Source of the DNA: an uncultured Bacteroidia bacterium
Lineage (GTDB): Bacteria; Bacteroidota; Bacteroidia; Bacteroidales; UBA932
NCBI GenBank assembly: GCA_902762655.1
Contig: CACWOZ010000003.1
Location: 147,774 to 211,773 of the forward strand
Direction of reading: 5' to 3'
DNA: 64,000 nucleotides
In this document: piece by piece, positions 1 through 64,000 of the stretch
Numbering within the stretch: position 1 is the stretch's first letter
Layout: the number at the start of each line of letters is the position of its first letter
The notes under the pieces: model-generated
Databases searched by the model: none
What the model was told of the DNA's origin: nothing
The model's input: the letters and a program-made list of their open reading frames with translations, nothing else
Program-made: the position numbers and the translations under genes

Positions 1-1127
1 TTGCCGGCTGCAGCATCAGTTCCGATGACCTCTATGCGGCCGCTGCCGATGCCGCAAAATCTGTGATGGAAAGCGGCAAATTCTCCATCCACACCGGGGC
101 TGCATACAATAAAGGCAAAGGATCATACCGTGATCTTTTCTCCAGCGATGCGGTTCCGACGGACGAAGTCATGCTTGCTGTTGAGCAGGATAATCCTCTT
201 TCTGTGGGTTACGCCAACTACTACTATAATAAACAGAATGTTCGCGCATCGCTGACCCGTCCTTTCATCAATACATACCTCAATCAGGATGGCTCCTATT
301 ACTCCGAAACAAAACCGGACGGTAAATATAAGACATTCCCTGAAGAAATGACCGGTCGGGACCAGCGCCTTGGCCAGACCATCCGTTCCGTCGATTATGA
401 GCGAAAGACTGCCGATGGAAGCCAGGTCCGGGCAACGGCGGATTATGGCTATTCGCTTACGGGGTATCATATTATTAAGTTCACTGTGGACGATGATGCC
501 GCCGATCTGTATGGTGCTAACGGAAACGACATCCCTCTAATGCGCTATGCCGAGGCGCTTCTCAACTATGCCGAGGCCAAGGCTGAACTTGGAACCCTGA
601 CCGATGCGGAATGGAAGAGCACTATCGGCACCTTGCGTCGCAGGGCAGGCATCACCGGTGGTGACCTGGACACCAAGCCGACAATCGTGGATAGCTATCT
701 GAAGAATACGTTCTATCCAGACATAACGGATCCTGTCATTCTGGAAATCCGCCGGGAACGCACCATAGAGCTTTGTCTGGAAGGCTTCCGCCTGAAGGAT
801 ATCAAGCGATGGGCATGCGGTAATCTCTGGGCCAATCTCCCGTGGACCGGCATCTGCATCCCCGGTTACGACACCCCGCTGGATATGAACGGAGACGGCA
901 CTCCCGACGTTTATTTCCCGGATCCGAAGATGCCCACTGTTCCGGAAGCTTATGCAGGCATCGCAGTGTCAGTCGGTGCTCCGCTGCACTTCGTCTCAGT
1001 CCCCGGCGGCCTGATGCTTCGTGACGATCTGTCCGGGCGCGTCTGGAACGACCGGATGTACCTCGATCCGATTTCCTCGGAGGATATCACTATGAACAAG
1101 AATCTTGAACAAAATCCTGGATATTAA
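1..1127 (+). CDS. SusD/RagB-family outer-membrane lipoprotein, C-terminal part (5' end outside window)
   Basis: The frame is already open at base 3, so the gene enters from upstream and only the last ~375 residues are present. The C-terminal SusD signature is clear: a run like MRYAEALLNYAEAKAELG (tetratricopeptide-like helix), then LRRRAGI, then EIRRERTIELCLEGFRLKDIKRW. In this family the protein is a surface-exposed glycan-binding lipoprotein that sits on a SusC TonB-dependent transporter; the susC gene would be expected just upstream of the window. It is followed 10 bases later by two large surface lipoprotein genes in the same direction, so it probably heads or continues a polysaccharide utilisation operon. 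The substrate cannot be read from SusD alone. Confidence 0.93.
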   Translation, partial: AGCSISSDDLYAAAADAAKSVMESGKFSIHTGAAYNKGKGSYRDLFSSDAVPTDEVMLAVEQDNPLSVGYANYYYNKQNVRASLTRPFINTYLNQDGSYYSETKPDGKYKTFPEEMTGRDQRLGQTIRSVDYERKTADGSQVRATADYGYSLTGYHIIKFTVDDDAADLYGANGNDIPLMRYAEALLNYAEAKAELGTLTDAEWKSTIGTLRRRAGITGGDLDTKPTIVDSYLKNTFYPDITDPVILEIRRERTIELCLEGFRLKDIKRWACGNLWANLPWTGICIPGYDTPLDMNGDGTPDVYFPDPKMPTVPEAYAGIAVSVGAPLHFVSVPGGLMLRDDLSGRVWNDRMYLDPISSEDITMNKNLEQNPGY

Positions 1128-1137
1128 TATAATTATT

Positions 1138-3450
1138 ATGAATAAAAAGACATTCTTTAAAATTGTTGCAGGTGCTCTCATCCTTTTACCGCTTCTCATA
1201 GGCTGTAAAAAGAACGAGAAACCCGAGGTTCCAAAAATCAAATTGACTGCCCCTGTCGTTGAGGCCGAATTTAACGGAGAGAAAGTCATCTTGAAATGGT
1301 CTCCGGTAGTCAATGCCACTTCTTACAAGGTCGAATACAGGAATGAACAGGAGACAGAATTCCATGTTGCAGGTTCGCCGACTTATAGTCCGTTTGAGGT
1401 TGTTGGGCTGGAATTCGGAAACAAATATCTTTTCCGTGTAAAAGCCGTCAACGGTGATGTTGAGAGCGAATGGTCAGAGTTGGTCTCTGCAGATGTCCTC
1501 AGATTCCTTCCTAAGCCTGTCGTTCGCGCTGATGCAGGTATTTCCTTCATCGCCGTAGCCTGGGACGCTGTCGAAGGTGCTACTTCTTATAGTGTGGAGC
1601 ACAAAGTTTCGGTGACTTCCGAGTGGAGTGTGGATTACACAGGAAATGAAACCACTTTCAAAATTGGAAACGTGCAGAGTGGAGTGTCATATGATGTCCG
1701 CGTTGGAGCTATCGCGGAAGGTTACAGTATGTCCTATTCCGAGATTGTAACGACTGCGACCTCTCAGGCTCCTTCCACGTTAATCTCCACAGGTGAGCAA
1801 TTGGCAGCATGGCTCTCCTCCATCAGTGTTGAGACGAGCGATGTCGCCGCCATTGTCAATGATATTGACATGCAGGGCATAACAATTACTTCCGCAAGCG
1901 GTTTCGCAGGAACTCTTGAGGGTCAGGGATATGCAATTAAGAACCTGAAATCCTCCGTGCCTCTGTTTGCACAGAATTCCGGAACCATAAAAGATGTTAT
2001 TCTGGACGAAAGCTGCGTGTTCACGGCCGGGAGCAATGAGTTCGGTGCGCTTGTGGGCCAAAGCGTTGGCGGAGCCTACAAGAATGTTGTAAACAAGGCC
2101 TCGGTAACGTATAACGCCACGGCCGATGTAGATGTAGAAATCATCCTGGGCGGTATTGCTGGCCGGGCCCAGGGCGCCCGTTTTGAGAACTGCTCCAATG
2201 AGGGACTGGTCTCGTTCGAAGCCCCGGGATGTGTGCATAAAAACGCCACGCTGGGCGGCATTGTAGGTCTGGTTAACCATCTGGAAGGCCCCTGCACCTT
2301 CTATGCCTGTGTTAACAGCGGCAAGATTAGCCTGAATGCGAAGTACGGGGATCCGGTCAATGAGTTCTCATCCACCGGTACCGGTAATGCCATAGGGGTG
2401 AATCTGGGAGGTATCGTCGGGACGACAAGTTGGAGCGAAGAGAATACGTCAAAGTTTGAACAGTGCATTAACGAAGCGACTGCAATCATTTCGCTCAATC
2501 ACTCTGATATCAGCCCGCTGCCGGCCTTGACTTCTGGATCTACCGGACCTGTGGGAGTAGCTGGTATTATTGGATTCGGCCAGGGAAAGTTCAACAAATG
2601 TCGGAATCTGGGTCTAATCCGGGCGCGTGCGGTTGCGGAAGGAGAGCCTGCAGAATCTGTAATGAAGAAGAAAAACTATCTGCTTCACGTTGGTGGTATT
2701 GCCGGTATGCCTTGGGATAATCTTGAGATAGAATCCTGCAATAATTCCGGTAATATCGAGGTGGAATACGATGGCTTGTATGATAATGACGACAGGTGGC
2801 GTGCTTCTGTGGGCGGTATCTGCGGACAGGGCGCATACGGCAGTACCGGAACCTTTGCCTATTATTGTAAAACTAACGGAAACATCACGGTAAGCGGACA
2901 CGGAACGATGGCTGTAGGTGGTATTTTTGGCTTATTTGGAAAGCAAATCAAGAATACCGTGACTGAAAACTGCCACATAATAGTGAACGGCCGTAAAGGT
3001 GATGTCGGCGGTCTTGTCGGTTATGTCGCCGGCGGCGCTGCGAACTACACTGTAAAGGGTTGTACTTGCGCCGCAAGCATTTTTGCCGACAGCGACTGGG
3101 GTAACGCCGGAAAGGATTGGTACTATTGCATCGGCGGTCTTATGGGTCGCTGGGGTGGTGCTTCCGGTGAGGGCAGCAATGCCAGTATGACCAGCCGCGA
3201 CGGCGATCCCTGCGTGTTCAGCGGTTCCATTTCATCCGTATACCAAGGCCCCAGGGCAGGTGTCGTTGTCGGTATGGTCAGGGGCAGTGGCAAGAAAGTG
3301 GTTTTCGGAGAAAGTGATAACCCTATCAAGGTCTCCGGCACCATCTCATGGAAAGACGTTGAGGAAGTGGCCATCAGTGCCGAAAACCTTGACACATATA
3401 AGTATGGTGTGAGTGAAGCCACTACGACTATGTATGTTGTATGCAACTAA
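1138..3450 (+). CDS. Surface lipoprotein: two fibronectin type III domains plus GLUG-like repeats
   Basis: 770 residues. The start at 1138 gives a good lipoprotein signal (MNKKTFFKIV, hydrophobic core, lipobox LIGC with Cys23); an in-frame start 33 bases upstream would bury it. Residues ~35-120 and ~122-213 look like fibronectin III domains (ILKWSPV..ATSYKVEYR; AVAWDAVEGATSYSVEHK). Residues ~215-770 are built of Gly-rich repeats such as LGGIAGRAQGARFENCSNEG and VGGLVGYVAGG, resembling GLUG-type beta-helical repeats. No catalytic motif is seen. The repeat region is clearly homologous to that of the next gene. A likely role is glycan binding or adhesion at the cell surface, in the position of a SusE/SusF-like accessory protein; this is inferred from context. 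Confidence 0.8.
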   Translation: MNKKTFFKIVAGALILLPLLIGCKKNEKPEVPKIKLTAPVVEAEFNGEKVILKWSPVVNATSYKVEYRNEQETEFHVAGSPTYSPFEVVGLEFGNKYLFRVKAVNGDVESEWSELVSADVLRFLPKPVVRADAGISFIAVAWDAVEGATSYSVEHKVSVTSEWSVDYTGNETTFKIGNVQSGVSYDVRVGAIAEGYSMSYSEIVTTATSQAPSTLISTGEQLAAWLSSISVETSDVAAIVNDIDMQGITITSASGFAGTLEGQGYAIKNLKSSVPLFAQNSGTIKDVILDESCVFTAGSNEFGALVGQSVGGAYKNVVNKASVTYNATADVDVEIILGGIAGRAQGARFENCSNEGLVSFEAPGCVHKNATLGGIVGLVNHLEGPCTFYACVNSGKISLNAKYGDPVNEFSSTGTGNAIGVNLGGIVGTTSWSEENTSKFEQCINEATAIISLNHSDISPLPALTSGSTGPVGVAGIIGFGQGKFNKCRNLGLIRARAVAEGEPAESVMKKKNYLLHVGGIAGMPWDNLEIESCNNSGNIEVEYDGLYDNDDRWRASVGGICGQGAYGSTGTFAYYCKTNGNITVSGHGTMAVGGIFGLFGKQIKNTVTENCHIIVNGRKGDVGGLVGYVAGGAANYTVKGCTCAASIFADSDWGNAGKDWYYCIGGLMGRWGGASGEGSNASMTSRDGDPCVFSGSISSVYQGPRAGVVVGMVRGSGKKVVFGESDNPIKVSGTISWKDVEEVAISAENLDTYKYGVSEATTTMYVVCN

Positions 3451-3472
3451 ATTACATCAAAATCATATTATT

Positions 3473-6400
3473 ATGAAAGTGAAATTCAAATTCTTTTGCT
3501 GTCTTCTCCTTGCGGCAGGTTTCGTGGCCTGCTCCCAGAAGGAGGAGCCCCTTGTGCCGGAGGAAGAAATAACTCCTTCGACTGAGGAAACTGACGGAGA
3601 GTTCTCCTATGTCTTCAAGGTGGGCAATCCCGAAACCAAGACCTCGTTCGACACCGATCACGTGGCTTGGAATGCAGATGATCTGGTAGCTTCTTATGCC
3701 CTGACATCATTGAACAAATCCACTCCTGTAACTATTGATGGCAGCGGTATCCCGCACATTACCATCCGCAGTTCAGTGGCTCTTTCGGCCGGTGACATGG
3801 TCTATGCTTACTATCCGCACAGCAGTGCAAACAATAGTAAGGGAGCTGATGCAGTGACTCTTGAAATCCCTCGCAATCAGGTTTCTGGCAGCGCGGATGC
3901 AATGCCTATGGTAGCACTTCCGTTCGAACTGACGGGCGATGTGCCCAAATACACCAATCAGGAAGTTGGTACCATCCGTTTCCTGAATTTGGGTTCCGTC
4001 GTCAAACTGAACATTTACTCCAGCAACGCTTCTTACCAGGGTGAGACCATCGAAAACGTGACCTTCCAGGCTGGCGTAGCATGTGCAGGTACCTTTACAT
4101 ATGACCTCACTACTGCAAATGCATCATCCCCTGCTGCCATCAGCGGCTATACGGAAACTGATGTCGTTGTTACAGGAAATGGGGCCAGCCCTATTACCGT
4201 CGGCACGAACTCCTCGAACGGCGGCGTGTTCTACTTCGTGGTAGCTCCTGGTACTTATAGCGGAACATTCAAGATTCGCACCAACAAGGCCGAATACACC
4301 TATGTTTCAGGATCTTCTCGCGAATACAAACGTGCAGGCTTAAAGCCGCTCAATCTGGATCTGGCAAGCGCTAACTGGACTCCGGTTATTGGCGGTTATG
4401 ACACCAGCATAGACTCACCCCGCGAGTTTGCGGCATTCCTTGCCGGCACAGACTCAGGTGATACGGGTGATTACACCATTACGGCCGACCTTGACATGAC
4501 CGGCTACACCATCACCAGCGCCTCCGGCTTTGGCGGAACGCTCGATGGCGGTAATCATTCTATAAAGAATCTTTCCTCTAGCGTGCCAATGTTCGCGACC
4601 AATGCCGGAACTATTCAGAATCTCATTATTGATGCTAGTTGCACCTTTACTGCAGGTAGCAAAGAATTCGCACCGCTGGTGAAGATTGATAATGGAGGTA
4701 CATACACTTCAGTTCGGAACAAGGCCGATGTTACATTGACTGCTACAGCCAACGAAACCGAACAGGTTATTCTCGGCGGCCTTGTGGCTGTGGCTAAAGG
4801 TGCAACATTCAGCGGCTGCTCCAACGGCGGCGAAATCAAATATGACGCTACCGGCTACAATCACAAGCAGGTTGCCCTTGGTGGTATTGTGGGTCTTATT
4901 GATAACTCCACTGCCAACTCTACTTTCTCCTCCTGCGTCAACCGCGGGCCGATAACATTGCTTGCTGTCTATGGTGATCCCAATGTTAGTTACACCTACG
5001 GAGGCGCAAAGGGTATTAATCTAGCTGGTATTGCCGGCGTATCCACATATAATGATAACTATAAAGCCTCGTTTGACCAATGCGACAACGAAACAGCAGG
5101 CGTCATATACCTCAAGCATACGGATATCACAGGGCTTGCTGCAGATACCGGCAATACCGGACCTGTTTGTGTCGCCGGCATTGTGGGTTTGGGCCAGGCG
5201 GATTTCAACAAATGCAAGAACTATGCTCTCATTAAGGCGGAATCCCTCGTTACAGGTGAACCCTCCGAGAGTGAAATGAAGAAGAGGAATTATCTGCTCG
5301 CCGTAGGCGGCATCTCCGGTATGGGTTGGGATGTTTTGGGTATGTCCTCGTGTACGAATTCCGGAAACATCGAAGTGGAGTACTACGGGCTGTATGATGC
5401 CGATGACAAGTGGCGTGCTGCGGTTGGCGGCATCTGCGCTTATCCTGGTTACAATACCGGCAGTTATGCCTATTATTGCAAGATGCAAGGCGACATTACC
5501 GTAACCGGTAAAGGCACCATGGCTGTTGGCGGCATCTTCGGATGGAGTGGTAAGCAGATTAAGAACACGGTCACGGCAGATTGTTCCATCTCAGTTAACG
5601 GTCGCAAGGGTGATGTCGGTGGCCTTGTCGGTTATGTGGCCGGCAGTGCTGCAAATTACACCATTAAGGGATGCACTTGTGCCGCTACCATTTTTGCCGA
5701 CAGCGACTGGGGTTCTGCCGGAAAGGATTGGTACTATCACATTGGTGGACTTATGGGCCGCTGGGGTGGAGCCAATTCAGGCAGTTATCCCAGCATGACT
5801 AATAGGGACGGTGATCCTTGTGTATTCAGCGGGTCTATATCCTCTGTCTATCAGGTGCGTGTCGGTGTTGTTGTGGGCAGAGTTGTTGGAAGCAGCAAGA
5901 CCATAGTCTTCGGCGAAAGCGACAATCCTATTCAGGCGACAGGTACCATTGAAAGGGGTGGTCTCTCGCAGACGGCAATTACGTCTGCTAATATTGAGAC
6001 GTACAAATGTGGCAGCGATGCCAATACGGGTACAACCACAATATATGTAACTTGTCCGGATACTAAAGTAGCATGTCTTAATATCCGTGAGGGTAGCCAT
6101 TGGAGTGACCGCAAAGGTGCCATTGTCGCTATGATTAACGGCGAGCACCCGGCCATCATCGGCCTGCAGGAGGTGAAGGATCTAGACTATTGGGATCATC
6201 TTACCGAAGACCATCCCTGGGACTATCTAAAAGATAACCTCAGTGCTTACACGGGCTACCGTGCAAGCACTGACGATTGCCATACTCCGTTCCTGTACGA
6301 CAGTTCAATCCTCACCGTCACGGGGACAGGCTGTTTCTGGCTTCGTGACAATTACAGCACTGCCGGTGACAGCTGGGACGGATATGTCAGGTCCGTTACA

Positions 6401-6856
6401 TACGCCAATATTTACAACAAGAACAGCAAGAAGAACTATTTTTTCGTGAATGCTCACCTTCCGCTTAGTTCGGATGGTCAGGTTAATGCAATGGAGCTGC
6501 TCGAAAGCCGTATTTCAGCCTTGAATACCAACGGCTATCCGGTCATTCTGATGGGTGATTTCAACACCGTTTACAGCAATGACGACGCTTTCGGCAGCAT
6601 CAAGACCAAGATGTATAACACCCGCTATTCGGCCACTTCCGTTCTCAGCACCGAGAATCGTGACCTGTACACATACAACGCTTTCGGCGATAGCAGCAAG
6701 GACCGCAATAAGGTGGATCACATCTGGGTGAGCAAATCCGTCAAAACACTCTATTATCTTACACTTACACAGTCCGTTCACGATTACGGCGGATATACCT
6801 CCAACGGCGAGAAATTCTTGTCCGACCATTATCCGATTATCGCAGTTATTGTTTAA
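3473..6856 (+). CDS. Three-part surface lipoprotein: fimbrillin-like region, GLUG-like repeats, C-terminal endonuclease/exonuclease/phosphatase domain
   Basis: 1127 residues from the ATG at 3473 (lipobox FVAC, Cys20; the upstream in-frame ATG lies inside the previous gene). Residues ~40-295 resemble fimbrillin/Mfa-type domains of Bacteroidales (ETKTSF, MVYAYYPHSS). Residues ~300-850 are Gly-rich repeats homologous to the preceding gene. Residues ~862-1127 form an EEP-superfamily domain with what looks like the full catalytic set: Asn870 (CLNIRE), Glu900 (LQEV), His995 (NAHLPL), Asp1029/Asn1031 (GDFN), Asp1082-His1083 and Asp1118-His1119 (SDHYP). EEP enzymes cleave phosphodiesters or phosphomonoesters with a divalent metal; DNA, lipid or phospho-glycan substrates are all possible. 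Outer-surface location is inferred from the lipoprotein signal. Confidence 0.85.
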   Translation: MKVKFKFFCCLLLAAGFVACSQKEEPLVPEEEITPSTEETDGEFSYVFKVGNPETKTSFDTDHVAWNADDLVASYALTSLNKSTPVTIDGSGIPHITIRSSVALSAGDMVYAYYPHSSANNSKGADAVTLEIPRNQVSGSADAMPMVALPFELTGDVPKYTNQEVGTIRFLNLGSVVKLNIYSSNASYQGETIENVTFQAGVACAGTFTYDLTTANASSPAAISGYTETDVVVTGNGASPITVGTNSSNGGVFYFVVAPGTYSGTFKIRTNKAEYTYVSGSSREYKRAGLKPLNLDLASANWTPVIGGYDTSIDSPREFAAFLAGTDSGDTGDYTITADLDMTGYTITSASGFGGTLDGGNHSIKNLSSSVPMFATNAGTIQNLIIDASCTFTAGSKEFAPLVKIDNGGTYTSVRNKADVTLTATANETEQVILGGLVAVAKGATFSGCSNGGEIKYDATGYNHKQVALGGIVGLIDNSTANSTFSSCVNRGPITLLAVYGDPNVSYTYGGAKGINLAGIAGVSTYNDNYKASFDQCDNETAGVIYLKHTDITGLAADTGNTGPVCVAGIVGLGQADFNKCKNYALIKAESLVTGEPSESEMKKRNYLLAVGGISGMGWDVLGMSSCTNSGNIEVEYYGLYDADDKWRAAVGGICAYPGYNTGSYAYYCKMQGDITVTGKGTMAVGGIFGWSGKQIKNTVTADCSISVNGRKGDVGGLVGYVAGSAANYTIKGCTCAATIFADSDWGSAGKDWYYHIGGLMGRWGGANSGSYPSMTNRDGDPCVFSGSISSVYQVRVGVVVGRVVGSSKTIVFGESDNPIQATGTIERGGLSQTAITSANIETYKCGSDANTGTTTIYVTCPDTKVACLNIREGSHWSDRKGAIVAMINGEHPAIIGLQEVKDLDYWDHLTEDHPWDYLKDNLSAYTGYRASTDDCHTPFLYDSSILTVTGTGCFWLRDNYSTAGDSWDGYVRSVTYANIYNKNSKKNYFFVNAHLPLSSDGQVNAMELLESRISALNTNGYPVILMGDFNTVYSNDDAFGSIKTKMYNTRYSATSVLSTENRDLYTYNAFGDSSKDRNKVDHIWVSKSVKTLYYLTLTQSVHDYGGYTSNGEKFLSDHYPIIAVIV

Positions 6857-6867
6857 ATAGTCCTGTT

Positions 6868-6999
6868 ATGAAAAAATATATGGAACCAAACTGTCAGGTT
6901 TTAATTATGAAAATAGGCAGTATTATTTGTGGTTCTCCGGGCTTCGACGCAATAGATGCAACGGAAGAATTCATTATTGATGCTGAAGAATTAATTTAA
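6868..6999 (+). CDS. Small ICGS-motif peptide A (43 residues)
   Basis: Short open frame starting MKKYMEP and containing IICGSPGF, ending with the acidic tail DAEELI. It is the upstream member of a pair. With the next short frame it shares the pattern Y-x2-P-x3-V-x9-I-C-G-S, with the same 13-residue spacing between Pro and Cys, and an acidic Ile-ended tail. Shared spacing in two adjacent frames argues that both are translated. Similar short Bacteroidales frames with a Y-x2-P start and a hydrophobic segment are familiar to me, but I know of no assigned function. It has no standard signal peptide. It lies 11 bases after the EEP lipoprotein and seems to be in the same operon. Peptide signal, ribosomally made modified peptide or leader peptide are all open. 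Confidence 0.6.
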   Translation: MKKYMEPNCQVLIMKIGSIICGSPGFDAIDATEEFIIDAEELI

Positions 7000-7003
7000 T
7001 TCA

Positions 7004-7138
7004 ATGGACATGAGTAAAGAATACAAAACTCCTGTCATCAGTGTTGTTTCTTTTATCCAACATGGAGTTATCTGTGGTTCTTTCGACCAGAATAACCTGA
7101 CAGAAATATTGTTGACGGAAGACGAAGAAACCATCTGA
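7004..7138 (+). CDS. Small ICGS-motif peptide B (44 residues)
   Basis: Short open frame (ATG 7004, or ATG 7010 two codons later) containing EYKTPVISV and VICGSF, and ending TEDEETI. It shares motif and spacing with the peptide encoded just upstream: Tyr, Pro, Val, then I-C-G-S, then an acidic tail. Its stop codon overlaps the start of the lyase/hydrolase gene (TGATG at 7136-7140), an arrangement typical of translational coupling. This supports real translation of the short frame. No modification enzyme or dedicated exporter is visible in the window. Function unknown. Confidence 0.62.
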   Translation: MDMSKEYKTPVISVVSFIQHGVICGSFDQNNLTEILLTEDEETI

Positions 7139-10100
7139 TGTTCAAATCTTTACTGATTGCGTTGGCAACGTTTGCAGCGGCCTTTAACCCGTTGCAAAGG
7201 GCTTCGCAGAATGTTGATATTGCCTCATCCCTGGTCATGCACCAGGGATGGGTGCATTATCCATCCTATTCAGACAGGGACGGTTGGGCAACTTTTCTGG
7301 GGGAATACCAGGACGACTTATCGGACGATGGATTGGAATTCATCGGATACACGTGGCAGGACATAACCGAAGAAGACTACCTTGCCTATGACCGTTACGA
7401 TGACCGCCATCCGATGGAAGATAAGTATTTTGCCAACGCGAGAGCTCTGAGAAATCTTTTCATAGCTGAGCTCGCTGAAGGGAAAGGACGTTACATGAAT
7501 GATATTGCCGCTGGTGTAGAATGGTACTGTGGTATGTATTCTTGGGCGGTTGTTTCCCATCTGGCGAAGTACCAGAAAAGCAAGAGCCCCGTACCGGATC
7601 GTAGTGAGCAGATCATCGAACTGTATTCCGGAAACATATCTCAATTGCTGTCCTGGGTTTACTATTTCCTGGGACCGTATTTGGACGAGTTGAATTCAGG
7701 TCTTTCCCTTAGGCTTAAATGCTCCATAAAAGAAAAGACTTTGGATCCCTATTTGGAGAGAGACGACTTCCGTTGGATGGGCTTTGTGCCCGTCCCGGGG
7801 AAGAAACTCAATAACTGGAACCCCTGGTGCAACCAGAACATCCTCCTCTGCTTTATGCTGCTGGAGGATGACCGGGAAACGCTTGCCAAAGCGGTGGAGA
7901 AATCCATTCGTTCGGTGGACCTGTGGCTGAATTCGCTGCCCCCCGATGGTTGTTGCGACGAAGGCACCACATATTGGTATAAGTCCGTCGGCCATTTGCT
8001 TGACTACCTCGAGAACCTTGAACGCATCACCGGCGGGGCCGTATCCCTCTGGGATGAGCCTTTTCTCCAGCGTATAGGAGAATATATCGTCAATGCTGAC
8101 ATCGGCGACTGCTGGCAGGTGAATTTTGCCGACGGGACTCCGTCCAGAAGGCCTATCTCCTATTGGATATACCGTTATGGAAAAGCATCCGGTAACAAGT
8201 TGATGACGGATTTTGCCGTAAATGCATGGCATCGTTTCGGCAATGATCCTACGGATGTGGATTGGGTGTTGTTCTATCAGGGGCTCGAGGCAGTGGCCGC
8301 GTGCCGTGAGATGAAGGCGCAGCCTTCGCCGGATGTCGCGCCCCAACCGTTCGTATACTATCCCGAGTCCGAAGTGTGCTTTGCCCGTGCAGGGGAGGGC
8401 TTTCTCGCCGCAAAGGGTGGGAATAACGGTGAGCGCCACAACCACAACGACATCGGGTCCTGTATCTACTTCCATGACAACGCTCCCGTGCTTATTGATG
8501 CCGGCGTAGGCACGTACGAAAAGAACACTTTTGGCCCCCGCCGTTACGAGAACTGGTTCGTGCAGAGCGGGTGGCATAATCTACCCGTCATCAAGGGCTG
8601 CTCGCAGCCCTTTGGTGGGGAGTACAAGGCCTCTGGCAGCCATGCAAGCAGGTTGTTGAGGCGTTTTTCGACCGACATTGCCGGGGCCTATCCTGATTCC
8701 GCTGGGGTGGAGTCCTGGAATATGGTATACCGTCTTTCCCGCAAGGGCGGCTTGAAAATCACTCACAGGTTTTCGTTGAAAGAGACCCTCGCGCCCAATG
8801 TGCTGCATTTCCTCGTGGCAGACAAGCCGGAAATCATAGTCAACGGCACCATCACCCTGCCGGGAGGTATGCAGATGAGTTATGATCCCGACTTGTTTAC
8901 CGCAAGTATAGAGGAGAAAAGTCTTGTCGGTCTTGGGTTCAGCTCCCGCTGGGGAGATGCCCTGTACCGTATAAGCCTGACGGCCAGAAGGCAGGATAAG
9001 CGAGGACGCTATGTTATCAAGATAGATGCCTCGAAGAAAGAGACCATCCCGGACATTGCCGAAAGGGTGAGCGGCCTGGCGAAGGCGCAGTATCAGCTTC
9101 TGGACGAACGCCTCGCTCCCGACATGACGCCGCGTGGCATCTATCCCGACGGCAGTCCGAAGGATTGCAGCGTGGGTTCCTGGACCAGTGGCTTCTTCCC
9201 CGGAGCGCTTTGGCAGTTATATGGCCTGTCTCCGGATCCTGACATCCTGTCTATGGCAGAGAGGCGTACTCTGGCTCTGGATTGTCTTCTGGACTTCCCT
9301 CAAAGTCACGATCTTGGCTTCCAGGTGAACTGCAGTTACGGAAATGCCTACAGGTTCACAGGGGATTCCAGATATCTTCCGCTCATAGAAAACGGCGCTG
9401 CGGCGCTCTCATCCCGTTTCAACCCTGCTGTGGGGGCGACTCTCAGCTGGGCAAGAGGGGAGAAGGGGGCTGAATATCCTGTCATCATAGACAATATAAT
9501 GAACCTGGAGTTGCTGGAATATGCATCGAAGCTGTTCTACTGTGACACTTTAAATGACATCGCAGTAAAGCACGCCGAGACGACGATGGAGAACCATTTT
9601 CGCCCGGATTATTCCTGCTATCACATGCTGGATTATGACCCTGCCACCGGCGCCGTGCTTCGCAAGGTGACCGTCCAGGGCTACGCCGACGAAAGTGCCT
9701 GGGCACGCGGGCAGGCATGGGCTCTTTATGGCTACACGATGATGTACTGTGAAACCCGGAAAGCCGAGTTCCTGCATCAGGCCGAGAATATTGCGAACAT
9801 GCTTCTCGAGCGCCTCCCGGCAGACGGAATCCCATACTGGGACTTCGATGATCCGGAGATTCCCAATACATATAAGGATGCATCTGCCGCTGCAGTCATG
9901 TGTTCGGCGTTCATAGAACTGAGCGGCCTTTCGAAGGACAGGAAACTGTCGAAGAAATGCTCCGCAATGGCAGAGAGGCAGATTCGCACTCTTGCTTCTC
10001 CCCAATATCTGGCCGCGCCCGGAGAAAATGCTGGTTTCCTGCTGAAGCACAGTGTGGGAAACCTCCCCGGCGGCAGCGAGATCGACACTCCGCTCATTTA

Positions 10101-10149
10101 TGCGGATTATTATTTCCTGGAAGCTTTGAATAGATATAAAAACAAGTGA
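7138..10149 (+). CDS. Fused heparinase II/III-like polysaccharide lyase and GH88 unsaturated glucuronyl hydrolase
   Basis: 1003 residues with an N-terminal hydrophobic export signal (FKSLLIALATFAAAF). Residues ~60-390 form a helical toroid-like region and ~400-640 a heparinase II/III-type C-terminal part with the H-x-H-x-D-x-G signature (His434, His436, Asp438). Residues ~650-1003 are a GH88 domain: SWTSGFFPG, HDLGF with Asp725, and IIDNIMN with Asp785, matching the two catalytic Asp residues of the family, plus GQAWALYGY. The lyase would cleave a uronate-containing chain by beta-elimination and the GH88 domain would remove the resulting unsaturated uronic acid, so both steps sit on one polypeptide. 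The usual arrangement is two separate genes. No sulfatase lies nearby, so a sulfated glycosaminoglycan is not favoured. The gene starts on the stop of the small peptide gene. Confidence 0.9.
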   Translation: MFKSLLIALATFAAAFNPLQRASQNVDIASSLVMHQGWVHYPSYSDRDGWATFLGEYQDDLSDDGLEFIGYTWQDITEEDYLAYDRYDDRHPMEDKYFANARALRNLFIAELAEGKGRYMNDIAAGVEWYCGMYSWAVVSHLAKYQKSKSPVPDRSEQIIELYSGNISQLLSWVYYFLGPYLDELNSGLSLRLKCSIKEKTLDPYLERDDFRWMGFVPVPGKKLNNWNPWCNQNILLCFMLLEDDRETLAKAVEKSIRSVDLWLNSLPPDGCCDEGTTYWYKSVGHLLDYLENLERITGGAVSLWDEPFLQRIGEYIVNADIGDCWQVNFADGTPSRRPISYWIYRYGKASGNKLMTDFAVNAWHRFGNDPTDVDWVLFYQGLEAVAACREMKAQPSPDVAPQPFVYYPESEVCFARAGEGFLAAKGGNNGERHNHNDIGSCIYFHDNAPVLIDAGVGTYEKNTFGPRRYENWFVQSGWHNLPVIKGCSQPFGGEYKASGSHASRLLRRFSTDIAGAYPDSAGVESWNMVYRLSRKGGLKITHRFSLKETLAPNVLHFLVADKPEIIVNGTITLPGGMQMSYDPDLFTASIEEKSLVGLGFSSRWGDALYRISLTARRQDKRGRYVIKIDASKKETIPDIAERVSGLAKAQYQLLDERLAPDMTPRGIYPDGSPKDCSVGSWTSGFFPGALWQLYGLSPDPDILSMAERRTLALDCLLDFPQSHDLGFQVNCSYGNAYRFTGDSRYLPLIENGAAALSSRFNPAVGATLSWARGEKGAEYPVIIDNIMNLELLEYASKLFYCDTLNDIAVKHAETTMENHFRPDYSCYHMLDYDPATGAVLRKVTVQGYADESAWARGQAWALYGYTMMYCETRKAEFLHQAENIANMLLERLPADGIPYWDFDDPEIPNTYKDASAAAVMCSAFIELSGLSKDRKLSKKCSAMAERQIRTLASPQYLAAPGENAGFLLKHSVGNLPGGSEIDTPLIYADYYFLEALNRYKNK

Positions 10150-10172
10150 TTTGAAATATGAGAATACTCACC
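10015..10172 (+). repeat. Direct repeat, left copy (GH88 tail to GH39 start)
   Basis: This stretch covers the last 45 codons of the lyase/GH88 gene, the 8-base gap and the first codons of the GH39-like gene. It recurs at 11978-12135 without indels over the first 135 bases, mostly with third-base changes. The right copy is a fragment. Confidence 0.85.
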
Positions 10173-11570
10173 TCTTTGTTTTTGTCTTTAATGACTGCGG
10201 TGGCACTGACAGCACAGGTTACTGTATTTCCTGCCGATGAAAAAGGCCCTATCAAGCGCATGAACGCCGTGAACAACGGCCCTCGCATCAACAATGCCGA
10301 GCAGGTGTATACCGGCACGACCGGCTATTTCAAGGCGGCCAACGTGGGTTATTCCCGCAATCACGATGCCGCAGGAGCCGGAGCTTATGGCGAACACGTG
10401 GTGGACATTTCTATTATTTTTCCGGATTTCTCGAAGAATCCCAACAAACCAGAGTCATATGACTTCACACTCACCGACAGATACGTAAAGAGTATCCAGG
10501 ATGCCGGCGTGGAGGTGTTCTACCGTCTTGGGCAAAGCATTGAGAACCAGCCGCTCAAGAAGTACAACATCTATCCTCCCAAGGACAACAGAAAGTGGGC
10601 GCAGATTTGCGAACACATCATTCGCCATTACAACGAGGGCTGGGCGGACGGTTTCCACTACAACATAAAGTACTGGGAAGTCTGGAATGAGCCCAACCTC
10701 GAATGGGACAACGACAAATGGAAGGTGGATCCCCGTTGCTGGGCGGGCTCTCCTGAACAGTTCTACGACTTTTTCGAGGTCGCCGTGAAGTACCTCAAAG
10801 GCTGCTTCCCGGACCTGCATATAGGCGGCCCCGCCATGTCCGGCAGGGATCCCGGCGTAAGGGAGATTCCGGTGTGGTATGAGAGGCTCCTTTCCGAGAT
10901 GCAGCGCCGTCAGGTGCCGCTGGACTTCTTTGCCTGGCATATTTACGAATATGATCCCACGGTTTATGTGGATTATTCATATCAGGTGCGTGCCCTGCTG
11001 GACAAGTACGGCTACAAGAATACCGAGTCTTTCCTGAACGAATGGAATTACATCAAGAGCTGGACCGACGACTATCCCTATTCCTCCCGTACGATGACCT
11101 CTCCCAAAGCCGGAGCCTTTGTCTGCGCATCCATGCAGGAGGGCCAGAACTGCCCTACGGATATGATGATGTACTACGACTGGCGGCCGGGTACGGTATT
11201 CAATGGCCTTTTCGATGCATATACTGATGCGCCCCTCTGGAGTTACTGGGCCTTGTATGCCTGGGGAAAACTTAAGACTCTGGGCACACAGGTCAGAGCT
11301 GTATGTGATATTCCCGACGTCCGCGTTACCGCTGCATGCGATCCTGCCGGGATCCTTGGCATACTTGTAAGCAGGTATGTCATAGACGATAACATTACGG
11401 CTGTCAAGGATGTTACTGTGCGTCTTGATGGCGGAAAGTTCGATGATAAGGTCCGTTGCCACATCACCGACCAGTTCAATATGTACACGGAGTATCCTGT
11501 TGCTCTCCAGCCCGACGGAACGCTCCTGCTGCCCATGCAACCCTATTCGTTCGTGTATATAGAGTATTAA
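10158..11570 (+). CDS. GH39-like secreted glycoside hydrolase
   Basis: 470 residues with a signal peptide (RILTSLFLSLMTAVALTAQ). It is a clan GH-A TIM-barrel enzyme of GH39 type: acid/base Glu178 in WEVWNEPN and nucleophile Glu295 in FLNEWNY. The 117-residue spacing suits this clan. GH39 includes beta-xylosidases and alpha-L-iduronidases; a retaining hydrolase acting on products of the lyase just upstream (gap 8 bases) is the natural inference, but the sugar cannot be named from the sequence. It is the last intact gene of the first transcription block. The bases around its start codon recur at 12113-12147, next to a copy of the GH88 3' end. Confidence 0.82.
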   Translation: MRILTSLFLSLMTAVALTAQVTVFPADEKGPIKRMNAVNNGPRINNAEQVYTGTTGYFKAANVGYSRNHDAAGAGAYGEHVVDISIIFPDFSKNPNKPESYDFTLTDRYVKSIQDAGVEVFYRLGQSIENQPLKKYNIYPPKDNRKWAQICEHIIRHYNEGWADGFHYNIKYWEVWNEPNLEWDNDKWKVDPRCWAGSPEQFYDFFEVAVKYLKGCFPDLHIGGPAMSGRDPGVREIPVWYERLLSEMQRRQVPLDFFAWHIYEYDPTVYVDYSYQVRALLDKYGYKNTESFLNEWNYIKSWTDDYPYSSRTMTSPKAGAFVCASMQEGQNCPTDMMMYYDWRPGTVFNGLFDAYTDAPLWSYWALYAWGKLKTLGTQVRAVCDIPDVRVTAACDPAGILGILVSRYVIDDNITAVKDVTVRLDGGKFDDKVRCHITDQFNMYTEYPVALQPDGTLLLPMQPYSFVYIEY

Positions 11571-11572
11571 AT

Positions 11573-11950
11573 AGAAACAAACAAAGCAAAAACACCAGGA
11601 GTCTCAGGTCCCTTTTCCTACCGGCCATCCTGTCCATCCTGCTTGATTCCTGCGAGAAACCCATCGCCGTCTCAAAGAACACGAACGTCTATATCCACTG
11701 CAAGGTGGGAGCGGACCGCACCGGATACGTCTGCTTGCTCCTGGAGGCCTTGCTCGGCGTTCCGCAAAACCGCTGCGACCTGGATTACGAGATGACCTCG
11801 TTCTCCGGCGCAGTCGGCACCAGGACATGTACCGGGGTGGGTAACTACTATTATGTCTCTAAGAAGGAAAACGGCGTCACGACCGTTTCGGGCGTGGATT
11901 TCATCAACACCTTCACTGGCGGGACTTTTCAGGATAACATGCTGGAATAA
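11573..11950 (+). pseudogene. Remnant of a lipoprotein-type tyrosine phosphatase
   Basis: The frame lacks any start codon of its own after the GH39 stop. It reads SLRSLFLPAILSILLDSC, a decayed lipoprotein signal, and within 20 residues reaches HCKVGADRTG, the cysteine loop (HCxxGxxR) of protein tyrosine phosphatases, followed by LLLEALLGV. Intact lipoprotein phosphatases of Bacteroidales should have well over 100 residues between these points, so an internal deletion has joined the signal to the catalytic loop. The remaining C-terminal ~70 residues read through to a stop at 11950. The product is unlikely to be made or active. Confidence 0.72.
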
Positions 11951-11977
11951 CCGGAGGTTACTCCAGAACGGATTGAT

Positions 11978-12147
11978 GCTCCGGGAGAGAATGGCGGCTT
12001 CCTGCTGAAGCATAGTGTGGGGAATCTCCCCGGCGGCAGTGAAATAGACACCCCGCTCATCTATGCGGATTATTATTTCCTGGAAGCGTTAAATAGATAT
12101 AGAAACAAGTGATTCAAAACATGAGAATGTTTGTCTCATTGTTATTG
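11978..12147 (+). pseudogene. Fragment: 3' end of a second GH88 gene plus the start of a GH39-like gene
   Basis: From 11978 to 12112 the translation matches the last 44 residues of the upstream GH88 domain almost exactly (GGFLLKHSVGNLPGGSEIDT, ending in ALNRYRNK and TGA). After the same 8-base spacing an ATG at 12121 opens with MRMFVSLLL, similar to the MRILTSLFLS start of the GH39-like protein, and then the likeness ends at the border of the ATPase gene (12153). The fragment is the tail of an earlier tandem copy of the lyase/GH88-GH39 pair that has been deleted or overwritten. Confidence 0.82.
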
Positions 12148-12152
12148 AATCG

Positions 12153-13280
12153 CTATATCAGCCCTTTGTATTCTAACCAGAGGACAAAGAATTGATCATA
12201 GGCAGAGTACACATTCTTGTCCATTGTGATGAAGTCCTTTTCCAGAAGACCCTTAAGTGCCGCACTGATGCTGCTGGCTGAAATGAGTTTGTGCTTTTTG
12301 ATGAACTTCCCGCCCATCACTTCTTCGGCTTTGCCTTCCCGGGCAATAGCAAGGAAGAGCGCCCGCTGTTTTTCCGGCATTTGGTAGAAAAGGGATTCGT
12401 AGGTATCGGAAGAAAGGCGGATGATGAACTCTATCGCCTCGTCCACCATATCAGGAGTACAGGTCTTGCCGGTTTCAGTCCTTGAATACAAGACATTTAA
12501 AATGCGGTGCATATAACTTGTCACGGCTTCAAACCGCTTATAAAGGAGAGCCACAACTTCTTTGTCCAGATGCTTGCCGGCCATCTCGAACTTTTCTGTG
12601 CAGAAGTCTATGTAGACCTGAAGATCCAGCGGTTGCAGGTTGATGACGGTAACCGCCTGATAGAAAGGACGCGAAGGAGAAGTGAACATCCCGTTCATCA
12701 TATGGCGCTGTGACCCGGAAAAGATGAAATGCGCATTGGTGCAGCGCTGGACGTAGGTTCGGATTGTCGCTTCTGTGGTCGGGTCGCCATAGCGCGTGAT
12801 TTGCTGAAACTCATCTATCGCAACCAGGCAAGGCTTGTCCGCCTCGTCTAGATAGGTAAAGATTTCATCCAAGGAAATGGCAGGATTGTTTATAGCACCA
12901 AGGCCCACGCTCCACACCGGCGTTCCGTCCATATCAAAGGAGATTTCGGGGCGCAGAGAGGACACTACATTGATAAACTTCTCCCAAGCTTTCCTGCCTT
13001 TCGGCCGCAACTCATCAATAACAGCTTTTCCAAGCATATTCACAAAGTCGCCCAGATTCTTGGTGGCGTAGATGTCCACGACAAAACAATGATATTCTTT
13101 CCTGATAGCTTCGTCATCAAAGACGTGCCAGATTAGGTCAGTCTTGCCCAGACGCCGGGGAGAAATCAAAGCGATATTGTTCTCGTTAAGCAGCAGACTT
13201 CGTATGTTTTTAGTCTCTTGAATGCGGTCGCAGAAGTATTCAGAACCGGCATAGCCGTTGGTGACAAACGGATTCTTCAT
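12153..13280 (-). CDS. AAA-type ATPase of the ATPase_2 (archaeal-type) family
   Basis: 375 residues beginning MKNPFVTNGYAG. A Walker A-like site (SPRRLGKTDL) lies near residue 45, a Walker B (CLVAIDEFQQ) near residue 135, and a sensor-like IFSGSQRH after it. The C-terminus looks like a winged-helix part (SASSISAALKGLLEKDFI). This family is present in many copies in Bacteroidales genomes, and its cellular role is not established. It lies on the opposite strand to the polysaccharide locus and abuts the GH88/GH39 fragment, so it probably arrived by recombination. A second member of the family lies at 20.9 kb. Confidence 0.85.
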   Translation of the reverse strand: MKNPFVTNGYAGSEYFCDRIQETKNIRSLLLNENNIALISPRRLGKTDLIWHVFDDEAIRKEYHCFVVDIYATKNLGDFVNMLGKAVIDELRPKGRKAWEKFINVVSSLRPEISFDMDGTPVWSVGLGAINNPAISLDEIFTYLDEADKPCLVAIDEFQQITRYGDPTTEATIRTYVQRCTNAHFIFSGSQRHMMNGMFTSPSRPFYQAVTVINLQPLDLQVYIDFCTEKFEMAGKHLDKEVVALLYKRFEAVTSYMHRILNVLYSRTETGKTCTPDMVDEAIEFIIRLSSDTYESLFYQMPEKQRALFLAIAREGKAEEVMGGKFIKKHKLISASSISAALKGLLEKDFITMDKNVYSAYDQFFVLWLEYKGLI

Positions 13281-13302
13281 AAGGCATGGTTTTTATTATC
13301 GG

Positions 13303-13310
13303 CAAAGATA
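13303..13310 (-). promoter_or_regulatory. Bacteroidota -7 box for the AAA ATPase gene
   Basis: On the minus strand this reads TATCTTTG, matching TAnnTTTG. It would start transcription roughly 16 bases before the ATG at 13280. Confidence 0.55.
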
Positions 13311-13456
13311 AATAAAAGAAATCGTATTACAATAAAATAATTATCATAAAGTAGTAATCATAAATATGTGGCAGGAGGCGGGGCAATTTTTCAATGAACC
13401 GAAGGGAATTGATAGAATATTTGACATATTTGATAGTATTCACGGAAAAAGCTTGG

Positions 13457-13464
13457 TAAATTTG
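13457..13464 (+). promoter_or_regulatory. Bacteroidota -7 box for the GH2-GH2 gene
   Basis: TAAATTTG fits TAnnTTTG and lies 8 bases before the ATG at 13472, so the transcript would be leaderless or nearly so. A TTTG 24 bases upstream (13429-13432) may be the -33 element, though the spacing is long. The rest of 13281-13471 is AT-rich and holds no gene. Confidence 0.5.
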
Positions 13465-13471
13465 TGTCGGT

Positions 13472-16400
13472 ATGAAACGTTTGCAACCCATAATACTGGC
13501 ACTATTGTTTTTAGCCACTCAATTGTCGGCGCAGAGCACCGGCGATATCGTTGTTACCAGGCGGCTGGAGGTGTCGGAGCCCATGCTGGAAGCGAGGGCG
13601 GTGTACCTCAGGGCGGAGGATGTGGATACTTTCTGCGATATAAGCATAAACGGGCATTACATTGGCTCCACCAGCAACCGCTTCCGCAGATGGGAATGGG
13701 ATGTGAAGGAGTATCTCCACATGGGCGAGAATGTGCTGGAGGGGGCTTTTCATGACGCGGAGGCCGTTTCAGAAAAACTGAATGCGGAGTTGGCGTACCC
13801 GATTCCCATGAGCGGCGTGGGCTTAGTTCCGCACTTGAATCTTGTCCGCAAGCCCATCTACCAAGGCGGATGGGATTGGGGGCCCAAATGCATGTTTACC
13901 GGCTTTGCCGGGCCCGTGAATCTGATACCGGTGAATGTTGTCCGGCTTGACTATCTGCGCTGCACTCAGGACCATTCCGTGAAGGATAAGTGCACGGTAA
14001 CGCTCAAGGCGGAAATAACTTCCCCTGCCGGTGGTAAGACCAAGGTGACTTTTGCGGTGGGGAAAAAGGTGAAGAAGAAGACCGTCATCCTTGTTCCTGG
14101 TTCCAACACCATCGAGCAGAGTTTCGTCATTAAGAATCCAGTTCTCTGGTGGCCCGCAGGTATGGGAGAGCAGCATCTCTACGATATCAGCGTGAGCGCT
14201 GATGGCCAGAAGTTGGAGAAGAAAGTGGGCTTGCGTACCGTTGAGGTAGGGGAGAACCTTGCCTTCAAGGTTAACGGCAAGCCGGTCTTTGCAAAAGGTG
14301 CCAACTGGATACCCTGCGATACGGATGAAAGCAAGCACACCCCCGATCGCTATCGCGAGCTGCTGGTCTCCGCCAGGGATGCCAATATGAATATGATACG
14401 CCTCTGGGGAGGCGGCAAATTCGAGACTGATGCTTTTTACGATATCTGCGATTCGCTGGGGCTGATGATATGGCACGACTTTATGTTCGCCTGTGCGATG
14501 TATCCCGCCACGCCCGGGTTCCTTGGAGAAGTCCGTGCGGAGATAACGCATCAGATAAAGAGGCTCCAGAGCCATCCGTCCATCGTTCTTTGGTGCGGAG
14601 ACAATGAGGGGATCGACAATTACAATAAGCGCATCTGGAAGAAGAATCCGGAATTGTATAAATCCGAATACAAGGCTCTGGTCGACCTCAGGGGCAGCCT
14701 GGTAGCCGATCTGGACCCTGAGCGGATGTATTGGCCCACGTCTCCCTGCGGCGGCCCTGGGGACTATGACACCAATGGCTGGAACGACGATTCGAAGGGA
14801 GACATGCACCTTTGGTCGGTATCAAAATATGCCAGGCCTTTGGAAGAATACTATAAGTATCATCCCAAGTTTATGTCGGAATTCGGCCACTCCTGCTTCT
14901 CCGGCATGCTCCCCACCATGGAAGAGCAGAAGGAGCATATGAGGGAGGCCGGCGGCTACGAGAATATCCTCAAGAGGATCAACCTGCTGTTCAATCCATC
15001 CTCAGGCGCTAACCTGACCTACCTCTCCCAGATCGAGCAGGCCATCGGCCTCGAGACCGCTGCCTCGTACTGGCGCACGCTGCCCGATTGCAATGGTATC
15101 CTCGTCTGGCAGTTGAACGACATCTGGCCGGGGCCATCCTGGTCCACCCTGGAGTACGATGGCTCTTGGAAGCCGGCGCATTACCATCTCAAGCGCATTT
15201 TTGCGGATGATGCTCCGCTGCAGCCATCCATCTTCCCGAACCTTAAGGACATCCCCGACGCCAATGTTACCGCCAGGACCTTTGAACGTGACGGCAAGTG
15301 GATAGTATCGCTGACTACGGATAAGCCCGCATATTTTGTCTGGCTCTCCGCTCCCGGCGTGAAGTGCTTCCCGGATAACAGTTTCAACCTGATGCCCGGG
15401 GAAGTAAAAGAGATTGTCATTCCGGGCGCAGCGAAGGAATCCATTTCGATCACCCACCTCGCGAAGCACACATCTCCCCGCCGCGAAACCCTTCTCCGCG
15501 ACTGGGAATTCCGTCCGGATGGAGGGGATTGGAAGAAAGTGCGTGTACCCCACGACTGGGCCATTTATGGTCCGTTCTCGGAAAACAGTGAACTGTGGAA
15601 TGGTGCTGAAGGGTGGGTTAACAATCCCGGAAGGACTGGGGCTCTTCCGTGGGAGGGAATAGGCTGGTACAAAACCACATTCAACGTTCCCGAGGGCAAG
15701 AATGCCACATTGCTTTTTGATGGCGCTATGAGCCATGCCACGGTGTATGTGAATGGAAAGGAATTATATTCCTGGCCGAATGGCTATAGCGCTGTGAGCG
15801 TGGATGTCAGCGATGCGGTTGCGCCTGGCGAAAACACTGTGGCGGTGCGCCTTGAGAACCTGCCGGCAAGTTCCCGTTGGTATCCTGGTGCCGGCTTATA
15901 TCGCAATGTCCATCTGATTACCACCGACCCTGTTCATATCCCCGTCTGGGGCGTGAAGATCACTACACCCGAAGTCTCTGCTGAAAAGGCCACGGTACAT
16001 ATTGAAACAACTTTGGAAGGCGCTGGGGACAAGGGCGTCAGTGTAAAGACGGCCATTTTTGGCCCGGATGGAGGTATTGTCATTCCGAGCGCAGAGAGGG
16101 ACTCTTTCATAATCGATGTCCCTGAATTCTGGAGCCCGGAGCATCCGTTTTTATACAAGGCAGTCACCTCCGTCTATGCCGGCGGCAAACTGGTCGATGA
16201 AATAGAGACCATCTTCGGCATCCGCAAGTCGGAATTCATAGACGGAAAAGGCTTCTTCCTCAACGGGGAGCCTATGAAGTTCAAGGGCGTCTGCCTGCAC
16301 CACGACCAGGGGCCTCTGGGCGCTGCCGTAAGCGTGCCTGCGTTGAGGCATCAACTGGAAATCCTCAAGGATATGGGCTGCAATGCCATCCGTACCTCCC

Positions 16401-17797
16401 ACAACCAGCCGGCGCCGGAATTGGTGCAGCTATGTGATGAGATGGGCTTTATGATGATGGTGGAGGCCTTCGACGAATGGAAAAGTGCGAAATGCGAAAA
16501 CGGTTACCATAAACATTTTGATGATTGGGCGGAGAGAGACCTCTCCGGGATGATCCGGTGCTTCCGTAATAACCCCAGCGTTATTATGTGGAGCACCGGC
16601 AACGAGGTGTGCCGGGTAAAGGACAACGCTAAGGAGGGACTTGCAGAGGCAAAGTTCCTGACCGAAATCTGCCATAGGGAAGACCCGACGCGTCCGGTAA
16701 CCGTGGGAATGCATATGTGGCAGCGATTCCTTCATAAGGAATGGGTGGATGCATTCGATGTGATTGGTGTCAATTATCATCCCTGGAAGTTCCTGGAACT
16801 CCGGAAAAAGGTCGGGGACCGCCTGATCCTTGGTGCGGAGAGCGGCTCTACACTCAGCTCCAGGGGCGTTTATCATCTCCCCGCCGTCAAGCAGCGGGAC
16901 ATGGCACTGAGTCCGGATCAGCAGTGTTCTTCCTTCGATCTGGAATCCACGAAATGGTCCAACACGCCGGATTGTGACCTTGCTATGCACGAGGATTATC
17001 CCTGGGCCATCGGCCAGTTCGTCTGGACGGGTTTCGATTATCTTGGGGAGCCTACCCCGTACGAGGATGGCGCCTATCCCAACCATAGTTCCATGTTCGG
17101 CATCGTGGACCTGGCATCCATCCCCAAGGACCGCTTTTACCTTTTCCGCAGCGTCTGGAACAAATCGGCGCATACGCTTCATATCCTTCCTCACTGGAAT
17201 TGGGAGGATGGACAGAAGGTGCCGGTATTCGTTTACACGGATTCGCCTTCGGCCGAACTCTTCCTGAACGGCAGAAGCCTGGGTGTGAAGACCAAGGTGA
17301 CGCCAAAGAAGAAGACCAAAGGCGACCGGGAAGAGAACGTGGAGGCGCGCTACCGACTGCGCTGGGATGTTCCGTTTGCGCCCGGTGAGCTGATGGCAGT
17401 GTCTATTGATGCTTCCGGCCAGCCTGTCGACACGGCCTTTGTCCGCACTGCAGGAGCCCCTGCAGCCGTTAAACTTGAATACGATGGCCGCAGGTTGCAG
17501 GCAGATGGCGAGGATCTGGCTTATGTGACAGTCAGCATCGTGGATGCCGCCGGCAATCTATGCCCCCTGGCCGATTCTCCGGTTACGTTCGATGTCACCG
17601 GGCCCGGTGCTTTCCGCGCCTGCGCCAACGGCGATCCTACCTGCATCGAGCCCTTCCAGGGGCCCTCGATGCACGCCTTTAACGGCAAACTGACCGCCAT
17701 CGTACAGTCTTCATCTTCCGAAGCCGGCAAGATCTATCTGCATGCCACATCTCCCGGTCTGGAGGATGCCACATTGATGATACGTTCACACTATTAG
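13472..17797 (+). CDS. Dual GH2 enzyme: beta-mannosidase-type module fused to a beta-galactosidase/glucuronidase-type module
   Basis: 1441 residues with a signal peptide ([20 protein letters not shown]). The first module (to ~residue 655) is a GH2 beta-mannosidase: [10 protein letters not shown], acid/base Glu379 in LWCGDNEG, nucleophile Glu470 in FMSEFGHS. The second (~672-1441) is a complete second GH2: [18 protein letters not shown], acid/base Glu1045 in STGNEV, nucleophile Glu1123 in LGAESGS, then a DUF4982-like domain ([12 protein letters not shown]) and a GH2 C-terminal Ig-like domain. The mannosidase part is short: the usual N-terminal strand region before the sugar-binding beta domain is missing, and the Ig region after the barrel looks abbreviated. 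The joint carries a short dispersed repeat (15414-15442). Both active sites look intact. Start chosen for the signal peptide and the promoter 8 bases upstream. Confidence 0.88.
15414..15442 (+). repeat. Short dispersed repeat, copy 1 (at the GH2-GH2 joint)
   Basis: The sequence begins TTGTCATTCCGGGCGCAGCG and continues AAGGAATCC. It is translated as VIPGAAKES in the linker between the two GH2 modules. Related copies lie at 16077 and 28949. Confidence 0.65.
16077..16105 (+). repeat. Short dispersed repeat, copy 2 (inside second GH2 module)
   Basis: The sequence begins TTGTCATTCCGAGCGCAGAG and continues AGGGACTC, a diverged copy of the repeat at 15414 in the same reading frame (VIPSAERDS). It sits in the beta-sandwich part of the second GH2 module. 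Confidence 0.55.
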
Positions 17798-17798
17798 T

Positions 17799-19262
17799 AT
17801 GGTTAAAAGAATACTTCCGACAATCTTTGCGTTACTGTTTGTCGCGACCATATTACAGGCGAAGGTTAGTCTCCCTTCTTTCTTCAGCGACAATATGGTT
17901 CTCCAGCAGCAGACTGATGTCGCAATTTGGGGTACAACCGACAAAGGTGCCGTGAAGGTTAGGATTTATCCTTCTTGGACCAGGCAAAAGTACAGTGTTA
18001 ATGCCGATGAGAATGGCAAATGGTTCACTCGTATTCCAACTCCCGAGGCCGGAGGGCCTTTTAGCATTACATTCAATGACGGAGAGAAGACTGTGATTGA
18101 AAATGTCCTGTTGGGTGAGGTATGGTTCTGCAGCGGCCAATCAAATATGGAGATGCCAATGAAGGGCTTTCGGAGTCAACCTGTCCAAGGAGCAGTTGAT
18201 GTAATTATGTCTGCAAAAGCATCCACGCCTATCCGGATGTGTACAATAGAGAAAAGGGCTGCAAAAGAGCCTTTGGATACTACTCAAAACACATGGAAAG
18301 AGAATACCCCAGTGGCTGTTGCGAATGCAAGCGCCACGGCGTATTATTTCGCGCTGCGCCTGCGGCAGGTCCTTGACGTTCCCGTGGGCCTCCTCATCTC
18401 CGCCTGGGGCGGGACGCCCATTGAGGCATGGATGAACAGGGAAACCATAGAAAAAGGATTTGGCGATCAGTTCGACCTTTCTTTCCTGGATAACGAATCT
18501 CTCCCGGATAAAGCGCAGAAACTGCCCTGCACTTTGTTTAACGGTCAGGTTGCACCGTTGATTCCCTTTACATTCAAGGGCATGCTTTGGTATCAGGGCG
18601 AAGAAAACAGAATGAAGCCTGAACAGTATATTAGGTTGCAACCGGCCTATGTCCAGATGATGCGCACTCTGTTCCATAATCCGGATGCACCTTTCTATTT
18701 CGTCCAGATTGCACCTTGGAAGTCCAAGCATCCTGAAAACACTACAATTCCTCTTTTTAATGAGGCGCAGGAGAAAACCCTGGCCCTTATTCCCAATAGC
18801 GGTATGGCTGCCACGGTGGATATTGGCGAATATGGCACCATCCACCCTTGCCGGAAAAAGGAAGTGGGGGACCGCCTAGCATTTTTGGCCCTTACCAAAA
18901 CTTATGGAATCCAAGGCACGGTTGTTGGGAGCTCGTTATACAAAGAATCCGTTGGAATAGATGCTGAAAGCCCGTCCTACAAGGAATCCGTTTTCGTTGA
19001 TGGTAAGGCGATTGTGACTATGAAGGTCGGAAAGCTTGGCCTTTCTCCCATAGGCCGGGATCTCGAGGGCTTCGAACTGGCTGGTGCAGACGGACTCTTC
19101 TATCCGGCCATAGGAACAGTTAAAGACAGATACACGCTTGAAGTAAGCTCTCCCGATGTTCCTTCTCCGGTTGCAGTACGTTACTGTTTCCACAACTGGA
19201 GCCGGGGCACACTTTATAACTGCTTTGGCATTCCTGCGCTGCCTTTCCGTTCCGATAGATAA
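17799..19262 (+). CDS. Sialate O-acetylesterase-like carbohydrate esterase
   Basis: 487 residues with a signal peptide (VKRILPTIFALLFVATILQA). It has the SASA-family signature SGQSNM with nucleophile Ser115, then GLLISAWGGTPIEAWM, and MLWYQGEEN further on. The family removes O-acetyl groups from sialic acid or other acetylated sugars, including plant and bacterial polysaccharides. It starts one base after the stop of the GH2-GH2 gene, so the two are co-transcribed. In this locus it would de-acetylate the glycan to let the hydrolases act; sialic acid itself is not implied because no sialidase is seen. Confidence 0.85.
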   Translation: MVKRILPTIFALLFVATILQAKVSLPSFFSDNMVLQQQTDVAIWGTTDKGAVKVRIYPSWTRQKYSVNADENGKWFTRIPTPEAGGPFSITFNDGEKTVIENVLLGEVWFCSGQSNMEMPMKGFRSQPVQGAVDVIMSAKASTPIRMCTIEKRAAKEPLDTTQNTWKENTPVAVANASATAYYFALRLRQVLDVPVGLLISAWGGTPIEAWMNRETIEKGFGDQFDLSFLDNESLPDKAQKLPCTLFNGQVAPLIPFTFKGMLWYQGEENRMKPEQYIRLQPAYVQMMRTLFHNPDAPFYFVQIAPWKSKHPENTTIPLFNEAQEKTLALIPNSGMAATVDIGEYGTIHPCRKKEVGDRLAFLALTKTYGIQGTVVGSSLYKESVGIDAESPSYKESVFVDGKAIVTMKVGKLGLSPIGRDLEGFELAGADGLFYPAIGTVKDRYTLEVSSPDVPSPVAVRYCFHNWSRGTLYNCFGIPALPFRSDR

Positions 19263-19276
19263 ACAATAATTGCTAT

Positions 19277-19915
19277 ATGAAAAAGCTGCTGCCGCTCATA
19301 CTCGTCCTTTTCTTGTTCGGATGTGATAATAAGAAACAAGAGGTAGTTCCGCACATTTACGATGCGATTTTTATAGGGGATTCAATAACGGCCAACTGGG
19401 TCAAGGAATCCAAAGGCCACCCCGATTTCTTCAAGGAGAATAATTTTCTCGGTCTGGGCTTTTCCGGAAAGACGTCCGCTTATTTGAAAACCGTTTTCAA
19501 TGCCGGCGTGACGAAGAAGCGTCCCCAACAGGCAGTTATCCTTTGCGGTACAAATGATATAGCGCAGAACGACGGGGTATATGTCTCCAACGAGGAGATA
19601 CGGGACAACATCGCCTGGATGGCATCGGAAGCTGCTGCAAACGGAATCAAGGTTGTCTTGTGTTCAGTCCTTCCCAGCACGCATTTCTATTGGGCCACTT
19701 CCATTCATCCGGAAGATACAATCATCCAGCTCAACGTGCTGATCAAGGAACTTGCCGCGCAGAAGGGCTATGCGTATGTCGATTACCATTCGGCCCTGGC
19801 CGATTCAAAGAAAGGCATGCCTTCGCAGTATTCTTCCGACGGCTGCCATCCCAACCAGGATGGCTATACGGTCATGGAAAACCTGATTCTGCCGGTACTC
19901 CGTAGTCAAAAATAA
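19277..19915 (+). CDS. SGNH/GDSL-family hydrolase, lipoprotein
   Basis: 212 residues with a lipoprotein signal (MKKLLPLILV, lipobox LFGC, Cys16). SGNH blocks are present: GDSI (Ser36), GLGFSGKT, CGTND, and DGCHPN with the catalytic Asp/His near the C-terminus. These enzymes are esterases, often acetylesterases acting on glycans. It closes the polysaccharide locus, 14 bases after the SASA-type esterase, giving two esterases in tandem. This suggests a heavily acylated substrate. Confidence 0.85.
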   Translation: MKKLLPLILVLFLFGCDNKKQEVVPHIYDAIFIGDSITANWVKESKGHPDFFKENNFLGLGFSGKTSAYLKTVFNAGVTKKRPQQAVILCGTNDIAQNDGVYVSNEEIRDNIAWMASEAAANGIKVVLCSVLPSTHFYWATSIHPEDTIIQLNVLIKELAAQKGYAYVDYHSALADSKKGMPSQYSSDGCHPNQDGYTVMENLILPVLRSQK

Positions 19916-19941
19916 AGACCAGCCCGATTTGGACTGGTCTT
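19915..19941. terminator. Bidirectional terminator between the SGNH gene and rpsU
   Basis: Stem AAGACCAG / CTGGTCTT with an 11-base loop. On the minus strand the stem is followed by TATTTTTG, so it works best for rpsU; on the plus strand it closes the polysaccharide locus. The first stem base overlaps the last base of the SGNH stop codon. Confidence 0.75.
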
Positions 19942-19966
19942 ACAGATTTCTAAAAAAGGGGAGATT

Positions 19967-20161
19967 CTACTGATCTTCCTCGAGACGGAGATGCTGCACA
20001 TAGATGGCCTTCTCCTTTGCGAGACGCTTCAGGACTGAGGGCTTCTTGAACTCCTTGCGGGCGCGCATTTCGCGCACAGCACCGGTCTTTTCGAATTTGC
20101 GCTTGAATTTCTTCAGGGCCCTTTCGATGTTCTCACCGTCTTTTACAGGTACTATAATCAT
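19967..20161 (-). CDS. rpsU: Ribosomal protein bS21
   Basis: 64 residues starting MIIVPVKDGENIERALKKFK, basic throughout (KKFKRKFEKTG, RKEFKKPSVLKR), matching bS21 of Bacteroidota in length and sequence. bS21 binds the 30S platform next to the anti-Shine-Dalgarno end of 16S rRNA. Unlike almost every other gene in the window it has a perfect extended Shine-Dalgarno sequence in front. It has its own promoter, which overlaps the 3' end of the Sir2 gene, and its own terminator. Confidence 0.95.
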   Translation of the reverse strand: MIIVPVKDGENIERALKKFKRKFEKTGAVREMRARKEFKKPSVLKRLAKEKAIYVQHLRLEEDQ

Positions 20162-20167
20162 TTAAAA

Positions 20168-20180
20168 ATCACCTCCTTTT
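20168..20180 (-). promoter_or_regulatory. Extended Shine-Dalgarno site of rpsU
   Basis: The minus strand reads AAAAGGAGGTGAT, 6 bases before the ATG. This is complementary to essentially the whole 3' tail of 16S rRNA. Bacteroidota genes normally lack such sites. For bS21 of this phylum, published structural and genetic work on Flavobacterium describes anti-SD sequestration by bS21/bS18/bS6 and a role in rpsU control, which this site would fit. Confidence 0.85.
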
Positions 20181-20194
20181 CGATTTAGCGGGTG

Positions 20195-20224
20195 CAAAGG
20201 TAGAAAAATTTTCTGAAACTACAA
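20195..20224 (-). promoter_or_regulatory. Promoter of rpsU
   Basis: On the minus strand TTG (complement of 20222-20224), 19 bases, then TACCTTTG (complement of 20195-20202), matching the Bacteroidota consensus. The -33 element lies inside the last codons of the Sir2 gene. The predicted leader is about 25 bases and holds the Shine-Dalgarno site. Confidence 0.7.
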
Positions 20225-20920
20225 CATCTGCACAAAATCTTTCATCCCTTCGGTAGCAACTTTGCGGATGTGGTGTATGCGTTTGTCCCACAAGGGCACA
20301 TCTGCGGGGTCTATGATGTAGATAGGCGCTTCCGGGGAGGCGTATCTATACAGCCCTGCGGCGGGATAGACCTGTAGCGAAGTGCCCACAATCAGCACTA
20401 TATCCGCCTTCGAAACCAGTTCTATGGCTTGCTCCATCTTGGGAACCGCTTCGCCGAAAAACACTATGTGCGGGCGCAGCTGCACTCCGTTCGGGGCCTT
20501 GTCGCCCAGGTGAACGGCGTCGTATCCTACGTCGAAGACCTGCTTCTCGCTGAAACCGTCCTCATCGTTATAACAATTCTCCGGCCTCACCTTGGTGGCT
20601 TCCCCGTGCAGGTGCACCACGTGGGTGCTGCCGGCACGCTCGTGCAGATTGTCTACATTCTGAGTGATCACATCCACTATGTAATCCTTCTCCAGGCCCG
20701 CGATCGCCCGGTGGGCGTCATTAGGCTTGGCACTGCGAAGGTGCTCCCGCTGCATATTGTAGAACTCCAGGACTTTAGAACGGTTGCGGTACCATCCTTC
20801 GATGGAAGCGACCTCCATAGGGTCGTAATTGTCCCAGAGTCCGCCGTTGTCGCGGTAGGTCCCGAGCCCGGACTCGGCGCTGACGCCCGCTCCGGTAAGA
20901 ACTGCTATTCTCTTTTTCAT
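20219..20920 (-). CDS. cobB: Sir2-family NAD-dependent protein deacylase
   Basis: 233 residues. It shows GAGVSAESGLGTYRD (NAD binding), TQNVDNLHE (residues 86-94), the catalytic His105 in HLHGE, and VGTSLQVYPAAGL. The two Cys-x2-Cys pairs that bind zinc in most sirtuins are absent: between the catalytic His and RPHIVFFGE only one Cys remains. Zinc-free members of this class are, as far as I recall, common in Bacteroidota. The likely reaction is removal of acyl groups from lysine with NAD consumption. The start overlaps the stop of the upstream ATPase gene by 4 bases, so the pair is translationally coupled. Confidence 0.9.
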   Translation of the reverse strand: MKKRIAVLTGAGVSAESGLGTYRDNGGLWDNYDPMEVASIEGWYRNRSKVLEFYNMQREHLRSAKPNDAHRAIAGLEKDYIVDVITQNVDNLHERAGSTHVVHLHGEATKVRPENCYNDEDGFSEKQVFDVGYDAVHLGDKAPNGVQLRPHIVFFGEAVPKMEQAIELVSKADIVLIVGTSLQVYPAAGLYRYASPEAPIYIIDPADVPLWDKRIHHIRKVATEGMKDFVQML

Positions 20921-22065
20921 TCGTCTTTCATCTTGAAGAAATATTTCCTGAGCCAGTATTCGAACAGGGGGTCCAGCACCACCGGATCGTCATTCTCGTT
21001 GAAGGTGATGATTTCCTTTTTGCAAAGGGCGTCCTTGAGCCTGCGCACGTTGGCGGAAGAGTGAAGATTATAACGCTCGATCACGTCCGATGAACTGAAA
21101 CGCTTGCATCCGTCCAGAGTGGCCTGCAGCAGCGATACCTGAAAGCCGGTCAGGTCCGAAACGAGGTCCTTGAAACGGGGCTCGTGTATCGATATCAGCA
21201 TGTCCAGGGCCTCCTGAAGGGTGGCGTCGGTGATGTAGCCCTTGGTGAGATGGTCGCATATGGATGCGAAGTGGTTGATATACCAGATGTTGTTCCGGAA
21301 CCGCTTGCACACGCTCATCATGAGGTCGCGGTCGATGACTTTGCCGCTCGTGAGGAATCCCCGCACTACGTGGTCGGTAATCTCCCGGGCCTCTATCTCA
21401 CCTATGCTGACGTGGTTGACGTGCCTGTGGAAGCAGACCTTCTCTTCGAAGAGATACTTCATCGCGTTGACCGCGGAGCCAAGGAAGATGAAGTTGCAGA
21501 GCGCGTTCTGGTTCGTCTTCACGACCTCCTCGAAAATCTTCATGAATTTCTCCCAGTTTTCGAGGAATGTGATATTCTGGAACTCTTCGAGTATCACGTA
21601 AATCTTTCGGCCTGTGATTGCGGCGAGGCGCCAGGGGAGGCATAGTATGGAGCGGATGTCGTTTTCGTCCACGCTCCAGTTGAGAGAGAGTATGGTGTCG
21701 CTGGCGGCGTACTGGGCCTGGTCGAATACGAAGTGGGTGTCCGGCAGGCAGCTCTGGACTATGCTTTGGAATTCATCCGGGGTGGTGGCTTCCGAGCGTA
21801 TGACTGCAGATCCGATGGCGAGCAGGAGGGCTTCCGTGCTGCGTATCTGCAGCATCGGCACCTCTGCGGTGCAGAAGTCTTTTCCGGAGATGCGCATGTT
21901 CAGGAAAGTCTGCTGCATCAACGACTTCTTGCCGGTTTTTGCCGGCTCGTAGATGGCGATGTTCTCGCCCTGTTCGAGCAGGTTGGCAATCACCGTCTGC
22001 TCGCTCCGGCGGCCTATGTTGCCCTTGCCTGTAACGGGCTTATAGTATATGAATGCGGTATCCAT
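20917..22065 (-). CDS. AAA-type ATPase of the ATPase_2 family, with altered nucleotide motifs
   Basis: 382 residues, related in layout to the ATPase at 12.2-13.3 kb. Walker A is EPAKTGKKSLM near residue 40; the Walker B position reads IYVILEEFQN, with Glu where the sister protein has Asp (VAIDEFQ). A C-terminal winged-helix-like part follows (SSDVIERYNLHSSANVRRLKDAL). It forms a two-gene operon with the Sir2 deacylase (ATGA overlap). Hydrolytic activity is uncertain. A defence role is conceivable because Sir2/ATPase pairs occur in phage defence, but this Sir2 looks like a plain deacylase, so I do not call it defence. Confidence 0.8.
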   Translation of the reverse strand: MDTAFIYYKPVTGKGNIGRRSEQTVIANLLEQGENIAIYEPAKTGKKSLMQQTFLNMRISGKDFCTAEVPMLQIRSTEALLLAIGSAVIRSEATTPDEFQSIVQSCLPDTHFVFDQAQYAASDTILSLNWSVDENDIRSILCLPWRLAAITGRKIYVILEEFQNITFLENWEKFMKIFEEVVKTNQNALCNFIFLGSAVNAMKYLFEEKVCFHRHVNHVSIGEIEAREITDHVVRGFLTSGKVIDRDLMMSVCKRFRNNIWYINHFASICDHLTKGYITDATLQEALDMLISIHEPRFKDLVSDLTGFQVSLLQATLDGCKRFSSSDVIERYNLHSSANVRRLKDALCKKEIITFNENDDPVVLDPLFEYWLRKYFFKMKDE

Positions 22066-22106
22066 TCCGTAACAACTTTGTTCTCAAGGCAAAAATAATA
22101 AATTAT

Positions 22107-22137
22107 TTTGCAGAATAACGAAAAATTGTTACTTTTG
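22107..22137 (+). promoter_or_regulatory. Promoter of the rplU operon
   Basis: TTTG at 22107-22110, a 19-base spacer, and TACTTTTG at 22130-22137, a full match to the Bacteroidota consensus. The leader that follows is ~90 bases long, unlike the short leaders elsewhere in the window. Confidence 0.8.
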
Positions 22138-22178
22138 CAGTCCGATTTTTCAGAAGACTGTCGAGCCACGTATTAAGA

Positions 22179-22196
22179 GTTGCTCCCGAGAGCAAC
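22179..22196 (+). promoter_or_regulatory. Hairpin in the rplU leader
   Basis: Perfect 7-bp stem GTTGCTC / GAGCAAC closed by CCGA, in the 5' leader about 37 bases before the rplU start. The gene codes for bL21 and leads an operon; a protein-binding autoregulatory leader is a plausible role. The rest of 22066-22232 holds the promoter and no gene. Confidence 0.5.
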
Positions 22197-22232
22197 CGCT
22201 TGCAGCCAAAACTTTAAAAAGTTTTTTGTTTT

Positions 22233-22544
22233 ATGTACGCAATTGTAGACATTGCAGGCAGCCAGTTCAAGGTTGAGGCCGGAAACGAGATTTTCGTCCC
22301 CCGCCTTCCTCAGGCCAAAGATTCAGAAGTAGAGTTTGACAAAGTGCTCCTCGTCGATGTCGAGGGCAAGGTCAAGGTCGGTGCTCCCTACGTTAAAGGC
22401 GCAGTTGTCAAGGCAACCGTGATCGCAGACGATGTAAAGGCAGACAAGGTTCTCGTGTTCAAGAAGATCCGTCGCAAGGGCTTCCAGACACTGAACGGCC
22501 ATCGTCAGAAACTTACCAAGATCAAAATTAACGAAATCGCTTAA
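22233..22544 (+). CDS. rplU: Ribosomal protein bL21
   Basis: 103 residues, typical length, starting [20 protein letters not shown] and ending in the conserved [23 protein letters not shown]. Component of the 50S subunit binding 23S rRNA. It is first in the rplU-rpmA-serS-ruvC operon and has the clear upstream promoter and hairpin leader. The gap to rpmA is 5 bases. Confidence 0.97.
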
Positions 22545-22549
22545 GTATT

Positions 22550-22810
22550 ATGGCACACAAAAAAGGTCAATCAAGTTCCAAGAACGGTCGTGAGTCGCAT
22601 AGCAAACGTCTCGGCCTCAAGAAGTTCGGCGGCGAGGTCGTTAAGGCCGGCAACATTATCGTACGCCAGCGCGGCACCGTGCACAATCCCGACAAGAACG
22701 TCGGCATGGGCAAGGACCACACTCTTTATGCTCTTGTAGACGGAACCGTCAAGTTCTCACGCAAGAGAGAAGATAAATCCTACGTTTCAGTAATTCCTTT
22801 TGAGAATTAA
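22550..22810 (+). CDS. rpmA: Ribosomal protein bL27
   Basis: 86 residues starting [20 protein letters not shown], the standard bL27 N-terminus whose tail reaches the peptidyl-transferase centre. [12 protein letters not shown] and the VKFSRKR part match the family. The N-terminus starts directly at the mature MAHKKG, so no processed extension of the Firmicutes kind is present. Three bases separate it from serS. Confidence 0.97.
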
Positions 22811-22813
22811 CAA

Positions 22814-24085
22814 ATGCTTACACTGAAATCGCTTCGTGATGACCCTCAGGCAGTTATCGACCGCTTGAGGGTTAAAAATTTCGACGCAAAGCCAATAGTC
22901 GAAAAAGTGCTTGAACTCGATGAGAAGCGACGCGCCCTCCAGGTGGAGAGCGACGCGCTGCTCGCTGAGCAGAAAAAGAAGGCTGCCGAGATCGGCGGCC
23001 TGATGAAGCAGGGCCTCAAGGATGCCGCCGAAGCTGCCAAGGCAGCAGTGGCAGTCCTTAAGCAGAAGAGCGCAGACCTCCTCGCGCAGGGTGAGAAGGT
23101 TGCATCTGAACTCGAGAACCAGCTCGTGCTCCTGCCCAACACTCCATGCAAACTCGTTCCCGAAGGAAAGGACGCTTCCGATAACCTTGTCGTTAAGGAA
23201 GGCGGCCCTGAGGTCAAGCTCCCCGAAGGAGCTCTCCCTCACTGGGAACTTGCCAAGAAATACGACATCATCGACTTCGACCTGGGAGTGAAGATCACCG
23301 GTGCAGGATTCCCTGTTTATAAAGGAAAGGGCGCACGCCTCCAGAGGGCTCTCATCAACTTCTTCCTCGATGAGAACACCAAGGCCGGATATCAGGAGAC
23401 CGAACCTCCCGTGGTGGTGAACGCAGCTTCCGGTTTCGGCACAGGACAGCTCCCGGACAAGGAGGCCCAGATGTACTATGTGGGTCTGGATAATTTCTAT
23501 CTTGTTCCTACCGCAGAAGTGCCTGTAACCAATATCTTCCGCGATGTTATCCTGAATAACGACCAGCTCCCGCAGAAGTTGACCGCCTACACTCCCTGCT
23601 TCCGCCGCGAGGCCGGATCCTACGGCAAGGACGTGCGCGGACTCAACCGCCTGCATCAGTTCGACAAAGTCGAAATCGTGCGCGTAGAGAAGCCCGAAGA
23701 TTCCTACAAGGCCCTCGACGAGATGGTTGCCCATGTAGAAGGTCTCGTGCAGAAACTCGGCCTCAAGTATCATATCCTGAGGCTCTGCGGCGGCGATATG
23801 TCCTTCACTTCCGCAATCACCTACGATTTCGAACTCTGGAGTGCCGCACAGGGCCGCTGGCTGGAGATATCGTCGGTATCCAACTTCGAGTCTTTCCAGG
23901 CGAACAGGTTGCATCTCCGCTATCGCGATGAGAACGGCAAGACCCAGCTTGCGCACACTCTCAACGGTTCTTCCCTTGCGCTCCCGCGCGTTGTGGCCGC
24001 CCTCCTCGAGGACAATCAGACCCCGGAAGGAATCGTAATCCCCGAAGTACTGCGTCCCTACACAGGCTTCGACATAATTGACTAG
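22814..24085 (+). CDS. serS: Serine-tRNA ligase
   Basis: 423 residues. The N-terminal helical arm (residues ~25-105, Ala/Lys/Glu-rich coiled coil) is followed by the class II core: GTGQLPDKEAQMYY, TAEVPVTNIF (motif around the serine site), PCFRREAGSYGKDVRGLNRLHQF (motif 2) and NGSSLALPRVVAALLEDNQ (motif 3). It charges tRNA-Ser. Its 3' end overlaps the start of ruvC by 8 bases. Confidence 0.97.
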   Translation: MLTLKSLRDDPQAVIDRLRVKNFDAKPIVEKVLELDEKRRALQVESDALLAEQKKKAAEIGGLMKQGLKDAAEAAKAAVAVLKQKSADLLAQGEKVASELENQLVLLPNTPCKLVPEGKDASDNLVVKEGGPEVKLPEGALPHWELAKKYDIIDFDLGVKITGAGFPVYKGKGARLQRALINFFLDENTKAGYQETEPPVVVNAASGFGTGQLPDKEAQMYYVGLDNFYLVPTAEVPVTNIFRDVILNNDQLPQKLTAYTPCFRREAGSYGKDVRGLNRLHQFDKVEIVRVEKPEDSYKALDEMVAHVEGLVQKLGLKYHILRLCGGDMSFTSAITYDFELWSAAQGRWLEISSVSNFESFQANRLHLRYRDENGKTQLAHTLNGSSLALPRVVAALLEDNQTPEGIVIPEVLRPYTGFDIID

Positions 24086-24641
24086 CGCACGCACTATACT
24101 AGGCATCGATCCCGGAACCAATATCCTTGGTTTCGGGATTATCCGTGTCGATGAGGCAGGGCGTCCGTCCTATGTGGACATGGGTGTCCTGGATTTACGC
24201 AAGATAGCTGACCCTTACGACAAGTTGGAATGCATCCACACCAAGGTGTCCGCCCTCTGCGAACTGCATCATCCCACCGACATGGCCATAGAATCTCCTT
24301 TCTACGGCAAGAACGCCCAGGTTATCCTGAAACTCGGACGGGCGCAGGGGAGTGCGATGATTGCGGCCATCTCCCATGGTGTGAGCGTGTGCGAATATGC
24401 CCCCCGCAAGGCCAAGATGGTCATTTGCGGCAATGGCGCCGCTTCGAAGGAGCAGGTCGCTCTCATGGTGGAACGCACGCTGGGCATCAACATAGAGAGC
24501 AAGTATCTCGATGCTACGGACGCTCTCGCCATCGCAATGTGCCACTACTACCAGCTCAAGAGCCCTCTGACAGCTTCTGGAAAGGAGGGCGCATCTTCCT
24601 GGGAAAAATTTATTTCCCAGAATCCGGACAGGGTGAAATAA
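24078..24641 (+). CDS. ruvC: Holliday junction resolvase RuvC
   Basis: 187 residues from a TTG start that overlaps the serS stop. The acidic catalytic set is present: Asp11 in LGIDPGTN, Glu in AIESPFYGKN, and the DATDALAIAMCH block. RuvC cuts four-way junctions handed over by RuvAB. The overlap implies coupling to serS. The ~20-residue tail after CHYYQLKS is less conserved. Confidence 0.93.
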   Translation: MTSARTILGIDPGTNILGFGIIRVDEAGRPSYVDMGVLDLRKIADPYDKLECIHTKVSALCELHHPTDMAIESPFYGKNAQVILKLGRAQGSAMIAAISHGVSVCEYAPRKAKMVICGNGAASKEQVALMVERTLGINIESKYLDATDALAIAMCHYYQLKSPLTASGKEGASSWEKFISQNPDRVK

Positions 24642-24674
24642 ACCTAACATGCGCGTTTGCGTCCAACCTCCTAT

Positions 24675-27590
24675 ATGAAGAAGTCTCTCAAAGTGATTTT
24701 CCTGCTTTCCGGCATGCTCGCATGCGCCGGAGTGGCAGCCCAGAATAGAGTTACAGCGGTGCTGCTGGACTCTTCCAATGGCGACGCGGTAACTTTTGCA
24801 ACGGTATCCCTTACCCGTGACGGTGCAAAGAAACCCGATTACTACAACCTGTCTACCGACAGCGGCGAAGTGTCTATCTCCAAGGTAAAGCACGGGAACT
24901 ACACCTTCCGGGCCGAGCTTCTTGGCTACAAGGCTTTCGAAAAGACTATCAAGGTAGAAGGTAATCTCGATCTGGGCAAGATCGGGATGGATCCCGACCG
25001 CGAGATGCTGGATGCAGCCAGTGTTTCGGCCGTAGGCAATCCTATCGTAGTCAAGAAAGACACACTCGAGTATAATGCCAATTCGTTCAAGACCACCGAG
25101 AACGACATGCTGGAAGACCTGCTCAAGAAACTCCCCGGCGTGGAGGTGAGCGAGAACGGATCCATCACCGTAAACGGCGAGACAATCACCAAGATTACCA
25201 TCGACGGCAAGACCTTCTTCCTCGACGACCCCCAATTGGCATCGAAGAACATCCCCGCCAAGATTATCAACAAACTCAAGGTCATCAACAAGAAGAGTGA
25301 GCAGGCGGAGTTCACAGGTATCGATGACGGTGAGGAAGAGAAAGTTATCGACCTGGACATAAAGCCCGGAATGATGAAGGGCGCGTTCGGCAACATTATG
25401 GCAGGGGCCGGCCGTGATATCCCAGTCGATAATGCCATCGATCCTGACTTGCGCTATCAGGGCGCCGCTTTCCTTGGCAGTTTCACAAAGGAGAGGCAAC
25501 TAAGCCTGGTCCTGAACGGCAACAACACCAACAACCGCGGATTCAACGACCTCGCAGGCTCGATGATGGGTAATATGCGTAGCGGAGGAATGGGCGGCGG
25601 CCAGGGTGGCTGGGGAGGCAACAACGGCATCACCACTTCCTACATGGCAGGTGCAAACGGAGCGTGGACACTGTTCGACGGCAACATGGACCTCAGTTCC
25701 AATTACCTCTATAATCATACGGGCAAGGATGTTATCGAGAGCAGTGACAAGACTACTTATGTAAACGACGATTACAACCTGATCGACCGTTCAGAAGGTT
25801 CCAGCATCACTCATACCAACGGGCACCGCATCGGCATCCGTCTGGACCATAAGTTCAGTCCCAATACTTCCATACTCTTTGAACCCCGCATCAATTTCGG
25901 TGGTGGAGATTACACTCAGCGTAACGAGACATCGCGCTACGCCGACTCCCTGTCGAAGAGCGGCACCGACCTTCTCACCAACTCCGACAATCTCCAGTCC
26001 GGCAGCAACAAGAATGTAAGCACAAGTGGATTCATGCTGTTCCGCCAGCGTCTTGGCATACCTGGCAGGACACTCACGGTGATGGGCCGTTACTCGTTCA
26101 GCAACAACGACTTGAACTCCATTAATCTCTCCAATACCAATACATTAGGTGTCAATACCAAAATAGACCAGGACATTAAGTCGAACCAGAAGAGCAGCTC
26201 CCTTATGGGACGTGTCACATTCACCGAGCCTCTTGGCAATAACTTATACGTAGAGGCCAACTACAGTTACTCCTGGTCGAAGTCTTCTTCCGAAAAAGAT
26301 ACATGGGATAATGTGACAAATTCCAAGTCCTATGTTTATTCCAATGAGATAGAGAACGAGTCCCATAATCAGGAAATAGGTGTGAACGTTATGTATCAGA
26401 AGGAGAAGTCCCGCGCCCAGGTGGGATTTGCGGCCATGCCTACCGACACCTACAACAGTACCACTCGCTACAACTCCCTGACCGGGGAATGGAAACCCAT
26501 GGAATACAAGGACTTCCGATGGAAGTACTCTCCCCGTGTAATGCTCTGGTGGGAGTTCAACGAGAATGCCAACGCCCGCCTGTTCTACCGCGGCAATTCC
26601 TCGCAGCCATCCACCCGGCAGTTGATGCCGGTCCCGGACAATTCCGATCCTTTGAACGTCAGTTTCGGTAACCCCGAACTCACTCCTTATTTTTCGCACA
26701 ACCTCCGCGGCGACATACGCTACAATAACAAGAAGAATTTCACATCCTTCAACATAAACTTCAACGGGGAATATGTGCAGAATCCCATCGTGAGCCTGAC
26801 CTGGTACGATAACGGCTCGGCATACTCCATGCCTTTCAACGGTCCGGACAACATGAACGCAGGCATGAACGGATTCGTGAACATCCCTATCGCCAAGTCC
26901 AATTTCTCCGTTTCTAACTTCGCGCGGGTAAATTGGAGCAAGTCTTCATCCTACGTGGGAGAGAACATAGACATGGCGACCTATACCACAGGAGGTGATT
27001 ACTACGCGTTCATGGATGAGTTGATTTCCAATTGGAAGAAGGATGCCTGGTTCGAGGAGCATATCAATGTCAACACGATCCGTTCCCTTGGTGTGACGGA
27101 GCGTTTCCGCATGACCTACCGTTCGGATAATCTGGAACTTACCGCATCTGCCCGTACCAGAATGAACAAGAGTTGGTACACCATCCGCGATTCCAAGACA
27201 ACAACCTTCAACAATCAGGTGCGCCTCACCGCGAACTGGACCTGGGACGCCCCAGGCATAACCATGAAGGCGGAGGGTAACTACAACTGGTACAATGGCT
27301 ACAGCACCGCCCAGCCCGAGGAGTATGTGCTCAATGCGGAAATCCAGAAACTCCTGTTCAAGAAGAAGATGACTCTGGCACTCAAGGGCTACGACATCCT
27401 TGGACATGCCAAGAATCTTACGGTAACCGATGCCTCGAACTACCATAGCGAAGTCGTGAACAACACTCTCGGTCGTTATATCATCCTTTCGCTGACTTAC
27501 CGTTTCGGTACCTTCGACCGCAGTCAGATGCGCGGCCCTGGCGGACGCAGACCAGGTGGCCCCGGCGGTATGGGAGGCCCACACAGATAG
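24675..27590 (+). CDS. Outer-membrane beta-barrel protein, TonB-receptor-like with carboxypeptidase-regulatory-like domain
   Basis: 971 residues from the ATG at 24675, which gives a clean signal peptide (MKKSLKVIFLLSGMLACAGVAAQ). Residues ~22-105 are a CarboxypepD_reg-like beta-sandwich (SNGDAVTFATVSLTRDG..GYKAFEK). Residues ~120-220 form a plug-like part (MLEDLLKKLPGVEVSENGSI), then a long beta-barrel of the OMP_b-brl_3 type. Two Gly/Met-rich stretches stand out: a loop near residue 300 (MRSGGMGGGQGGWGGNNG) and the extreme C-terminus (GPGGRRPGGPGGMGGPHR). The usual TonB-receptor end in an aromatic residue is displaced by this tail. Ligand unknown. Confidence 0.85.
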   Translation: MKKSLKVIFLLSGMLACAGVAAQNRVTAVLLDSSNGDAVTFATVSLTRDGAKKPDYYNLSTDSGEVSISKVKHGNYTFRAELLGYKAFEKTIKVEGNLDLGKIGMDPDREMLDAASVSAVGNPIVVKKDTLEYNANSFKTTENDMLEDLLKKLPGVEVSENGSITVNGETITKITIDGKTFFLDDPQLASKNIPAKIINKLKVINKKSEQAEFTGIDDGEEEKVIDLDIKPGMMKGAFGNIMAGAGRDIPVDNAIDPDLRYQGAAFLGSFTKERQLSLVLNGNNTNNRGFNDLAGSMMGNMRSGGMGGGQGGWGGNNGITTSYMAGANGAWTLFDGNMDLSSNYLYNHTGKDVIESSDKTTYVNDDYNLIDRSEGSSITHTNGHRIGIRLDHKFSPNTSILFEPRINFGGGDYTQRNETSRYADSLSKSGTDLLTNSDNLQSGSNKNVSTSGFMLFRQRLGIPGRTLTVMGRYSFSNNDLNSINLSNTNTLGVNTKIDQDIKSNQKSSSLMGRVTFTEPLGNNLYVEANYSYSWSKSSSEKDTWDNVTNSKSYVYSNEIENESHNQEIGVNVMYQKEKSRAQVGFAAMPTDTYNSTTRYNSLTGEWKPMEYKDFRWKYSPRVMLWWEFNENANARLFYRGNSSQPSTRQLMPVPDNSDPLNVSFGNPELTPYFSHNLRGDIRYNNKKNFTSFNINFNGEYVQNPIVSLTWYDNGSAYSMPFNGPDNMNAGMNGFVNIPIAKSNFSVSNFARVNWSKSSSYVGENIDMATYTTGGDYYAFMDELISNWKKDAWFEEHINVNTIRSLGVTERFRMTYRSDNLELTASARTRMNKSWYTIRDSKTTTFNNQVRLTANWTWDAPGITMKAEGNYNWYNGYSTAQPEEYVLNAEIQKLLFKKKMTLALKGYDILGHAKNLTVTDASNYHSEVVNNTLGRYIILSLTYRFGTFDRSQMRGPGGRRPGGPGGMGGPHR

Positions 27591-27594
27591 AAAA

Positions 27595-28065
27595 ATGCTG
27601 ATACGTACAGAAGACATACTTGCAACCATAGAGGCGATGCCGGAATTCCGGGACGCTTCCGTAGTGCTTGCGTACTGGTCGATAGGAGATGAGGTGCCTA
27701 CTCACGAATTCATTGCCCGCTGGCATGGCGCTAAGCGCATTGCCCTACCGGTCGTGCTGAACCAGACCGATATGGAATTCCGGCTCTACGATCCGGACAG
27801 GATGGTGCGAGGCGCATTCAATATATTTGAACCTTCGAAAGATTGCCCCCTGGTTAAGCCGGAAGAGATGGAGTTCGCCATAATCCCTGGGGAGAGATTC
27901 GATGTAAAAGGCAACCGCAAGGGTCACGGAAATGGTTATTACGACCGTGCGCTTCCACATATTCATTGCAAGAAGGTGGGTGTAGCTCCGCCTTCCAAGA
28001 TCGTGAATCATCTCAATCCCGCTCCCTGGGACTGCCCGGTGGATGTGGTCGTCAGCGGTTTGTAA
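27595..28065 (+). CDS. 5-formyltetrahydrofolate cyclo-ligase (short form)
   Basis: 156 residues from the ATG 5 bases after the barrel gene. The family signature PGERFDVKGNRKGHGNGYYDR is split here as PGERFDVKG and GHGNGYYDRAL, with GVAPPSKIVNHL near the end. The enzyme converts 5-formyl-THF to 5,10-methenyl-THF using ATP. Most homologues have about 25 more residues, with a basic N-terminal helix; here the protein begins near the first strand (FRDASVVLAYWS). An upstream in-frame extension would run into the barrel gene, so the N-terminus seems truly short, or has been trimmed by the neighbour. Confidence 0.85.
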   Translation: MLIRTEDILATIEAMPEFRDASVVLAYWSIGDEVPTHEFIARWHGAKRIALPVVLNQTDMEFRLYDPDRMVRGAFNIFEPSKDCPLVKPEEMEFAIIPGERFDVKGNRKGHGNGYYDRALPHIHCKKVGVAPPSKIVNHLNPAPWDCPVDVVVSGL

Positions 28066-28099
28066 GCCTTTCTCAATATAGGATTTCGACAGAAATTCC

Positions 28100-28107
28100 T
28101 ATATTTG
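28100..28107 (+). promoter_or_regulatory. -7 box for the PASTA gene
   Basis: TATATTTG ending 6 bases before the ATG at 28114, so transcription would begin at or next to the start codon. No good -33 element is visible at the normal distance. Confidence 0.55.
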
Positions 28108-28113
28108 TAGTCT

Positions 28114-28923
28114 ATGGAAAAGAATAAACAGGAAAAGAAAGGCGGAATCCTGTCGAACTGGATCGTCCGCAATCTGATATTTGCAGTGCTCTTCGTCGTG
28201 GTGCTTCTTATCGCGGCGAATATTCTTTTGTCGTTGGGCACTCAGCACAATAAGGAAATCACCGTTCCGGATTTTACCAACATGACCTACGATGAAGCGC
28301 GATACAACGCCGAGAGGATCGGGCTCAAGGTGGAGATTACGGATTCGGTATATGTGCGCCGCATGAAGAAGGGCGCGGTATTCACCCAGTTCCCCAGGGG
28401 TGGCAGCAATGTCAAGAAGGGCCGCACGGTGCAGCTTACGACCAATGCAAAGACGGCCAAGGAGGTAACGATGCCCCTGCTTGTCGGCTATTCCATGCGC
28501 CAGGCCAAAGCCGAACTCTCTTCCCGAGGACTTAATCTTGGGCGTCTTATCTATGTGAACGACATTGCTACGAACAATGTACTTAAGCAGTTTAACAACA
28601 GTCGCGAGATTGCGGCCGGCTCCAAGATTGAAAGCGGCTCCGTCATCGACCTGATGGTCGGCCTCAACAGTGAGGACAATCGCACATACGCTCCGGACCT
28701 GAAAGGCCTGAAGTATATGCGCGCTGTGGACGCCATCCACGATAACTCACTGAATGTAGGGAAGTTGAATTTCGATAAGCAGATAAAGACCTATAGCGAT
28801 TCCCTGAATGCCGTGGTCTACAAGCAGAGTCCATCCATTTCCGGCGGCCCTCTCACGATGGGTGCCGCTGTATCCGTCTGGCTTACGACTGACGAAGGCA
28901 AAATCGCCGAACTCTCCAAATAG
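28114..28923 (+). CDS. PASTA-domain membrane protein
   Basis: 269 residues: short basic cytoplasmic start, a transmembrane segment (residues ~19-41, LIFAVLFVVVLLIAANILLS), then three PASTA units in the periplasm (VPDFTNMTYDEARYNAER; MPLLVGYSMRQAKAELSSRG; APDLKGLKYMRAVDAIHD). PASTA domains bind peptidoglycan fragments. There is no kinase domain, as is usual for the stand-alone Bacteroidota type. It precedes rluD and lnt in the same direction. Confidence 0.9.
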   Translation: MEKNKQEKKGGILSNWIVRNLIFAVLFVVVLLIAANILLSLGTQHNKEITVPDFTNMTYDEARYNAERIGLKVEITDSVYVRRMKKGAVFTQFPRGGSNVKKGRTVQLTTNAKTAKEVTMPLLVGYSMRQAKAELSSRGLNLGRLIYVNDIATNNVLKQFNNSREIAAGSKIESGSVIDLMVGLNSEDNRTYAPDLKGLKYMRAVDAIHDNSLNVGKLNFDKQIKTYSDSLNAVVYKQSPSISGGPLTMGAAVSVWLTTDEGKIAELSK

Positions 28924-28948
28924 CCTACGGCTGTCATCCCGCACACTG

Positions 28949-28977
28949 TTGTCATTCCGGGCAAAGCGAAGGAACCT
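28949..28977 (+). repeat. Short dispersed repeat, copy 3 (intergenic, before rluD)
   Basis: The sequence begins TTGTCATTCCGGGCAAAGCG and continues AAGGAACCT, directly abutting the rluD start codon. It matches the copies at 15414 and 16077. A partial second copy (GCTGTCATCCCGCAC) lies just upstream. Confidence 0.65.
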
Positions 28978-30183
28978 ATGGACTGGATCGAAGACGAAAT
29001 AATCGAAGTCGAGGACGAAGAACAGGGAATGTTCGAACATTTCCGTCTGAATGTCGATGCCGGACAGGTGCCTGTTCGCATAGACAAGTTCATGGCATCC
29101 CACCTCGAAGACACGTCAAGACATCGTATCCAGTGTGCCATCAAAGAGGGTTATGTGAAGGTGGGGGAGAAGACGGCTAAGGCGAATCTGCTGGTGCGTC
29201 CCGGGGATGTCATCCGTTTCGTGATGCCTTACCGGCGCCGTGGCGTCGACCTGGTTCCGCAGGACATTCCGCTCGATATAGTTTATGAAGATGACGATGT
29301 GCTTGTCGTGAACAAGCCTGCCGGCATGGTCGTCCATCCCGGTCACGGCCACTTCGACGGCACCCTCGTCAACGCCCTGCTCTATCATTTGAACAATCAG
29401 GGTTCTGCCTCCGTGCAGGAAGGCGGCCTGCTCCGCAAAAAAAATGCTCCGCAGTCCGTTCCTGCAACTGCGGCAGAATCTGCGGAGGTGCCGGTGTCCG
29501 ATGCGGACGCCATTTTTCTGGCTCGAGCAGCGGACACCGCAACCGCAGCACCTGCTGACCCCGAAAAAGCCGGAATTTTAGTTCACCGCATCGACAAAGA
29601 CACCAGCGGCCTGCTGCTGGTAGCGAAGAACGACGAAGCGCAACTGAAACTGGCGAAGCAGTTCTTCAACCATACTACCGAGCGCCGCTACCAGGCCATA
29701 GTCTGGGGCGATATCAAAGAGCCGGAGGGAACCATCGACAAGAGTATAACCCGCGATCCGAACGACAGGCTCCGCTTCCGCGTCACCGACAATCCGGAAG
29801 AAGGCAAACATGCCGTCACCCACTATCGCGTGCTGGAACGCTTCGGATTCGTGACCTTCGTCGAATGCAAACTGGAAACCGGACGCACCCACCAGATACG
29901 CGTCCATATGGCCTCCATCGGCCATCCGCTGTTCAACGACGAACGCTACGGCGGATCCGAAATCCGCAAGGGAACCATCTATTCGAAATACAAACAGTTC
30001 ATCCGCAACTGCTTCGAGATCTGTCCCCGGCAGGCTCTCCATGCCAAGACGCTGGGCTTCAGCCATCCGGTCACAGGCAAATGGCTACAGTTCGATTCGG
30101 TCGTGCCCGCCGATATGACGGCCCTCCTCGACAAATGGCGTAAATATGCCGGCAACATGCCGGAAGAGGAGGAAGAAGCATGA
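28978..30183 (+). CDS. rluD: RluA/RluD-family 23S rRNA pseudouridine synthase with an in-frame insert
   Basis: 401 residues. An S4 RNA-binding domain (DKFMASHLEDTSRHRIQCAI) is followed by the synthase core: VNKPAGMVVHPGHG, catalytic Asp206 in HRIDKDTSGLL, and ETGRTHQIRVHM. Residues ~142-196, between NALLYHL and GILVHRID, are an Ala/Ser/Pro-rich stretch some 35-45 residues longer than the linker usual in this family; its DNA is strongly palindromic (29403-29540). The core motifs on both sides are intact, so the enzyme is probably active. The stop overlaps the lnt start by 4 bases. Confidence 0.92.
   Translation: MDWIEDEIIEVEDEEQGMFEHFRLNVDAGQVPVRIDKFMASHLEDTSRHRIQCAIKEGYVKVGEKTAKANLLVRPGDVIRFVMPYRRRGVDLVPQDIPLDIVYEDDDVLVVNKPAGMVVHPGHGHFDGTLVNALLYHLNNQGSASVQEGGLLRKKNAPQSVPATAAESAEVPVSDADAIFLARAADTATAAPADPEKAGILVHRIDKDTSGLLLVAKNDEAQLKLAKQFFNHTTERRYQAIVWGDIKEPEGTIDKSITRDPNDRLRFRVTDNPEEGKHAVTHYRVLERFGFVTFVECKLETGRTHQIRVHMASIGHPLFNDERYGGSEIRKGTIYSKYKQFIRNCFEICPRQALHAKTLGFSHPVTGKWLQFDSVVPADMTALLDKWRKYAGNMPEEEEEA
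29403..29540 (+). repeat. Palindromic in-frame insert within rluD
   Basis: Nested inverted repeats: TTCTGCC (29403-29409) pairs with GGCAGAA (29472-29478), and inside it TGCAGGAA (29414-29421) pairs with TTCCTGCA (29459-29466). A second hairpin follows: CGGTGTCCG (29492-29500) with CGGACACCG (29531-29539). The insert keeps the reading frame. Confidence 0.7.
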
Positions 30184-31847
30184 AGCGCACCCGCTTGATA
30201 CTCTGGATCTGCATACTGCTCTCCGCGGTGTTCATGAGCATCCCATGGCTGGTGCCACATTGCGGATTCTTCGCACTTTTCGGCCTCGTGCCGCTTCTGA
30301 TCGCCGATGATATCGCAGATCGTCAGGGGATGCGGCGTTCCTGGCTGATGATCTACCTCTGTTTTGTGCTCTGGAATGCCGCCACAACCTGGTGGGTGAA
30401 GAATGCCACCGTGGGTGGTGCCGTGTTTGCGGTGCTCGCCAATGCGTTGCAGATGGGGGTGATCTGGTGGGCCTTCCGTCAGTTCAAGAGGCGCGTCGCA
30501 GGTGTTCTGCCCTACATTTTCCTGGCGGTACTCTGGATTGCATGGGAGAAATGGTACCTGCAGTCCGCGGAAATTTCCTGGCCCTGGCTGGTGCTGGGCA
30601 ATGCCTTCGCGCAGAGTACACGAAGCGTGCAGTGGTACGAAATTACCGGCAGCCTGGGAGGCAGTCTCTGGGTATGGACGGCAAATATCAGCATATTCTG
30701 GATGCTGCGGAGCCTGACAGGGGAGCCCATGAAACCATGGATTCGAAAAGCACTGCCGGCATGGACCCTTGCCGTGATTGCTTTCCCTTACGCTGCATCC
30801 GCATATATCTGGCACAATTTCGAAGAGGACAGCGAAGGGGCTCTACCCGTGGTCATAGCCCAGCCGAACTTCGACCCTTATGAGAAATTCGAGGCTATGA
30901 GCCAGGCGGAGCAGACGGAGGTGCTGCTTTCACTCTACGAAGAAGCCTTGCAGGGCGACGGCGACTGGAAAGGTCTGCTTATCGCACCTGAAACTTTCAC
31001 AGGGGACGTCTTTCTGGACGACATCGCTTCCGGCCACACCTTCCGCTGTTTCCAGACCTTCCTTAAACGCCATCCCGGGGCAGGGTTGCTTTTCGGGGCA
31101 TCTACCTACGACATTTATCGTGACAGACACTCCAAGCCTCACATACTTGCACGCCGCTTCGGAAATGGCTGGGTGGTGAACCACAATTCCGCCATCCTTA
31201 CCGATACTTCTGGCCGTGCGGATGTATTCCATAAGAGTAAACTGGTCGTAGGAACGGAGCTTACGCCATATCCCAAAATATTCGTTCCCATCGACGATAA
31301 ACTCGGGGGAGTGATGGGGCGTTGCGTGGGGCAGGAACATATTGCCTGCGTCCGGCATCTCAAATATGACGCAGAAGGCGGCAGAGAGTGCGTAATGGTC
31401 GGCGTTCCAGTTTGTTATGAGTCCGTATATGGAGAATATTGCACCGGGTACGTGAAGATGGGGGCCCGTATGCTTGCGGTCATAACCAACGATGCCTGGT
31501 GGGGGGACACTCCAGGTTATAAACAGCATCTGAGTTATTCCTGTCTCCGTGCCATCGAAACCCGCCGGGACATAGCCCGCTGCGCCAACACCGGCATTTC
31601 CGCTATAATCGACCAGCGGGGAGAAATTCTTTCATCTACAGGATGGTGGCAGCGCTGCACGCTGACGGGAGAGGTCAATCTTAGTTCCCGTACCACTTTC
31701 TTCGTCCGCCACGGCGACCTCGTCGGACTCGCCTGCGTAATCCTGACGCTTCTATTTGCACTTTTCTGGTGCACCCTTATCGTTACCAGAAAGAAATTGG
31801 TAAACCATGCAGGGAATCCCTGCGAGATACCGAGGTCCAGAATTTAG
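30180..31847 (+). CDS. lnt: Apolipoprotein N-acyltransferase
   Basis: 555 residues with about six N-terminal transmembrane segments, then a nitrilase-like domain in the periplasm. The catalytic triad can be placed at Glu271 (IAPETF), Lys352 (FHKSKLVVG) and Cys412 (VPVCYES). The usual LVPFGE loop reads LVVGTE. A further membrane segment closes the protein (VILTLLFALFWCTLIV). It adds the third acyl chain to lipoproteins, which fits a genome rich in surface lipoproteins. Coupled to rluD by an ATGA overlap. Confidence 0.93.
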   Translation: MKRTRLILWICILLSAVFMSIPWLVPHCGFFALFGLVPLLIADDIADRQGMRRSWLMIYLCFVLWNAATTWWVKNATVGGAVFAVLANALQMGVIWWAFRQFKRRVAGVLPYIFLAVLWIAWEKWYLQSAEISWPWLVLGNAFAQSTRSVQWYEITGSLGGSLWVWTANISIFWMLRSLTGEPMKPWIRKALPAWTLAVIAFPYAASAYIWHNFEEDSEGALPVVIAQPNFDPYEKFEAMSQAEQTEVLLSLYEEALQGDGDWKGLLIAPETFTGDVFLDDIASGHTFRCFQTFLKRHPGAGLLFGASTYDIYRDRHSKPHILARRFGNGWVVNHNSAILTDTSGRADVFHKSKLVVGTELTPYPKIFVPIDDKLGGVMGRCVGQEHIACVRHLKYDAEGGRECVMVGVPVCYESVYGEYCTGYVKMGARMLAVITNDAWWGDTPGYKQHLSYSCLRAIETRRDIARCANTGISAIIDQRGEILSSTGWWQRCTLTGEVNLSSRTTFFVRHGDLVGLACVILTLLFALFWCTLIVTRKKLVNHAGNPCEIPRSRI

Positions 31848-31866
31848 GAGATTCGGTATTTTTTAT

Positions 31867-31874
31867 TATCTTTG
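31867..31874 (+). promoter_or_regulatory. -7 box for fabH
   Basis: TATCTTTG, 26 bases before the fabH ATG, in an AT-rich gap after lnt. The -33 element is not clear. Confidence 0.5.
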
Positions 31875-31900
31875 TCCCGGACTAAACTTAAACTTCTATT

Positions 31901-32848
31901 ATGAAACTTTTAGGAACCGGGAGCGCCCTCCCTAAAAAACAGGTCACGAACGACGACCTCTCGCACTTCCTCGACACAAATGACGAATGGATATTCCCTC
32001 GCACGGGAATCAAATCCCGTCATATCATAAGCGATGAGAATCTTGAAGATCTCGCTGCAGAAGCAGCCCGTAAGGCCCTTGCCGATGCCGGCACGGATGC
32101 CTCGGAGCTGGATCTCATCATCTGCTCCAATGTAGTAAACGAAAATGTGACTCCCAGCCTCAGCAGCCTTGTGGCTCACAAACTTGGCGTTTCCTGCCCC
32201 GGCTACGACATCAATTGCGCATGCCCCGGCTTCATTTTCGCTATGGATATGGCCGACAGTTTCTTCTGCGCCGGCAAGGTGAAGAAGGTCCTCATAGTCT
32301 GCGCCGAAGAGCCAACACGTATGGTAGACTGGACAGACCGCAGCACCTGCGTGCTTTTCGGCGACGGAGCTGGCGCGGCAGTATTCGGCGAGGGTGACAA
32401 GCTCAAAGGTACCCGCCTTTCTGCACAGCCGGATCCGGATAAATTATATGAGAGACAGGTACTCCAGCCGAGCCCTTACGTGACAAAAGAAGAGAAGGCA
32501 AGCCCGCTGGTTATGCGTGGCAGGGAAGTGTTCCGTTTCGCGGTAAGCACCTCCAGCCGCGACATAAAGGATATCCTGGATAAAACCGGTATTTCTCCCG
32601 ATCAGGTCAGTTACTACATGATCCACCAGGCAAACCTCCGGATTATCGAAGGAATACGCGAGAATCTCGGCGTATCTTCCGATAAATTCCCCACAAACAT
32701 CCGCGACCATGGCAATTCTTCTTCGGCATCCTGCCCCATACTCCTGGACGAGTGCAATCGCGCAGGCATGTTCAAGGAAGGTGATATATTGGTGTTCAGC
32801 GCCTTCGGAGCGGGACTTTTAAGTGCGACCGCAGTTTTGGAGTGGTAA
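31901..32848 (+). CDS. fabH: Beta-ketoacyl-ACP synthase III
   Basis: 315 residues. The catalytic Cys108 lies in NCACPGF, His in IHQANLRI and Asn in HGNSSSASCP. The N-terminal SALPKKQVTNDDL and FPRTGIKSR also match. It condenses acetyl-CoA (or a branched starter) with malonyl-ACP to begin fatty acid synthesis. It stands beside fabF but without an acpP gene, and each gene has its own -7 box. Bacteroidales often carry several FabH paralogues, so this copy need not be the main one. Confidence 0.92.
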   Translation: MKLLGTGSALPKKQVTNDDLSHFLDTNDEWIFPRTGIKSRHIISDENLEDLAAEAARKALADAGTDASELDLIICSNVVNENVTPSLSSLVAHKLGVSCPGYDINCACPGFIFAMDMADSFFCAGKVKKVLIVCAEEPTRMVDWTDRSTCVLFGDGAGAAVFGEGDKLKGTRLSAQPDPDKLYERQVLQPSPYVTKEEKASPLVMRGREVFRFAVSTSSRDIKDILDKTGISPDQVSYYMIHQANLRIIEGIRENLGVSSDKFPTNIRDHGNSSSASCPILLDECNRAGMFKEGDILVFSAFGAGLLSATAVLEW

Positions 32849-32863
32849 CACAGAAATAATCAC

Positions 32864-32871
32864 TATATTTG
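32864..32871 (+). promoter_or_regulatory. -7 box for fabF
   Basis: TATATTTG, 19 bases before the fabF ATG. A TTTG at 32836-32839 lies 24 bases upstream, at the long end of the allowed spacing. Confidence 0.5.
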
Positions 32872-32890
32872 TACGATATAATTACTTGAT

Positions 32891-34150
32891 ATGAAAGAAC
32901 ACAGAGTAGTAGTCACAGGACTTGGTATCATCTCGGCAATAGGGAATGATGTCCCCACGTTTTGGAACAACCTCAAGAATGGAGTTTGCGGAATAGAGAC
33001 GATAACCGAATTCGATACTTCCATGCTGCCGGTGCACATTGCAGCGAAGATCAAGGATTTCGATCCCCTGCAATACGGAATGGATAAGCCTTTCGTGCGC
33101 AAACAGGCCCTCTTTACCCAGTACGGTGTCGCGGCCGCCTATCAGGCAATGCAGGACGCAGGGCTCAAGTCCGAGGGTGAAGATGCCAATATCGACCCCT
33201 TCCGTCTCGGCGTGTATGTGGGCTCCGGTATCGGCGGATTTGAAATCCAGTTCAAAGAGACCCAGAAAATTATCGAAGATCCTTCCGGACAGTGGATTTC
33301 CCCTCTGTTCATCCCTTCGATGATTTCCAATATCGCAGCCGGCCATATCGCTATCAAGAATAACGCTAAAGGCCCTTGCATCAATGTAGTGACTGCCTGC
33401 GCAACCTCTTCTCACAACCTTGGCGAAGCCTACAGGGCCATCCGTTTCGGCTATGCCGATGCCATCATCAGCGGAGGCTGCGAATATGCGTCCATCCCTC
33501 TGGGAATCGCCGGATTCGCAAATGCAAAGGCCCTTTCCCGTTCCGAAGATCCCAAGTACGCATCTCTTCCGTTCAACCTGAACCGCGGCGGTTTCGTTAT
33601 GGGCGACGGTGGTGCAATGCTGGTCCTGGAAACTCTCGAGCATGCTCAGGAGCGTGGAGCAAAGATATATGCGGAGATTGTCGGTTATGGCAATACCTGC
33701 GATGCCTATCATTCCACGGCACCCCGTCCCGACGGCACCACACAGGCCCAGGCCATGAAACTTGCCCTTGAGGAGGCCGGATACAGCAAGGATGATGTGC
33801 TCTACATCAATGCCCATGGCACCGGAACCCATCTGAACGATGCTTCCGAGACCCAGGCATACAAGCTTGCCCTCGGAGACGATGCCTACAAGGCACACAT
33901 TACTTCCATCAAGAGTATGACCGGCCACATGCTGGGAGCAGCGGGCGCTGCAGAGGCTATCGCTACCGTCCTTTCGCTCAAGGAAGGTATCGTCACCCCT
34001 ACAATCAACCTGGATACCCCGGACCCCGAGTGCGACCTTAACTACACCCCCAACAAGGCGGAGAAGGTAGCCTGCACACTCGGAATCTCCGACTCCCTCG
34101 GCTTCGGCGGCCACAACGCCTGCGTCGCCATCAGGCCCTGGCAGGCCTAA
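32891..34150 (+). CDS. fabF: Beta-ketoacyl-ACP synthase II
   Basis: 419 residues, normal length. The Cys-His-His set is present: Cys170 in VVTACATSSHN, His in NAHGTGT, His in SMTGHMLGAAG, plus GFGGHNA at the C-terminus. It carries out chain elongation in type II fatty acid synthesis. It follows fabH by 42 bases and ends before a clear terminator. Confidence 0.94.
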   Translation: MKEHRVVVTGLGIISAIGNDVPTFWNNLKNGVCGIETITEFDTSMLPVHIAAKIKDFDPLQYGMDKPFVRKQALFTQYGVAAAYQAMQDAGLKSEGEDANIDPFRLGVYVGSGIGGFEIQFKETQKIIEDPSGQWISPLFIPSMISNIAAGHIAIKNNAKGPCINVVTACATSSHNLGEAYRAIRFGYADAIISGGCEYASIPLGIAGFANAKALSRSEDPKYASLPFNLNRGGFVMGDGGAMLVLETLEHAQERGAKIYAEIVGYGNTCDAYHSTAPRPDGTTQAQAMKLALEEAGYSKDDVLYINAHGTGTHLNDASETQAYKLALGDDAYKAHITSIKSMTGHMLGAAGAAEAIATVLSLKEGIVTPTINLDTPDPECDLNYTPNKAEKVACTLGISDSLGFGGHNACVAIRPWQA

Positions 34151-34194
34151 TTATTGCAGCAGTCAATAGGTTGACAGTCAAATATTTACTTGCA

Positions 34195-34223
34195 AGAGAA
34201 TCGGCCGTTTTGACCGATTCTCT
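34195..34223 (+). terminator. Terminator after fabF
   Basis: Perfect 10-bp stem AGAGAATCGG / CCGATTCTCT with a 9-base loop. The downstream T-run is weak (ATTGTATAAG). The remainder of 34151-34280 holds no gene. Confidence 0.6.
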
Positions 34224-34271
34224 ATTGTATAAGTTGCTAATACAATGTATGTTAACTGCTGCATACAGAAA

Positions 34272-34294
34272 AGGTCCCCGTCAATCGAGGACCT
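34272..34294 (-). terminator. Terminator overlapping the rng stop codon
   Basis: On the minus strand AGGTCC / GGACCT with the rng stop in the loop, followed by TTTCTG. Short stem, but well placed. Confidence 0.55.
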
Positions 34295-35849
34295 CTTCTT
34301 TTGCATTCAGAAATTCATATTGCAGGATGCTGTTCGAGGTGGATTCCACCAGTTTCAGTTTGCAACGGTACTTGCGCTTCCATTTCGAAACATACGATGA
34401 GCCAAAAGAACCGCGGCTTAGGTATGCTCCCAGTATGGGGCTTGTACGCAAGGTGAGATCCCTGATGCCCTTCTCCTGCACGTAGTAGGCCAGGCGGCGC
34501 TCCACCTGCTCGTCGATAATGACGGTCGAGGCGATCTTGCCGGTGCCGTGGCAGAGAGGGCACTTTTCCAGCACATTGATTTCCGTGACGGGACGGATGC
34601 GCTGGCGGGTGATCTGCATCAGCCCGAACTTGGTGAGAGGCAGCACGTTGTGCTTTGCCCTGTCGGTGCTCATCAGTTCGGTCATGTACTTGAACAACTC
34701 GTTCCGGTGCTCCTGTGTCTCCATGTCGATGAAGTCCACGATTACGATACCACCCATATCCCGGAGGCGCAACTGCCTCGCAATTTCTTCTGCGGCAAGC
34801 TTGTTCACCTCGAAGGTGTTCTCCTCCTGGTCGGAGGTCTTGGCCCGTATTCCGCTGTTGACATCTATGACATTCAGCGCCTCGGTGGTCTCGATTACAA
34901 GGTAGGCTCCCTGTTTCATCGGGACGACCTTTCCGAAGGAACTCTTTATCTGGCGCGTCACTTCGAAATGGTCGAAGATGGGTTCCTTGCCGTCGTAGAG
35001 TTTGACTATCTTCTCCTGCTCAGGGGAAATGAGGGAGATGTACTTTCTGGTTTCCTCGTAGATCTTTTCATCGTTCACATAAATATTGCTGAAAGAGTCG
35101 TTAAGCAGATCCCTGAGGATGGTGGTGGTTTTGGAGTACTCGGTGAAGAGAAGCTGTATGCCCTTGTTCTTTGCGATCTTCTTCCAGGAGCCTTCCCATT
35201 TGTCGATGAGGCTTTGCACTTCGGCAACCAGCACGCTGGCGTTCTTGCCCTCTGCGGCGGTGCGGATGATTGCTCCGTAATTCTTTGGAAGAATACTCTT
35301 TACAAGAGTTTCAAGCCGTTTTTTCTCTTCCTTGCTGGATATCTTCTGCGACACGTTGACCTTGTCGGCAAAAGGCATCAGCACAATGTTGCGTCCTGCC
35401 AATGAAATTTCCGCAGTCAGGCGCGAGCCTTTGGTGGAGATGGGTTCTTTGACAATCTGGGCGATTATCATCTGCCCTACCTTGAGATGGTCTTCTATCC
35501 GGCCTTCCTTTCCGAGCACGGGCCCCAGTTTGATCGAACCGTAGAGGTCCTTGAGGTTTTTGTTCGGATTGCTTTCGCGCACGAAGGTGTCGAAGGCGGT
35601 AAAATGAAAACCCAGGTCGAGGTAGTGGATGAACGCCTCCTTGCTGTCCCCGATGTCCACGAAAGCCGCGTTCAAGGCGGGGAGTAGCTTTTTGACTCTT
35701 CCGAGGAAAACACTTCCCACCGAAAAACTGTGACCCTCGTTGGATTCCCTGTTGAGTTCGATCAGGCGATGGTTCTCCATCAGCGCGATCCGCACTTCCG
35801 CAAGGCTTTCTTCAACGACAAGGTCTTTTTCGACTTTCTGTTCGTCCAT
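34281..35849 (-). CDS. rng: Ribonuclease G/E family endoribonuclease
   Basis: 522 residues. An N-terminal S1-like part (GSVFLGRVKKLLPALNAAFVDIG, then KEAFIHYLDLG) is followed by the RNase E/G catalytic core (GGIVIVDFIDM with the metal-binding Asp residues, INVNSGI-like VIDVNSGIRA) and the zinc-link region CPLCHGTGKI. It cleaves single-stranded AU-rich RNA, processing rRNA and turning over mRNA. It is the third gene of an operon behind HU and a tiny basic ribosomal-type protein, with a possible attenuating terminator in front. Confidence 0.93.
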   Translation of the reverse strand: MDEQKVEKDLVVEESLAEVRIALMENHRLIELNRESNEGHSFSVGSVFLGRVKKLLPALNAAFVDIGDSKEAFIHYLDLGFHFTAFDTFVRESNPNKNLKDLYGSIKLGPVLGKEGRIEDHLKVGQMIIAQIVKEPISTKGSRLTAEISLAGRNIVLMPFADKVNVSQKISSKEEKKRLETLVKSILPKNYGAIIRTAAEGKNASVLVAEVQSLIDKWEGSWKKIAKNKGIQLLFTEYSKTTTILRDLLNDSFSNIYVNDEKIYEETRKYISLISPEQEKIVKLYDGKEPIFDHFEVTRQIKSSFGKVVPMKQGAYLVIETTEALNVIDVNSGIRAKTSDQEENTFEVNKLAAEEIARQLRLRDMGGIVIVDFIDMETQEHRNELFKYMTELMSTDRAKHNVLPLTKFGLMQITRQRIRPVTEINVLEKCPLCHGTGKIASTVIIDEQVERRLAYYVQEKGIRDLTLRTSPILGAYLSRGSFGSSYVSKWKRKYRCKLKLVESTSNSILQYEFLNAKEEVLD

Positions 35850-35881
35850 TTGTGGAAAAATAATGGTTTTCTTTTAAAAAT

Positions 35882-35915
35882 CAGAGGCCCGCCGGATCCC
35901 CCGTACGAGCCTCTG
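35882..35915 (-). terminator. Terminator or attenuator between the small basic protein and rng
   Basis: On the minus strand CAGAGGC / GCCTCTG followed by ATTTTTAAAAG. It lies 32 bases before the rng start and would let only part of the transcripts reach rng. Confidence 0.65.
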
Positions 35916-35919
35916 TCGA

Positions 35920-36009
35920 CTATTTCTTCTTGTGTCTGTTGAGGCGCAAGCGTTTTTTACGCTTGTGCGTAGCCATTTTATGTCTTTTTCTCTTCTTTCC
36001 GCTAGGCAT
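35920..36009 (-). CDS. Tiny basic protein of the AURKAIP1/COX24 type (bS22-like)
   Basis: 29 residues, starting MPSGKKRKRHKMATHKRKK and ending NRHKKK; 17 of 29 residues are Lys or Arg. It resembles the short Bacteroidota proteins annotated as AURKAIP1/COX24-domain and, more distantly, mycobacterial bS22, so it is probably a small-subunit ribosomal component. It lies 18 bases after the HU gene and before rng in the same direction. Gene finders with a 30-codon cut-off would miss it. Confidence 0.82.
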   Translation of the reverse strand: MPSGKKRKRHKMATHKRKKRLRLNRHKKK

Positions 36010-36027
36010 ATAATATATGATTAAAGA

Positions 36028-36303
36028 TTATTTCTGGAGAGAGGCGATGAAGACTTTTGCAGGCTTGAAGGCCGGGACATCGTGTGCAGGGATATTGATG
36101 GTGGTCTTCTTGGTAATGTTACGGGCGGCTTTCTGTGCACGGTGCTTGATGATGAAGCTGCCGAAGCCACGGAGGTAAACAGGCTGACCTTTTGAAATTG
36201 AACCCTTTACAGCTGCCATGAATTCTTCTACGACAACCTGAACCTGAATTTTCTCGATGCCAGTGTTCTTGGCGATCTCGTTAACAATGTCTGCTTTAGT
36301 CAT
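36028..36303 (-). CDS. HU/IHF-family DNA-binding protein
   Basis: 91 residues starting MTKADIVNEIAKNTGIEK, with the arm region GFGSFIIKHRAQKAARNI and VPAFKPAKVF. It is a nucleoid protein bending DNA as a dimer. The segment usually reading RNPQTG is ARNITKKTTINI here, a form frequent in Bacteroidota. It leads the operon with the tiny basic protein and rng, from a strong promoter divergent to lon. Confidence 0.93.
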   Translation of the reverse strand: MTKADIVNEIAKNTGIEKIQVQVVVEEFMAAVKGSISKGQPVYLRGFGSFIIKHRAQKAARNITKKTTINIPAHDVPAFKPAKVFIASLQK

Positions 36304-36341
36304 AATAGTAGTAAATCTAGTTAGTTCCTTTTTTGGGTTTG

Positions 36342-36372
36342 CAAAAATAGAGTTAATTTTTTAATAATCAAA
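36342..36372 (-). promoter_or_regulatory. Promoter of the HU operon
   Basis: On the minus strand TTTG, 19 bases, TATTTTTG: a full consensus match. The -7 box is the complement of 36342-36349 and the -33 element that of 36369-36372. Confidence 0.8.
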
Positions 36373-36389
36373 ATCCTAAATGGCTTTTC

Positions 36390-36420
36390 TTGTCAGTGGC
36401 ACGGAGATTGACTATATTTG
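36390..36420 (+). promoter_or_regulatory. Promoter of lon
   Basis: TTG at 36390-36392, 20 bases, TATATTTG at 36413-36420. Transcription should begin near 36426, which rules out the in-frame TTG at 36418 as the lon start and supports the ATG at 36463. Confidence 0.75.
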
Positions 36421-36462
36421 TCGCGGGTAATTGTAAACCCATTTACTGACATTTTGACAATT

Positions 36463-38859
36463 ATGAGAGATAAAGAATATACTTTTCCTGCCGGAGCGGA
36501 AGTCAGCATCATCCCTGTAATGCAGGGAGACGGCCTCCAGAAGATAGATGAATCTACTCTTCCGGACATCCTTCCAGTGCTTGCACTTCGCAATGCAGTG
36601 CTCTTCCCAGGCACGATTTTCCCAGTCACTATAGGCAGGGATAAATCCATTAAACTCGTCAAGGACGCCGAGGAACGCGAAATGTTCATCGCCTGCGTCC
36701 CCCAGACCGACGTAACTGTGGAGGATCCTTCTGAATCCGACCTTTTCCAATATGGTACAGTCGCCAGGATAATCAAGAGCCTGGAGATGCCGGACGGCAC
36801 GATTACCGCCATCCTGCAGGGATTCAAGCGCCTTTCGCTCGATTCTATAGTAAACTACGACCCTTATCTTACCGGACGTGTACATTATCTGGATGATTAT
36901 CTGCCTGATGGCGACCTTACATCGATAAAGGCCATCGCCGACTCGCTCAAGGAGCAGGCCGGCCACATTATCCGCAATACCTCGATGGCTTCGCGCGAAG
37001 CAATATCCGCCATCCGCAACATCGACAACTTCCAGTTCCTGGTGAACTTCATCGCCACGACCGTGGAGGTGGACGACTTCTCCGACAAGATGGACCTCCT
37101 GCAGTACGACGACGTGAAGGTGCGCGCCATGAAACTGCTCTCCATGCTGAATATGCAACTGGAACTCAGCAAGATAAAGGCTGATATCAACCAGAAGGTG
37201 AAGAGCGAGATGGACCAGCAGCAGCGCGAGTACTACCTGAACAGCCAGCTGCGTACCATCCAGGAAGAACTCGGCATGGACGAATCCGAAGATCTGGACG
37301 CCCTCAAGGCCCGTGCAGAAAAGAAGGATTGGCCGAAGGAGATAGCGGAGACCTTCGAGAAAGAACTGAACCGCCTCTCCCGCTACAATACAAACTCTCC
37401 GGACTACAGCATCCAGTACAACTATCTGGACTTCATGCTGAATCTGCCCTGGAACGAGACCAGCGAGGACAACCTCGACCTCAAGCATGCGCAGAAGGTG
37501 CTGGACGATGACCACTATGGCCTTGATACAGTCAAGGACCGTATCATCGAGTATCTCGCCGTCCTCAAACTGAAAGGAAACATGAAGTCGCCCATCCTCT
37601 GCCTCTACGGGCCTCCCGGAGTAGGCAAGACCAGTCTCGGCAAGAGTATTGCCAAGGCTCTGGGGCGCAAATACGTGCGCATATCGCTTGGCGGCATGCA
37701 TGATGAGGCTGAAATCCGCGGGCACCGCAAGACCTATGTCGGAGCCCTTCCCGGCAGGATACTGAATGGCATCGCAAAGGCCGGCACATCCAATCCGGTA
37801 GTGGTATTGGACGAGATCGACAAACTTGCCTCCGACTTCAAGGGCGACCCTTCATCCGCCCTTCTCGAGGCCCTCGATCCCGAACAGAATACTACTTTCC
37901 ACGACAACTACCTCGATCTGGACTACGACCTCTCGAAGGTGCTCTTCATTACCACCGCCAACAGCATTTCTCCCGTGCAGCCCGCCCTGCTGGACCGTAT
38001 GGAGGTAATCAACGTTACCGGCTACCTCGCTGAAGAGAAACTGGAGATAGCCAGGCACTTCCTGTTGCCCAAGCAGCGCAAGGAGCATGGGCTCAAGGCC
38101 ACCGATCTCAAGGTAGATGCCTCCGCGATGCGCGAGATTATCGACAAGTACACCCACGAGTCAGGCGTCCGCGGCCTCGAGAAGCAGATTGCGAAACTCG
38201 CCCGTGTGACAGCCAAGAAGATAGCCCTCGAGCAGGAGCATCCGGACACTATAAAGAAGGAGCACCTCAAAGAGTATCTTGGCCTTCCCACTGCCTTCCA
38301 CGATATGCAGAAAGGAAATGAAGGCCCCGGAATCGTCACAGGTCTCGCATGGACCCAGCTCGGAGGAGAGATACTCTTCATCGAGAGTTCCGTCTCCGGT
38401 GGCAAGGGGATTCTCACCATGACCGGCAGCCTTGGCGATGTGATGAAGGAGTCCGCCACCATCGCCTACCAGTACATCAAGGCTCATCCCGAAATGGCCG
38501 GAATGGATTCCAAGACCTTCTCGGAGAAGGATATCCACGTTCATGTGCCGGAAGGTGCAGTGCCGAAGGATGGCCCGTCTGCCGGAATCACCATGGTGAC
38601 TTCCATGATTTCCGCCCTTCGCGGCAAGGGGATCAAGAAGGGCATTGCGATGACAGGAGAAATGACCCTGCGCGGACGCGTGCTGCCTGTGGGTGGAATC
38701 AAAGAGAAAATTCTCGCTGCCAAGCGTGCGGGAGTGCACACCATCCTTCTGTCCGAAGAGAACCGCAAGGACATCGAGGACATTAAGGAAATCTACGTGA
38801 AGGGCCTGACCTTCCAATATGTAAAGACGATAGACGATGTCATAGACTACGTTTTCTGA
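36463..38859 (+). CDS. lon: ATP-dependent protease Lon
   Basis: 798 residues from the ATG chosen by promoter position. It has a LonN substrate-binding domain ([20 protein letters not shown]), a long coiled region, an AAA+ domain with Walker A GPPGVGKT (Lys389) and Walker [10 protein letters not shown], and the Ser-Lys protease domain with Ser706 in KDGPSAG and Lys in [13 protein letters not shown]. It degrades misfolded and regulatory proteins in the cytoplasm. Its stop shares a base with the ung start (TGATG), and ung, coaD and the next gene follow without a gap. Confidence 0.96.
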
Positions 38860-39527
38860 TGGAAGTACGCATCGAAGAATCCTGGAAACAGGCCTTGCAA
38901 AGTGAGTTCGACAAGCCTTACTTTGCGGGGCTTGTCTCTTTTCTGCATGGCGAGAAGGCCGCCGGCCAGACAATCTATCCTCCCGGAGGGCAGATCTTCC
39001 GGGCTTTCGAACTAACCCCTGTCAATCAGTTGAAAGTCGTGATACTTGGCCAGGACCCCTACCATGGCCCCGGGCAGGCGATGGGCCTGTCATTTTCCGT
39101 TCCGGACGGGGTCGCGGCACCCCCTTCGCTACGCAATATCTTCAAGGAGATAGAAAGCGACCTTGGAATCAGGATGAGCGGCCGTCCGAATCTCGAGAGT
39201 TGGGCGCGCCAGGGCGTGCTGCTGCTGAACTCGGTGCTGACAGTCCGGGCATCGCAGCCCACCTCGCACAGCAGGATTGGCTGGCAGGAATTCACAGATG
39301 CCGTAATCAAATACATCTCAGACAATTGCAATGGAATAGTTTTCATGCTGTGGGGGAATTTCGCCCGCAGCAAGAAGGCCCTCATCGATACGTCCAGGCA
39401 TTATGTACTGGAAGCTGCCCATCCCAGCCCGCTGGCCGGAGGTGCCTTCTTCGGATGCAGGCACTTTTCCAAAGCAAACGAAATATTATTGAACGAACAT
39501 AAAACTCCGATAAATTGGCAACTATAG
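38859..39527 (+). CDS. ung: Uracil-DNA glycosylase
   Basis: 222 residues. The water-activating motif GQDPYHGPGQAMGLSFSVP and the HPSPLAGGAFFGCRHFSKAN loop are both present, as is LLLNSVLTV. It removes uracil from DNA as the first step in base excision repair. Start and stop overlap lon and coaD respectively, so it depends on lon transcription. Confidence 0.96.
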   Translation: MEVRIEESWKQALQSEFDKPYFAGLVSFLHGEKAAGQTIYPPGGQIFRAFELTPVNQLKVVILGQDPYHGPGQAMGLSFSVPDGVAAPPSLRNIFKEIESDLGIRMSGRPNLESWARQGVLLLNSVLTVRASQPTSHSRIGWQEFTDAVIKYISDNCNGIVFMLWGNFARSKKALIDTSRHYVLEAAHPSPLAGGAFFGCRHFSKANEILLNEHKTPINWQL

Positions 39528-39985
39528 CATTATTCCCAGGATCTTTCGATCCGTTTACCGAAGGGCACCTTAATATCTTGAACAGGGCACTCACCATGTT
39601 CGATGAGGTTGTAGTGGCCGTCGGTATCAACCAGGACAAAAGCGGTTTCTTCTCTACCGAGCAGAAACTGGACATTATCCGCCAGGCTACTGCCGGCATG
39701 AGAGGGGTGAGGATCGTAAACTACGACGGTCTCACCATCGATATCTGCCGCGAGCTTGGCATACGCCACATAGTGAGAGGCGTGCGCAATATGCTTGACT
39801 TCGAGAACGAACGCAGCATCGCGGATGCAAACCGCCGCCTTGCACCTGAGATAGAGACCATCATTATCCCTACCGCACAGGAGTTTGCGCACATTTCATC
39901 TTCTGCCGTTCGCGACATCCTGAGGCACGACGGGGATACTTCGCTGTTCATGCCCGAAGGGGTCAGGCTTCCCTCTGCAAAATGA
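39515..39985 (+). CDS. coaD: Phosphopantetheine adenylyltransferase
   Basis: 156 residues from a TTG start 10 bases inside ung (MATIALFPGSFDPFTEGHLNI). The nucleotidyl-transferase T/HxGH site and RGVRNMLDFENE are typical. It makes dephospho-CoA from 4'-phosphopantetheine and ATP. The overlap with both neighbours points to strict co-expression. Confidence 0.95.
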   Translation: MATIALFPGSFDPFTEGHLNILNRALTMFDEVVVAVGINQDKSGFFSTEQKLDIIRQATAGMRGVRIVNYDGLTIDICRELGIRHIVRGVRNMLDFENERSIADANRRLAPEIETIIIPTAQEFAHISSSAVRDILRHDGDTSLFMPEGVRLPSAK

Positions 39986-40806
39986 TGCGCCGCCTCATCT
40001 GCATAATTCTTGCCCTGATGCTGGGCATCGGACTGCGTGCGCAACAGTCTGCGGACGGGGCGTACGCTCTGCTGGACAGCCTTGTGCTCAAGTATGTTAC
40101 GGCTATCCAGTCCGAGAGCATAGAGACCAAGCAGGGGGAGTGCGAGTTCCTGATAGGATCCGTGCGGGATTCCCTGATGCGCCGGCATCTCGCAGTGAGT
40201 CTCTTCAATTATTATAAGGATGCCCCGGTGATGGGCGACGAGGCTGTCGCCATCTGGCTATACGACAAGTGGTTCGCAAGCGGGAAGGTCGCATTCGAGG
40301 GGGAATTCGAGGCTCTGGACGCCGAGATGTTCTGCAATATGAACCGCAATACCCTGCTGGGCATGGATGCCCCCGCTCTCAAGGCGCGCAAGCCCTGTGG
40401 AGGAAAAGTTAATGTACCTCCTGCCGGAGTTACCAGTCTGCTGTGGTTCTACGATACGGCCTGCAGCAAGTGCAGGGTAGAGAGCGAGGTCCTGCCTTCT
40501 TTGCTTGAGAAGAATGTTGATTTCCCTTTGACCGTGGTTGCGTTCTATGCTGGTCAGGACAGGAAGGCATGGCGGGAGTTCCGCCGCAGTTTCAAGGTAG
40601 GCAATCCCAATGTGAAGCTTTTGCACTGCTGGGATCCGGAAGTGAAAAGCGACTACCTGCGCATCTACGGTGTGATTTCCACTCCCAGGATGTATATGGT
40701 GGCACCCGAAGGAAGCATAATCGGCCGCAGGCTGGAGCCGGAATCCCTGCTGCAGTTGCTGCCGGTGGCAAAGGATATAGGAGAGATATTCAGAAACAAA
40801 CAATAA
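39982..40806 (+). CDS. Exported thioredoxin-like protein (DUF5106/TlpA type)
   Basis: 274 residues with a signal peptide (RRLICIILALMLGIGLRAQ). Residues ~20-125 are an all-helical domain like DUF5106; residues ~130-274 have a thioredoxin fold with the redox pair Cys161-Ser-Lys-Cys164 in FYDTACSKCRVES and a cis-Pro loop (VISTPRMYMV). It is probably a periplasmic thiol-disulfide oxidoreductase, perhaps for cytochrome maturation or repair of secreted proteins. Start overlaps the coaD stop by 4 bases. Confidence 0.82.
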   Translation: MMRRLICIILALMLGIGLRAQQSADGAYALLDSLVLKYVTAIQSESIETKQGECEFLIGSVRDSLMRRHLAVSLFNYYKDAPVMGDEAVAIWLYDKWFASGKVAFEGEFEALDAEMFCNMNRNTLLGMDAPALKARKPCGGKVNVPPAGVTSLLWFYDTACSKCRVESEVLPSLLEKNVDFPLTVVAFYAGQDRKAWREFRRSFKVGNPNVKLLHCWDPEVKSDYLRIYGVISTPRMYMVAPEGSIIGRRLEPESLLQLLPVAKDIGEIFRNKQ

Positions 40807-40834
40807 ATAATTATTAAAATTTCAGTAATATATA

Positions 40835-40863
40835 TTGTAATTCAATAAATTTATATATATTTG
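40835..40863 (+). promoter_or_regulatory. Promoter of the M16 peptidase gene
   Basis: TTG at 40835-40837, 18 bases, TATATTTG at 40856-40863, 23 bases before the ATG, in a strongly AT-rich gap. Confidence 0.7.
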
Positions 40864-40885
40864 CAGTAAATTAACCTTTCAATAA

Positions 40886-43699
40886 ATGAAGAAGTTGTTT
40901 TTATTGGTCATTGCAGCAGTCAGTGCAATCACCCTGTCCGCACAGGACAACCCTATGCTTCGTCCGCTTCCCGGCGACCCGGCCGTCAAGGTAGGTAAAC
41001 TGGATAACGGTCTCACCTATTACATCCGTCATAATGAGCTTCCTGCCAAGCGCGTGGAACTCTATCTTGCCACCAACGCAGGAGCTATCCTTGAAACCCC
41101 GGACCAGGACGGGCTGGCGCACTTCCTCGAGCACATGTGCTTCAACGGCACCGAGAACTTCCCCGGAAAGGGCATTCTCAACTGGCTGCAGAGCATAGGA
41201 GCTGAATTCGGCCGCAATATCAATGCTTCCACCGGATTCGAAGAGACCCAGTACATGCTCAACAACATTCCCGTAGAGCGTGAAAGCGTGCTGGACAGCT
41301 GCCTCATGGTGCTGCGCGACTACGCACATTTCGTCACAAATGATCCCAAGGAAATCGATTCCGAGCGCGGTGTTATCCGCGAAGAGCGCCGCCAGCGCCG
41401 CAATGCCGGCTGGAGGACTTTCGAGGCATCCCTTCCTTATTATTTCGGCGACACCAAATATGCTACCTGCACGCTCATTGGCCAGGAAGAAAGCATCATG
41501 GGCTTCGAGCCCCAGAGCATAGTCAACTTCTACCACTCTTGGTACTACCCTGGCAACCAGGCAGTTGTCGTGGTTGGAGATGTTGATGTTGACCGCACCG
41601 AAGCCAAGATCAAGGAGATATTCAGTGTTATCCCCAAAAATGAGAATCCTCAGGAGAAACCCGCCATTCCTTTCCCTGCCAATAAGGAACCTGTCATCGG
41701 TGTTGTTACCGATCCCGAAACTCCTTCACCTTCCATCGAAATGGTCTGGAAGAGCGAGGCAGCTCCCGAAAGCATAAACAATACCTTGGTGGGAGAGATG
41801 CAGGACTACATCAAGATGCTCATCAGCCAGATGATGGACGAGCGCTTCAGCGACATCACTTCCAAGGCGGACGCTCCTTATCTCAGTGGCGGCTTCTATG
41901 TAAGCAGCCTGATTTACGAGGCTATCGATGCCGTAATGGGAGAAGTTACCCTCAAGGAAGACAACATCCTCGGCGGATTCGAAGCCTTCTACACCGAGCT
42001 TGAGCGCATGCATCGCTTCGGTTTCCAGGCAGATGAGTTCGAGCGTGCCAAGGCAAACATCCTTTCCATGCTCGAGACCGCTGCAGAGAAAGCGGACACC
42101 CGCAAGAACCCTCAGCTGGTGCGCCCCCTGCTTTCGAATTTCTTCGACAACAAGACCTACATGGATCCCAAGACCGAACTCGAAATCGGCAAGCAGATCC
42201 TTGGCAGCCTGAATGTCATGGTGCTGAATCAGCTCGCCGCGCAGCTCCTCACCGAAGAGAATCTGGTGGTTATCTACAGCGGCCCCCAGAAGGACGGCAT
42301 AGCTACTCCCGCCAAGGAGCAGATTTCCGAGATTCTTGCCAAGGTGAAGGCCGCCGACATCCAGCCTCTCGAGGGTGAGGAAATCGCAAGCGAGTTCATC
42401 GATCCCGCAACCCTGAAAGGCTCACCGGTCAAGAAGACTGCAGAAGGCCCTTACGGCAGCACCGTCTGGACGCTGAAGAACGGCGTGAAGGTCTACGTAC
42501 TCCCGACCGAGTATCAGAAAGACCAGATCCTGATGCGTATAGCCCGCCAGGGAGGTACCAGCCTGATTCCTGTCGAGGACCTCGCATCTTTCGACGATAA
42601 CATTTGGGGAATGTACCTTCAGAACCGTGGCGTTGCCGGATTCTCTGGCACCCAGACCTCCAAGATGCTCTCCGGCAAGAATGTATCTGTACGTCCTATC
42701 CTGGACGAACTCCAGAACGGCGTGAGTGCATCTTCTACCAAGAAGGATCTCGAAACGGCCTTCCAGCTCATGTATCTGGAGTATACCCAGCCCCGCTTCG
42801 ACGAGGAAGAATATATGGTCGGTGTGAATCAGCTTAAGGGCATCCTCCCCAATGTGCTGAACACCCCTGATTTCAAGATGCAGAAAAACTACACCGAGAC
42901 CCTCTATGGCGGAAACCCCCGCCGCAAGGTTATAGACATGCAGACCCTGGAGGATGCCTCAATCGCCACTGTGGAGAAGAATTACCGCAAACTCTTCGCA
43001 GATGCCGCAGGCCTTGAGATGATCATTGTCGGCGATGTGGACCTTGCTACCGTGAAGCCTCTCGTAGAGAAATACATCGGCTCCATTCCCAAGGGCAAGA
43101 AGGCCCCCAGGTGGGTTGATACCAAAGCCGCTCCCGTGAACGGAATAGTGGATAAGGTGGATCCTTGCAAGATGGAGACCCCCAAGAGCACGGTCCTGCT
43201 GAATTACCATGCTCCTCTTGCCTACAGTCAGGAGGTCGAGGCAGCACTCGACGTCATATCCTTCGTGATGGATATGCGCTACGTGACTTCGCTCCGCGAA
43301 GAAATTGGAGGCACCTACGGTGCCCATACTCAGGGATATCAGGACAAGTATCCGGTGGACCGCACCACCTTCATGGTCCAGTTCCAGTGCAAGCCCGAGC
43401 TCTGCGACACCCTGCTCAAGGTCGCCAAGCATCAGCTTTCACAGTTCATAACCAGCGGACCTACCGCCGAGGAATTCAGCAATGCTGTCCTGAATCTGAA
43501 GAAGAATATCCCAGAGAGGCGCATCACCAACCAGTATTGGCTGCGTGAGATCCGCAATGTCCTTGAGGGATATGGCTATGAAGATACCGAGTATGAGGCT
43601 GCAGTAAATGCCCTGACACCCGAAAAGGTGCGTGCCGTCGCTGCTTCCGTCATTAACTCCGGCAACAGGGTCGAGTACGTGATGGTTCCGACCGAATAG
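40886..43699 (+). CDS. M16-family zinc metallopeptidase, exported
   Basis: 937 residues with a signal peptide (KKLFLLVIAAVSAITLSAQ). The inverted zinc motif HFLEH is at His79-Glu82-His83, with a downstream Glu expected around residue 160 (ERGVIREERRQRR). Two M16 halves are visible: the catalytic N-terminal pair and an inactive C-terminal pair beginning near residue 530 (VWTLKNGVKVYVLPTEYQKDQI). Similar to PqqL-type periplasmic peptidases, which digest peptides inside a closed chamber. It stands alone with its own promoter. Confidence 0.92.
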   Translation: MKKLFLLVIAAVSAITLSAQDNPMLRPLPGDPAVKVGKLDNGLTYYIRHNELPAKRVELYLATNAGAILETPDQDGLAHFLEHMCFNGTENFPGKGILNWLQSIGAEFGRNINASTGFEETQYMLNNIPVERESVLDSCLMVLRDYAHFVTNDPKEIDSERGVIREERRQRRNAGWRTFEASLPYYFGDTKYATCTLIGQEESIMGFEPQSIVNFYHSWYYPGNQAVVVVGDVDVDRTEAKIKEIFSVIPKNENPQEKPAIPFPANKEPVIGVVTDPETPSPSIEMVWKSEAAPESINNTLVGEMQDYIKMLISQMMDERFSDITSKADAPYLSGGFYVSSLIYEAIDAVMGEVTLKEDNILGGFEAFYTELERMHRFGFQADEFERAKANILSMLETAAEKADTRKNPQLVRPLLSNFFDNKTYMDPKTELEIGKQILGSLNVMVLNQLAAQLLTEENLVVIYSGPQKDGIATPAKEQISEILAKVKAADIQPLEGEEIASEFIDPATLKGSPVKKTAEGPYGSTVWTLKNGVKVYVLPTEYQKDQILMRIARQGGTSLIPVEDLASFDDNIWGMYLQNRGVAGFSGTQTSKMLSGKNVSVRPILDELQNGVSASSTKKDLETAFQLMYLEYTQPRFDEEEYMVGVNQLKGILPNVLNTPDFKMQKNYTETLYGGNPRRKVIDMQTLEDASIATVEKNYRKLFADAAGLEMIIVGDVDLATVKPLVEKYIGSIPKGKKAPRWVDTKAAPVNGIVDKVDPCKMETPKSTVLLNYHAPLAYSQEVEAALDVISFVMDMRYVTSLREEIGGTYGAHTQGYQDKYPVDRTTFMVQFQCKPELCDTLLKVAKHQLSQFITSGPTAEEFSNAVLNLKKNIPERRITNQYWLREIRNVLEGYGYEDTEYEAAVNALTPEKVRAVAASVINSGNRVEYVMVPTE

Positions 43700-43741
43700 C
43701 CCGTCAGGCCGACGTGATGGGATTGATATAAAAATAATTAC

Positions 43742-43749
43742 TATATTTG
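43742..43749 (+). promoter_or_regulatory. -7 box for the small ribbon-helix-helix gene
   Basis: TATATTTG ending 4 bases before the ATG at 43754; the transcript would be leaderless. A TTG lies 16 bases upstream (43723-43725). Confidence 0.55.
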
Positions 43750-43753
43750 TGAT

Positions 43754-43981
43754 ATGGCACGGAAAAACAAGGCAGGTATAGATCCGCGATACCTCGACAA
43801 AGAACGCGCGGCACTCAAACGGACCATTCGCAAAAGTGTATTCTTCAACAAGAAAGAACTGGCAGCAATAACTGAGTATTGCAAACGGTTCGGAGTACGC
43901 TCACGCAGTGCCCTTATCCGTCAGGCCACAATGGAACATATCCTCAAAGAATTAGACGAGAACCATCCGACGCTTTTTTAG
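43754..43981 (+). CDS. Small conserved protein, probable ribbon-helix-helix fold
   Basis: 75 residues, basic in the first half. The pattern RKSVFFNKKELAAITEYCKR followed by SRSALIRQATMEHILKEL fits strand-helix-helix of the Arc/MetJ type, and the end ENHPTLF resembles a conserved small chromosomal family I associate with Bacteroidales. A DNA-binding role is inferred from fold only; no target is known. It is a single-gene unit between a probable leaderless promoter and a strong terminator, and shows no toxin partner. Confidence 0.75.
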   Translation: MARKNKAGIDPRYLDKERAALKRTIRKSVFFNKKELAAITEYCKRFGVRSRSALIRQATMEHILKELDENHPTLF

Positions 43982-44002
43982 CATAGCTGGCTATTCATAT
44001 TC

Positions 44003-44034
44003 AAAAGGGGTGCTCGATCTCGAGCACCCCTTTT
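44003..44034. terminator. Strong bidirectional terminator
   Basis: 14-bp perfect stem AAAAGGGGTGCTCG / CGAGCACCCCTTTT with the 4-base loop ATCT, T-tracts on both strands. It separates the small ribbon-helix-helix gene from the convergent acyl-CoA dehydrogenase operon. Confidence 0.92.
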
Positions 44035-44054
44035 TTGTGTAACACCGTCAGACG

Positions 44055-45764
44055 TTACTCTGCCCGGTAGTTCTCCAGATCCTCTTCCTTCACGGTAGCG
44101 ATGAAAGCCTCATGCTTGGCGAAGTCCGCTTCGGCGAGGCGCACGTATACGTGTGCGCTGCGGGCAAAGAGGTCGGCGCGGACGCTTGCGTCGCGCAGGA
44201 TCAGCAGACTCATAATAATGTCGCCTGTCATCTCGTATAGGTGGCGGGCTATGAAGTCCTGCTTTTCCTGGCTCTCTCCTGCTATGCCGGCAAGCACAGT
44301 CTCATATTTGGCGACCAGGGCGGCGGCGCGCTCCTTAAGCGGCTGCAGTTCGGCTGAAACCTCATCCTCCAACATCTCCTTCATGATATTCAGGTAGGTG
44401 CCGTTGGTGATGTAGCGTATAGCTGCAACTACCTGTAGTTGCGTGGTTCCTTCGTAGATGGAGAAGATGCGGGCGTCGCGATAGAGCCTCTGGCACTTGT
44501 ATTCCATTATGAAACCGGAACCGCCGTGCACGCTGATGGCGTCGTAAGCATTCTGGTTGCAGTATTCGGAGTTCATGCCCTTGCAGAGGGGAGTGAATGC
44601 ATCGGCGAGGCGGGAATACTTCTTCATCTCCTGCTTCTCCTCCGCACTCAGTTCGCGGCCGCAGCGCTGCAGATCTTCCAGCCCCTTGTATATATCTACA
44701 TAACGGGCGGTCTGGTAGAGCAGCGAACGACCGGCATCCAGCTTCGCCTTCATTGTAGCGAGGATGTCGTACACTGCGGGGAAGTCGATGATCTTCTTTC
44801 CGAACTGGGCACGTTCGCGGGCGTATGCGAGAGCTTCATTATAAGCCTCCTGGCTGAGGCCTACGCTCTGGGCCGCGATCCCCAGGCGGGCTCCGTTCAT
44901 CAGAGCCATCACATACTTGATGAGGCCCAGGCGGGTGCTGCCCACGAGTTCGGCCTTGGCATTCTTGAACACGAGTTCGCAGGTAGGCGAGCCGTGGATG
45001 CCGAGCTTGTGCTCGATGTGGCGGACGTCAACCCCGCCGCTGCGCTTGTCGTAGATGAACATCGAAAGGCCGCGGCCGTCGGTAGTGCCTTCTTCGGAGC
45101 GGGCGAGCACGAGGTGCACGTCGGAATCTCCGTTGGTGATGAAGCGCTTGACACCGTTCAGTCTCCAGCAGCCTTCGGCCTCATCGTAGGTGGCCTTGAG
45201 CATCACGCGCTGAAGGTCGCTTCCTGCATCGGGTTCGGTGAGGTCCATGCTCATGGTTTCTCCGGCGCATACGCGGGGGATGTAACGCTGGCGCTGCTCC
45301 TCGCTGCCGAACTCATAGAGGGTGTCGGCGCAGGACTGCAGGCTCCAGATGTTCTGGAAGCTGGAATCCGCCGCGGAAACAATCTCGGAAAGCATGCTGA
45401 AGGGCACGTTGGGGAAGTTGAGTCCGCCGTAACGGCGAGCTTGTGCTACTCCGCTGAGACCTGCCTTGCGGATGGCATCGAGATTCTCGAAAGTCTTGGA
45501 AGCGTATATCATGCGTCCGTTCTCGAGGTGCGGGCCTTCCAGGTCTACCGCTTCGGAATTGGGAGCGAAAACGTTGGCGGCCAGGTCTCCCATGATCTCG
45601 AGCACGCGCTTGTAGTTCTCGATGCAGTCCTCGTAATCGACAGGAGCATCATCGAATTTATCTTTGTCCTCGTAGAAATGCTCGCGCAGTTCCACCACTC
45701 TCTTCATGAGGGGATGGTTGAGGTAGAATTCCAGTTCGGGATGGTCGGTATAGTAGTTTGCCAT
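44055..45764 (-). CDS. Acyl-CoA dehydrogenase with C-terminal extension
   Basis: 569 residues. The flavin and substrate motifs match the family (MSMDLTEPDAGSDL, RFITNGDSDVHLV, GRGLSMFIYDK). The catalytic base is Glu438 in IYEGTTQLQ. Beyond it ~130 residues form an extra helical domain, as in the longer dehydrogenases with an acyl-CoA dehydrogenase C-terminal extension. It oxidises acyl-CoA to enoyl-CoA, or works in reverse with reduced flavoprotein. It is last in the etfB-etfA operon (13 bases after etfA), so ETF is its direct electron partner. Chain length is not evident. Confidence 0.93.
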   Translation of the reverse strand: MANYYTDHPELEFYLNHPLMKRVVELREHFYEDKDKFDDAPVDYEDCIENYKRVLEIMGDLAANVFAPNSEAVDLEGPHLENGRMIYASKTFENLDAIRKAGLSGVAQARRYGGLNFPNVPFSMLSEIVSAADSSFQNIWSLQSCADTLYEFGSEEQRQRYIPRVCAGETMSMDLTEPDAGSDLQRVMLKATYDEAEGCWRLNGVKRFITNGDSDVHLVLARSEEGTTDGRGLSMFIYDKRSGGVDVRHIEHKLGIHGSPTCELVFKNAKAELVGSTRLGLIKYVMALMNGARLGIAAQSVGLSQEAYNEALAYARERAQFGKKIIDFPAVYDILATMKAKLDAGRSLLYQTARYVDIYKGLEDLQRCGRELSAEEKQEMKKYSRLADAFTPLCKGMNSEYCNQNAYDAISVHGGSGFIMEYKCQRLYRDARIFSIYEGTTQLQVVAAIRYITNGTYLNIMKEMLEDEVSAELQPLKERAAALVAKYETVLAGIAGESQEKQDFIARHLYEMTGDIIMSLLILRDASVRADLFARSAHVYVRLAEADFAKHEAFIATVKEEDLENYRAE

Positions 45765-45777
45765 AGTTCAGTCGGGT

Positions 45778-46800
45778 TTATTTGCTGTTCGCCTTGTAGT
45801 ACTTGATGAGTTTGGGCACGACCTCTTCCACCTTGCCGACAATTACATAGTCCGCAATCTTGTTGATGGGGGCGTCCGGGTCGGTATTGATGGAGATGAT
45901 GATGCCGCTGTCGCGCATGCCGGCGATGTGCTGGATCTGCCCGGAGATGCCGCAGGCGATGTATACCTTGGGATGCACGGTGACACCTGTCTGGCCGATC
46001 TGACGGTCGTGGTCTACGAATCCGGCATCGACTGCCGCACGGCTGGCGCCAACCTCGCCGTGGAGTTCCTTTGCGAGGGTGAACAGCATGTCGAATCCTT
46101 CCTTGCTGCCAACGCCGTAACCGCCGGCAACCACGATTGCGGAGCCCTTGAGGTTATGCTTGGCCGCCTCGATGTGACGGTCGATGACCTTCACGACGTA
46201 GTCCTCGGCGGGAACATACCTGGCAACGTCGGCGATGACTACCTCGCCCTTGTAGTTCTCGTCCAGAATCTGTTTCTGCATGACACCGCTGCGCACTGTC
46301 GCCATCTGGGGCCTGTGCTCGGGGTTCACGATGGTGGCAACGATGTTGCCTCCGAATGCGGGACGGATCTGGTAAAGAAGGTCGGTGTATTTCTCGTGGG
46401 TCTTGATGTCCTCATAGTCGCCGATTTCAAGCTGGGTGCAGTCGGCGGTGAGGCCGCTGGTAAGGCTTGAGCTGACGCGCGGACCAAGGTCGCGGCCAAT
46501 TACGGTAGCGCCCATCAGGCAGATCTGGGGCTGTTCCTCCTTGAAGAGGTTCACCAGAATGTCGGTATGGGGAGCGGATGTATAGGGGAAGAGGCCGGGG
46601 GCATCGAAGATGAAGAGCTTGTCCACTCCGTAAGGGAGTATCTGGCTTTCCACCTTTCCGGTGATGCCGCTGCCGGCTGCAACTGCGTGGAGCTGGACTC
46701 CGAGGCGGTTTGCAAGTTTGCGTCCTTTGGTAAGGAGTTCCTGGGAGACTTCGGCAACGCTTGTGCCTTCGATCTCGCAATATACGAATACGTTCTTCAT
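45778..46800 (-). CDS. etfA: Electron transfer flavoprotein, alpha subunit
   Basis: 340 residues. The C-terminal FAD domain is typical: VVAGGYGVGSKEGFDM, GASRAAVDAGF, QIGQTGVTVHPKVYIACGISG, and INTDPDAPINKIADYVIVG. It forms a heterodimer with EtfB and passes electrons to or from the dehydrogenase encoded next. Gap to etfB is 4 bases. Confidence 0.96.
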   Translation of the reverse strand: MKNVFVYCEIEGTSVAEVSQELLTKGRKLANRLGVQLHAVAAGSGITGKVESQILPYGVDKLFIFDAPGLFPYTSAPHTDILVNLFKEEQPQICLMGATVIGRDLGPRVSSSLTSGLTADCTQLEIGDYEDIKTHEKYTDLLYQIRPAFGGNIVATIVNPEHRPQMATVRSGVMQKQILDENYKGEVVIADVARYVPAEDYVVKVIDRHIEAAKHNLKGSAIVVAGGYGVGSKEGFDMLFTLAKELHGEVGASRAAVDAGFVDHDRQIGQTGVTVHPKVYIACGISGQIQHIAGMRDSGIIISINTDPDAPINKIADYVIVGKVEEVVPKLIKYYKANSK

Positions 46801-46804
46801 AGCT

Positions 46805-47677
46805 CTACCCGATGATCTTTTCGTTCAACAATTCCTGGATCAGGCCTTCCACATCGGCATCGCTGCCGCTCAGCGTCTTGCTCTCCTTGGCCTGGAAGAC
46901 GATGTTCTGCACGGCCTTCACCTTGGTTGGCGACCCGGCGTTACCGCACTGCTGGGGATCTCCGTCGACATCGGCGACGCTCCACTGGGTGAGGTTGAGG
47001 TAGGGCTTCTGCTCATAAAGATAATCGTACTGTCCGGGTTCTGCAGGCCTTTCGGCAGGGCAGGTCGCGCGTTTGTACTTCATCACGAGTTTGGCGTTGC
47101 AAGGCCTGCAAGGGGTTGCACTGCCGTTCACGGTTATAACCAGCGGCAGGGGAGCGACCACAGTCTCGACACCACCGTCGATGTGGCGGCGGATGGTAGC
47201 CTTGCCGTCTTCGATCTTAAGGATTTCTTCGGCATACGTTACCTGGGTGAGTCCGAGCTTCTGGGCAACCTGGGGGCCAACCTGGGCGGTATCACCGTCG
47301 ATTGCCTGGCGTCCGCCGATGATGATATCGGGCACGCCGATTTTCTTGATCGCGGTAGCAAGAGCATATGAAGTTGCAAGGGTGTCAGCCCCTGCGAAGA
47401 GACGGTCGGTAAGAAGCCAGCCGGTATCGGCTCCACGATAGAGCCCCTGGCGGATGATTTCTCCTGCACGGGGAGGACCCATGGTGAGCACGCCTACCTT
47501 TGTGCCGGGATTCTGGTCTTTGATCTGGAGGGCTTGCTCGAGAGCGAGAAGGTCATCGGGATTGAAGATGGCCGGAAGTGCAGCCCTGTTGACTGTGCCG
47601 GCCTCTGTCATTGCGTCCTTGCCCACGTTGCGCGTGTCCGGGACCTGCTTGGCCAGCACGATGATTTTATATTCCAT
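46805..47677 (-). CDS. etfB: Electron transfer flavoprotein, beta subunit
   Basis: 290 residues, longer than the ~255 of respiratory-type EtfB. Motifs VLAKQVPDT, TMGPPRAGEIIRQGLYRGAD, and GGRQAIDGDTAQVGPQVA are present; a Cys-rich stretch follows (PCRPCNAKLVMKYKRATC). The length and the anaerobic lineage suggest the flavin-bifurcating ETF group that couples NADH oxidation to ferredoxin reduction, but I cannot settle this by eye. First gene of the operon. Confidence 0.93.
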   Translation of the reverse strand: MEYKIIVLAKQVPDTRNVGKDAMTEAGTVNRAALPAIFNPDDLLALEQALQIKDQNPGTKVGVLTMGPPRAGEIIRQGLYRGADTGWLLTDRLFAGADTLATSYALATAIKKIGVPDIIIGGRQAIDGDTAQVGPQVAQKLGLTQVTYAEEILKIEDGKATIRRHIDGGVETVVAPLPLVITVNGSATPCRPCNAKLVMKYKRATCPAERPAEPGQYDYLYEQKPYLNLTQWSVADVDGDPQQCGNAGSPTKVKAVQNIVFQAKESKTLSGSDADVEGLIQELLNEKIIG

Positions 47678-47714
47678 AATTTAAATAGGTTTTAGTAAAT
47701 ATCTATTTAGCTCA

Positions 47715-47722
47715 CAAATATA
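47715..47722 (-). promoter_or_regulatory. -7 box for the etfB operon
   Basis: Minus strand TATATTTG, 37 bases before the etfB ATG. The -33 element is unclear because of the T-rich surroundings. The remainder of the 47678-47863 gap is the palindromic element below. Confidence 0.55.
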
Positions 47723-47744
47723 GCAAAAAAATGTAAATGTGGTG

Positions 47745-47849
47745 CGGGCAGCTAAGTGATTGTTTTATAGCATTTTACTGAAAACAAATCGCCCAATCTC
47801 GGCGATTTGTTTTCAGTAAAATATTGATAGTCAGTAAGATAGCTGCCCG
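47745..47849 (-). repeat. Nested palindromic element, copy 1
   Basis: Outer arms CGGGCAGCTA (47745-47754) and TAGCTGCCCG (47840-47849) enclose a perfect 22-bp inner stem (47772-47793 with 47801-47822; its core is TGAAAACAAATCGCC) with a 7-base loop. The two connecting arms are both 17 bases long and do not pair. Read on the minus strand it aligns with the copy at 63790-63896 along its whole length. It lies 14 bases after the stop of the YugP-type peptidase gene, in the same orientation. Confidence 0.85.
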
Positions 47850-47863
47850 GCAGCAGGAAAGAC

Positions 47864-48535
47864 CTACCGCCTGTTGCTGGCTATGCCGATGTAGTAGAGG
47901 AGGGTAGCGAGGGAGCCGAGGGCTGCGATGACATAGGTGTAGGCGGCCCATTTGAGGGCATCCTTCGCCATAGGGAGGGTTTCGTAGGTGGTGATGCCGG
48001 AGGATTCCAGCCAGGCGATGGCCCTGCGGCTGGCGTCGATCTCAATAGGGAGCGTTACAAAACTGAAGATGGTAGTGAGGGCAAAGAGGGCAATGCCTAT
48101 CCAGAGGAGCCCGGGGAAGACATTGATGAAGATGACTCCGGCGAGGAGCACCCACTGGACAGTGTTGTTCGCAAAAGACACCACAGGCACCATTGCACTG
48201 CGGAACTTGAGCGGAGCATAGCCCTGAGCGTGCTGGAGGCAATGCCCGGTTTCGTGGGCTGCCACAGCTGCTGCTGCGATGTTTCGCTGGGCGTACACCG
48301 AATCCGAAAGATTGATTGTCTTGTCGGTGGGGTTGTAATGGTCGGTGAGCTGTCCGTTCACCGAGCCGATGCGCACGTCATTTATGCCATTGTCCGCCAT
48401 CATCCTGGCGGAAACCTCTGCTCCGCTCAGTCCGATGCCTACTTTAGAATATTTCTTGAAACGGCTGGTGAGGGTCTGCTGCACAAGGAGCGAGAGTACC
48501 ATCACCACTATCATTATTATCCATGCAAAGTTCAT
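47864..48535 (-). CDS. YugP-type zinc metallopeptidase, membrane protein
   Basis: 223 residues with an N-terminal transmembrane segment (IIMIVVMVLSLLVQQTL), the zinc site HETGHCLQHAQGY, and two or three further membrane segments (VLLAGVIFINVFPGLLWIGIALF). It matches the Zn_peptidase_2 (YugP) family, whose substrates are not known. The stop is followed at once by the palindromic element. The S4-domain gene lies 12 bases upstream, so the three genes probably form one operon. Confidence 0.9.
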   Translation of the reverse strand: MNFAWIIMIVVMVLSLLVQQTLTSRFKKYSKVGIGLSGAEVSARMMADNGINDVRIGSVNGQLTDHYNPTDKTINLSDSVYAQRNIAAAAVAAHETGHCLQHAQGYAPLKFRSAMVPVVSFANNTVQWVLLAGVIFINVFPGLLWIGIALFALTTIFSFVTLPIEIDASRRAIAWLESSGITTYETLPMAKDALKWAAYTYVIAALGSLATLLYYIGIASNRR

Positions 48536-48547
48536 AGTATCAAGTAT

Positions 48548-48931
48548 TTAATCTTCATCCATAGCATCCCACAGCGCATCCAGCGTGCGGCGGTCTTTCT
48601 TGGTAGGGCGGCCGGTGCCTTTGTCGCGCTTCACGAAGAACACTTCCTTCGGGGCGTGGAGTTTGTCGAGTTCCGCCTCAGGCGTAAGGTTCTCTGCATA
48701 CTCCGGAACGAGGGCGGCTCCAACTCTGGCGTGAAGGGCGGCCTTCACACGGTAGGAGAGTTCCACTGGCCCCTTTCGGATAACGAGCATATCGCCGACC
48801 TTCACCTCTTTCGAGGGTTTGGAGGGCACGCCGTTCACCTGCACCTTGTTCCCCTTGCAGGCGTCGGTGGCCTCCGAACGCGTTTTAAACACCCGGATGC
48901 ACCAGAGGTATTTGTCGAGTCTGAGTTCCAT
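48548..48931 (-). CDS. Hsp15-like S4-domain RNA-binding protein
   Basis: 127 residues from the ATG at 48931, which starts MELRLDKYLWCIRVFKTRS; a frame extension upstream would overlap the preceding gene's stop. The S4 fold continues through KVQVNGVPSKPSKEVKVGD. The C-terminal part is basic and ends GRPTKKDRRTLDALWD. The Hsp15 (HslR) family binds 50S subunits carrying stalled nascent chains and helps recycle them. One base separates it from the DJ-1 gene. Confidence 0.88.
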   Translation of the reverse strand: MELRLDKYLWCIRVFKTRSEATDACKGNKVQVNGVPSKPSKEVKVGDMLVIRKGPVELSYRVKAALHARVGAALVPEYAENLTPEAELDKLHAPKEVFFVKRDKGTGRPTKKDRRTLDALWDAMDED

Positions 48932-48932
48932 A

Positions 48933-49508
48933 CTAAATAGTTTCCAGGTAGAGGGCATGACGCACTTCTTCTACCTTTTCCGGACGTACTTTCTCCACAA
49001 TTTTCAGGCCGAACTCCAGAGCCCAGCCGGCGCTGCGCCCGGTGATGATTCGCCCGGAGCAGATGGCGGGTTTGGGGGAGAAATGCGCACCGGCTTTTTC
49101 GAGATAGGATTCAAATCCGTCGAAGCATGTGACATCGGCACCGGAAATCCCATCCAACTGGCTGAGTACCAGGCCGGGAGCTGCGCAGATGGCTGCCACG
49201 GTCCCGCCGGCATCGTAGTGGTCCTGCATCAGCTTGATAAGAGGCTTGCATGCCGCAAGGCTCTTGCTGCCGGGCATTCCTCCGGGGAAGATCAGCACAT
49301 CCTTTTCGGTGGTGCCGGCATGGTCGGTATCCAAGAACGGGAGGCAATCGTCCACGCCGATGGTTATGCCGTGGGAAGATTGCACGAATGGCTCTTCCTT
49401 AATGCAGACCAGTTCGCTACGCAGCCCTGCGCGGCGCAGCACGTCATTGGTGCCAAGGGCCTCGACATCCTCGAAACCATCGGCAAGAAATATATAAATG
49501 CCTTTCAT
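48933..49508 (-). CDS. DJ-1/PfpI-family protein
   Basis: 191 residues with the nucleophile-elbow Cys108 in AAICAAPGLVL and the acidic partner Glu13 in DGFEDVE; IFPGGMPGS is also typical. The family includes YajL-like proteins proposed to protect against carbonyl or oxidative damage. It leads an operon with the Hsp15-like and YugP-like genes. Confidence 0.9.
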   Translation of the reverse strand: MKGIYIFLADGFEDVEALGTNDVLRRAGLRSELVCIKEEPFVQSSHGITIGVDDCLPFLDTDHAGTTEKDVLIFPGGMPGSKSLAACKPLIKLMQDHYDAGGTVAAICAAPGLVLSQLDGISGADVTCFDGFESYLEKAGAHFSPKPAICSGRIITGRSAGWALEFGLKIVEKVRPEKVEEVRHALYLETI

Positions 49509-49552
49509 ATCCTAAAAATCATTAACTTCGCATCGGTAAAGATAGGAAAATT

Positions 49553-50650
49553 ATGGAAGAAAAGAAACTCTACCCTTTCAGGCTTACACGCATCGAAGAT
49601 AAATACCCCTGGGGAAGCGAGGAATTCCGCCTGGCGGACCTTGGCTACCGCGATACCTTTGTGCACGACGGCTGGCTGGCCGGAAGCACTCTCGGTGACC
49701 TGATGGAGACTTACCTCGACCGGGTGACGGGCGAACACGTTTTCGACGCCTGGGGGCAGCAGTTTCCCTTCCAGATTCGCAGGATCAAGGTAGAAGGACG
49801 GATGCCGCTACGCGTCAGCCCGGAAGATGAGACAGCGCGCGACCGCTACGACCATCTGGGGAAAGAAAAACTCTGGTATGTGGTGAGCGCCGGCAAGGGC
49901 TCGCGCCTGCTGATCGGCTTCCGCCGCGATACCGATGCTTCCGAACTCTACACCGAGTGCCTGGAAGGCAATCCCGTCAAACTGCTCAATACCCTCGAGC
50001 CCCGTGCAGGGCAGTTTTTCTATATCCCCGCAGGCACTCCGCACTGCGCCTTCGGCCCGATGACCATAGTCGAGGTCAGCGAATCCTCGGCGCTGGATTT
50101 CTGCCTCTGTGACTGGAACGTGGATTCTCTGTGCTCCTCAGAGCACACGGCGGAGACCGGGACGGAGCGAAGCGATGTCGGCAGGTCGGGAGCCGCGGGG
50201 GATGTGGGGGCAGAGTCCCCACAGATGGAATTCGATCCGGCGCTGAACATCATCGACGCGCTGGACTTCATCAAATACGAGCAGTATCCCGAACGCCTGC
50301 TTTCAGGCAACGCTGGCGGAAAGGCGGCCCTCTCCGCCAGTGTGCCCGGAATTGAAACCCTGCTGCAACTGCCGCAGTTCACGGTGAACCGCATCAATCT
50401 CAGGCAGGCCCTCAGCATCGGCAACGCCGAATCCGAAGCCTGCATCGCCTACACATCCATAAAAGGCTCATTCGAGATCCAGACAACGCCCGAAGTCAGC
50501 CCCGACAGCGAACGCCTTCTCACCGCGACCGAAGGCGAAACCGTCCTGATCCCCGCCGAATGCCAGTCATTCATCCTCGCACCGCGCTCCTCCGACGCCG
50601 TCCTTCTGGAGGTGATGGTGGAAGTTGTTCCGGTTCAGGATGTTATTTAA
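49553..50650 (+). CDS. Phosphomannose isomerase-like cupin protein with altered metal site and an in-frame insert
   Basis: 365 residues starting EKKLYPFRLTRIEDKYPWGSEEF, laid out as class I phosphomannose isomerase. The metal ligands are mostly lost: the usual LSxQVHPDD reads MPLRVSPEDE (Gln and His replaced by Arg and Ser) and the Glu of the ExWYV block reads KLWYV. Only the His of PAGTPHCAFG remains. Residues ~193-223 are an insert between LCDWN and FDPALNIIDALDF, encoded by hairpin-rich DNA (50130-50223). It may be a sugar-binding or regulatory cupin and not an active isomerase. Confidence 0.75.
   Translation: MEEKKLYPFRLTRIEDKYPWGSEEFRLADLGYRDTFVHDGWLAGSTLGDLMETYLDRVTGEHVFDAWGQQFPFQIRRIKVEGRMPLRVSPEDETARDRYDHLGKEKLWYVVSAGKGSRLLIGFRRDTDASELYTECLEGNPVKLLNTLEPRAGQFFYIPAGTPHCAFGPMTIVEVSESSALDFCLCDWNVDSLCSSEHTAETGTERSDVGRSGAAGDVGAESPQMEFDPALNIIDALDFIKYEQYPERLLSGNAGGKAALSASVPGIETLLQLPQFTVNRINLRQALSIGNAESEACIAYTSIKGSFEIQTTPEVSPDSERLLTATEGETVLIPAECQSFILAPRSSDAVLLEVMVEVVPVQDVI
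50130..50223 (+). repeat. Hairpin-rich in-frame insert in the isomerase-like gene
   Basis: Two perfect 7-bp hairpins bracket the insert: TGTGCTC/GAGCACA (50130-50147, loop CTCA) and TGTGGGG/CCCCACA (50203-50223, 7-base loop). The part between is G-rich. The reading frame is kept. Confidence 0.6.
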
Positions 50651-50765
50651 AGAAAAATGATTATATTGGCATAGAGAGCATGAAGTTGTGAATCGATAAT
50701 TAGCGATGGCTGCCAGTTCGTGATACCCCGGTCGGATATCGGACCATGTCCAAAACTCTGCGTCC

Positions 50766-50899
50766 TTGTCCGACGACCTGTCGCATTTTTGCCGCATTTT
50801 GCCGCAGGTCCATGGATTAACAGGGGGACCTGCAGCATTTTCGGCCTTAATTGCGCTTTGTCCCGGGTTTTGTCCGACTACCTGCAGCATTTTTCGAGG
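50766..50899. repeat. Non-coding block with a repeated motif
   Basis: The 25-base motif beginning TTGTCCGAC and ending GCATTTTT occurs at 50766-50790 and 50870-50895 with three mismatches, 104 bases apart. A third partial copy (GACCTGCAGCATTTTCGG) is at 50827-50844. GCAGGTCC (50804-50811) and GGACCTGC (50826-50833) form a stem. The 50651-50948 gap between the isomerase-like gene and alr holds no convincing gene. Confidence 0.6.
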
Positions 50900-50948
50900 A
50901 TTTCGCTCCAGATCCTGAAAAGAGGAGCAGTGGCACGGGGAGGACTTG

Positions 50949-52061
50949 TTACTTTCTCACCACCACCCTCTCAATCCTCCTCGGAACTGAAGTGAGGATT
51001 TCATAGGGGATGGTGCCGAGCCGCTCGGCGAGTTCCGAGATTGTGGGGTCGGCGCCGAAGATGGTGACGGTGTCGCCCACGGCGCAGTCTATCCCCGTCA
51101 CGTCCAGCATGCACATATCCATGCAGATGTTCCCTATGGTGGGGGCGCGGTGGCCGTTGACGCTGAACGACGCGTTTCCGCGGCCGAGGTGCCTGTCAAG
51201 CCCGTCGGCATAGCCGCAGGGGATGGTTGCGATCTTTGTGCCCGTCGGGGCGATGTGCCCCCATCGGCCGTAGCCAATAGTTCCATCGGAAGCCTTCAAC
51301 TCCTTTATCTGCAGGATTTTGACCTTGAGCGAAGCCACCGGGGAAAGATGCACGGAAGGCAGTGCGCTGATGCCGTAGATGCCGATTCCGAGGCGCACCA
51401 TGTCGAACTGATACTGCGGGAAGCGCTCGATGCCTGCGGAATTCAGTATATGCCACATAGGCTTGTAGCCCAGGGCCTCCCCGAGTGCGGAGGCGTTCGT
51501 CCGGAACATCTCTATCTGCCCGAGAGTAAATGCATCCTGTTCGGGATCTTCCGCCACCGCAAGGTGCGAGAAGGTTGACTTCACGCGCACGGCCGTGCAT
51601 GTTTTCAGGTATTCGAACAGGGCGGGCAGTTCGCTTGTCATGAATCCCAGCCGGTGCATTCCTGTGTCCATTTTTATATGGATGGGGAAGTCCTTCACTC
51701 CGCGTTCTTCCAGCACGGCAACGAGGGCCTTCAATGTCTCCAGGTTGGGGATGGATGGCTCCAGATTGTACTGGATCATCTCTTCGAAAAAGTCCGTTCC
51801 GGAAGTAAGCACCAGGATGGGCAGGGAGATACCCGCGCGACGCAACTCCATACCCTCGATAGGAAGGGCTACGGCCAGATAATCGGCCCCGGCCTGCTGC
51901 ATCAGGGAGGCGAATTCCACGGCTCCGTGCCCGTAGGCATTTGCCTTCACCAGCACGAGCAATTTCGTTTCCTGCTCCAGCAGGGAACGGAAATACCGGT
52001 AGTTGCGCGTAGCGGCCGGAAGGCTTAGTTCGAGCCGTGAAAAATCGTCGACGGAATTCAT
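50949..52061 (-). CDS. alr: Alanine racemase
   Basis: 370 residues. The PLP lysine is Lys39 in LVKANAYGHGAVEFA; the opposite catalytic Tyr is in the IGYGRWGH/PCGYADG region, and IGNICMDMCMLDVT is typical. It makes D-alanine for peptidoglycan. It is the last gene of a six-gene overlapping operon running from DUF4290 through ftsK, 5 bases after the addA-like gene. Confidence 0.95.
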   Translation of the reverse strand: MNSVDDFSRLELSLPAATRNYRYFRSLLEQETKLLVLVKANAYGHGAVEFASLMQQAGADYLAVALPIEGMELRRAGISLPILVLTSGTDFFEEMIQYNLEPSIPNLETLKALVAVLEERGVKDFPIHIKMDTGMHRLGFMTSELPALFEYLKTCTAVRVKSTFSHLAVAEDPEQDAFTLGQIEMFRTNASALGEALGYKPMWHILNSAGIERFPQYQFDMVRLGIGIYGISALPSVHLSPVASLKVKILQIKELKASDGTIGYGRWGHIAPTGTKIATIPCGYADGLDRHLGRGNASFSVNGHRAPTIGNICMDMCMLDVTGIDCAVGDTVTIFGADPTISELAERLGTIPYEILTSVPRRIERVVVRK

Positions 52062-52066
52062 ACAGG

Positions 52067-54946
52067 CTACAAATTTACCAATTTATCGGGAACAACGTAC
52101 CAAACTGCACCGGAAACATTCGCATAACCGAGAGAGCGGAACAGATTCATATATCCCTTTACCTGTCTGGAATAGCGTGCATCGCTTTCCGGAGTACTTT
52201 CCCCGAATTTATAGTCGATGACAGTCACGCTGTCTGAGTGCAGGATAACCCTGTCCGGACGCTTTTCGTTGCCCGAGGCATCGAATACCGTGGTTTCGTT
52301 GAGCCCCTTTTCAGCAAACCAGTCACTGTGAGATGCGATACGCTCCGACAGCAGTCCGAAGGCGTCTTCTCCTTCTTCAGGGCTGAGTTGTCCGGCGAAC
52401 ACGGCTTCGTCCACAGCGTTGCGCAAATCGCCTGCGACCTGCACTTTGGATAGAATCGCGTGCAGGATGATGCCGTTCCGTCTTGGAGATGCCGCGGGCC
52501 CCACTGCGCCGTCTTCTCCAAAGAAGTCGGATGCGTCGGCTGACACCTTCAGCCTGTCCCCGATCGGTATCGACTGGTAGCTGTACGGAAAATCTGCCTG
52601 CCTGGCATCGACGCCTGCCCCTTCTTCCGCGTTGCTTCGCAACCCTGTACGGGAAAATGCTCCAGAAGGGGCAGGCGCCGATGCAGTTGCAGAAAAACTG
52701 TACATGCTGCCGACGCGGAATTCATCCAAGCCACCGCAGAACGTGTACAGCAATTGCGAAAAATCCTTGTAATCCGGCGCCCCCGTCTTTGACTCCTTGA
52801 AAGACTTGGGAGGCTCCTGCGCAATCACGTGCAGGCACTTCTTCGCGCGCGTGAGTGCAACATAGAACACATTGATATTGTCCACCTTCTGCATTTCCTG
52901 CTCCTGATGCAGCGAAGATGCGAACAAAGTGTTTTCTACCGAACCGCTCATGAAGACAGGATAGGCCCCGGCGGCTTCCGGAATGAACGGCGTGCCTTCG
53001 GTATCGAGCCGGCACCACTGCCATCCGGCTTTGTAAAAACCCACTTTGTGCGCATAGGGGAAGATGAGATATGGCGCCTCCAGGCCCTTCGCCTTGTGGA
53101 CGGTAATCACCCTGACGGCGTCGGTGCCGGCAGGGGAACTGATGGTGAGTTTAGCATCGTTCCAGTGGCGCATATACTCGCGGAGTTCGTTGCCATTGGC
53201 TTCGGTCCACTCCCGCAGGTCGTCCATAAAGGCCTGAATATAAAGAGTTTCGCCTTCAAAATCCTCGGGTGCGCTCTCGCGCAGCTGTCTTAGGAGCGAC
53301 TCGCAGAGGTCCGTCAGTGAATGGAACTCCGCAGGGAATTCCACGGCTTCCGACTTCGCGAGATAACTGTTGATCTTGTCGTCGGGATTCTCGTGGTTTG
53401 CAAGGATTCCTGTTAGTTTCCGCAGTGTCTTGGAGGATTTGAGATTGAGGGAATCGTCCGACACGACCGGAATCCCGGCTTCGATAAGGGCGTTGGCTAT
53501 GGTCGATCCCTCGGAGTTGGCCCTCACCAGAATAGTTATGTCGCCATATCCGGCACCGGCTGCAACGGCATCCCCTATGGATTCCTTCACCATGGGAATC
53601 TGCTCGTCGGAGCCGCAGAAACTCACGCGCACCAGGCCTTCCTGGGCATCGTCGGTAAGTATTTCTTGCTTTACGTCGGAGTATAGCCCTGAGTGACCTA
53701 TTACCTTGGAAGCGAACTCGAAGAAGGCGTTGTTGAAGTTTACGATATTCTTCACGCTCCTCCTGTTCTCCTGTTTGAGTTCCACCTTGGCACGAGGAAA
53801 GTCCTCGCTCACTTTGTGCGCCAGAAGGGTCCAGTCGGAATCGCGCCAGCGGTAGATGCTCTGCTTAACATCACCCACGATAAGGTTCTCGTGGTCATTG
53901 GAATCGCTCTCCTTGAGAAGCGGCCGGAAGTTCTCCCACTGTATATTGGAAGTATCCTGGAACTCATCAATAAGGAAATTCTCGTAGCGCACACCCATCT
54001 TCTCGTACACGAAGGGAGCGTCGCTGCCGGCGATTATGTCCTTGAGGATGATGTTCGAATCGTCGAGCACCATCACGTTCTTTTCTTTGAGAAGTTCCCT
54101 GTAGGAACGATAGAATTCCCCGGCAAGGCCGAGGCTGAACGACATGTCGCGCAGCATCCAGGCTGTGCAGTACCAGGTATAGCGCTCTCCGAATAGCAGT
54201 TCGCAAAATCTGCTGCCATCTGCCTCCTTCATCAACGTGGCCTTGCACTGTGGGATCATCTCCCAGGTCTGGAAACCCTTGATGTAGGGGGCAAGTTGTT
54301 TGACCGAATAGGCCTTGGTGACCGTCACGTCCTTGGCAGCGGAGTTGAGTTCCGTTGTGAATGCCTCTATGATTTGCCCGCAGTTCTTTCTTATCGCCTG
54401 AAGATTCTTCTTGCTGAATCGTTCCCGGAGTTCGTCCATGGGCCCGGCACCCTGCATCATCAGACGTTCGCCCATCTCGTAGAGATTGTCTTCGATGTTT
54501 ACGCGCTTGCCCTGCGAGAGATCCTCGCTCACGCTACGCTGCATCCAGTCCAGGATCTCGGTGTCCTTCCGGGTGAGGGAGTCGAGGATGCGGTCCATCG
54601 CCTCGTGTATAAGGGATGCCTTGTCGAGATCTATCTGATAATCAGCTACCTGGCCTATCTCCCTTGCGAAGGCTTTGAGTGCCTGCTGGAAGAATTTGTC
54701 AATAGTGCTGACTGCGAAAGCACTGTAATCGTGGAGGATGTCGCGAAGCATCTCCCGCTCGTTCTGGTCGGACGATTCTGCGAGGAACTTGATAATGCGG
54801 CCCTTCATCTCTGCCGTGGCCTTGTTGGTAAAGGTTACGGCCAGGATGTGCCTGTATGCATATTTCCCGGTGAGCAGGGAAAGGTACTCTTTTGCAAGGG
54901 CGTAGGTCTTGCCCGACCCAGCGGAGGCTTTGAGAATCTTAATCAT
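52067..54946 (-). CDS. AddA/RecB-like UvrD helicase-nuclease
   Basis: 959 residues from the ATG overlapping the upstream stop (ATGA). Helicase motifs: ILKASAGSGKTYALAKEYL (Walker A), VTFTNKATAEMKGRI, FLIDEFQDTSNIQWENF (Walker B), VGDVKQSIYRWRDSD, TVHKAKGLEAPYLIF, NVFYVALTRAKK. The C-terminus keeps a nuclease-like VTVIDYKFGE. With the next gene upstream it would form an AddAB-type recombinational repair complex. Residues ~757-779 are an in-frame palindromic insert in a weakly conserved linker. Confidence 0.9.
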   Translation of the reverse strand: MIKILKASAGSGKTYALAKEYLSLLTGKYAYRHILAVTFTNKATAEMKGRIIKFLAESSDQNEREMLRDILHDYSAFAVSTIDKFFQQALKAFAREIGQVADYQIDLDKASLIHEAMDRILDSLTRKDTEILDWMQRSVSEDLSQGKRVNIEDNLYEMGERLMMQGAGPMDELRERFSKKNLQAIRKNCGQIIEAFTTELNSAAKDVTVTKAYSVKQLAPYIKGFQTWEMIPQCKATLMKEADGSRFCELLFGERYTWYCTAWMLRDMSFSLGLAGEFYRSYRELLKEKNVMVLDDSNIILKDIIAGSDAPFVYEKMGVRYENFLIDEFQDTSNIQWENFRPLLKESDSNDHENLIVGDVKQSIYRWRDSDWTLLAHKVSEDFPRAKVELKQENRRSVKNIVNFNNAFFEFASKVIGHSGLYSDVKQEILTDDAQEGLVRVSFCGSDEQIPMVKESIGDAVAAGAGYGDITILVRANSEGSTIANALIEAGIPVVSDDSLNLKSSKTLRKLTGILANHENPDDKINSYLAKSEAVEFPAEFHSLTDLCESLLRQLRESAPEDFEGETLYIQAFMDDLREWTEANGNELREYMRHWNDAKLTISSPAGTDAVRVITVHKAKGLEAPYLIFPYAHKVGFYKAGWQWCRLDTEGTPFIPEAAGAYPVFMSGSVENTLFASSLHQEQEMQKVDNINVFYVALTRAKKCLHVIAQEPPKSFKESKTGAPDYKDFSQLLYTFCGGLDEFRVGSMYSFSATASAPAPSGAFSRTGLRSNAEEGAGVDARQADFPYSYQSIPIGDRLKVSADASDFFGEDGAVGPAASPRRNGIILHAILSKVQVAGDLRNAVDEAVFAGQLSPEEGEDAFGLLSERIASHSDWFAEKGLNETTVFDASGNEKRPDRVILHSDSVTVIDYKFGESTPESDARYSRQVKGYMNLFRSLGYANVSGAVWYVVPDKLVNL
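52612..52677 (-). repeat. Palindromic in-frame insert in the addA-like gene
   Basis: A perfect 14-bp inverted repeat, CGCCTGCCCCTTCT (52612-52625) with AGAAGGGGCAGGCG (52664-52677). The 38-base loop itself contains GTTGC-TTC-GCAAC (52631-52643) and a weaker CCC/GGG pair, giving a cruciform with internal arms. The frame is kept. Confidence 0.75.
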
Positions 54947-57726
54947 CGTCCGCAAATGGTTTTGAAGTCACAGTACTCGCAGGTTTTGCTCTCCTCCGTC
55001 CTGCTCCACGGCACATCCTTATCCCTGATTTCATCCAGAAGCACGCCCACCCTTTCTTTCATGAGGCGGCGGAATTCCGGGCTGGCCGGCACGCTGCGTG
55101 GCTTCTGCACGAACAGATTGGTGGTCTGGTAGATGCAGTTCTCCAGCGAACAGCCTTCGGCACGAAGATCTCTTTCCAGATATTCATCGTAGAGGTAGAG
55201 TTGCAGGGCAATCTTTGGCCTGTTTTTATTGTCGGTGCCGAACAACGCATCCACTACATCCTGAGCGTTATTGTCGTCTATCAGTATATCCTTGTCGGTG
55301 ACCTTGCCGGTCTTGTAGTCGACCACCCGCACCTTGCCGGGTTCGAACGAATCCAGGCGGTCGATGAATCCCTTGAAGCGGAACCCGCCGATATCCTTGT
55401 ATTTCTTAAGCTCAAGCCCGAGGATACGGAAGGAGTCCTGCCCCTTTTCTTCCAGGAGCGACAAGTCGGTACGGAGTATCTGCTCTGCGTATTTGAGAAT
55501 CACGTCTTCGAAGATGAGGTTCCTGCCCTCGACTTCTTCGGTATGCAGCTGTTCCTTGATCAGGCCTTCGATAATCGTACGTATGCGCTCCTTGTCGGCC
55601 AGCAGTTCTTTCAGATAGGTACGGCCGATTTCGGCCCTGTCGGAATAGAGCGTCTGCATCGTCTTGTGCAGCACATCCCCGAGCATTCCGGCATCCAGCG
55701 ATTCGCTGACCTCGTCCGCGGCCTCGAGTTTCTTTATTTTCGAGAAATAGAACTTGGCAGGACAGCTGAGATAGTTCTGCAGGGAAGATGCTGAAAGGGT
55801 GAATCCGTCTTCGCGCATAATGGCAAGGTCTTCATCTGTCTTGCCTATGGCTCCATCCGCGGCCACCTCCCTGATAGGGGCTTTCACCACGAGGCGTCGC
55901 AGGTCGAAGTTGTAAAGCATCTGCAACTGGCGGATGTAGCGGCTCTCCTCGCCGCTGCGGCTGAGTTCCGTGCGCGAGTCGAATATCAGCCATACATTCT
56001 GCGCACGCTGGATAAGGCGGTAGAAGTAGTAGGCCCAGACGGCATCCTGATACTCGTATGTCGGCAGGCCGAATCCCTTTCGGAGTTCGGCGGGGATGAA
56101 TGAAGGGGATACCGCCCTGCGGGGGAAGATGCCCTCGTTGCAGGAGAGGATTATAAGATTGTCGAAGTCCAGGGCGCGGGTTTCCAGGGGACCCATGATC
56201 TGCAGTCCCTTAAGCGGTTCGCCATTGAAGGGAACGCTGGTGCGACCCACGAGCTGGTCGAAGAGGCGCCACCAGGTACGAGTCTGGATGTTGAGGTTCA
56301 GGCCCTGCAGACGGGTGACGGCCTTGTATGAATACATTGCGAAGTCAAGCTCCATCTGCGTGCCTTCGTGCTCCTTGAGCAGAGGCGCCAGTCCCAGTAG
56401 TAATTCGCGGAGATACTGTGCGGGGTCCGTGGCTGGCCGGAATATCAGTTCGAGGATATTGTTGCCTTTGAAGGCTTCCTGCGGCACATAATATCTGGCT
56501 TCATCCCGGACCTTCTTGACGATGGCATTGCCGGCTTCGTCCAGAATGCTCCGCAGGATGCTGTTGCTGAAGATTCCCCATACGTGCCGGTGGTAGAACT
56601 GCACGATGCCGTTCTTTTCCCTGGTATTGAGCTGCATTGCAGCAATATCGTCCAGCAGTGCCTGGAATTCGCTCCCCCGCAGGGGATATCCCATTGTGAC
56701 ATTTACATCCTCTATCCCTTCCGGAATCGAATTCAGCACATTCAGCAGCAACCCATCATCCGGCAGAACGATGGCGGTGTTGATGCCAGCACCGGACGGC
56801 GCAGACAGGATATAAGGCAGCAGTTTCGTCTGTCCTACCGATGAAGGGACCGAAACTACGTTGACTGTGGGGCGGGGGAGACCATCCGGATCAAACTTGA
56901 AAGCCTGGGGAAATTCGGTGACATTCTGCGACAGGAAGAACGACGACCTGTTGGCAGGGTCCTTTATCTCCTCGCTGCTATAGTCCCAGCAGAACTCCGC
57001 CAGATGCGCATCCCGCATCTTCCGAAGCACCTTCTTCTCGCACTCGTTGAGCGCATTCAGGCCAACGAATACGAACTTCCCGCAATCCGGGAAACTTCCT
57101 GCAAGGATATCCACCGCCGCCTCGCTCTCGAGCCTGTCGGCAATCGAACGGTAAAGCGCACCTTCGGAAGCCAGCCCCTTTGCGGAAAGAGCATCATTGA
57201 AAGCATGATAAAGCGGAAGCAGGATGTCCCAGATGCGACGGAATTTCTCTTTGTAGTCGCCGCTGTTCCTGAACTGCCCGAGGAAACTCTCCATGGCCTC
57301 GCGCTGCCCGGGCTCAAGATAACTGAGGTCATCCTGCATCTGCCGGAACTCGGCGACATTCTTGAAGATATGGTCAGGCTTCACCAGATACTTGTCCACC
57401 TCTGCGAAGTCGCTCAGCAGCACACCGCCCCAGAAGATGAATTCGTCCAGCGGTTCGGCATTGGGGTACAACTTGCAGTAGCAGTCGTAGAGAGTGACAA
57501 TGGATTCCATACGGTCCGCAGGACGCAGCCCGCCAATGCGGGCGAAGAAATCGCTGATGGTAAGACATTCGGGAGCGATCATCGCTGTGCCGGACGCGGC
57601 GCACTCTTCGCCAAGATACTTGCGGAAGAAACTGACTGCGCGCTTGTTAGGGAAAATAAAACACATCCGGCTGATCTCAGGAGCCGGATGGTAATGATGT
57701 GCAACTTGTTTGAGGAATGGTGTCAT
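54943..57726 (-). CDS. AddB-like protein with PD-(D/E)XK nuclease and iron-sulfur cysteines
   Basis: 927 residues. The N-terminal part is a helicase-like fold without a proper Walker A (CFIFPNKRAVSFFRKYL). The C-terminal ~270 residues are a PD-(D/E)XK nuclease: SASSLQNYLSCPAKFYFSKI, GDVLHKTMQTLY, and VRVVDYKTGKV. The cysteine of SCPAKF together with CEYCDFKTIC at the end gives the four-Cys pattern that holds an iron-sulfur cluster in AddB nucleases. Start and stop overlap lolA and the addA-like gene by 4 bases each. Confidence 0.88.
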   Translation of the reverse strand: MTPFLKQVAHHYHPAPEISRMCFIFPNKRAVSFFRKYLGEECAASGTAMIAPECLTISDFFARIGGLRPADRMESIVTLYDCYCKLYPNAEPLDEFIFWGGVLLSDFAEVDKYLVKPDHIFKNVAEFRQMQDDLSYLEPGQREAMESFLGQFRNSGDYKEKFRRIWDILLPLYHAFNDALSAKGLASEGALYRSIADRLESEAAVDILAGSFPDCGKFVFVGLNALNECEKKVLRKMRDAHLAEFCWDYSSEEIKDPANRSSFFLSQNVTEFPQAFKFDPDGLPRPTVNVVSVPSSVGQTKLLPYILSAPSGAGINTAIVLPDDGLLLNVLNSIPEGIEDVNVTMGYPLRGSEFQALLDDIAAMQLNTREKNGIVQFYHRHVWGIFSNSILRSILDEAGNAIVKKVRDEARYYVPQEAFKGNNILELIFRPATDPAQYLRELLLGLAPLLKEHEGTQMELDFAMYSYKAVTRLQGLNLNIQTRTWWRLFDQLVGRTSVPFNGEPLKGLQIMGPLETRALDFDNLIILSCNEGIFPRRAVSPSFIPAELRKGFGLPTYEYQDAVWAYYFYRLIQRAQNVWLIFDSRTELSRSGEESRYIRQLQMLYNFDLRRLVVKAPIREVAADGAIGKTDEDLAIMREDGFTLSASSLQNYLSCPAKFYFSKIKKLEAADEVSESLDAGMLGDVLHKTMQTLYSDRAEIGRTYLKELLADKERIRTIIEGLIKEQLHTEEVEGRNLIFEDVILKYAEQILRTDLSLLEEKGQDSFRILGLELKKYKDIGGFRFKGFIDRLDSFEPGKVRVVDYKTGKVTDKDILIDDNNAQDVVDALFGTDNKNRPKIALQLYLYDEYLERDLRAEGCSLENCIYQTTNLFVQKPRSVPASPEFRRLMKERVGVLLDEIRDKDVPWSRTEESKTCEYCDFKTICGR

Positions 57727-58229
57727 CTCAGATCGGTTATTGTCCAGAGTCTGTCATATTTTACCATATCCAGACGGAAATCTTTCAAATCTTCCGAGAA
57801 ATCTGTTTTCCTCAGAATTGTCGCCTTGCAGCTCAGTGGCTCCGGGATACCTTGCATTGTCAACTTGAAGGATACCCTGGTGCCGTCCATAACCAGGTCT
57901 GTAACATTGTCGATAATGCTGTCGAGATGCCCGAAGATGTCGGAGGGTCCTCCTCCGTTCTCGATGTAGATTTCTTTCGACCTTGGAATCTCGGTCCACA
58001 GGGTGGTGCCGTCGCAGATGTAGGTGGTCCCGCTCTCGATAACCTTGTAGCAGTGCCCCTGGACTGTCGCCAGCCCCTTTCCGAGCTCCTTCCCTTCTGC
58101 ATCGGCATAGTTGTAGCTTATGCTTACGCGGTTGTTCGCGAGCAGGTCCTTGATCTGCTCTGCAGCATTCTGTGCAACTGCCTGTATGCAGAGCAGAGCC
58201 GCTGCCGAAAGTATGATAAATCTACGCAT
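57723..58229 (-). CDS. LolA-like periplasmic lipoprotein carrier
   Basis: 168 residues from the ATG at 58229 (inside the last codons of ftsK); signal peptide RRFIILSAAALLCIQAVAQ. The mature part has the LolA-like beta pattern (VSISYNYADAEGK, GTTYICDGTTLWTEIPRSKEIYI, LDMVKYDRLWTITDLR). It would carry lipoproteins across the periplasm, in keeping with the many lipoproteins here and lnt at 30 kb. Location next to ftsK is usual in Bacteroidota. Confidence 0.82.
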   Translation of the reverse strand: MRRFIILSAAALLCIQAVAQNAAEQIKDLLANNRVSISYNYADAEGKELGKGLATVQGHCYKVIESGTTYICDGTTLWTEIPRSKEIYIENGGGPSDIFGHLDSIIDNVTDLVMDGTRVSFKLTMQGIPEPLSCKATILRKTDFSEDLKDFRLDMVKYDRLWTITDLR

Positions 58230-60651
58230 CGTTCTTGAGGTTTTCAATCAATGTTTCCAGTTCATCGAGGGTAGATACAAGAACCGTGCGAGGTTTGCTT
58301 CCTTCCTGCGGACCGACTATTCCGGCCTGCTCCAGCTGGTCCATGACGCGGCCCGCCTTGGCGTAACCCATGCCGAGCCTGCGCTGCAGGTCGGAGGTGG
58401 AACCCTTCTGGGTGGTGACCACGAGTTTGGCGGCTTCTTCGAAGCGCTCGTCCAGGTCGCCGAGTTCGCCCTTGGCTCCGCCTTCTTTCTCTTCTTCTTT
58501 GACCTCAGGCAGATAATAAGGAGTGTTGTAACTCTTGCCGTATCCTTCCTGCTCGCCGATGAAGTTGGTGATGGCCTTGATTTCGCTGCCGCTGACGAAG
58601 CCGCACTGGATGCGCTCGTTCTCTATGCCTGCGGAAAGCAGCATGTCGCCACGGCCTATCAATTTTTCGGCTCCGGGGGAGTCCAAAATGGTCATGGAAT
58701 CGGTGCGGGATGCCACGCGGAAAGCAATTCTCAGAGGAAAGTTGCCCTTGATGACACCTGAGATGACGTCCACCGACGGACGCTGGGTCGCGATGATCAC
58801 ATGGATGCCGGCCGCACGGCCCTTCTGGGCCAGGCGGATGATGGAGTTGGTAATGCTCTTCGATGCGGCGCGCACTTCGGGGCTTGCGCCCATGGTCATT
58901 GTAAGGTCGGCGTATTCATCTACTATCGTAACAAGGTAAGGCAGGAACCTGTGCCCGTTCTTCGGGTTCAGTTTGCGTGCCTTGTACTTCTCGTTGTAGT
59001 CGGTAATTTTGTTCTCGCCGGCACGGCTCAGGAGCTCGTAGCGCTGGTCCATCTCGATGCAGAGGCTCTTGAGGGTGGTTTCGGCATCCTTCGCGTTCTT
59101 CACGATTGCCTTTGCTTTCTCCTCTTCTTCGTCGCCTGCGGTGGGCAGTACCGCCAGATAGTGCTTGAGAAGCTGGTTGTATGCCGAAAATTCGACCATC
59201 TTCGGGTCGATGAACACGAATTTCAGTTCGGACGGGTGCTTCGCATAGAGCAGGGAAGCGATTATGACATTGAGACCGACCGACTTGCCCTGTTTGGTCG
59301 CGCCTGCTACCAGGAGGTGTGGAGCATCGCTGAGGTCGAACACCTTGACCTGCTGGGTGATAGTGTAGCCGATGGCCACCGGCAGTTCGTATTTGCTGGT
59401 GCGGAAGGCTTCGCTGTTAAGCAGGCTCTTGAGCGGCACGATGGAGGCGTAGTCGTTGGCAACTTCGATTCCCACGGAATCCGAAAGCGTGACTACGCGC
59501 ACACCCTTGGCGTTCATCTGCATGCCAATATCTTCCTGCAGTTTCTTGACTTCGGAGATGCGGACTCCAGGGGCCAGCGTCACGCGGTAGAGGGTGACGG
59601 TGGGGCCTACCTGGGCCTTGACTTCGGTAATTTCTATCTTATAGTTCTTCAGCGTAGCGCGTATCTTGTTGTTGTTACGCTGGAGCTCCTCGTTCGAAGG
59701 AAGCCTGCGGTCGGATGCATGGGCTTCGAGGAGGTCGAGGCCGGGGGATTTGAATTTGGGGAGGCCTTCGGGAGGGTCGAGACGGATGTCGATCGGCGGC
59801 AGGTTTTCGTAGCGCTCGTTCTCAAGGGTATCGTCGGTGACGACTTCCAGGCCTCCTTCGGATGTTTCCTCGTTTTCAGGGGACTCTGCCTCCTGATGTA
59901 CCTCCGCGGCTTCCGGGCTACCGACATCGCCGGCAAGAGGCTCCGTCCCTTCCTCCGGCTCTGGTTCCGGATCGTCCTCCACAACGTTCCTTTTCAGCGA
60001 CTGGAGGAAAGATTCCTCCTCGGCGGAGGCGTTTTCAAGGGTGTCTACGGCATCTTTTCGGCCGAGGGAGTATACCCAGTCGGTAAAGCGTCTGCTGCTG
60101 AAGAAGAGCCAGCAGACGAGAATCAGAAGTACCAGTACGCCGGTTATTATCTGTCCGAAGAGATTGTCGCTCCAAAGGATTACCTGCCTGCCGAATTCGC
60201 CCCCAAGTCCTCCGCCGAATGCCGCAGGTATGCCGGCAAGGTTGCCTGCAAAAGCGAGCAGCAGCGATGCAACAACAGCTCCGCTGATAGCGAGGAGTGT
60301 CGTCTTGATGAGGGAGAAATTCCAACGGTTGCCGAGCAGCCGGATGCTGACGGCGACGAGGATGATGAGCAGGACGAAACTTCCCAGCCCGAAAAGGTTG
60401 CATACGAGAAGATGCCCGGTGCGGTAACCTAGTTTGCCGGCGGCGTTGCCCACACCCGTACTGCTCTCCATCATTTCGGAGTCCCCGAGCAGGCTCATGT
60501 CCTGTTGCCAATGGAATAGGTAGGATACGGAGGATATGAGTATGAACAGGCAGAGGACGGCAATGACGAGCCCGGAAATCACTTTTGCATTGGCCCTTTC
60601 CCTGTCGTCCCAGTTCCTCCAGAATGCAATGTAGTCGCCGAATCTGCTCAT
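58222..60651 (-). CDS. ftsK: DNA translocase FtsK
   Basis: 809 residues: four or five N-terminal membrane segments, an acidic Glu/Pro-rich linker (residues ~220-270), and the RecA-like motor (VAGATKQGKSVGLNVIIASL, KFVFIDPKMVEFSAY, YLVTIVDEYADL, ATQRPSVDVISGVIKGNFPLRIAF). A winged-helix gamma domain closes it (TSDLQRRLGMGYAKAGRVMDQL), which reads polar DNA motifs. It pumps chromosome ends across the septum. It overlaps DUF4290 by 4 bases and lolA by 8. Confidence 0.95.
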   Translation of the reverse strand: MSRFGDYIAFWRNWDDRERANAKVISGLVIAVLCLFILISSVSYLFHWQQDMSLLGDSEMMESSTGVGNAAGKLGYRTGHLLVCNLFGLGSFVLLIILVAVSIRLLGNRWNFSLIKTTLLAISGAVVASLLLAFAGNLAGIPAAFGGGLGGEFGRQVILWSDNLFGQIITGVLVLLILVCWLFFSSRRFTDWVYSLGRKDAVDTLENASAEEESFLQSLKRNVVEDDPEPEPEEGTEPLAGDVGSPEAAEVHQEAESPENEETSEGGLEVVTDDTLENERYENLPPIDIRLDPPEGLPKFKSPGLDLLEAHASDRRLPSNEELQRNNNKIRATLKNYKIEITEVKAQVGPTVTLYRVTLAPGVRISEVKKLQEDIGMQMNAKGVRVVTLSDSVGIEVANDYASIVPLKSLLNSEAFRTSKYELPVAIGYTITQQVKVFDLSDAPHLLVAGATKQGKSVGLNVIIASLLYAKHPSELKFVFIDPKMVEFSAYNQLLKHYLAVLPTAGDEEEEKAKAIVKNAKDAETTLKSLCIEMDQRYELLSRAGENKITDYNEKYKARKLNPKNGHRFLPYLVTIVDEYADLTMTMGASPEVRAASKSITNSIIRLAQKGRAAGIHVIIATQRPSVDVISGVIKGNFPLRIAFRVASRTDSMTILDSPGAEKLIGRGDMLLSAGIENERIQCGFVSGSEIKAITNFIGEQEGYGKSYNTPYYLPEVKEEEKEGGAKGELGDLDERFEEAAKLVVTTQKGSTSDLQRRLGMGYAKAGRVMDQLEQAGIVGPQEGSKPRTVLVSTLDELETLIENLKNDA

Positions 60652-61304
60652 TTATTCTTAGCTTTCTTTCCGTAACGGAAGTTATGGTTCTTGCCGCTCT
60701 GCGGCTTGATGCCAAGGGTGGGACGGGCATAGGATGCATCTTGCGAAACTCCCTTCAATTTGAGCCCTTCCGGCACCTTGATCCTGTAGTCGGACATCTT
60801 CTCGATATCCGCGAAGATGGTTTCATCTGCGACGCTGTCCTTGTTCCAGATCAGGTACTGGGTACGCATGTAGGTCGCAAGCGAATGGATGAGCGCGTTC
60901 TTCATCTCTCCATCCGGCTCGTTGCTGACAAGGTCTATGATACGCTCGATATTCCTGCCGTAATGTGTAGCTTTGATCTTGGAACCCTTCATGGGCAGGG
61001 GAACCGGCTGGGTTTCGAATTCCTCCTTGACCGGGCTGGGGTAGGGAGCATCGATGTCGAGGTCGAATTCTGCTATTATGTAGAGTTGGTCCCAGAGTTT
61101 GTGCTCCCAGTCTTCCTGGGCCTTTACGCCAGGGTTGAGGAGTTCCATGGTCTTGACAACCGCTACGGCCTGTTCGCTGCGCTTGGCTTTGTCGGGGATT
61201 TCCTTGAGATGCTCTACCATCTTGAGAACATTGCGCCCGTATTCTGTTATCTTGAGTTTTTCTCTCTCTGTGTTGTATTCAAGTCTGATTGTTTCTTCGC
61301 TCAT
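60648..61304 (-). CDS. DUF4290-family protein
   Basis: 218 residues with the family hallmark LEYNTEREKLKITEYGRNV and a second YGRNIERIIDLV near residue 130. No signal or membrane segment; the C-terminus is basic (KNHNFRYGKKAKNK). It is a Bacteroidota-specific cytoplasmic family of unknown function. As first gene of the ftsK-lolA-addB-addA-alr operon it may have a role in chromosome or envelope maintenance, which is inference from context. Confidence 0.85.
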   Translation of the reverse strand: MSEETIRLEYNTEREKLKITEYGRNVLKMVEHLKEIPDKAKRSEQAVAVVKTMELLNPGVKAQEDWEHKLWDQLYIIAEFDLDIDAPYPSPVKEEFETQPVPLPMKGSKIKATHYGRNIERIIDLVSNEPDGEMKNALIHSLATYMRTQYLIWNKDSVADETIFADIEKMSDYRIKVPEGLKLKGVSQDASYARPTLGIKPQSGKNHNFRYGKKAKNK

Positions 61305-61327
61305 TTTTCCTTGTTTTTGCCTAAACG

Positions 61328-61335
61328 CAAATATA
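61328..61335 (-). promoter_or_regulatory. -7 box for the DUF4290-ftsK operon
   Basis: Minus strand TATATTTG, 23 bases before the DUF4290 ATG; divergent from the lipoprotein promoter 33 bases away. Confidence 0.6.
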
Positions 61336-61367
61336 ACGTTTTTTTTACTTCGGCAGAATATTTGTAT

Positions 61368-61375
61368 TATATTTG
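61368..61375 (+). promoter_or_regulatory. -7 box for the FISUMP lipoprotein gene
   Basis: TATATTTG, 18 bases before the ATG at 61394. It overlaps an in-frame ATG candidate at 61373, which it therefore excludes as the start. Confidence 0.6.
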
Positions 61376-61393
61376 CCTGTTAAATATTTTGAG

Positions 61394-62392
61394 ATGAAGT
61401 TTCTGCGTTATTTCACGATTGTAGCCATGGCCGTTGTTGCCACGGTTTCGGTTTCGTGCAAGAAAGATAAAGACATTACTGAGACAAAAGAATATCTGAA
61501 CGGGACCCTCTCCATCAAGGTACCGGCTTATTTACAGAAAGGTGATGTGGTGCACATCGTTCCGACAGGAGTCTATAAGGAGAACGAGGCCGATACGCTT
61601 CTGGCGTGCAGTTGGTACAACCCTTTGACTTTAGTTACCGACACCTTGCGCCTCGAGGGTGATCCTGCTACCAAGAGCAAGGAGTTCGATTTCGTTGTCG
61701 ACGCGGATACCCTTTCTACGTTTACTTTGCTTGTGTACGTATGGGCCGATGGTTATTATACGAAATCTGCCAATGCCTCTTTCACGATCGTCAATCCTGC
61801 GCTCGGTACCGGTTCGCTCAGGGGCTATGATTTCCTGTCTTCCTTGTCCTCGTTCACAGACAGCCGCGACGGCTTGACTTACTATTATCACAATATTGGC
61901 GGAAAGGACTGGATGATCCAGAATCTTGGCTGGAATGGTTCCGGAAAGTCTTACGGCGATTCCGATGCGATGGATCCAATCTTCGGCCGCTACTACACCT
62001 GGGATGAGGCTTCGGCCGCCTGCCCTTCAGGCTGGCATCTGCCTTCAAATGCCGATTTCAAGGCTCTTGCCGCTTCGGTTTCCGTTCCGGAAAACAATGC
62101 TGCAGGATCCCTCATGGTGGATGCTACATTCAACGGCTCCAAGATGTGGGAGTTCTGGCCGGCTGTCAAGATAAACAATGCGACACGTTTTTCCGCGATT
62201 CCCGTAGGTTATATGGTCGAGGACGGCCATTCCACCAGTTTCAAGGGAATGAACAATTATGCCATGTTCTGGACATCGGACAATTCCGGCGACATGGCGG
62301 TCGCCCGTTATATTTATATGGACAAGCCTGTGCTGTACGAAGGTGAATTCGGCAGGGGCAGCATGCGTGCGTCCGTCCGTTGTGTAAGATAA
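61394..62392 (+). CDS. FISUMP-domain lipoprotein
   Basis: 332 residues with a lipoprotein signal (MKFLRYFTIVAMAVVATVSV, then SC with Cys22). Residues ~30-150 are a beta-rich domain of no family I recognise. Residues ~160-332 are the Fibrobacter succinogenes major paralogous (FISUMP) domain: GKDWMIQNLGW, FGRYYTWDEASAACPSGWHL, FWTSDNSGDMAVARYI, SVRCVR. Such lipoproteins are common on Bacteroidota surfaces; the function is unknown. Confidence 0.88.
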   Translation: MKFLRYFTIVAMAVVATVSVSCKKDKDITETKEYLNGTLSIKVPAYLQKGDVVHIVPTGVYKENEADTLLACSWYNPLTLVTDTLRLEGDPATKSKEFDFVVDADTLSTFTLLVYVWADGYYTKSANASFTIVNPALGTGSLRGYDFLSSLSSFTDSRDGLTYYYHNIGGKDWMIQNLGWNGSGKSYGDSDAMDPIFGRYYTWDEASAACPSGWHLPSNADFKALAASVSVPENNAAGSLMVDATFNGSKMWEFWPAVKINNATRFSAIPVGYMVEDGHSTSFKGMNNYAMFWTSDNSGDMAVARYIYMDKPVLYEGEFGRGSMRASVRCVR

Positions 62393-62413
62393 TAATCTAA
62401 TAGAGGATAAACC

Positions 62414-62986
62414 ATGAAAAAGACACTTATCTGGATCGGCATTATCGCCGTAATCGTAATCTGGGGCATTTCCGCTTATAATGGACTCGTGAACAAGGAT
62501 GAGGCTGTTACTGCTGCATGGGGGCAGGTAGAGAACAACTACCAGCGTCGTGCGGATCTCATTCCCAATCTCGTAGCAACCGTCAAAGGCTATGCCGAGC
62601 ATGAGAGCAGCACTCTCGAGGCTGTCGTTAACGCCCGTGCCGCTGCCACCCAGGTGAAGGGAGGAGATCTTTCTTCTGAAGAAATTGCCGCATACCAGAA
62701 GGCTCAGGGCGAGGTGAGTTCCACCCTCAGCAGACTCTTGCTGGTGGTTGAGAATTACCCTGAACTCAAGGCCAACGAGAACTTCCTCGACCTCCAGGCT
62801 CAGCTTGAAGGAACCGAAAACCGTATTGCAGAGGCACGCAGGGCTTTCAATGAGACTGCCAAGGAATACAACACAGCTGTCCGCCGCTTCCCTGCCAATC
62901 TTCTTGCAGGTGCGTTCGGCTTCTCCACCAAGGGCTATTTCGAGGCCGATGAGGCTGCGAAGACCGCTCCCAAGGTAGAGTTCTGA
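62414..62986 (+). CDS. LemA-family protein
   Basis: 190 residues with an N-terminal membrane anchor (LIWIGIIAVIVIWGIS) and the LemA core: NKDEAVTAAWGQVENNYQRR, DLIPNLVATVKGYAEHE, FNETAKEYNTAVRRFP. The rest is helical coiled coil. Function unsettled; LemA genes regularly sit beside TPM-domain genes, as here with a one-base TGATG overlap. Confidence 0.93.
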   Translation: MKKTLIWIGIIAVIVIWGISAYNGLVNKDEAVTAAWGQVENNYQRRADLIPNLVATVKGYAEHESSTLEAVVNARAAATQVKGGDLSSEEIAAYQKAQGEVSSTLSRLLLVVENYPELKANENFLDLQAQLEGTENRIAEARRAFNETAKEYNTAVRRFPANLLAGAFGFSTKGYFEADEAAKTAPKVEF

Positions 62987-63789
62987 TGCCTTTTCCGAAA
63001 AGGATATCCGTATTGTTATTATCCGTCGCCCTGGCATTACCATGCCGGGCGGCGATAGATGATTATATTCCCGCCAGTCCTGAACCTCCCAGACTGGTGA
63101 ATGATCTGGCGTCCGCCTTTACCCAGTACCAGGCCGACTCCCTGGAAATGGTGCTGGTGGATTTCGATGAGCGCACATCCAATCAGATATGCGTAGTAAC
63201 GCTGACTACTCTTCACGACTACGACGTGGCTGAATTCGCCCTCCGGCTTGCGAACAAATGGGGGATAGGAAGCAGCCGCAACAACGGTGTGCTGATCCTT
63301 CTCAAAACCCGCGACGGAGGCTATGTGGATGTTACCATCCAGGTCGGACGCGGACTTGAGGGTGCGATTCCGGATGCATACGCCTCACGCATCATCCGTA
63401 ATATCATGGGCCCCCATCTGCGCCGGGACGAGTACTGGCCAGCAGTGAGTAAGGCCTGCACGGAACTTATGGCGCTCGCGGAAGGCGAGATCAGCGAACC
63501 CCGCGATTCCGAGGATGACGACCTGGTGCCGCTTCTTATTATGGGGATTTTCTTCCTGGCCGCATTCCTTTTGATTATTTACGCAGCCTCTAAGGATGAC
63601 AATCACCGCGGAGGCGGGGGATTCCGCGGGCCGACTATAGTTTTCGGGCCTGGAAGCGGATCTTCCAGAAGCAACTGGACCGGTGGCGGATTCGGAGGCG
63701 GTTCCGGCTGGGGAGGAGGATTCGGGGGAGGCTTCGGCGGCTTTGGCGGCGGCTCCTTCGGCGGCGGCGGAGCGTCCGGACGCTTTTGA
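62986..63789 (+). CDS. TPM-domain membrane protein (YgcG-like)
   Basis: 267 residues: signal peptide (residues 1-22), TPM domain (VNDLASAFTQYQADSLEMVL, ELALRLANKWGIG-like block, VTIQVGRGLEGAIPDAYA), a membrane segment near residues 184-204 and a Gly-rich tail from residue ~207 to the end (FGGGFGGFGGGSFGGGG). The layout is that of YgcG proteins paired with LemA. Role unknown. The stop codon is followed immediately by the palindromic element. Confidence 0.9.
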   Translation: MPFPKRISVLLLSVALALPCRAAIDDYIPASPEPPRLVNDLASAFTQYQADSLEMVLVDFDERTSNQICVVTLTTLHDYDVAEFALRLANKWGIGSSRNNGVLILLKTRDGGYVDVTIQVGRGLEGAIPDAYASRIIRNIMGPHLRRDEYWPAVSKACTELMALAEGEISEPRDSEDDDLVPLLIMGIFFLAAFLLIIYAASKDDNHRGGGGFRGPTIVFGPGSGSSRSNWTGGGFGGGSGWGGGFGGGFGGFGGGSFGGGGASGRF

Positions 63790-63896
63790 CCGGGCAGCTA
63801 TCTTTCTGTGAATCAGCTACTTCCTGAAAACAAATCGGCGAATTTCACCGATTTGTTTTCAGGAAATTATTGTATATCAATGAGTTGGCTGCCCGG
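63790..63896 (+). repeat. Nested palindromic element, copy 2
   Basis: Outer arms CCGGGCAGC (63790-63798) and GCTGCCCGG (63888-63896); inner perfect 18-bp stem (63821-63838 with 63848-63865; core TGAAAACAAATCGG) with a 9-base loop. Both connecting arms are 22 bases. It begins on the base after the TPM-protein stop codon and aligns with the reverse complement of 47745-47849. Confidence 0.85.
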
Positions 63897-63917
63897 AGAT
63901 TTGTGTCGTCCTGAAAA

Positions 63918-63941
63918 AAGTTTACCAAAAAGAGTAAACTT
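63918..63941 (+). promoter_or_regulatory. Hairpin abutting a start codon
   Basis: AAGTTTAC (63918-63925) pairs with GTAAACTT (63934-63941), and the ATG follows at 63942. Such a stem could block ribosome access. Confidence 0.45.
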
Positions 63942-64000
63942 ATGATGATCGAAAGTCAACGTTACAAGTTGCAGATGCAAGCAACGAGCAAGCTGCTCCG
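63942..64000 (+). CDS. Start of an unidentified gene (truncated by window end)
   Basis: Only 59 bases are present, beginning MMIESQRYKLQMQATSKLLR. It is too short to assign. The layout of a hairpin directly before the start, just outside a palindromic repeat, reminds me of the left end of some Bacteroidota insertion sequences, but there is no transposase motif to confirm it. Confidence 0.35.
   Translation, partial: MMIESQRYKLQMQATSKLL

Follow-up and report, generated by a model that had tools for sequence, protein, structure and literature searches.

Two precursor-like frames in the window

In a stretch of 64,000 nucleotides from an uncultured member of the Bacteroidales (hereafter the window), two very short open reading frames lie on the + strand between the genes of a surface lipoprotein and of a heparinase/GH88-like protein. 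The question raised by this locus is whether the two frames are genes and, if so, what their products might do. Peptide 1 (43 amino acids) is encoded at positions 6868-6999 and peptide 2 (44 amino acids) at positions 7004-7138. In an alignment of 35 peptides, a leader part was delimited in both of them, Y4-x2-P7 ... I-C21-G-S23 at 6877-6936 in peptide 1 and Y7-x2-P10 ... I-C24-G-S26 at 7022-7081 in peptide 2. An acidic tail follows (6937-6996 and 7082-7135, respectively); that of peptide 1 is variable and is the putative core, its boundary being set by analogy with the linear polyphosphorylated peptides (LPP) discussed below. By eye, the tail of peptide 2 is of the T-E-x4-[ED]-D-x-E type, in common with L004, L035, L038, L039, L041 and L059.

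The original prediction had described both frames, their Y-x2-P, a Val at Pro+4, Ile-Cys-Gly-Ser from Pro+13, acidic tails ending in Ile and the overlap of peptide 2 with the GH88 gene, and all these features were recovered when the sequence was read again. The overlap concerns a single base, shared by the stop codon of peptide 2 and the ATG of the heparinase/GH88 gene (TGATG at 7136-7140).

In the genome of the window (G000), 14 peptides were matched by the family profile at E ≤10 and 10 at E ≤0.01. As this profile contained both window members, another one was built from 33 relatives, neither window peptide being included. With the leave-out profile, the two peptides took ranks 1 and 2 of the 465 ORFs in the window (E 7.3e-13 for peptide 1 and 4.7e-15 for peptide 2), and rank 3 was occupied by an ORF at E 3.9. 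Scanning of 6400-7400 detected no promoter-like site on the + strand and no terminator-like site. Judged by sequence comparison, the two frames are very probably genuine coding genes.

Peptide family and coding constraint

Searches performed with either window peptide in 101 genomes of the same genus gave many weak matches of like shape. Since loose regular-expression scans for Y-x2-P yield many junk ORFs, counts were taken from profile scores instead. The family pattern is Y-x2-P, usually C-x-S with the Cys at Pro+14, then an acidic tail. In the alignment of 35 peptides, Tyr and Pro never vary, and conservation is at least 90% for Cys and for Ser. C-x-S is found in 55 of the 63 peptides among the same-genus matches listed, and in 48 of these 55 the Cys stands at Pro+14; several members in G000 have Leu, Met or Ala at the Cys position, usually with a Ser 2-3 residues further on. 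The ICGS motif, for which conservation had been claimed, is thus common to the window pair, but family-wide its Cys is present only in part of the members.

The absence of a nameable family was also borne out, the search of 35 members against Pfam and NCBIfam having returned no fitting family. A match of peptide 2 to the Pfam family GP3 (E 0.018) and a few other weak family matches were attributed to chance. When the peptide profile was run across the phylum, matches at E ≤0.1 were obtained in 17 of 296 genomes, several of them inside long ORFs; for absence to be judged, this profile is too weak.

Nine pairs of peptides were compared at their synonymous and nonsynonymous sites. Five gave a usable dN/dS, all well below 1: 0.059/0.664 (L018/L022), 0.128/0.807 (L186/L187), 0.008/0.173 (two copies in L266), 0.272/0.807 (L064/L056) and 0.322/1.363 (L067/L315). 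In three pairs, including peptide 1 and L004, the synonymous sites were saturated (dN 0.20-0.43), and one pair (L188/L296) was identical. Synonymous/non-synonymous ratios had been proposed as a check of coding constraint, and the low values in the usable relative pairs agree with the claim that the two frames are translated paralogues. The window pair itself is identical in G084 at 282/282 bases, in between flanking stretches that differ by 4.2% and 2.1%; with 92 differences in the 2847 flanking bases, such an identity has a chance probability of 1e-4 at an even rate. Because the silent sites are unchanged too, this is conservation and no proof of coding constraint.

Two further observations were made in these comparisons. 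When compared with L003 (G084), window segments 5369-6856 and 7138-8497 have more nonsynonymous than synonymous differences (44 to 17 and 22 to 7, respectively). Peptides beginning MKKKLMYEVPDAELIELK, present in L188, L283, L292 and L296, combine a constant leader with differing tails (those of L188 and L296 being the same); in L283, L292 and L296 their distance to the peptidase gene is +4.1 to +5.6 kb.

Genes that follow the peptides

Upstream of peptide 1, positions 3473-6856 (+ strand, with the start codon MKVKFKF.. chosen in this analysis) encode a surface lipoprotein with a fimbrillin/Mfa-like N-domain, GLUG-like repeats recognized by eye and a C-terminal endonuclease/exonuclease/phosphatase domain (PF03372, E 5e-12). 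Our fimbrillin-like profile, built without this protein, matched it at E 9.5e-20 with filters off and missed it with default filters. Downstream of peptide 2, positions 7138-10149 (+ strand) encode a heparinase II/III-like and GH88-like protein (PF07940, E 2.8e-6, above the cut-off; PF07470, E 2.3e-5, below the cut-off).

The frames had been assigned to a polysaccharide locus, and this link proved to be no general rule. The best-match loci of the same-genus searches, G000 and G084 being left out, furnished 63 distinct peptides, of which, among the matches listed, 50 sit -20 to +23 nt before the gene of a fimbrillin-like lipoprotein. The other 13 precede something else (8), stand at contig ends (3) or have no following ORF (2). 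Because a signal peptide alone could give matches to the fimbrillin-like profile, the following genes were counted again with signal peptides ignored: 48 of 58 still matched (two were lost), vs 13 of 762 background genes, again among the matches listed. In 3 of the 8 cases with another next gene (L038, L039 and L059), the peptide has a one-base overlap with a heparinase/GH88-like gene, which repeats what is seen with peptide 2. The predicted coupling to the GH88 gene is therefore seen in the window and in three other genomes, but as a minority arrangement.

In G000, all 12 peptide matches outside the window lie directly before a gene of lipoprotein type, in L101 with a one-base overlap; at several loci, the first ORF ahead of a divergent gene is the peptide frame. 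The fimbrillin-like profile, with the product in question left out of it, recovered 10 of the 12 following products, the two of L098 being missed. In leave-one-out runs, it recovered 14 of 17 N-termini; the decoy set contained the window lipoprotein, whose matches were discounted, and one true decoy was matched (2.3e-4). The cut-off of Pfam Mfa_like_1 was reached by 1 of 10 partners tested, plus L099, and the assignment of the rest relies on our own profile.

In G004, a homologue of peptide 1 precedes a lipoprotein which, when aligned with the product of 3473-6856, showed 60.7% identity in 496 columns. If a tandem array had been reshuffled and had lost a lipoprotein gene from between the two peptides, the present order in the window would be accounted for. 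The window also contains a 170-nt direct repeat, 84% identical, at 10015-10184 and 11978-12147, a second copy of the heparinase/GH88 3' end being located behind the GH39 gene.

The relation between peptides and following lipoproteins was followed in 49 pairs, 1 of 50 having been removed by a length or motif filter. Similarity of the tails correlated with that of the lipoproteins (Spearman 0.166; 0 of 1000 permutations as high), vs -0.026 for the leaders (660 of 1000 as high). The tail correlation persisted after similar lipoproteins had been dropped (n = 46 and 43). The effect is small and no demonstration of contact; a pattern of this kind would be expected of a leader recognized by a common set of enzymes and of a tail that depends on the adjacent lipoprotein.

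A candidate maturation operon

On contig C8 of the same genome, a four-gene operon at 64.6-67.8 kb encodes an HprK-type kinase, a signal peptidase, a discrete recognition element for ribosomally synthesized, post-translationally modified peptides (RiPP recognition element, RRE) and an ABC exporter. The RRE matches PqqD/RRE PF05402 with E 5.6e-15; it is the one discrete RRE of the genome, a second PqqD domain being located inside a 482-aa frame. The nearest NCBIfam models to the operon genes include ScmC, the lasso PqqD and the Ni-SOD maturation protease, all below cut-off. Elsewhere in this genome (contig C9, L136, 7484-8908), a 474-aa PqqD plus radical SAM/SPASM-like protein is apparently a second peptide-modifying enzyme.

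Structure models of the RRE and of the kinase were made from the relative L221, whose proteins are 92% and 80% identical to those of G000, respectively. For the RRE model, the top Foldseek matches in the PDB were the lasso RRE-leader complexes 5v1u, 5v1v and 6jx3 (E 1.1e-4 to 3.8e-4, TM 0.74-0.78). Asn35 and Asp73 are invariant in 78/78 RREs and align with an Asn and an Asp of TfuB1 in 6jx3. In LppB, N33 and D70 are reported to hold the Pro and the Tyr of the leader (PMC13381572). On the basis of the alignment, Asn35 and Asp73 are taken as the probable counterparts of these two residues, mapped through TfuB1 rather than through LppB itself.

For the kinase model, PEPCK and HprK folds were the best PDB matches, and the P-loop is invariant in 34 sequences. 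The kinase sequence profile, when compared with the PDB, placed CDK7 first (E 0.001) and PEPCK only at 0.016; the match to CDK7 was taken for chance. The signal peptidase is of the archaeal/SEC11 type, with S33, H71 and D86 invariant in 11/11 sequences and SEC11A (SEC11A/C) as best PDB match (E 4.7e-4). The exporter is a 542-aa ABC protein, for which CydC (E 3.8e-65) was the best NCBIfam model and MsbA_rel gave E 3.4e-54, all below cut-off.

When public genomes were scanned with the peptidase, 342 loci were obtained; the best 80 of them are titled Bacteroidales or Bacteroidia, many coming from ruminants. Within this set (best 80 of 342), the peptidase has the kinase as its neighbour in 80/80 loci, the RRE is found in 79 and the exporter in 77. 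A NTP-transferase is absent from the four genes read in the G000 operon and was detected at 5 of the same best 80 of 342 loci, by one BLAST query. Elsewhere in the order, a number of loci do encode it (L375 and L383, by PF14907).

Co-occurrence of peptides and operon

A PqqD/RRE-type match was found in 90 of 100 same-genus genomes that are at least 90% complete. Co-occurrence was examined in all 10 RRE-lacking genomes and in 20 hand-picked from the 90 RRE-bearing ones. Peptides at E ≤0.01 were present in 19/20 RRE-bearing vs 1/10 RRE-lacking genomes, with a Fisher p of 6.7e-6 that is without phylogenetic correction for shared ancestry. The signal peptidase was present in 20/20 RRE-bearing genomes, as in G000, vs 0/10 RRE-lacking ones. 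Two genomes are exceptions. G095, an assembly 91% complete, has 3 peptides and neither RRE nor peptidase. In G013, the machinery is encoded but the profile matched no peptide at E 0.01; a fimbrillin-like gene of this genome (L329) is nonetheless preceded by one diverged Y-x2-P frame.

Fimbrillin-like lipoproteins are also encoded in RRE-lacking genomes: leaving G095 aside, 7 of the 9 genomes gave 36 matches in all, and the profile search found none in G529 and G571; G095 itself gave 4. With one script applied to both sets, a Y-x2-P frame upstream of the lipoprotein gene was found in 0/9 cases with a resolved start in RRE-lacking genomes vs 7/11 in the RRE-bearing G000, G005, G046 and G072 (p 0.005). 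The 0/9 set stems from 14 loci examined, among which L310, L311, L320 and L324 had no start and L305, with an internal start, was set aside; none of the nine comes from G095, where the frame of L312 was missed by an upstream start and was seen for that gene in L184. In the 7/11 set, L325 (G000) was scored as a miss though it carries a Y-x-P variant. All nine lipoprotein genes of the RRE-lacking genomes start at -4 to +34 nt from the gene before them, and no Y-x2-P frame intervenes.

These data bear on the explanation by which the frames are cis-acting leaders, whose translation couples ribosomes to the next gene or attenuates it, the peptide itself being disposable. The distance of -20 to +23 nt in the 50 listed cases and the TGATG overlap in the window are what such leaders would have. 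A disposable peptide should, however, hardly keep leader residues at nearly fixed spacing and a low dN/dS in relatives, nor should its presence track an unlinked RRE operon; furthermore, the nine lipoprotein genes just mentioned have no such frame at similar distances. This explanation is therefore considered unlikely, although translational coupling may be an additional effect.

Another explanation is that the peptides are unmodified structural or assembly partners of the fimbrillin-like lipoproteins, for instance a strand or a chaperone-like peptide. Both the pairing with the next gene and the covariation of tail and lipoprotein would fit, and the fimbrillin-like N-domain of the usual neighbour recalls the type V pilus (FimA/Mfa) of Bacteroidales. 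No signal peptide is apparent by eye, however, and an unmodified partner would not account for the co-occurrence with the RRE/kinase/peptidase operon. In addition, a loose scan, judged by eye, gave no Y-x2-P frame in the clusters L137-L139 of the same genome, where Mfa_like_1 genes of stronger match are found, and we know of no such peptide from fim/mfa loci. We regard unmodified partners as improbable, more so than cis-acting leaders, and keep the reading of the peptides as modified precursors.

Relation to known peptide systems

Y-x2-P is the leader motif bound by lasso-type RREs (PMC12710340 and PMC13381572). In the work of Popov et al. 2026 (PMC13381572), LPP are called restricted to Bacillota, no word beginning 'Bacteroid' occurs in the main text, and the discussion gives the role of LPP-type peptides as unknown. 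The precursor consensus reported there is YxxPxVLxHQxIxFETxxS, with one to three precursors per cluster, and the modified Ser is S3 of the core. With this description, the present system shares the discrete YxxP-binding RRE, the HprK-like kinase, the archaeal-type signal peptidase I and the MsbA-like exporter, a NTP-transferase in some clusters, and short precursors with a conserved N-terminus and a variable C-terminus.

There are also differences from this description. In the alignment of 35, only YxxP and a Ser at Pro+16 (Pro+15 in LPP) are retained, HQ and FET being absent; given this spacing of 16 instead of 15, the exact cut site is only putative. LPP precursors lie in the cluster, whereas about a dozen are dispersed in the present genome; the NTP-transferase is absent from the G000 operon and from all but 5/80 close operons (best 80 of 342); and no pairing with a lipoprotein enters the sections of the LPP description that were consulted. 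The system is kept apart from the members of the LPP class because the full leader consensus, an in-cluster precursor and the NTP-transferase were not found in G000. No earlier description of such peptides or of such a system in Bacteroidota was found in the open-access literature, including passages of PMC12710340, PMC10352776, PMC7533575, PMC7470986 and PMC13376575.

The same leader motif is used by lasso peptides, and precursors of a cyclised product are thus another candidate. The RRE fold is closest to lasso RREs, and paeninodin-like phosphorylated lasso peptides combine a RRE and a [Y/W]xxP leader with an HprK-like kinase and a NTP-transferase. In the same genus, positions 1447-3196 of L141 (G013) contain a RRE, a short frame with W-x2-P and, after it, a large ORF; together they look like a lasso-peptide cluster. 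The four genes of the G000 operon are nevertheless kinase, peptidase, RRE and exporter, with no macrolactam cyclase or B2-type protease among them; the peptides have Y rather than W, and a linear product is expected. On the gene content of this operon, a lasso product is very improbable. That the frames are spurious ORFs or decaying gene fragments, for which only the lack of family annotation speaks, is contradicted by the profile E-values, the placement and the dN/dS of relatives and hardly deserves consideration.

Proposed explanation

The reading that we prefer, with a probability of roughly three in four, is that the two frames encode dispersed RiPP precursors, matured in trans by an LPP-like Bacteroidales system and in partnership with lipoproteins. 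Among the three guesses of the original prediction, that of modified-peptide precursors is favoured by the RRE-type leader motif, the matching RRE/kinase/signal-peptidase/exporter operon and the co-occurrence; the window peptides may also be secreted signals or regulators of the locus. The family, its gene pairing, the operon, the co-occurrence, the motif, the folds and the coding constraint in relatives are computed directly. From them, and by analogy with LPP, we infer RRE binding, phosphorylation, cleavage, export and an action on the lipoprotein.

In the proposed mechanism, the leader, from Y-x2-P to about C-x-S, would be held by the discrete RRE encoded elsewhere in the genome (C8). The HprK-type kinase would then phosphorylate the Ser of C-x-S, two residues after the Cys, and the signal peptidase would cut next to or near that Ser. 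The MsbA-like exporter would carry the acidic tail out, where the tail may meet the lipoprotein. In this way, about a dozen precursors would depend on one central operon, and the genes of most of them stand immediately in front of that of one fimbrillin-like lipoprotein, to which the tail would be matched and with which it probably acts at the cell surface. A more tentative proposal, slightly less likely than not, is the general picture of a central operon with dispersed precursors, most dedicated to one lipoprotein each, as a trans-acting RiPP system by which Bacteroidales would supply their surface lipoproteins with fitting (phospho)peptides that serve as ligands, caps or signals.

If this explanation is true, a relative exists of the RiPP pathway that the 2026 report confined to Bacillota. 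This relative would be almost ubiquitous in one large genus, as judged from the RRE-type match in 90/100 genomes and from the LPP-type peptidase in all 20 of those tested, and would also occur elsewhere in the order (peptidase in 42/296 genomes). Dispersed precursors would escape cluster-based mining, being far from their enzymes. The tie to lipoproteins would give such peptides a first testable role, and the pairing of a peptide with a surface protein hints at a kind of partnership not recognised before.

Peptides and machinery in other families

Within the genus, an enrichment of precursors near the operon was rejected: 8 profile matches were found in 1.30 Mb around 80 operons (best 80 of 342), which is about the density in G000. 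When the search was extended beyond the genus, the peptidase was found in 42 of 296 genomes. Forty of these were taken, G000 and G604 being left out; 2 belong to the genus of the window and 1 to its family. The 40 loci contained 5 leader-profile matches at E ≤0.01. Three of them have a machinery gene on their own strand no more than 250 nt away (p 0.034, given a base rate of 16%); for the other 2, the distance to the machinery is 2.0 and 3.5 kb.

The three adjacent peptides come from three other families of the order and correspond, unlike the operons of the genus, to the in-cluster precursor of LPP. In L383, the order is peptide-kinase-peptidase-RRE-NTP-transferase-exporter, with the peptide about 35-40 nt before the kinase; in L375, the peptide lies about 120 nt after the NTP-transferase. 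In L368 (NTP-transferase-kinase-peptidase-peptide-lipoprotein-transposase-RRE-exporter), it lies about 245 nt after the peptidase and 25 nt from the lipoprotein gene, whose product matches the fimbrillin-like profile only over the signal peptide and the residues just after. For three further candidates (L387, L388 and L391), the profile gave weak matches or none, and part of the gene set is lacking at several of the 40 loci.

The transposase gene of L368, of PD-(D/E)XK type, occupies 9892-10866, between the lipoprotein and the RRE. In L398 (G695), on the - strand between kinase-like and peptidase-like genes, five tandem short frames carry Y-Q-x-P-E-L and variable tails rich in Cys, Ser and Gly.
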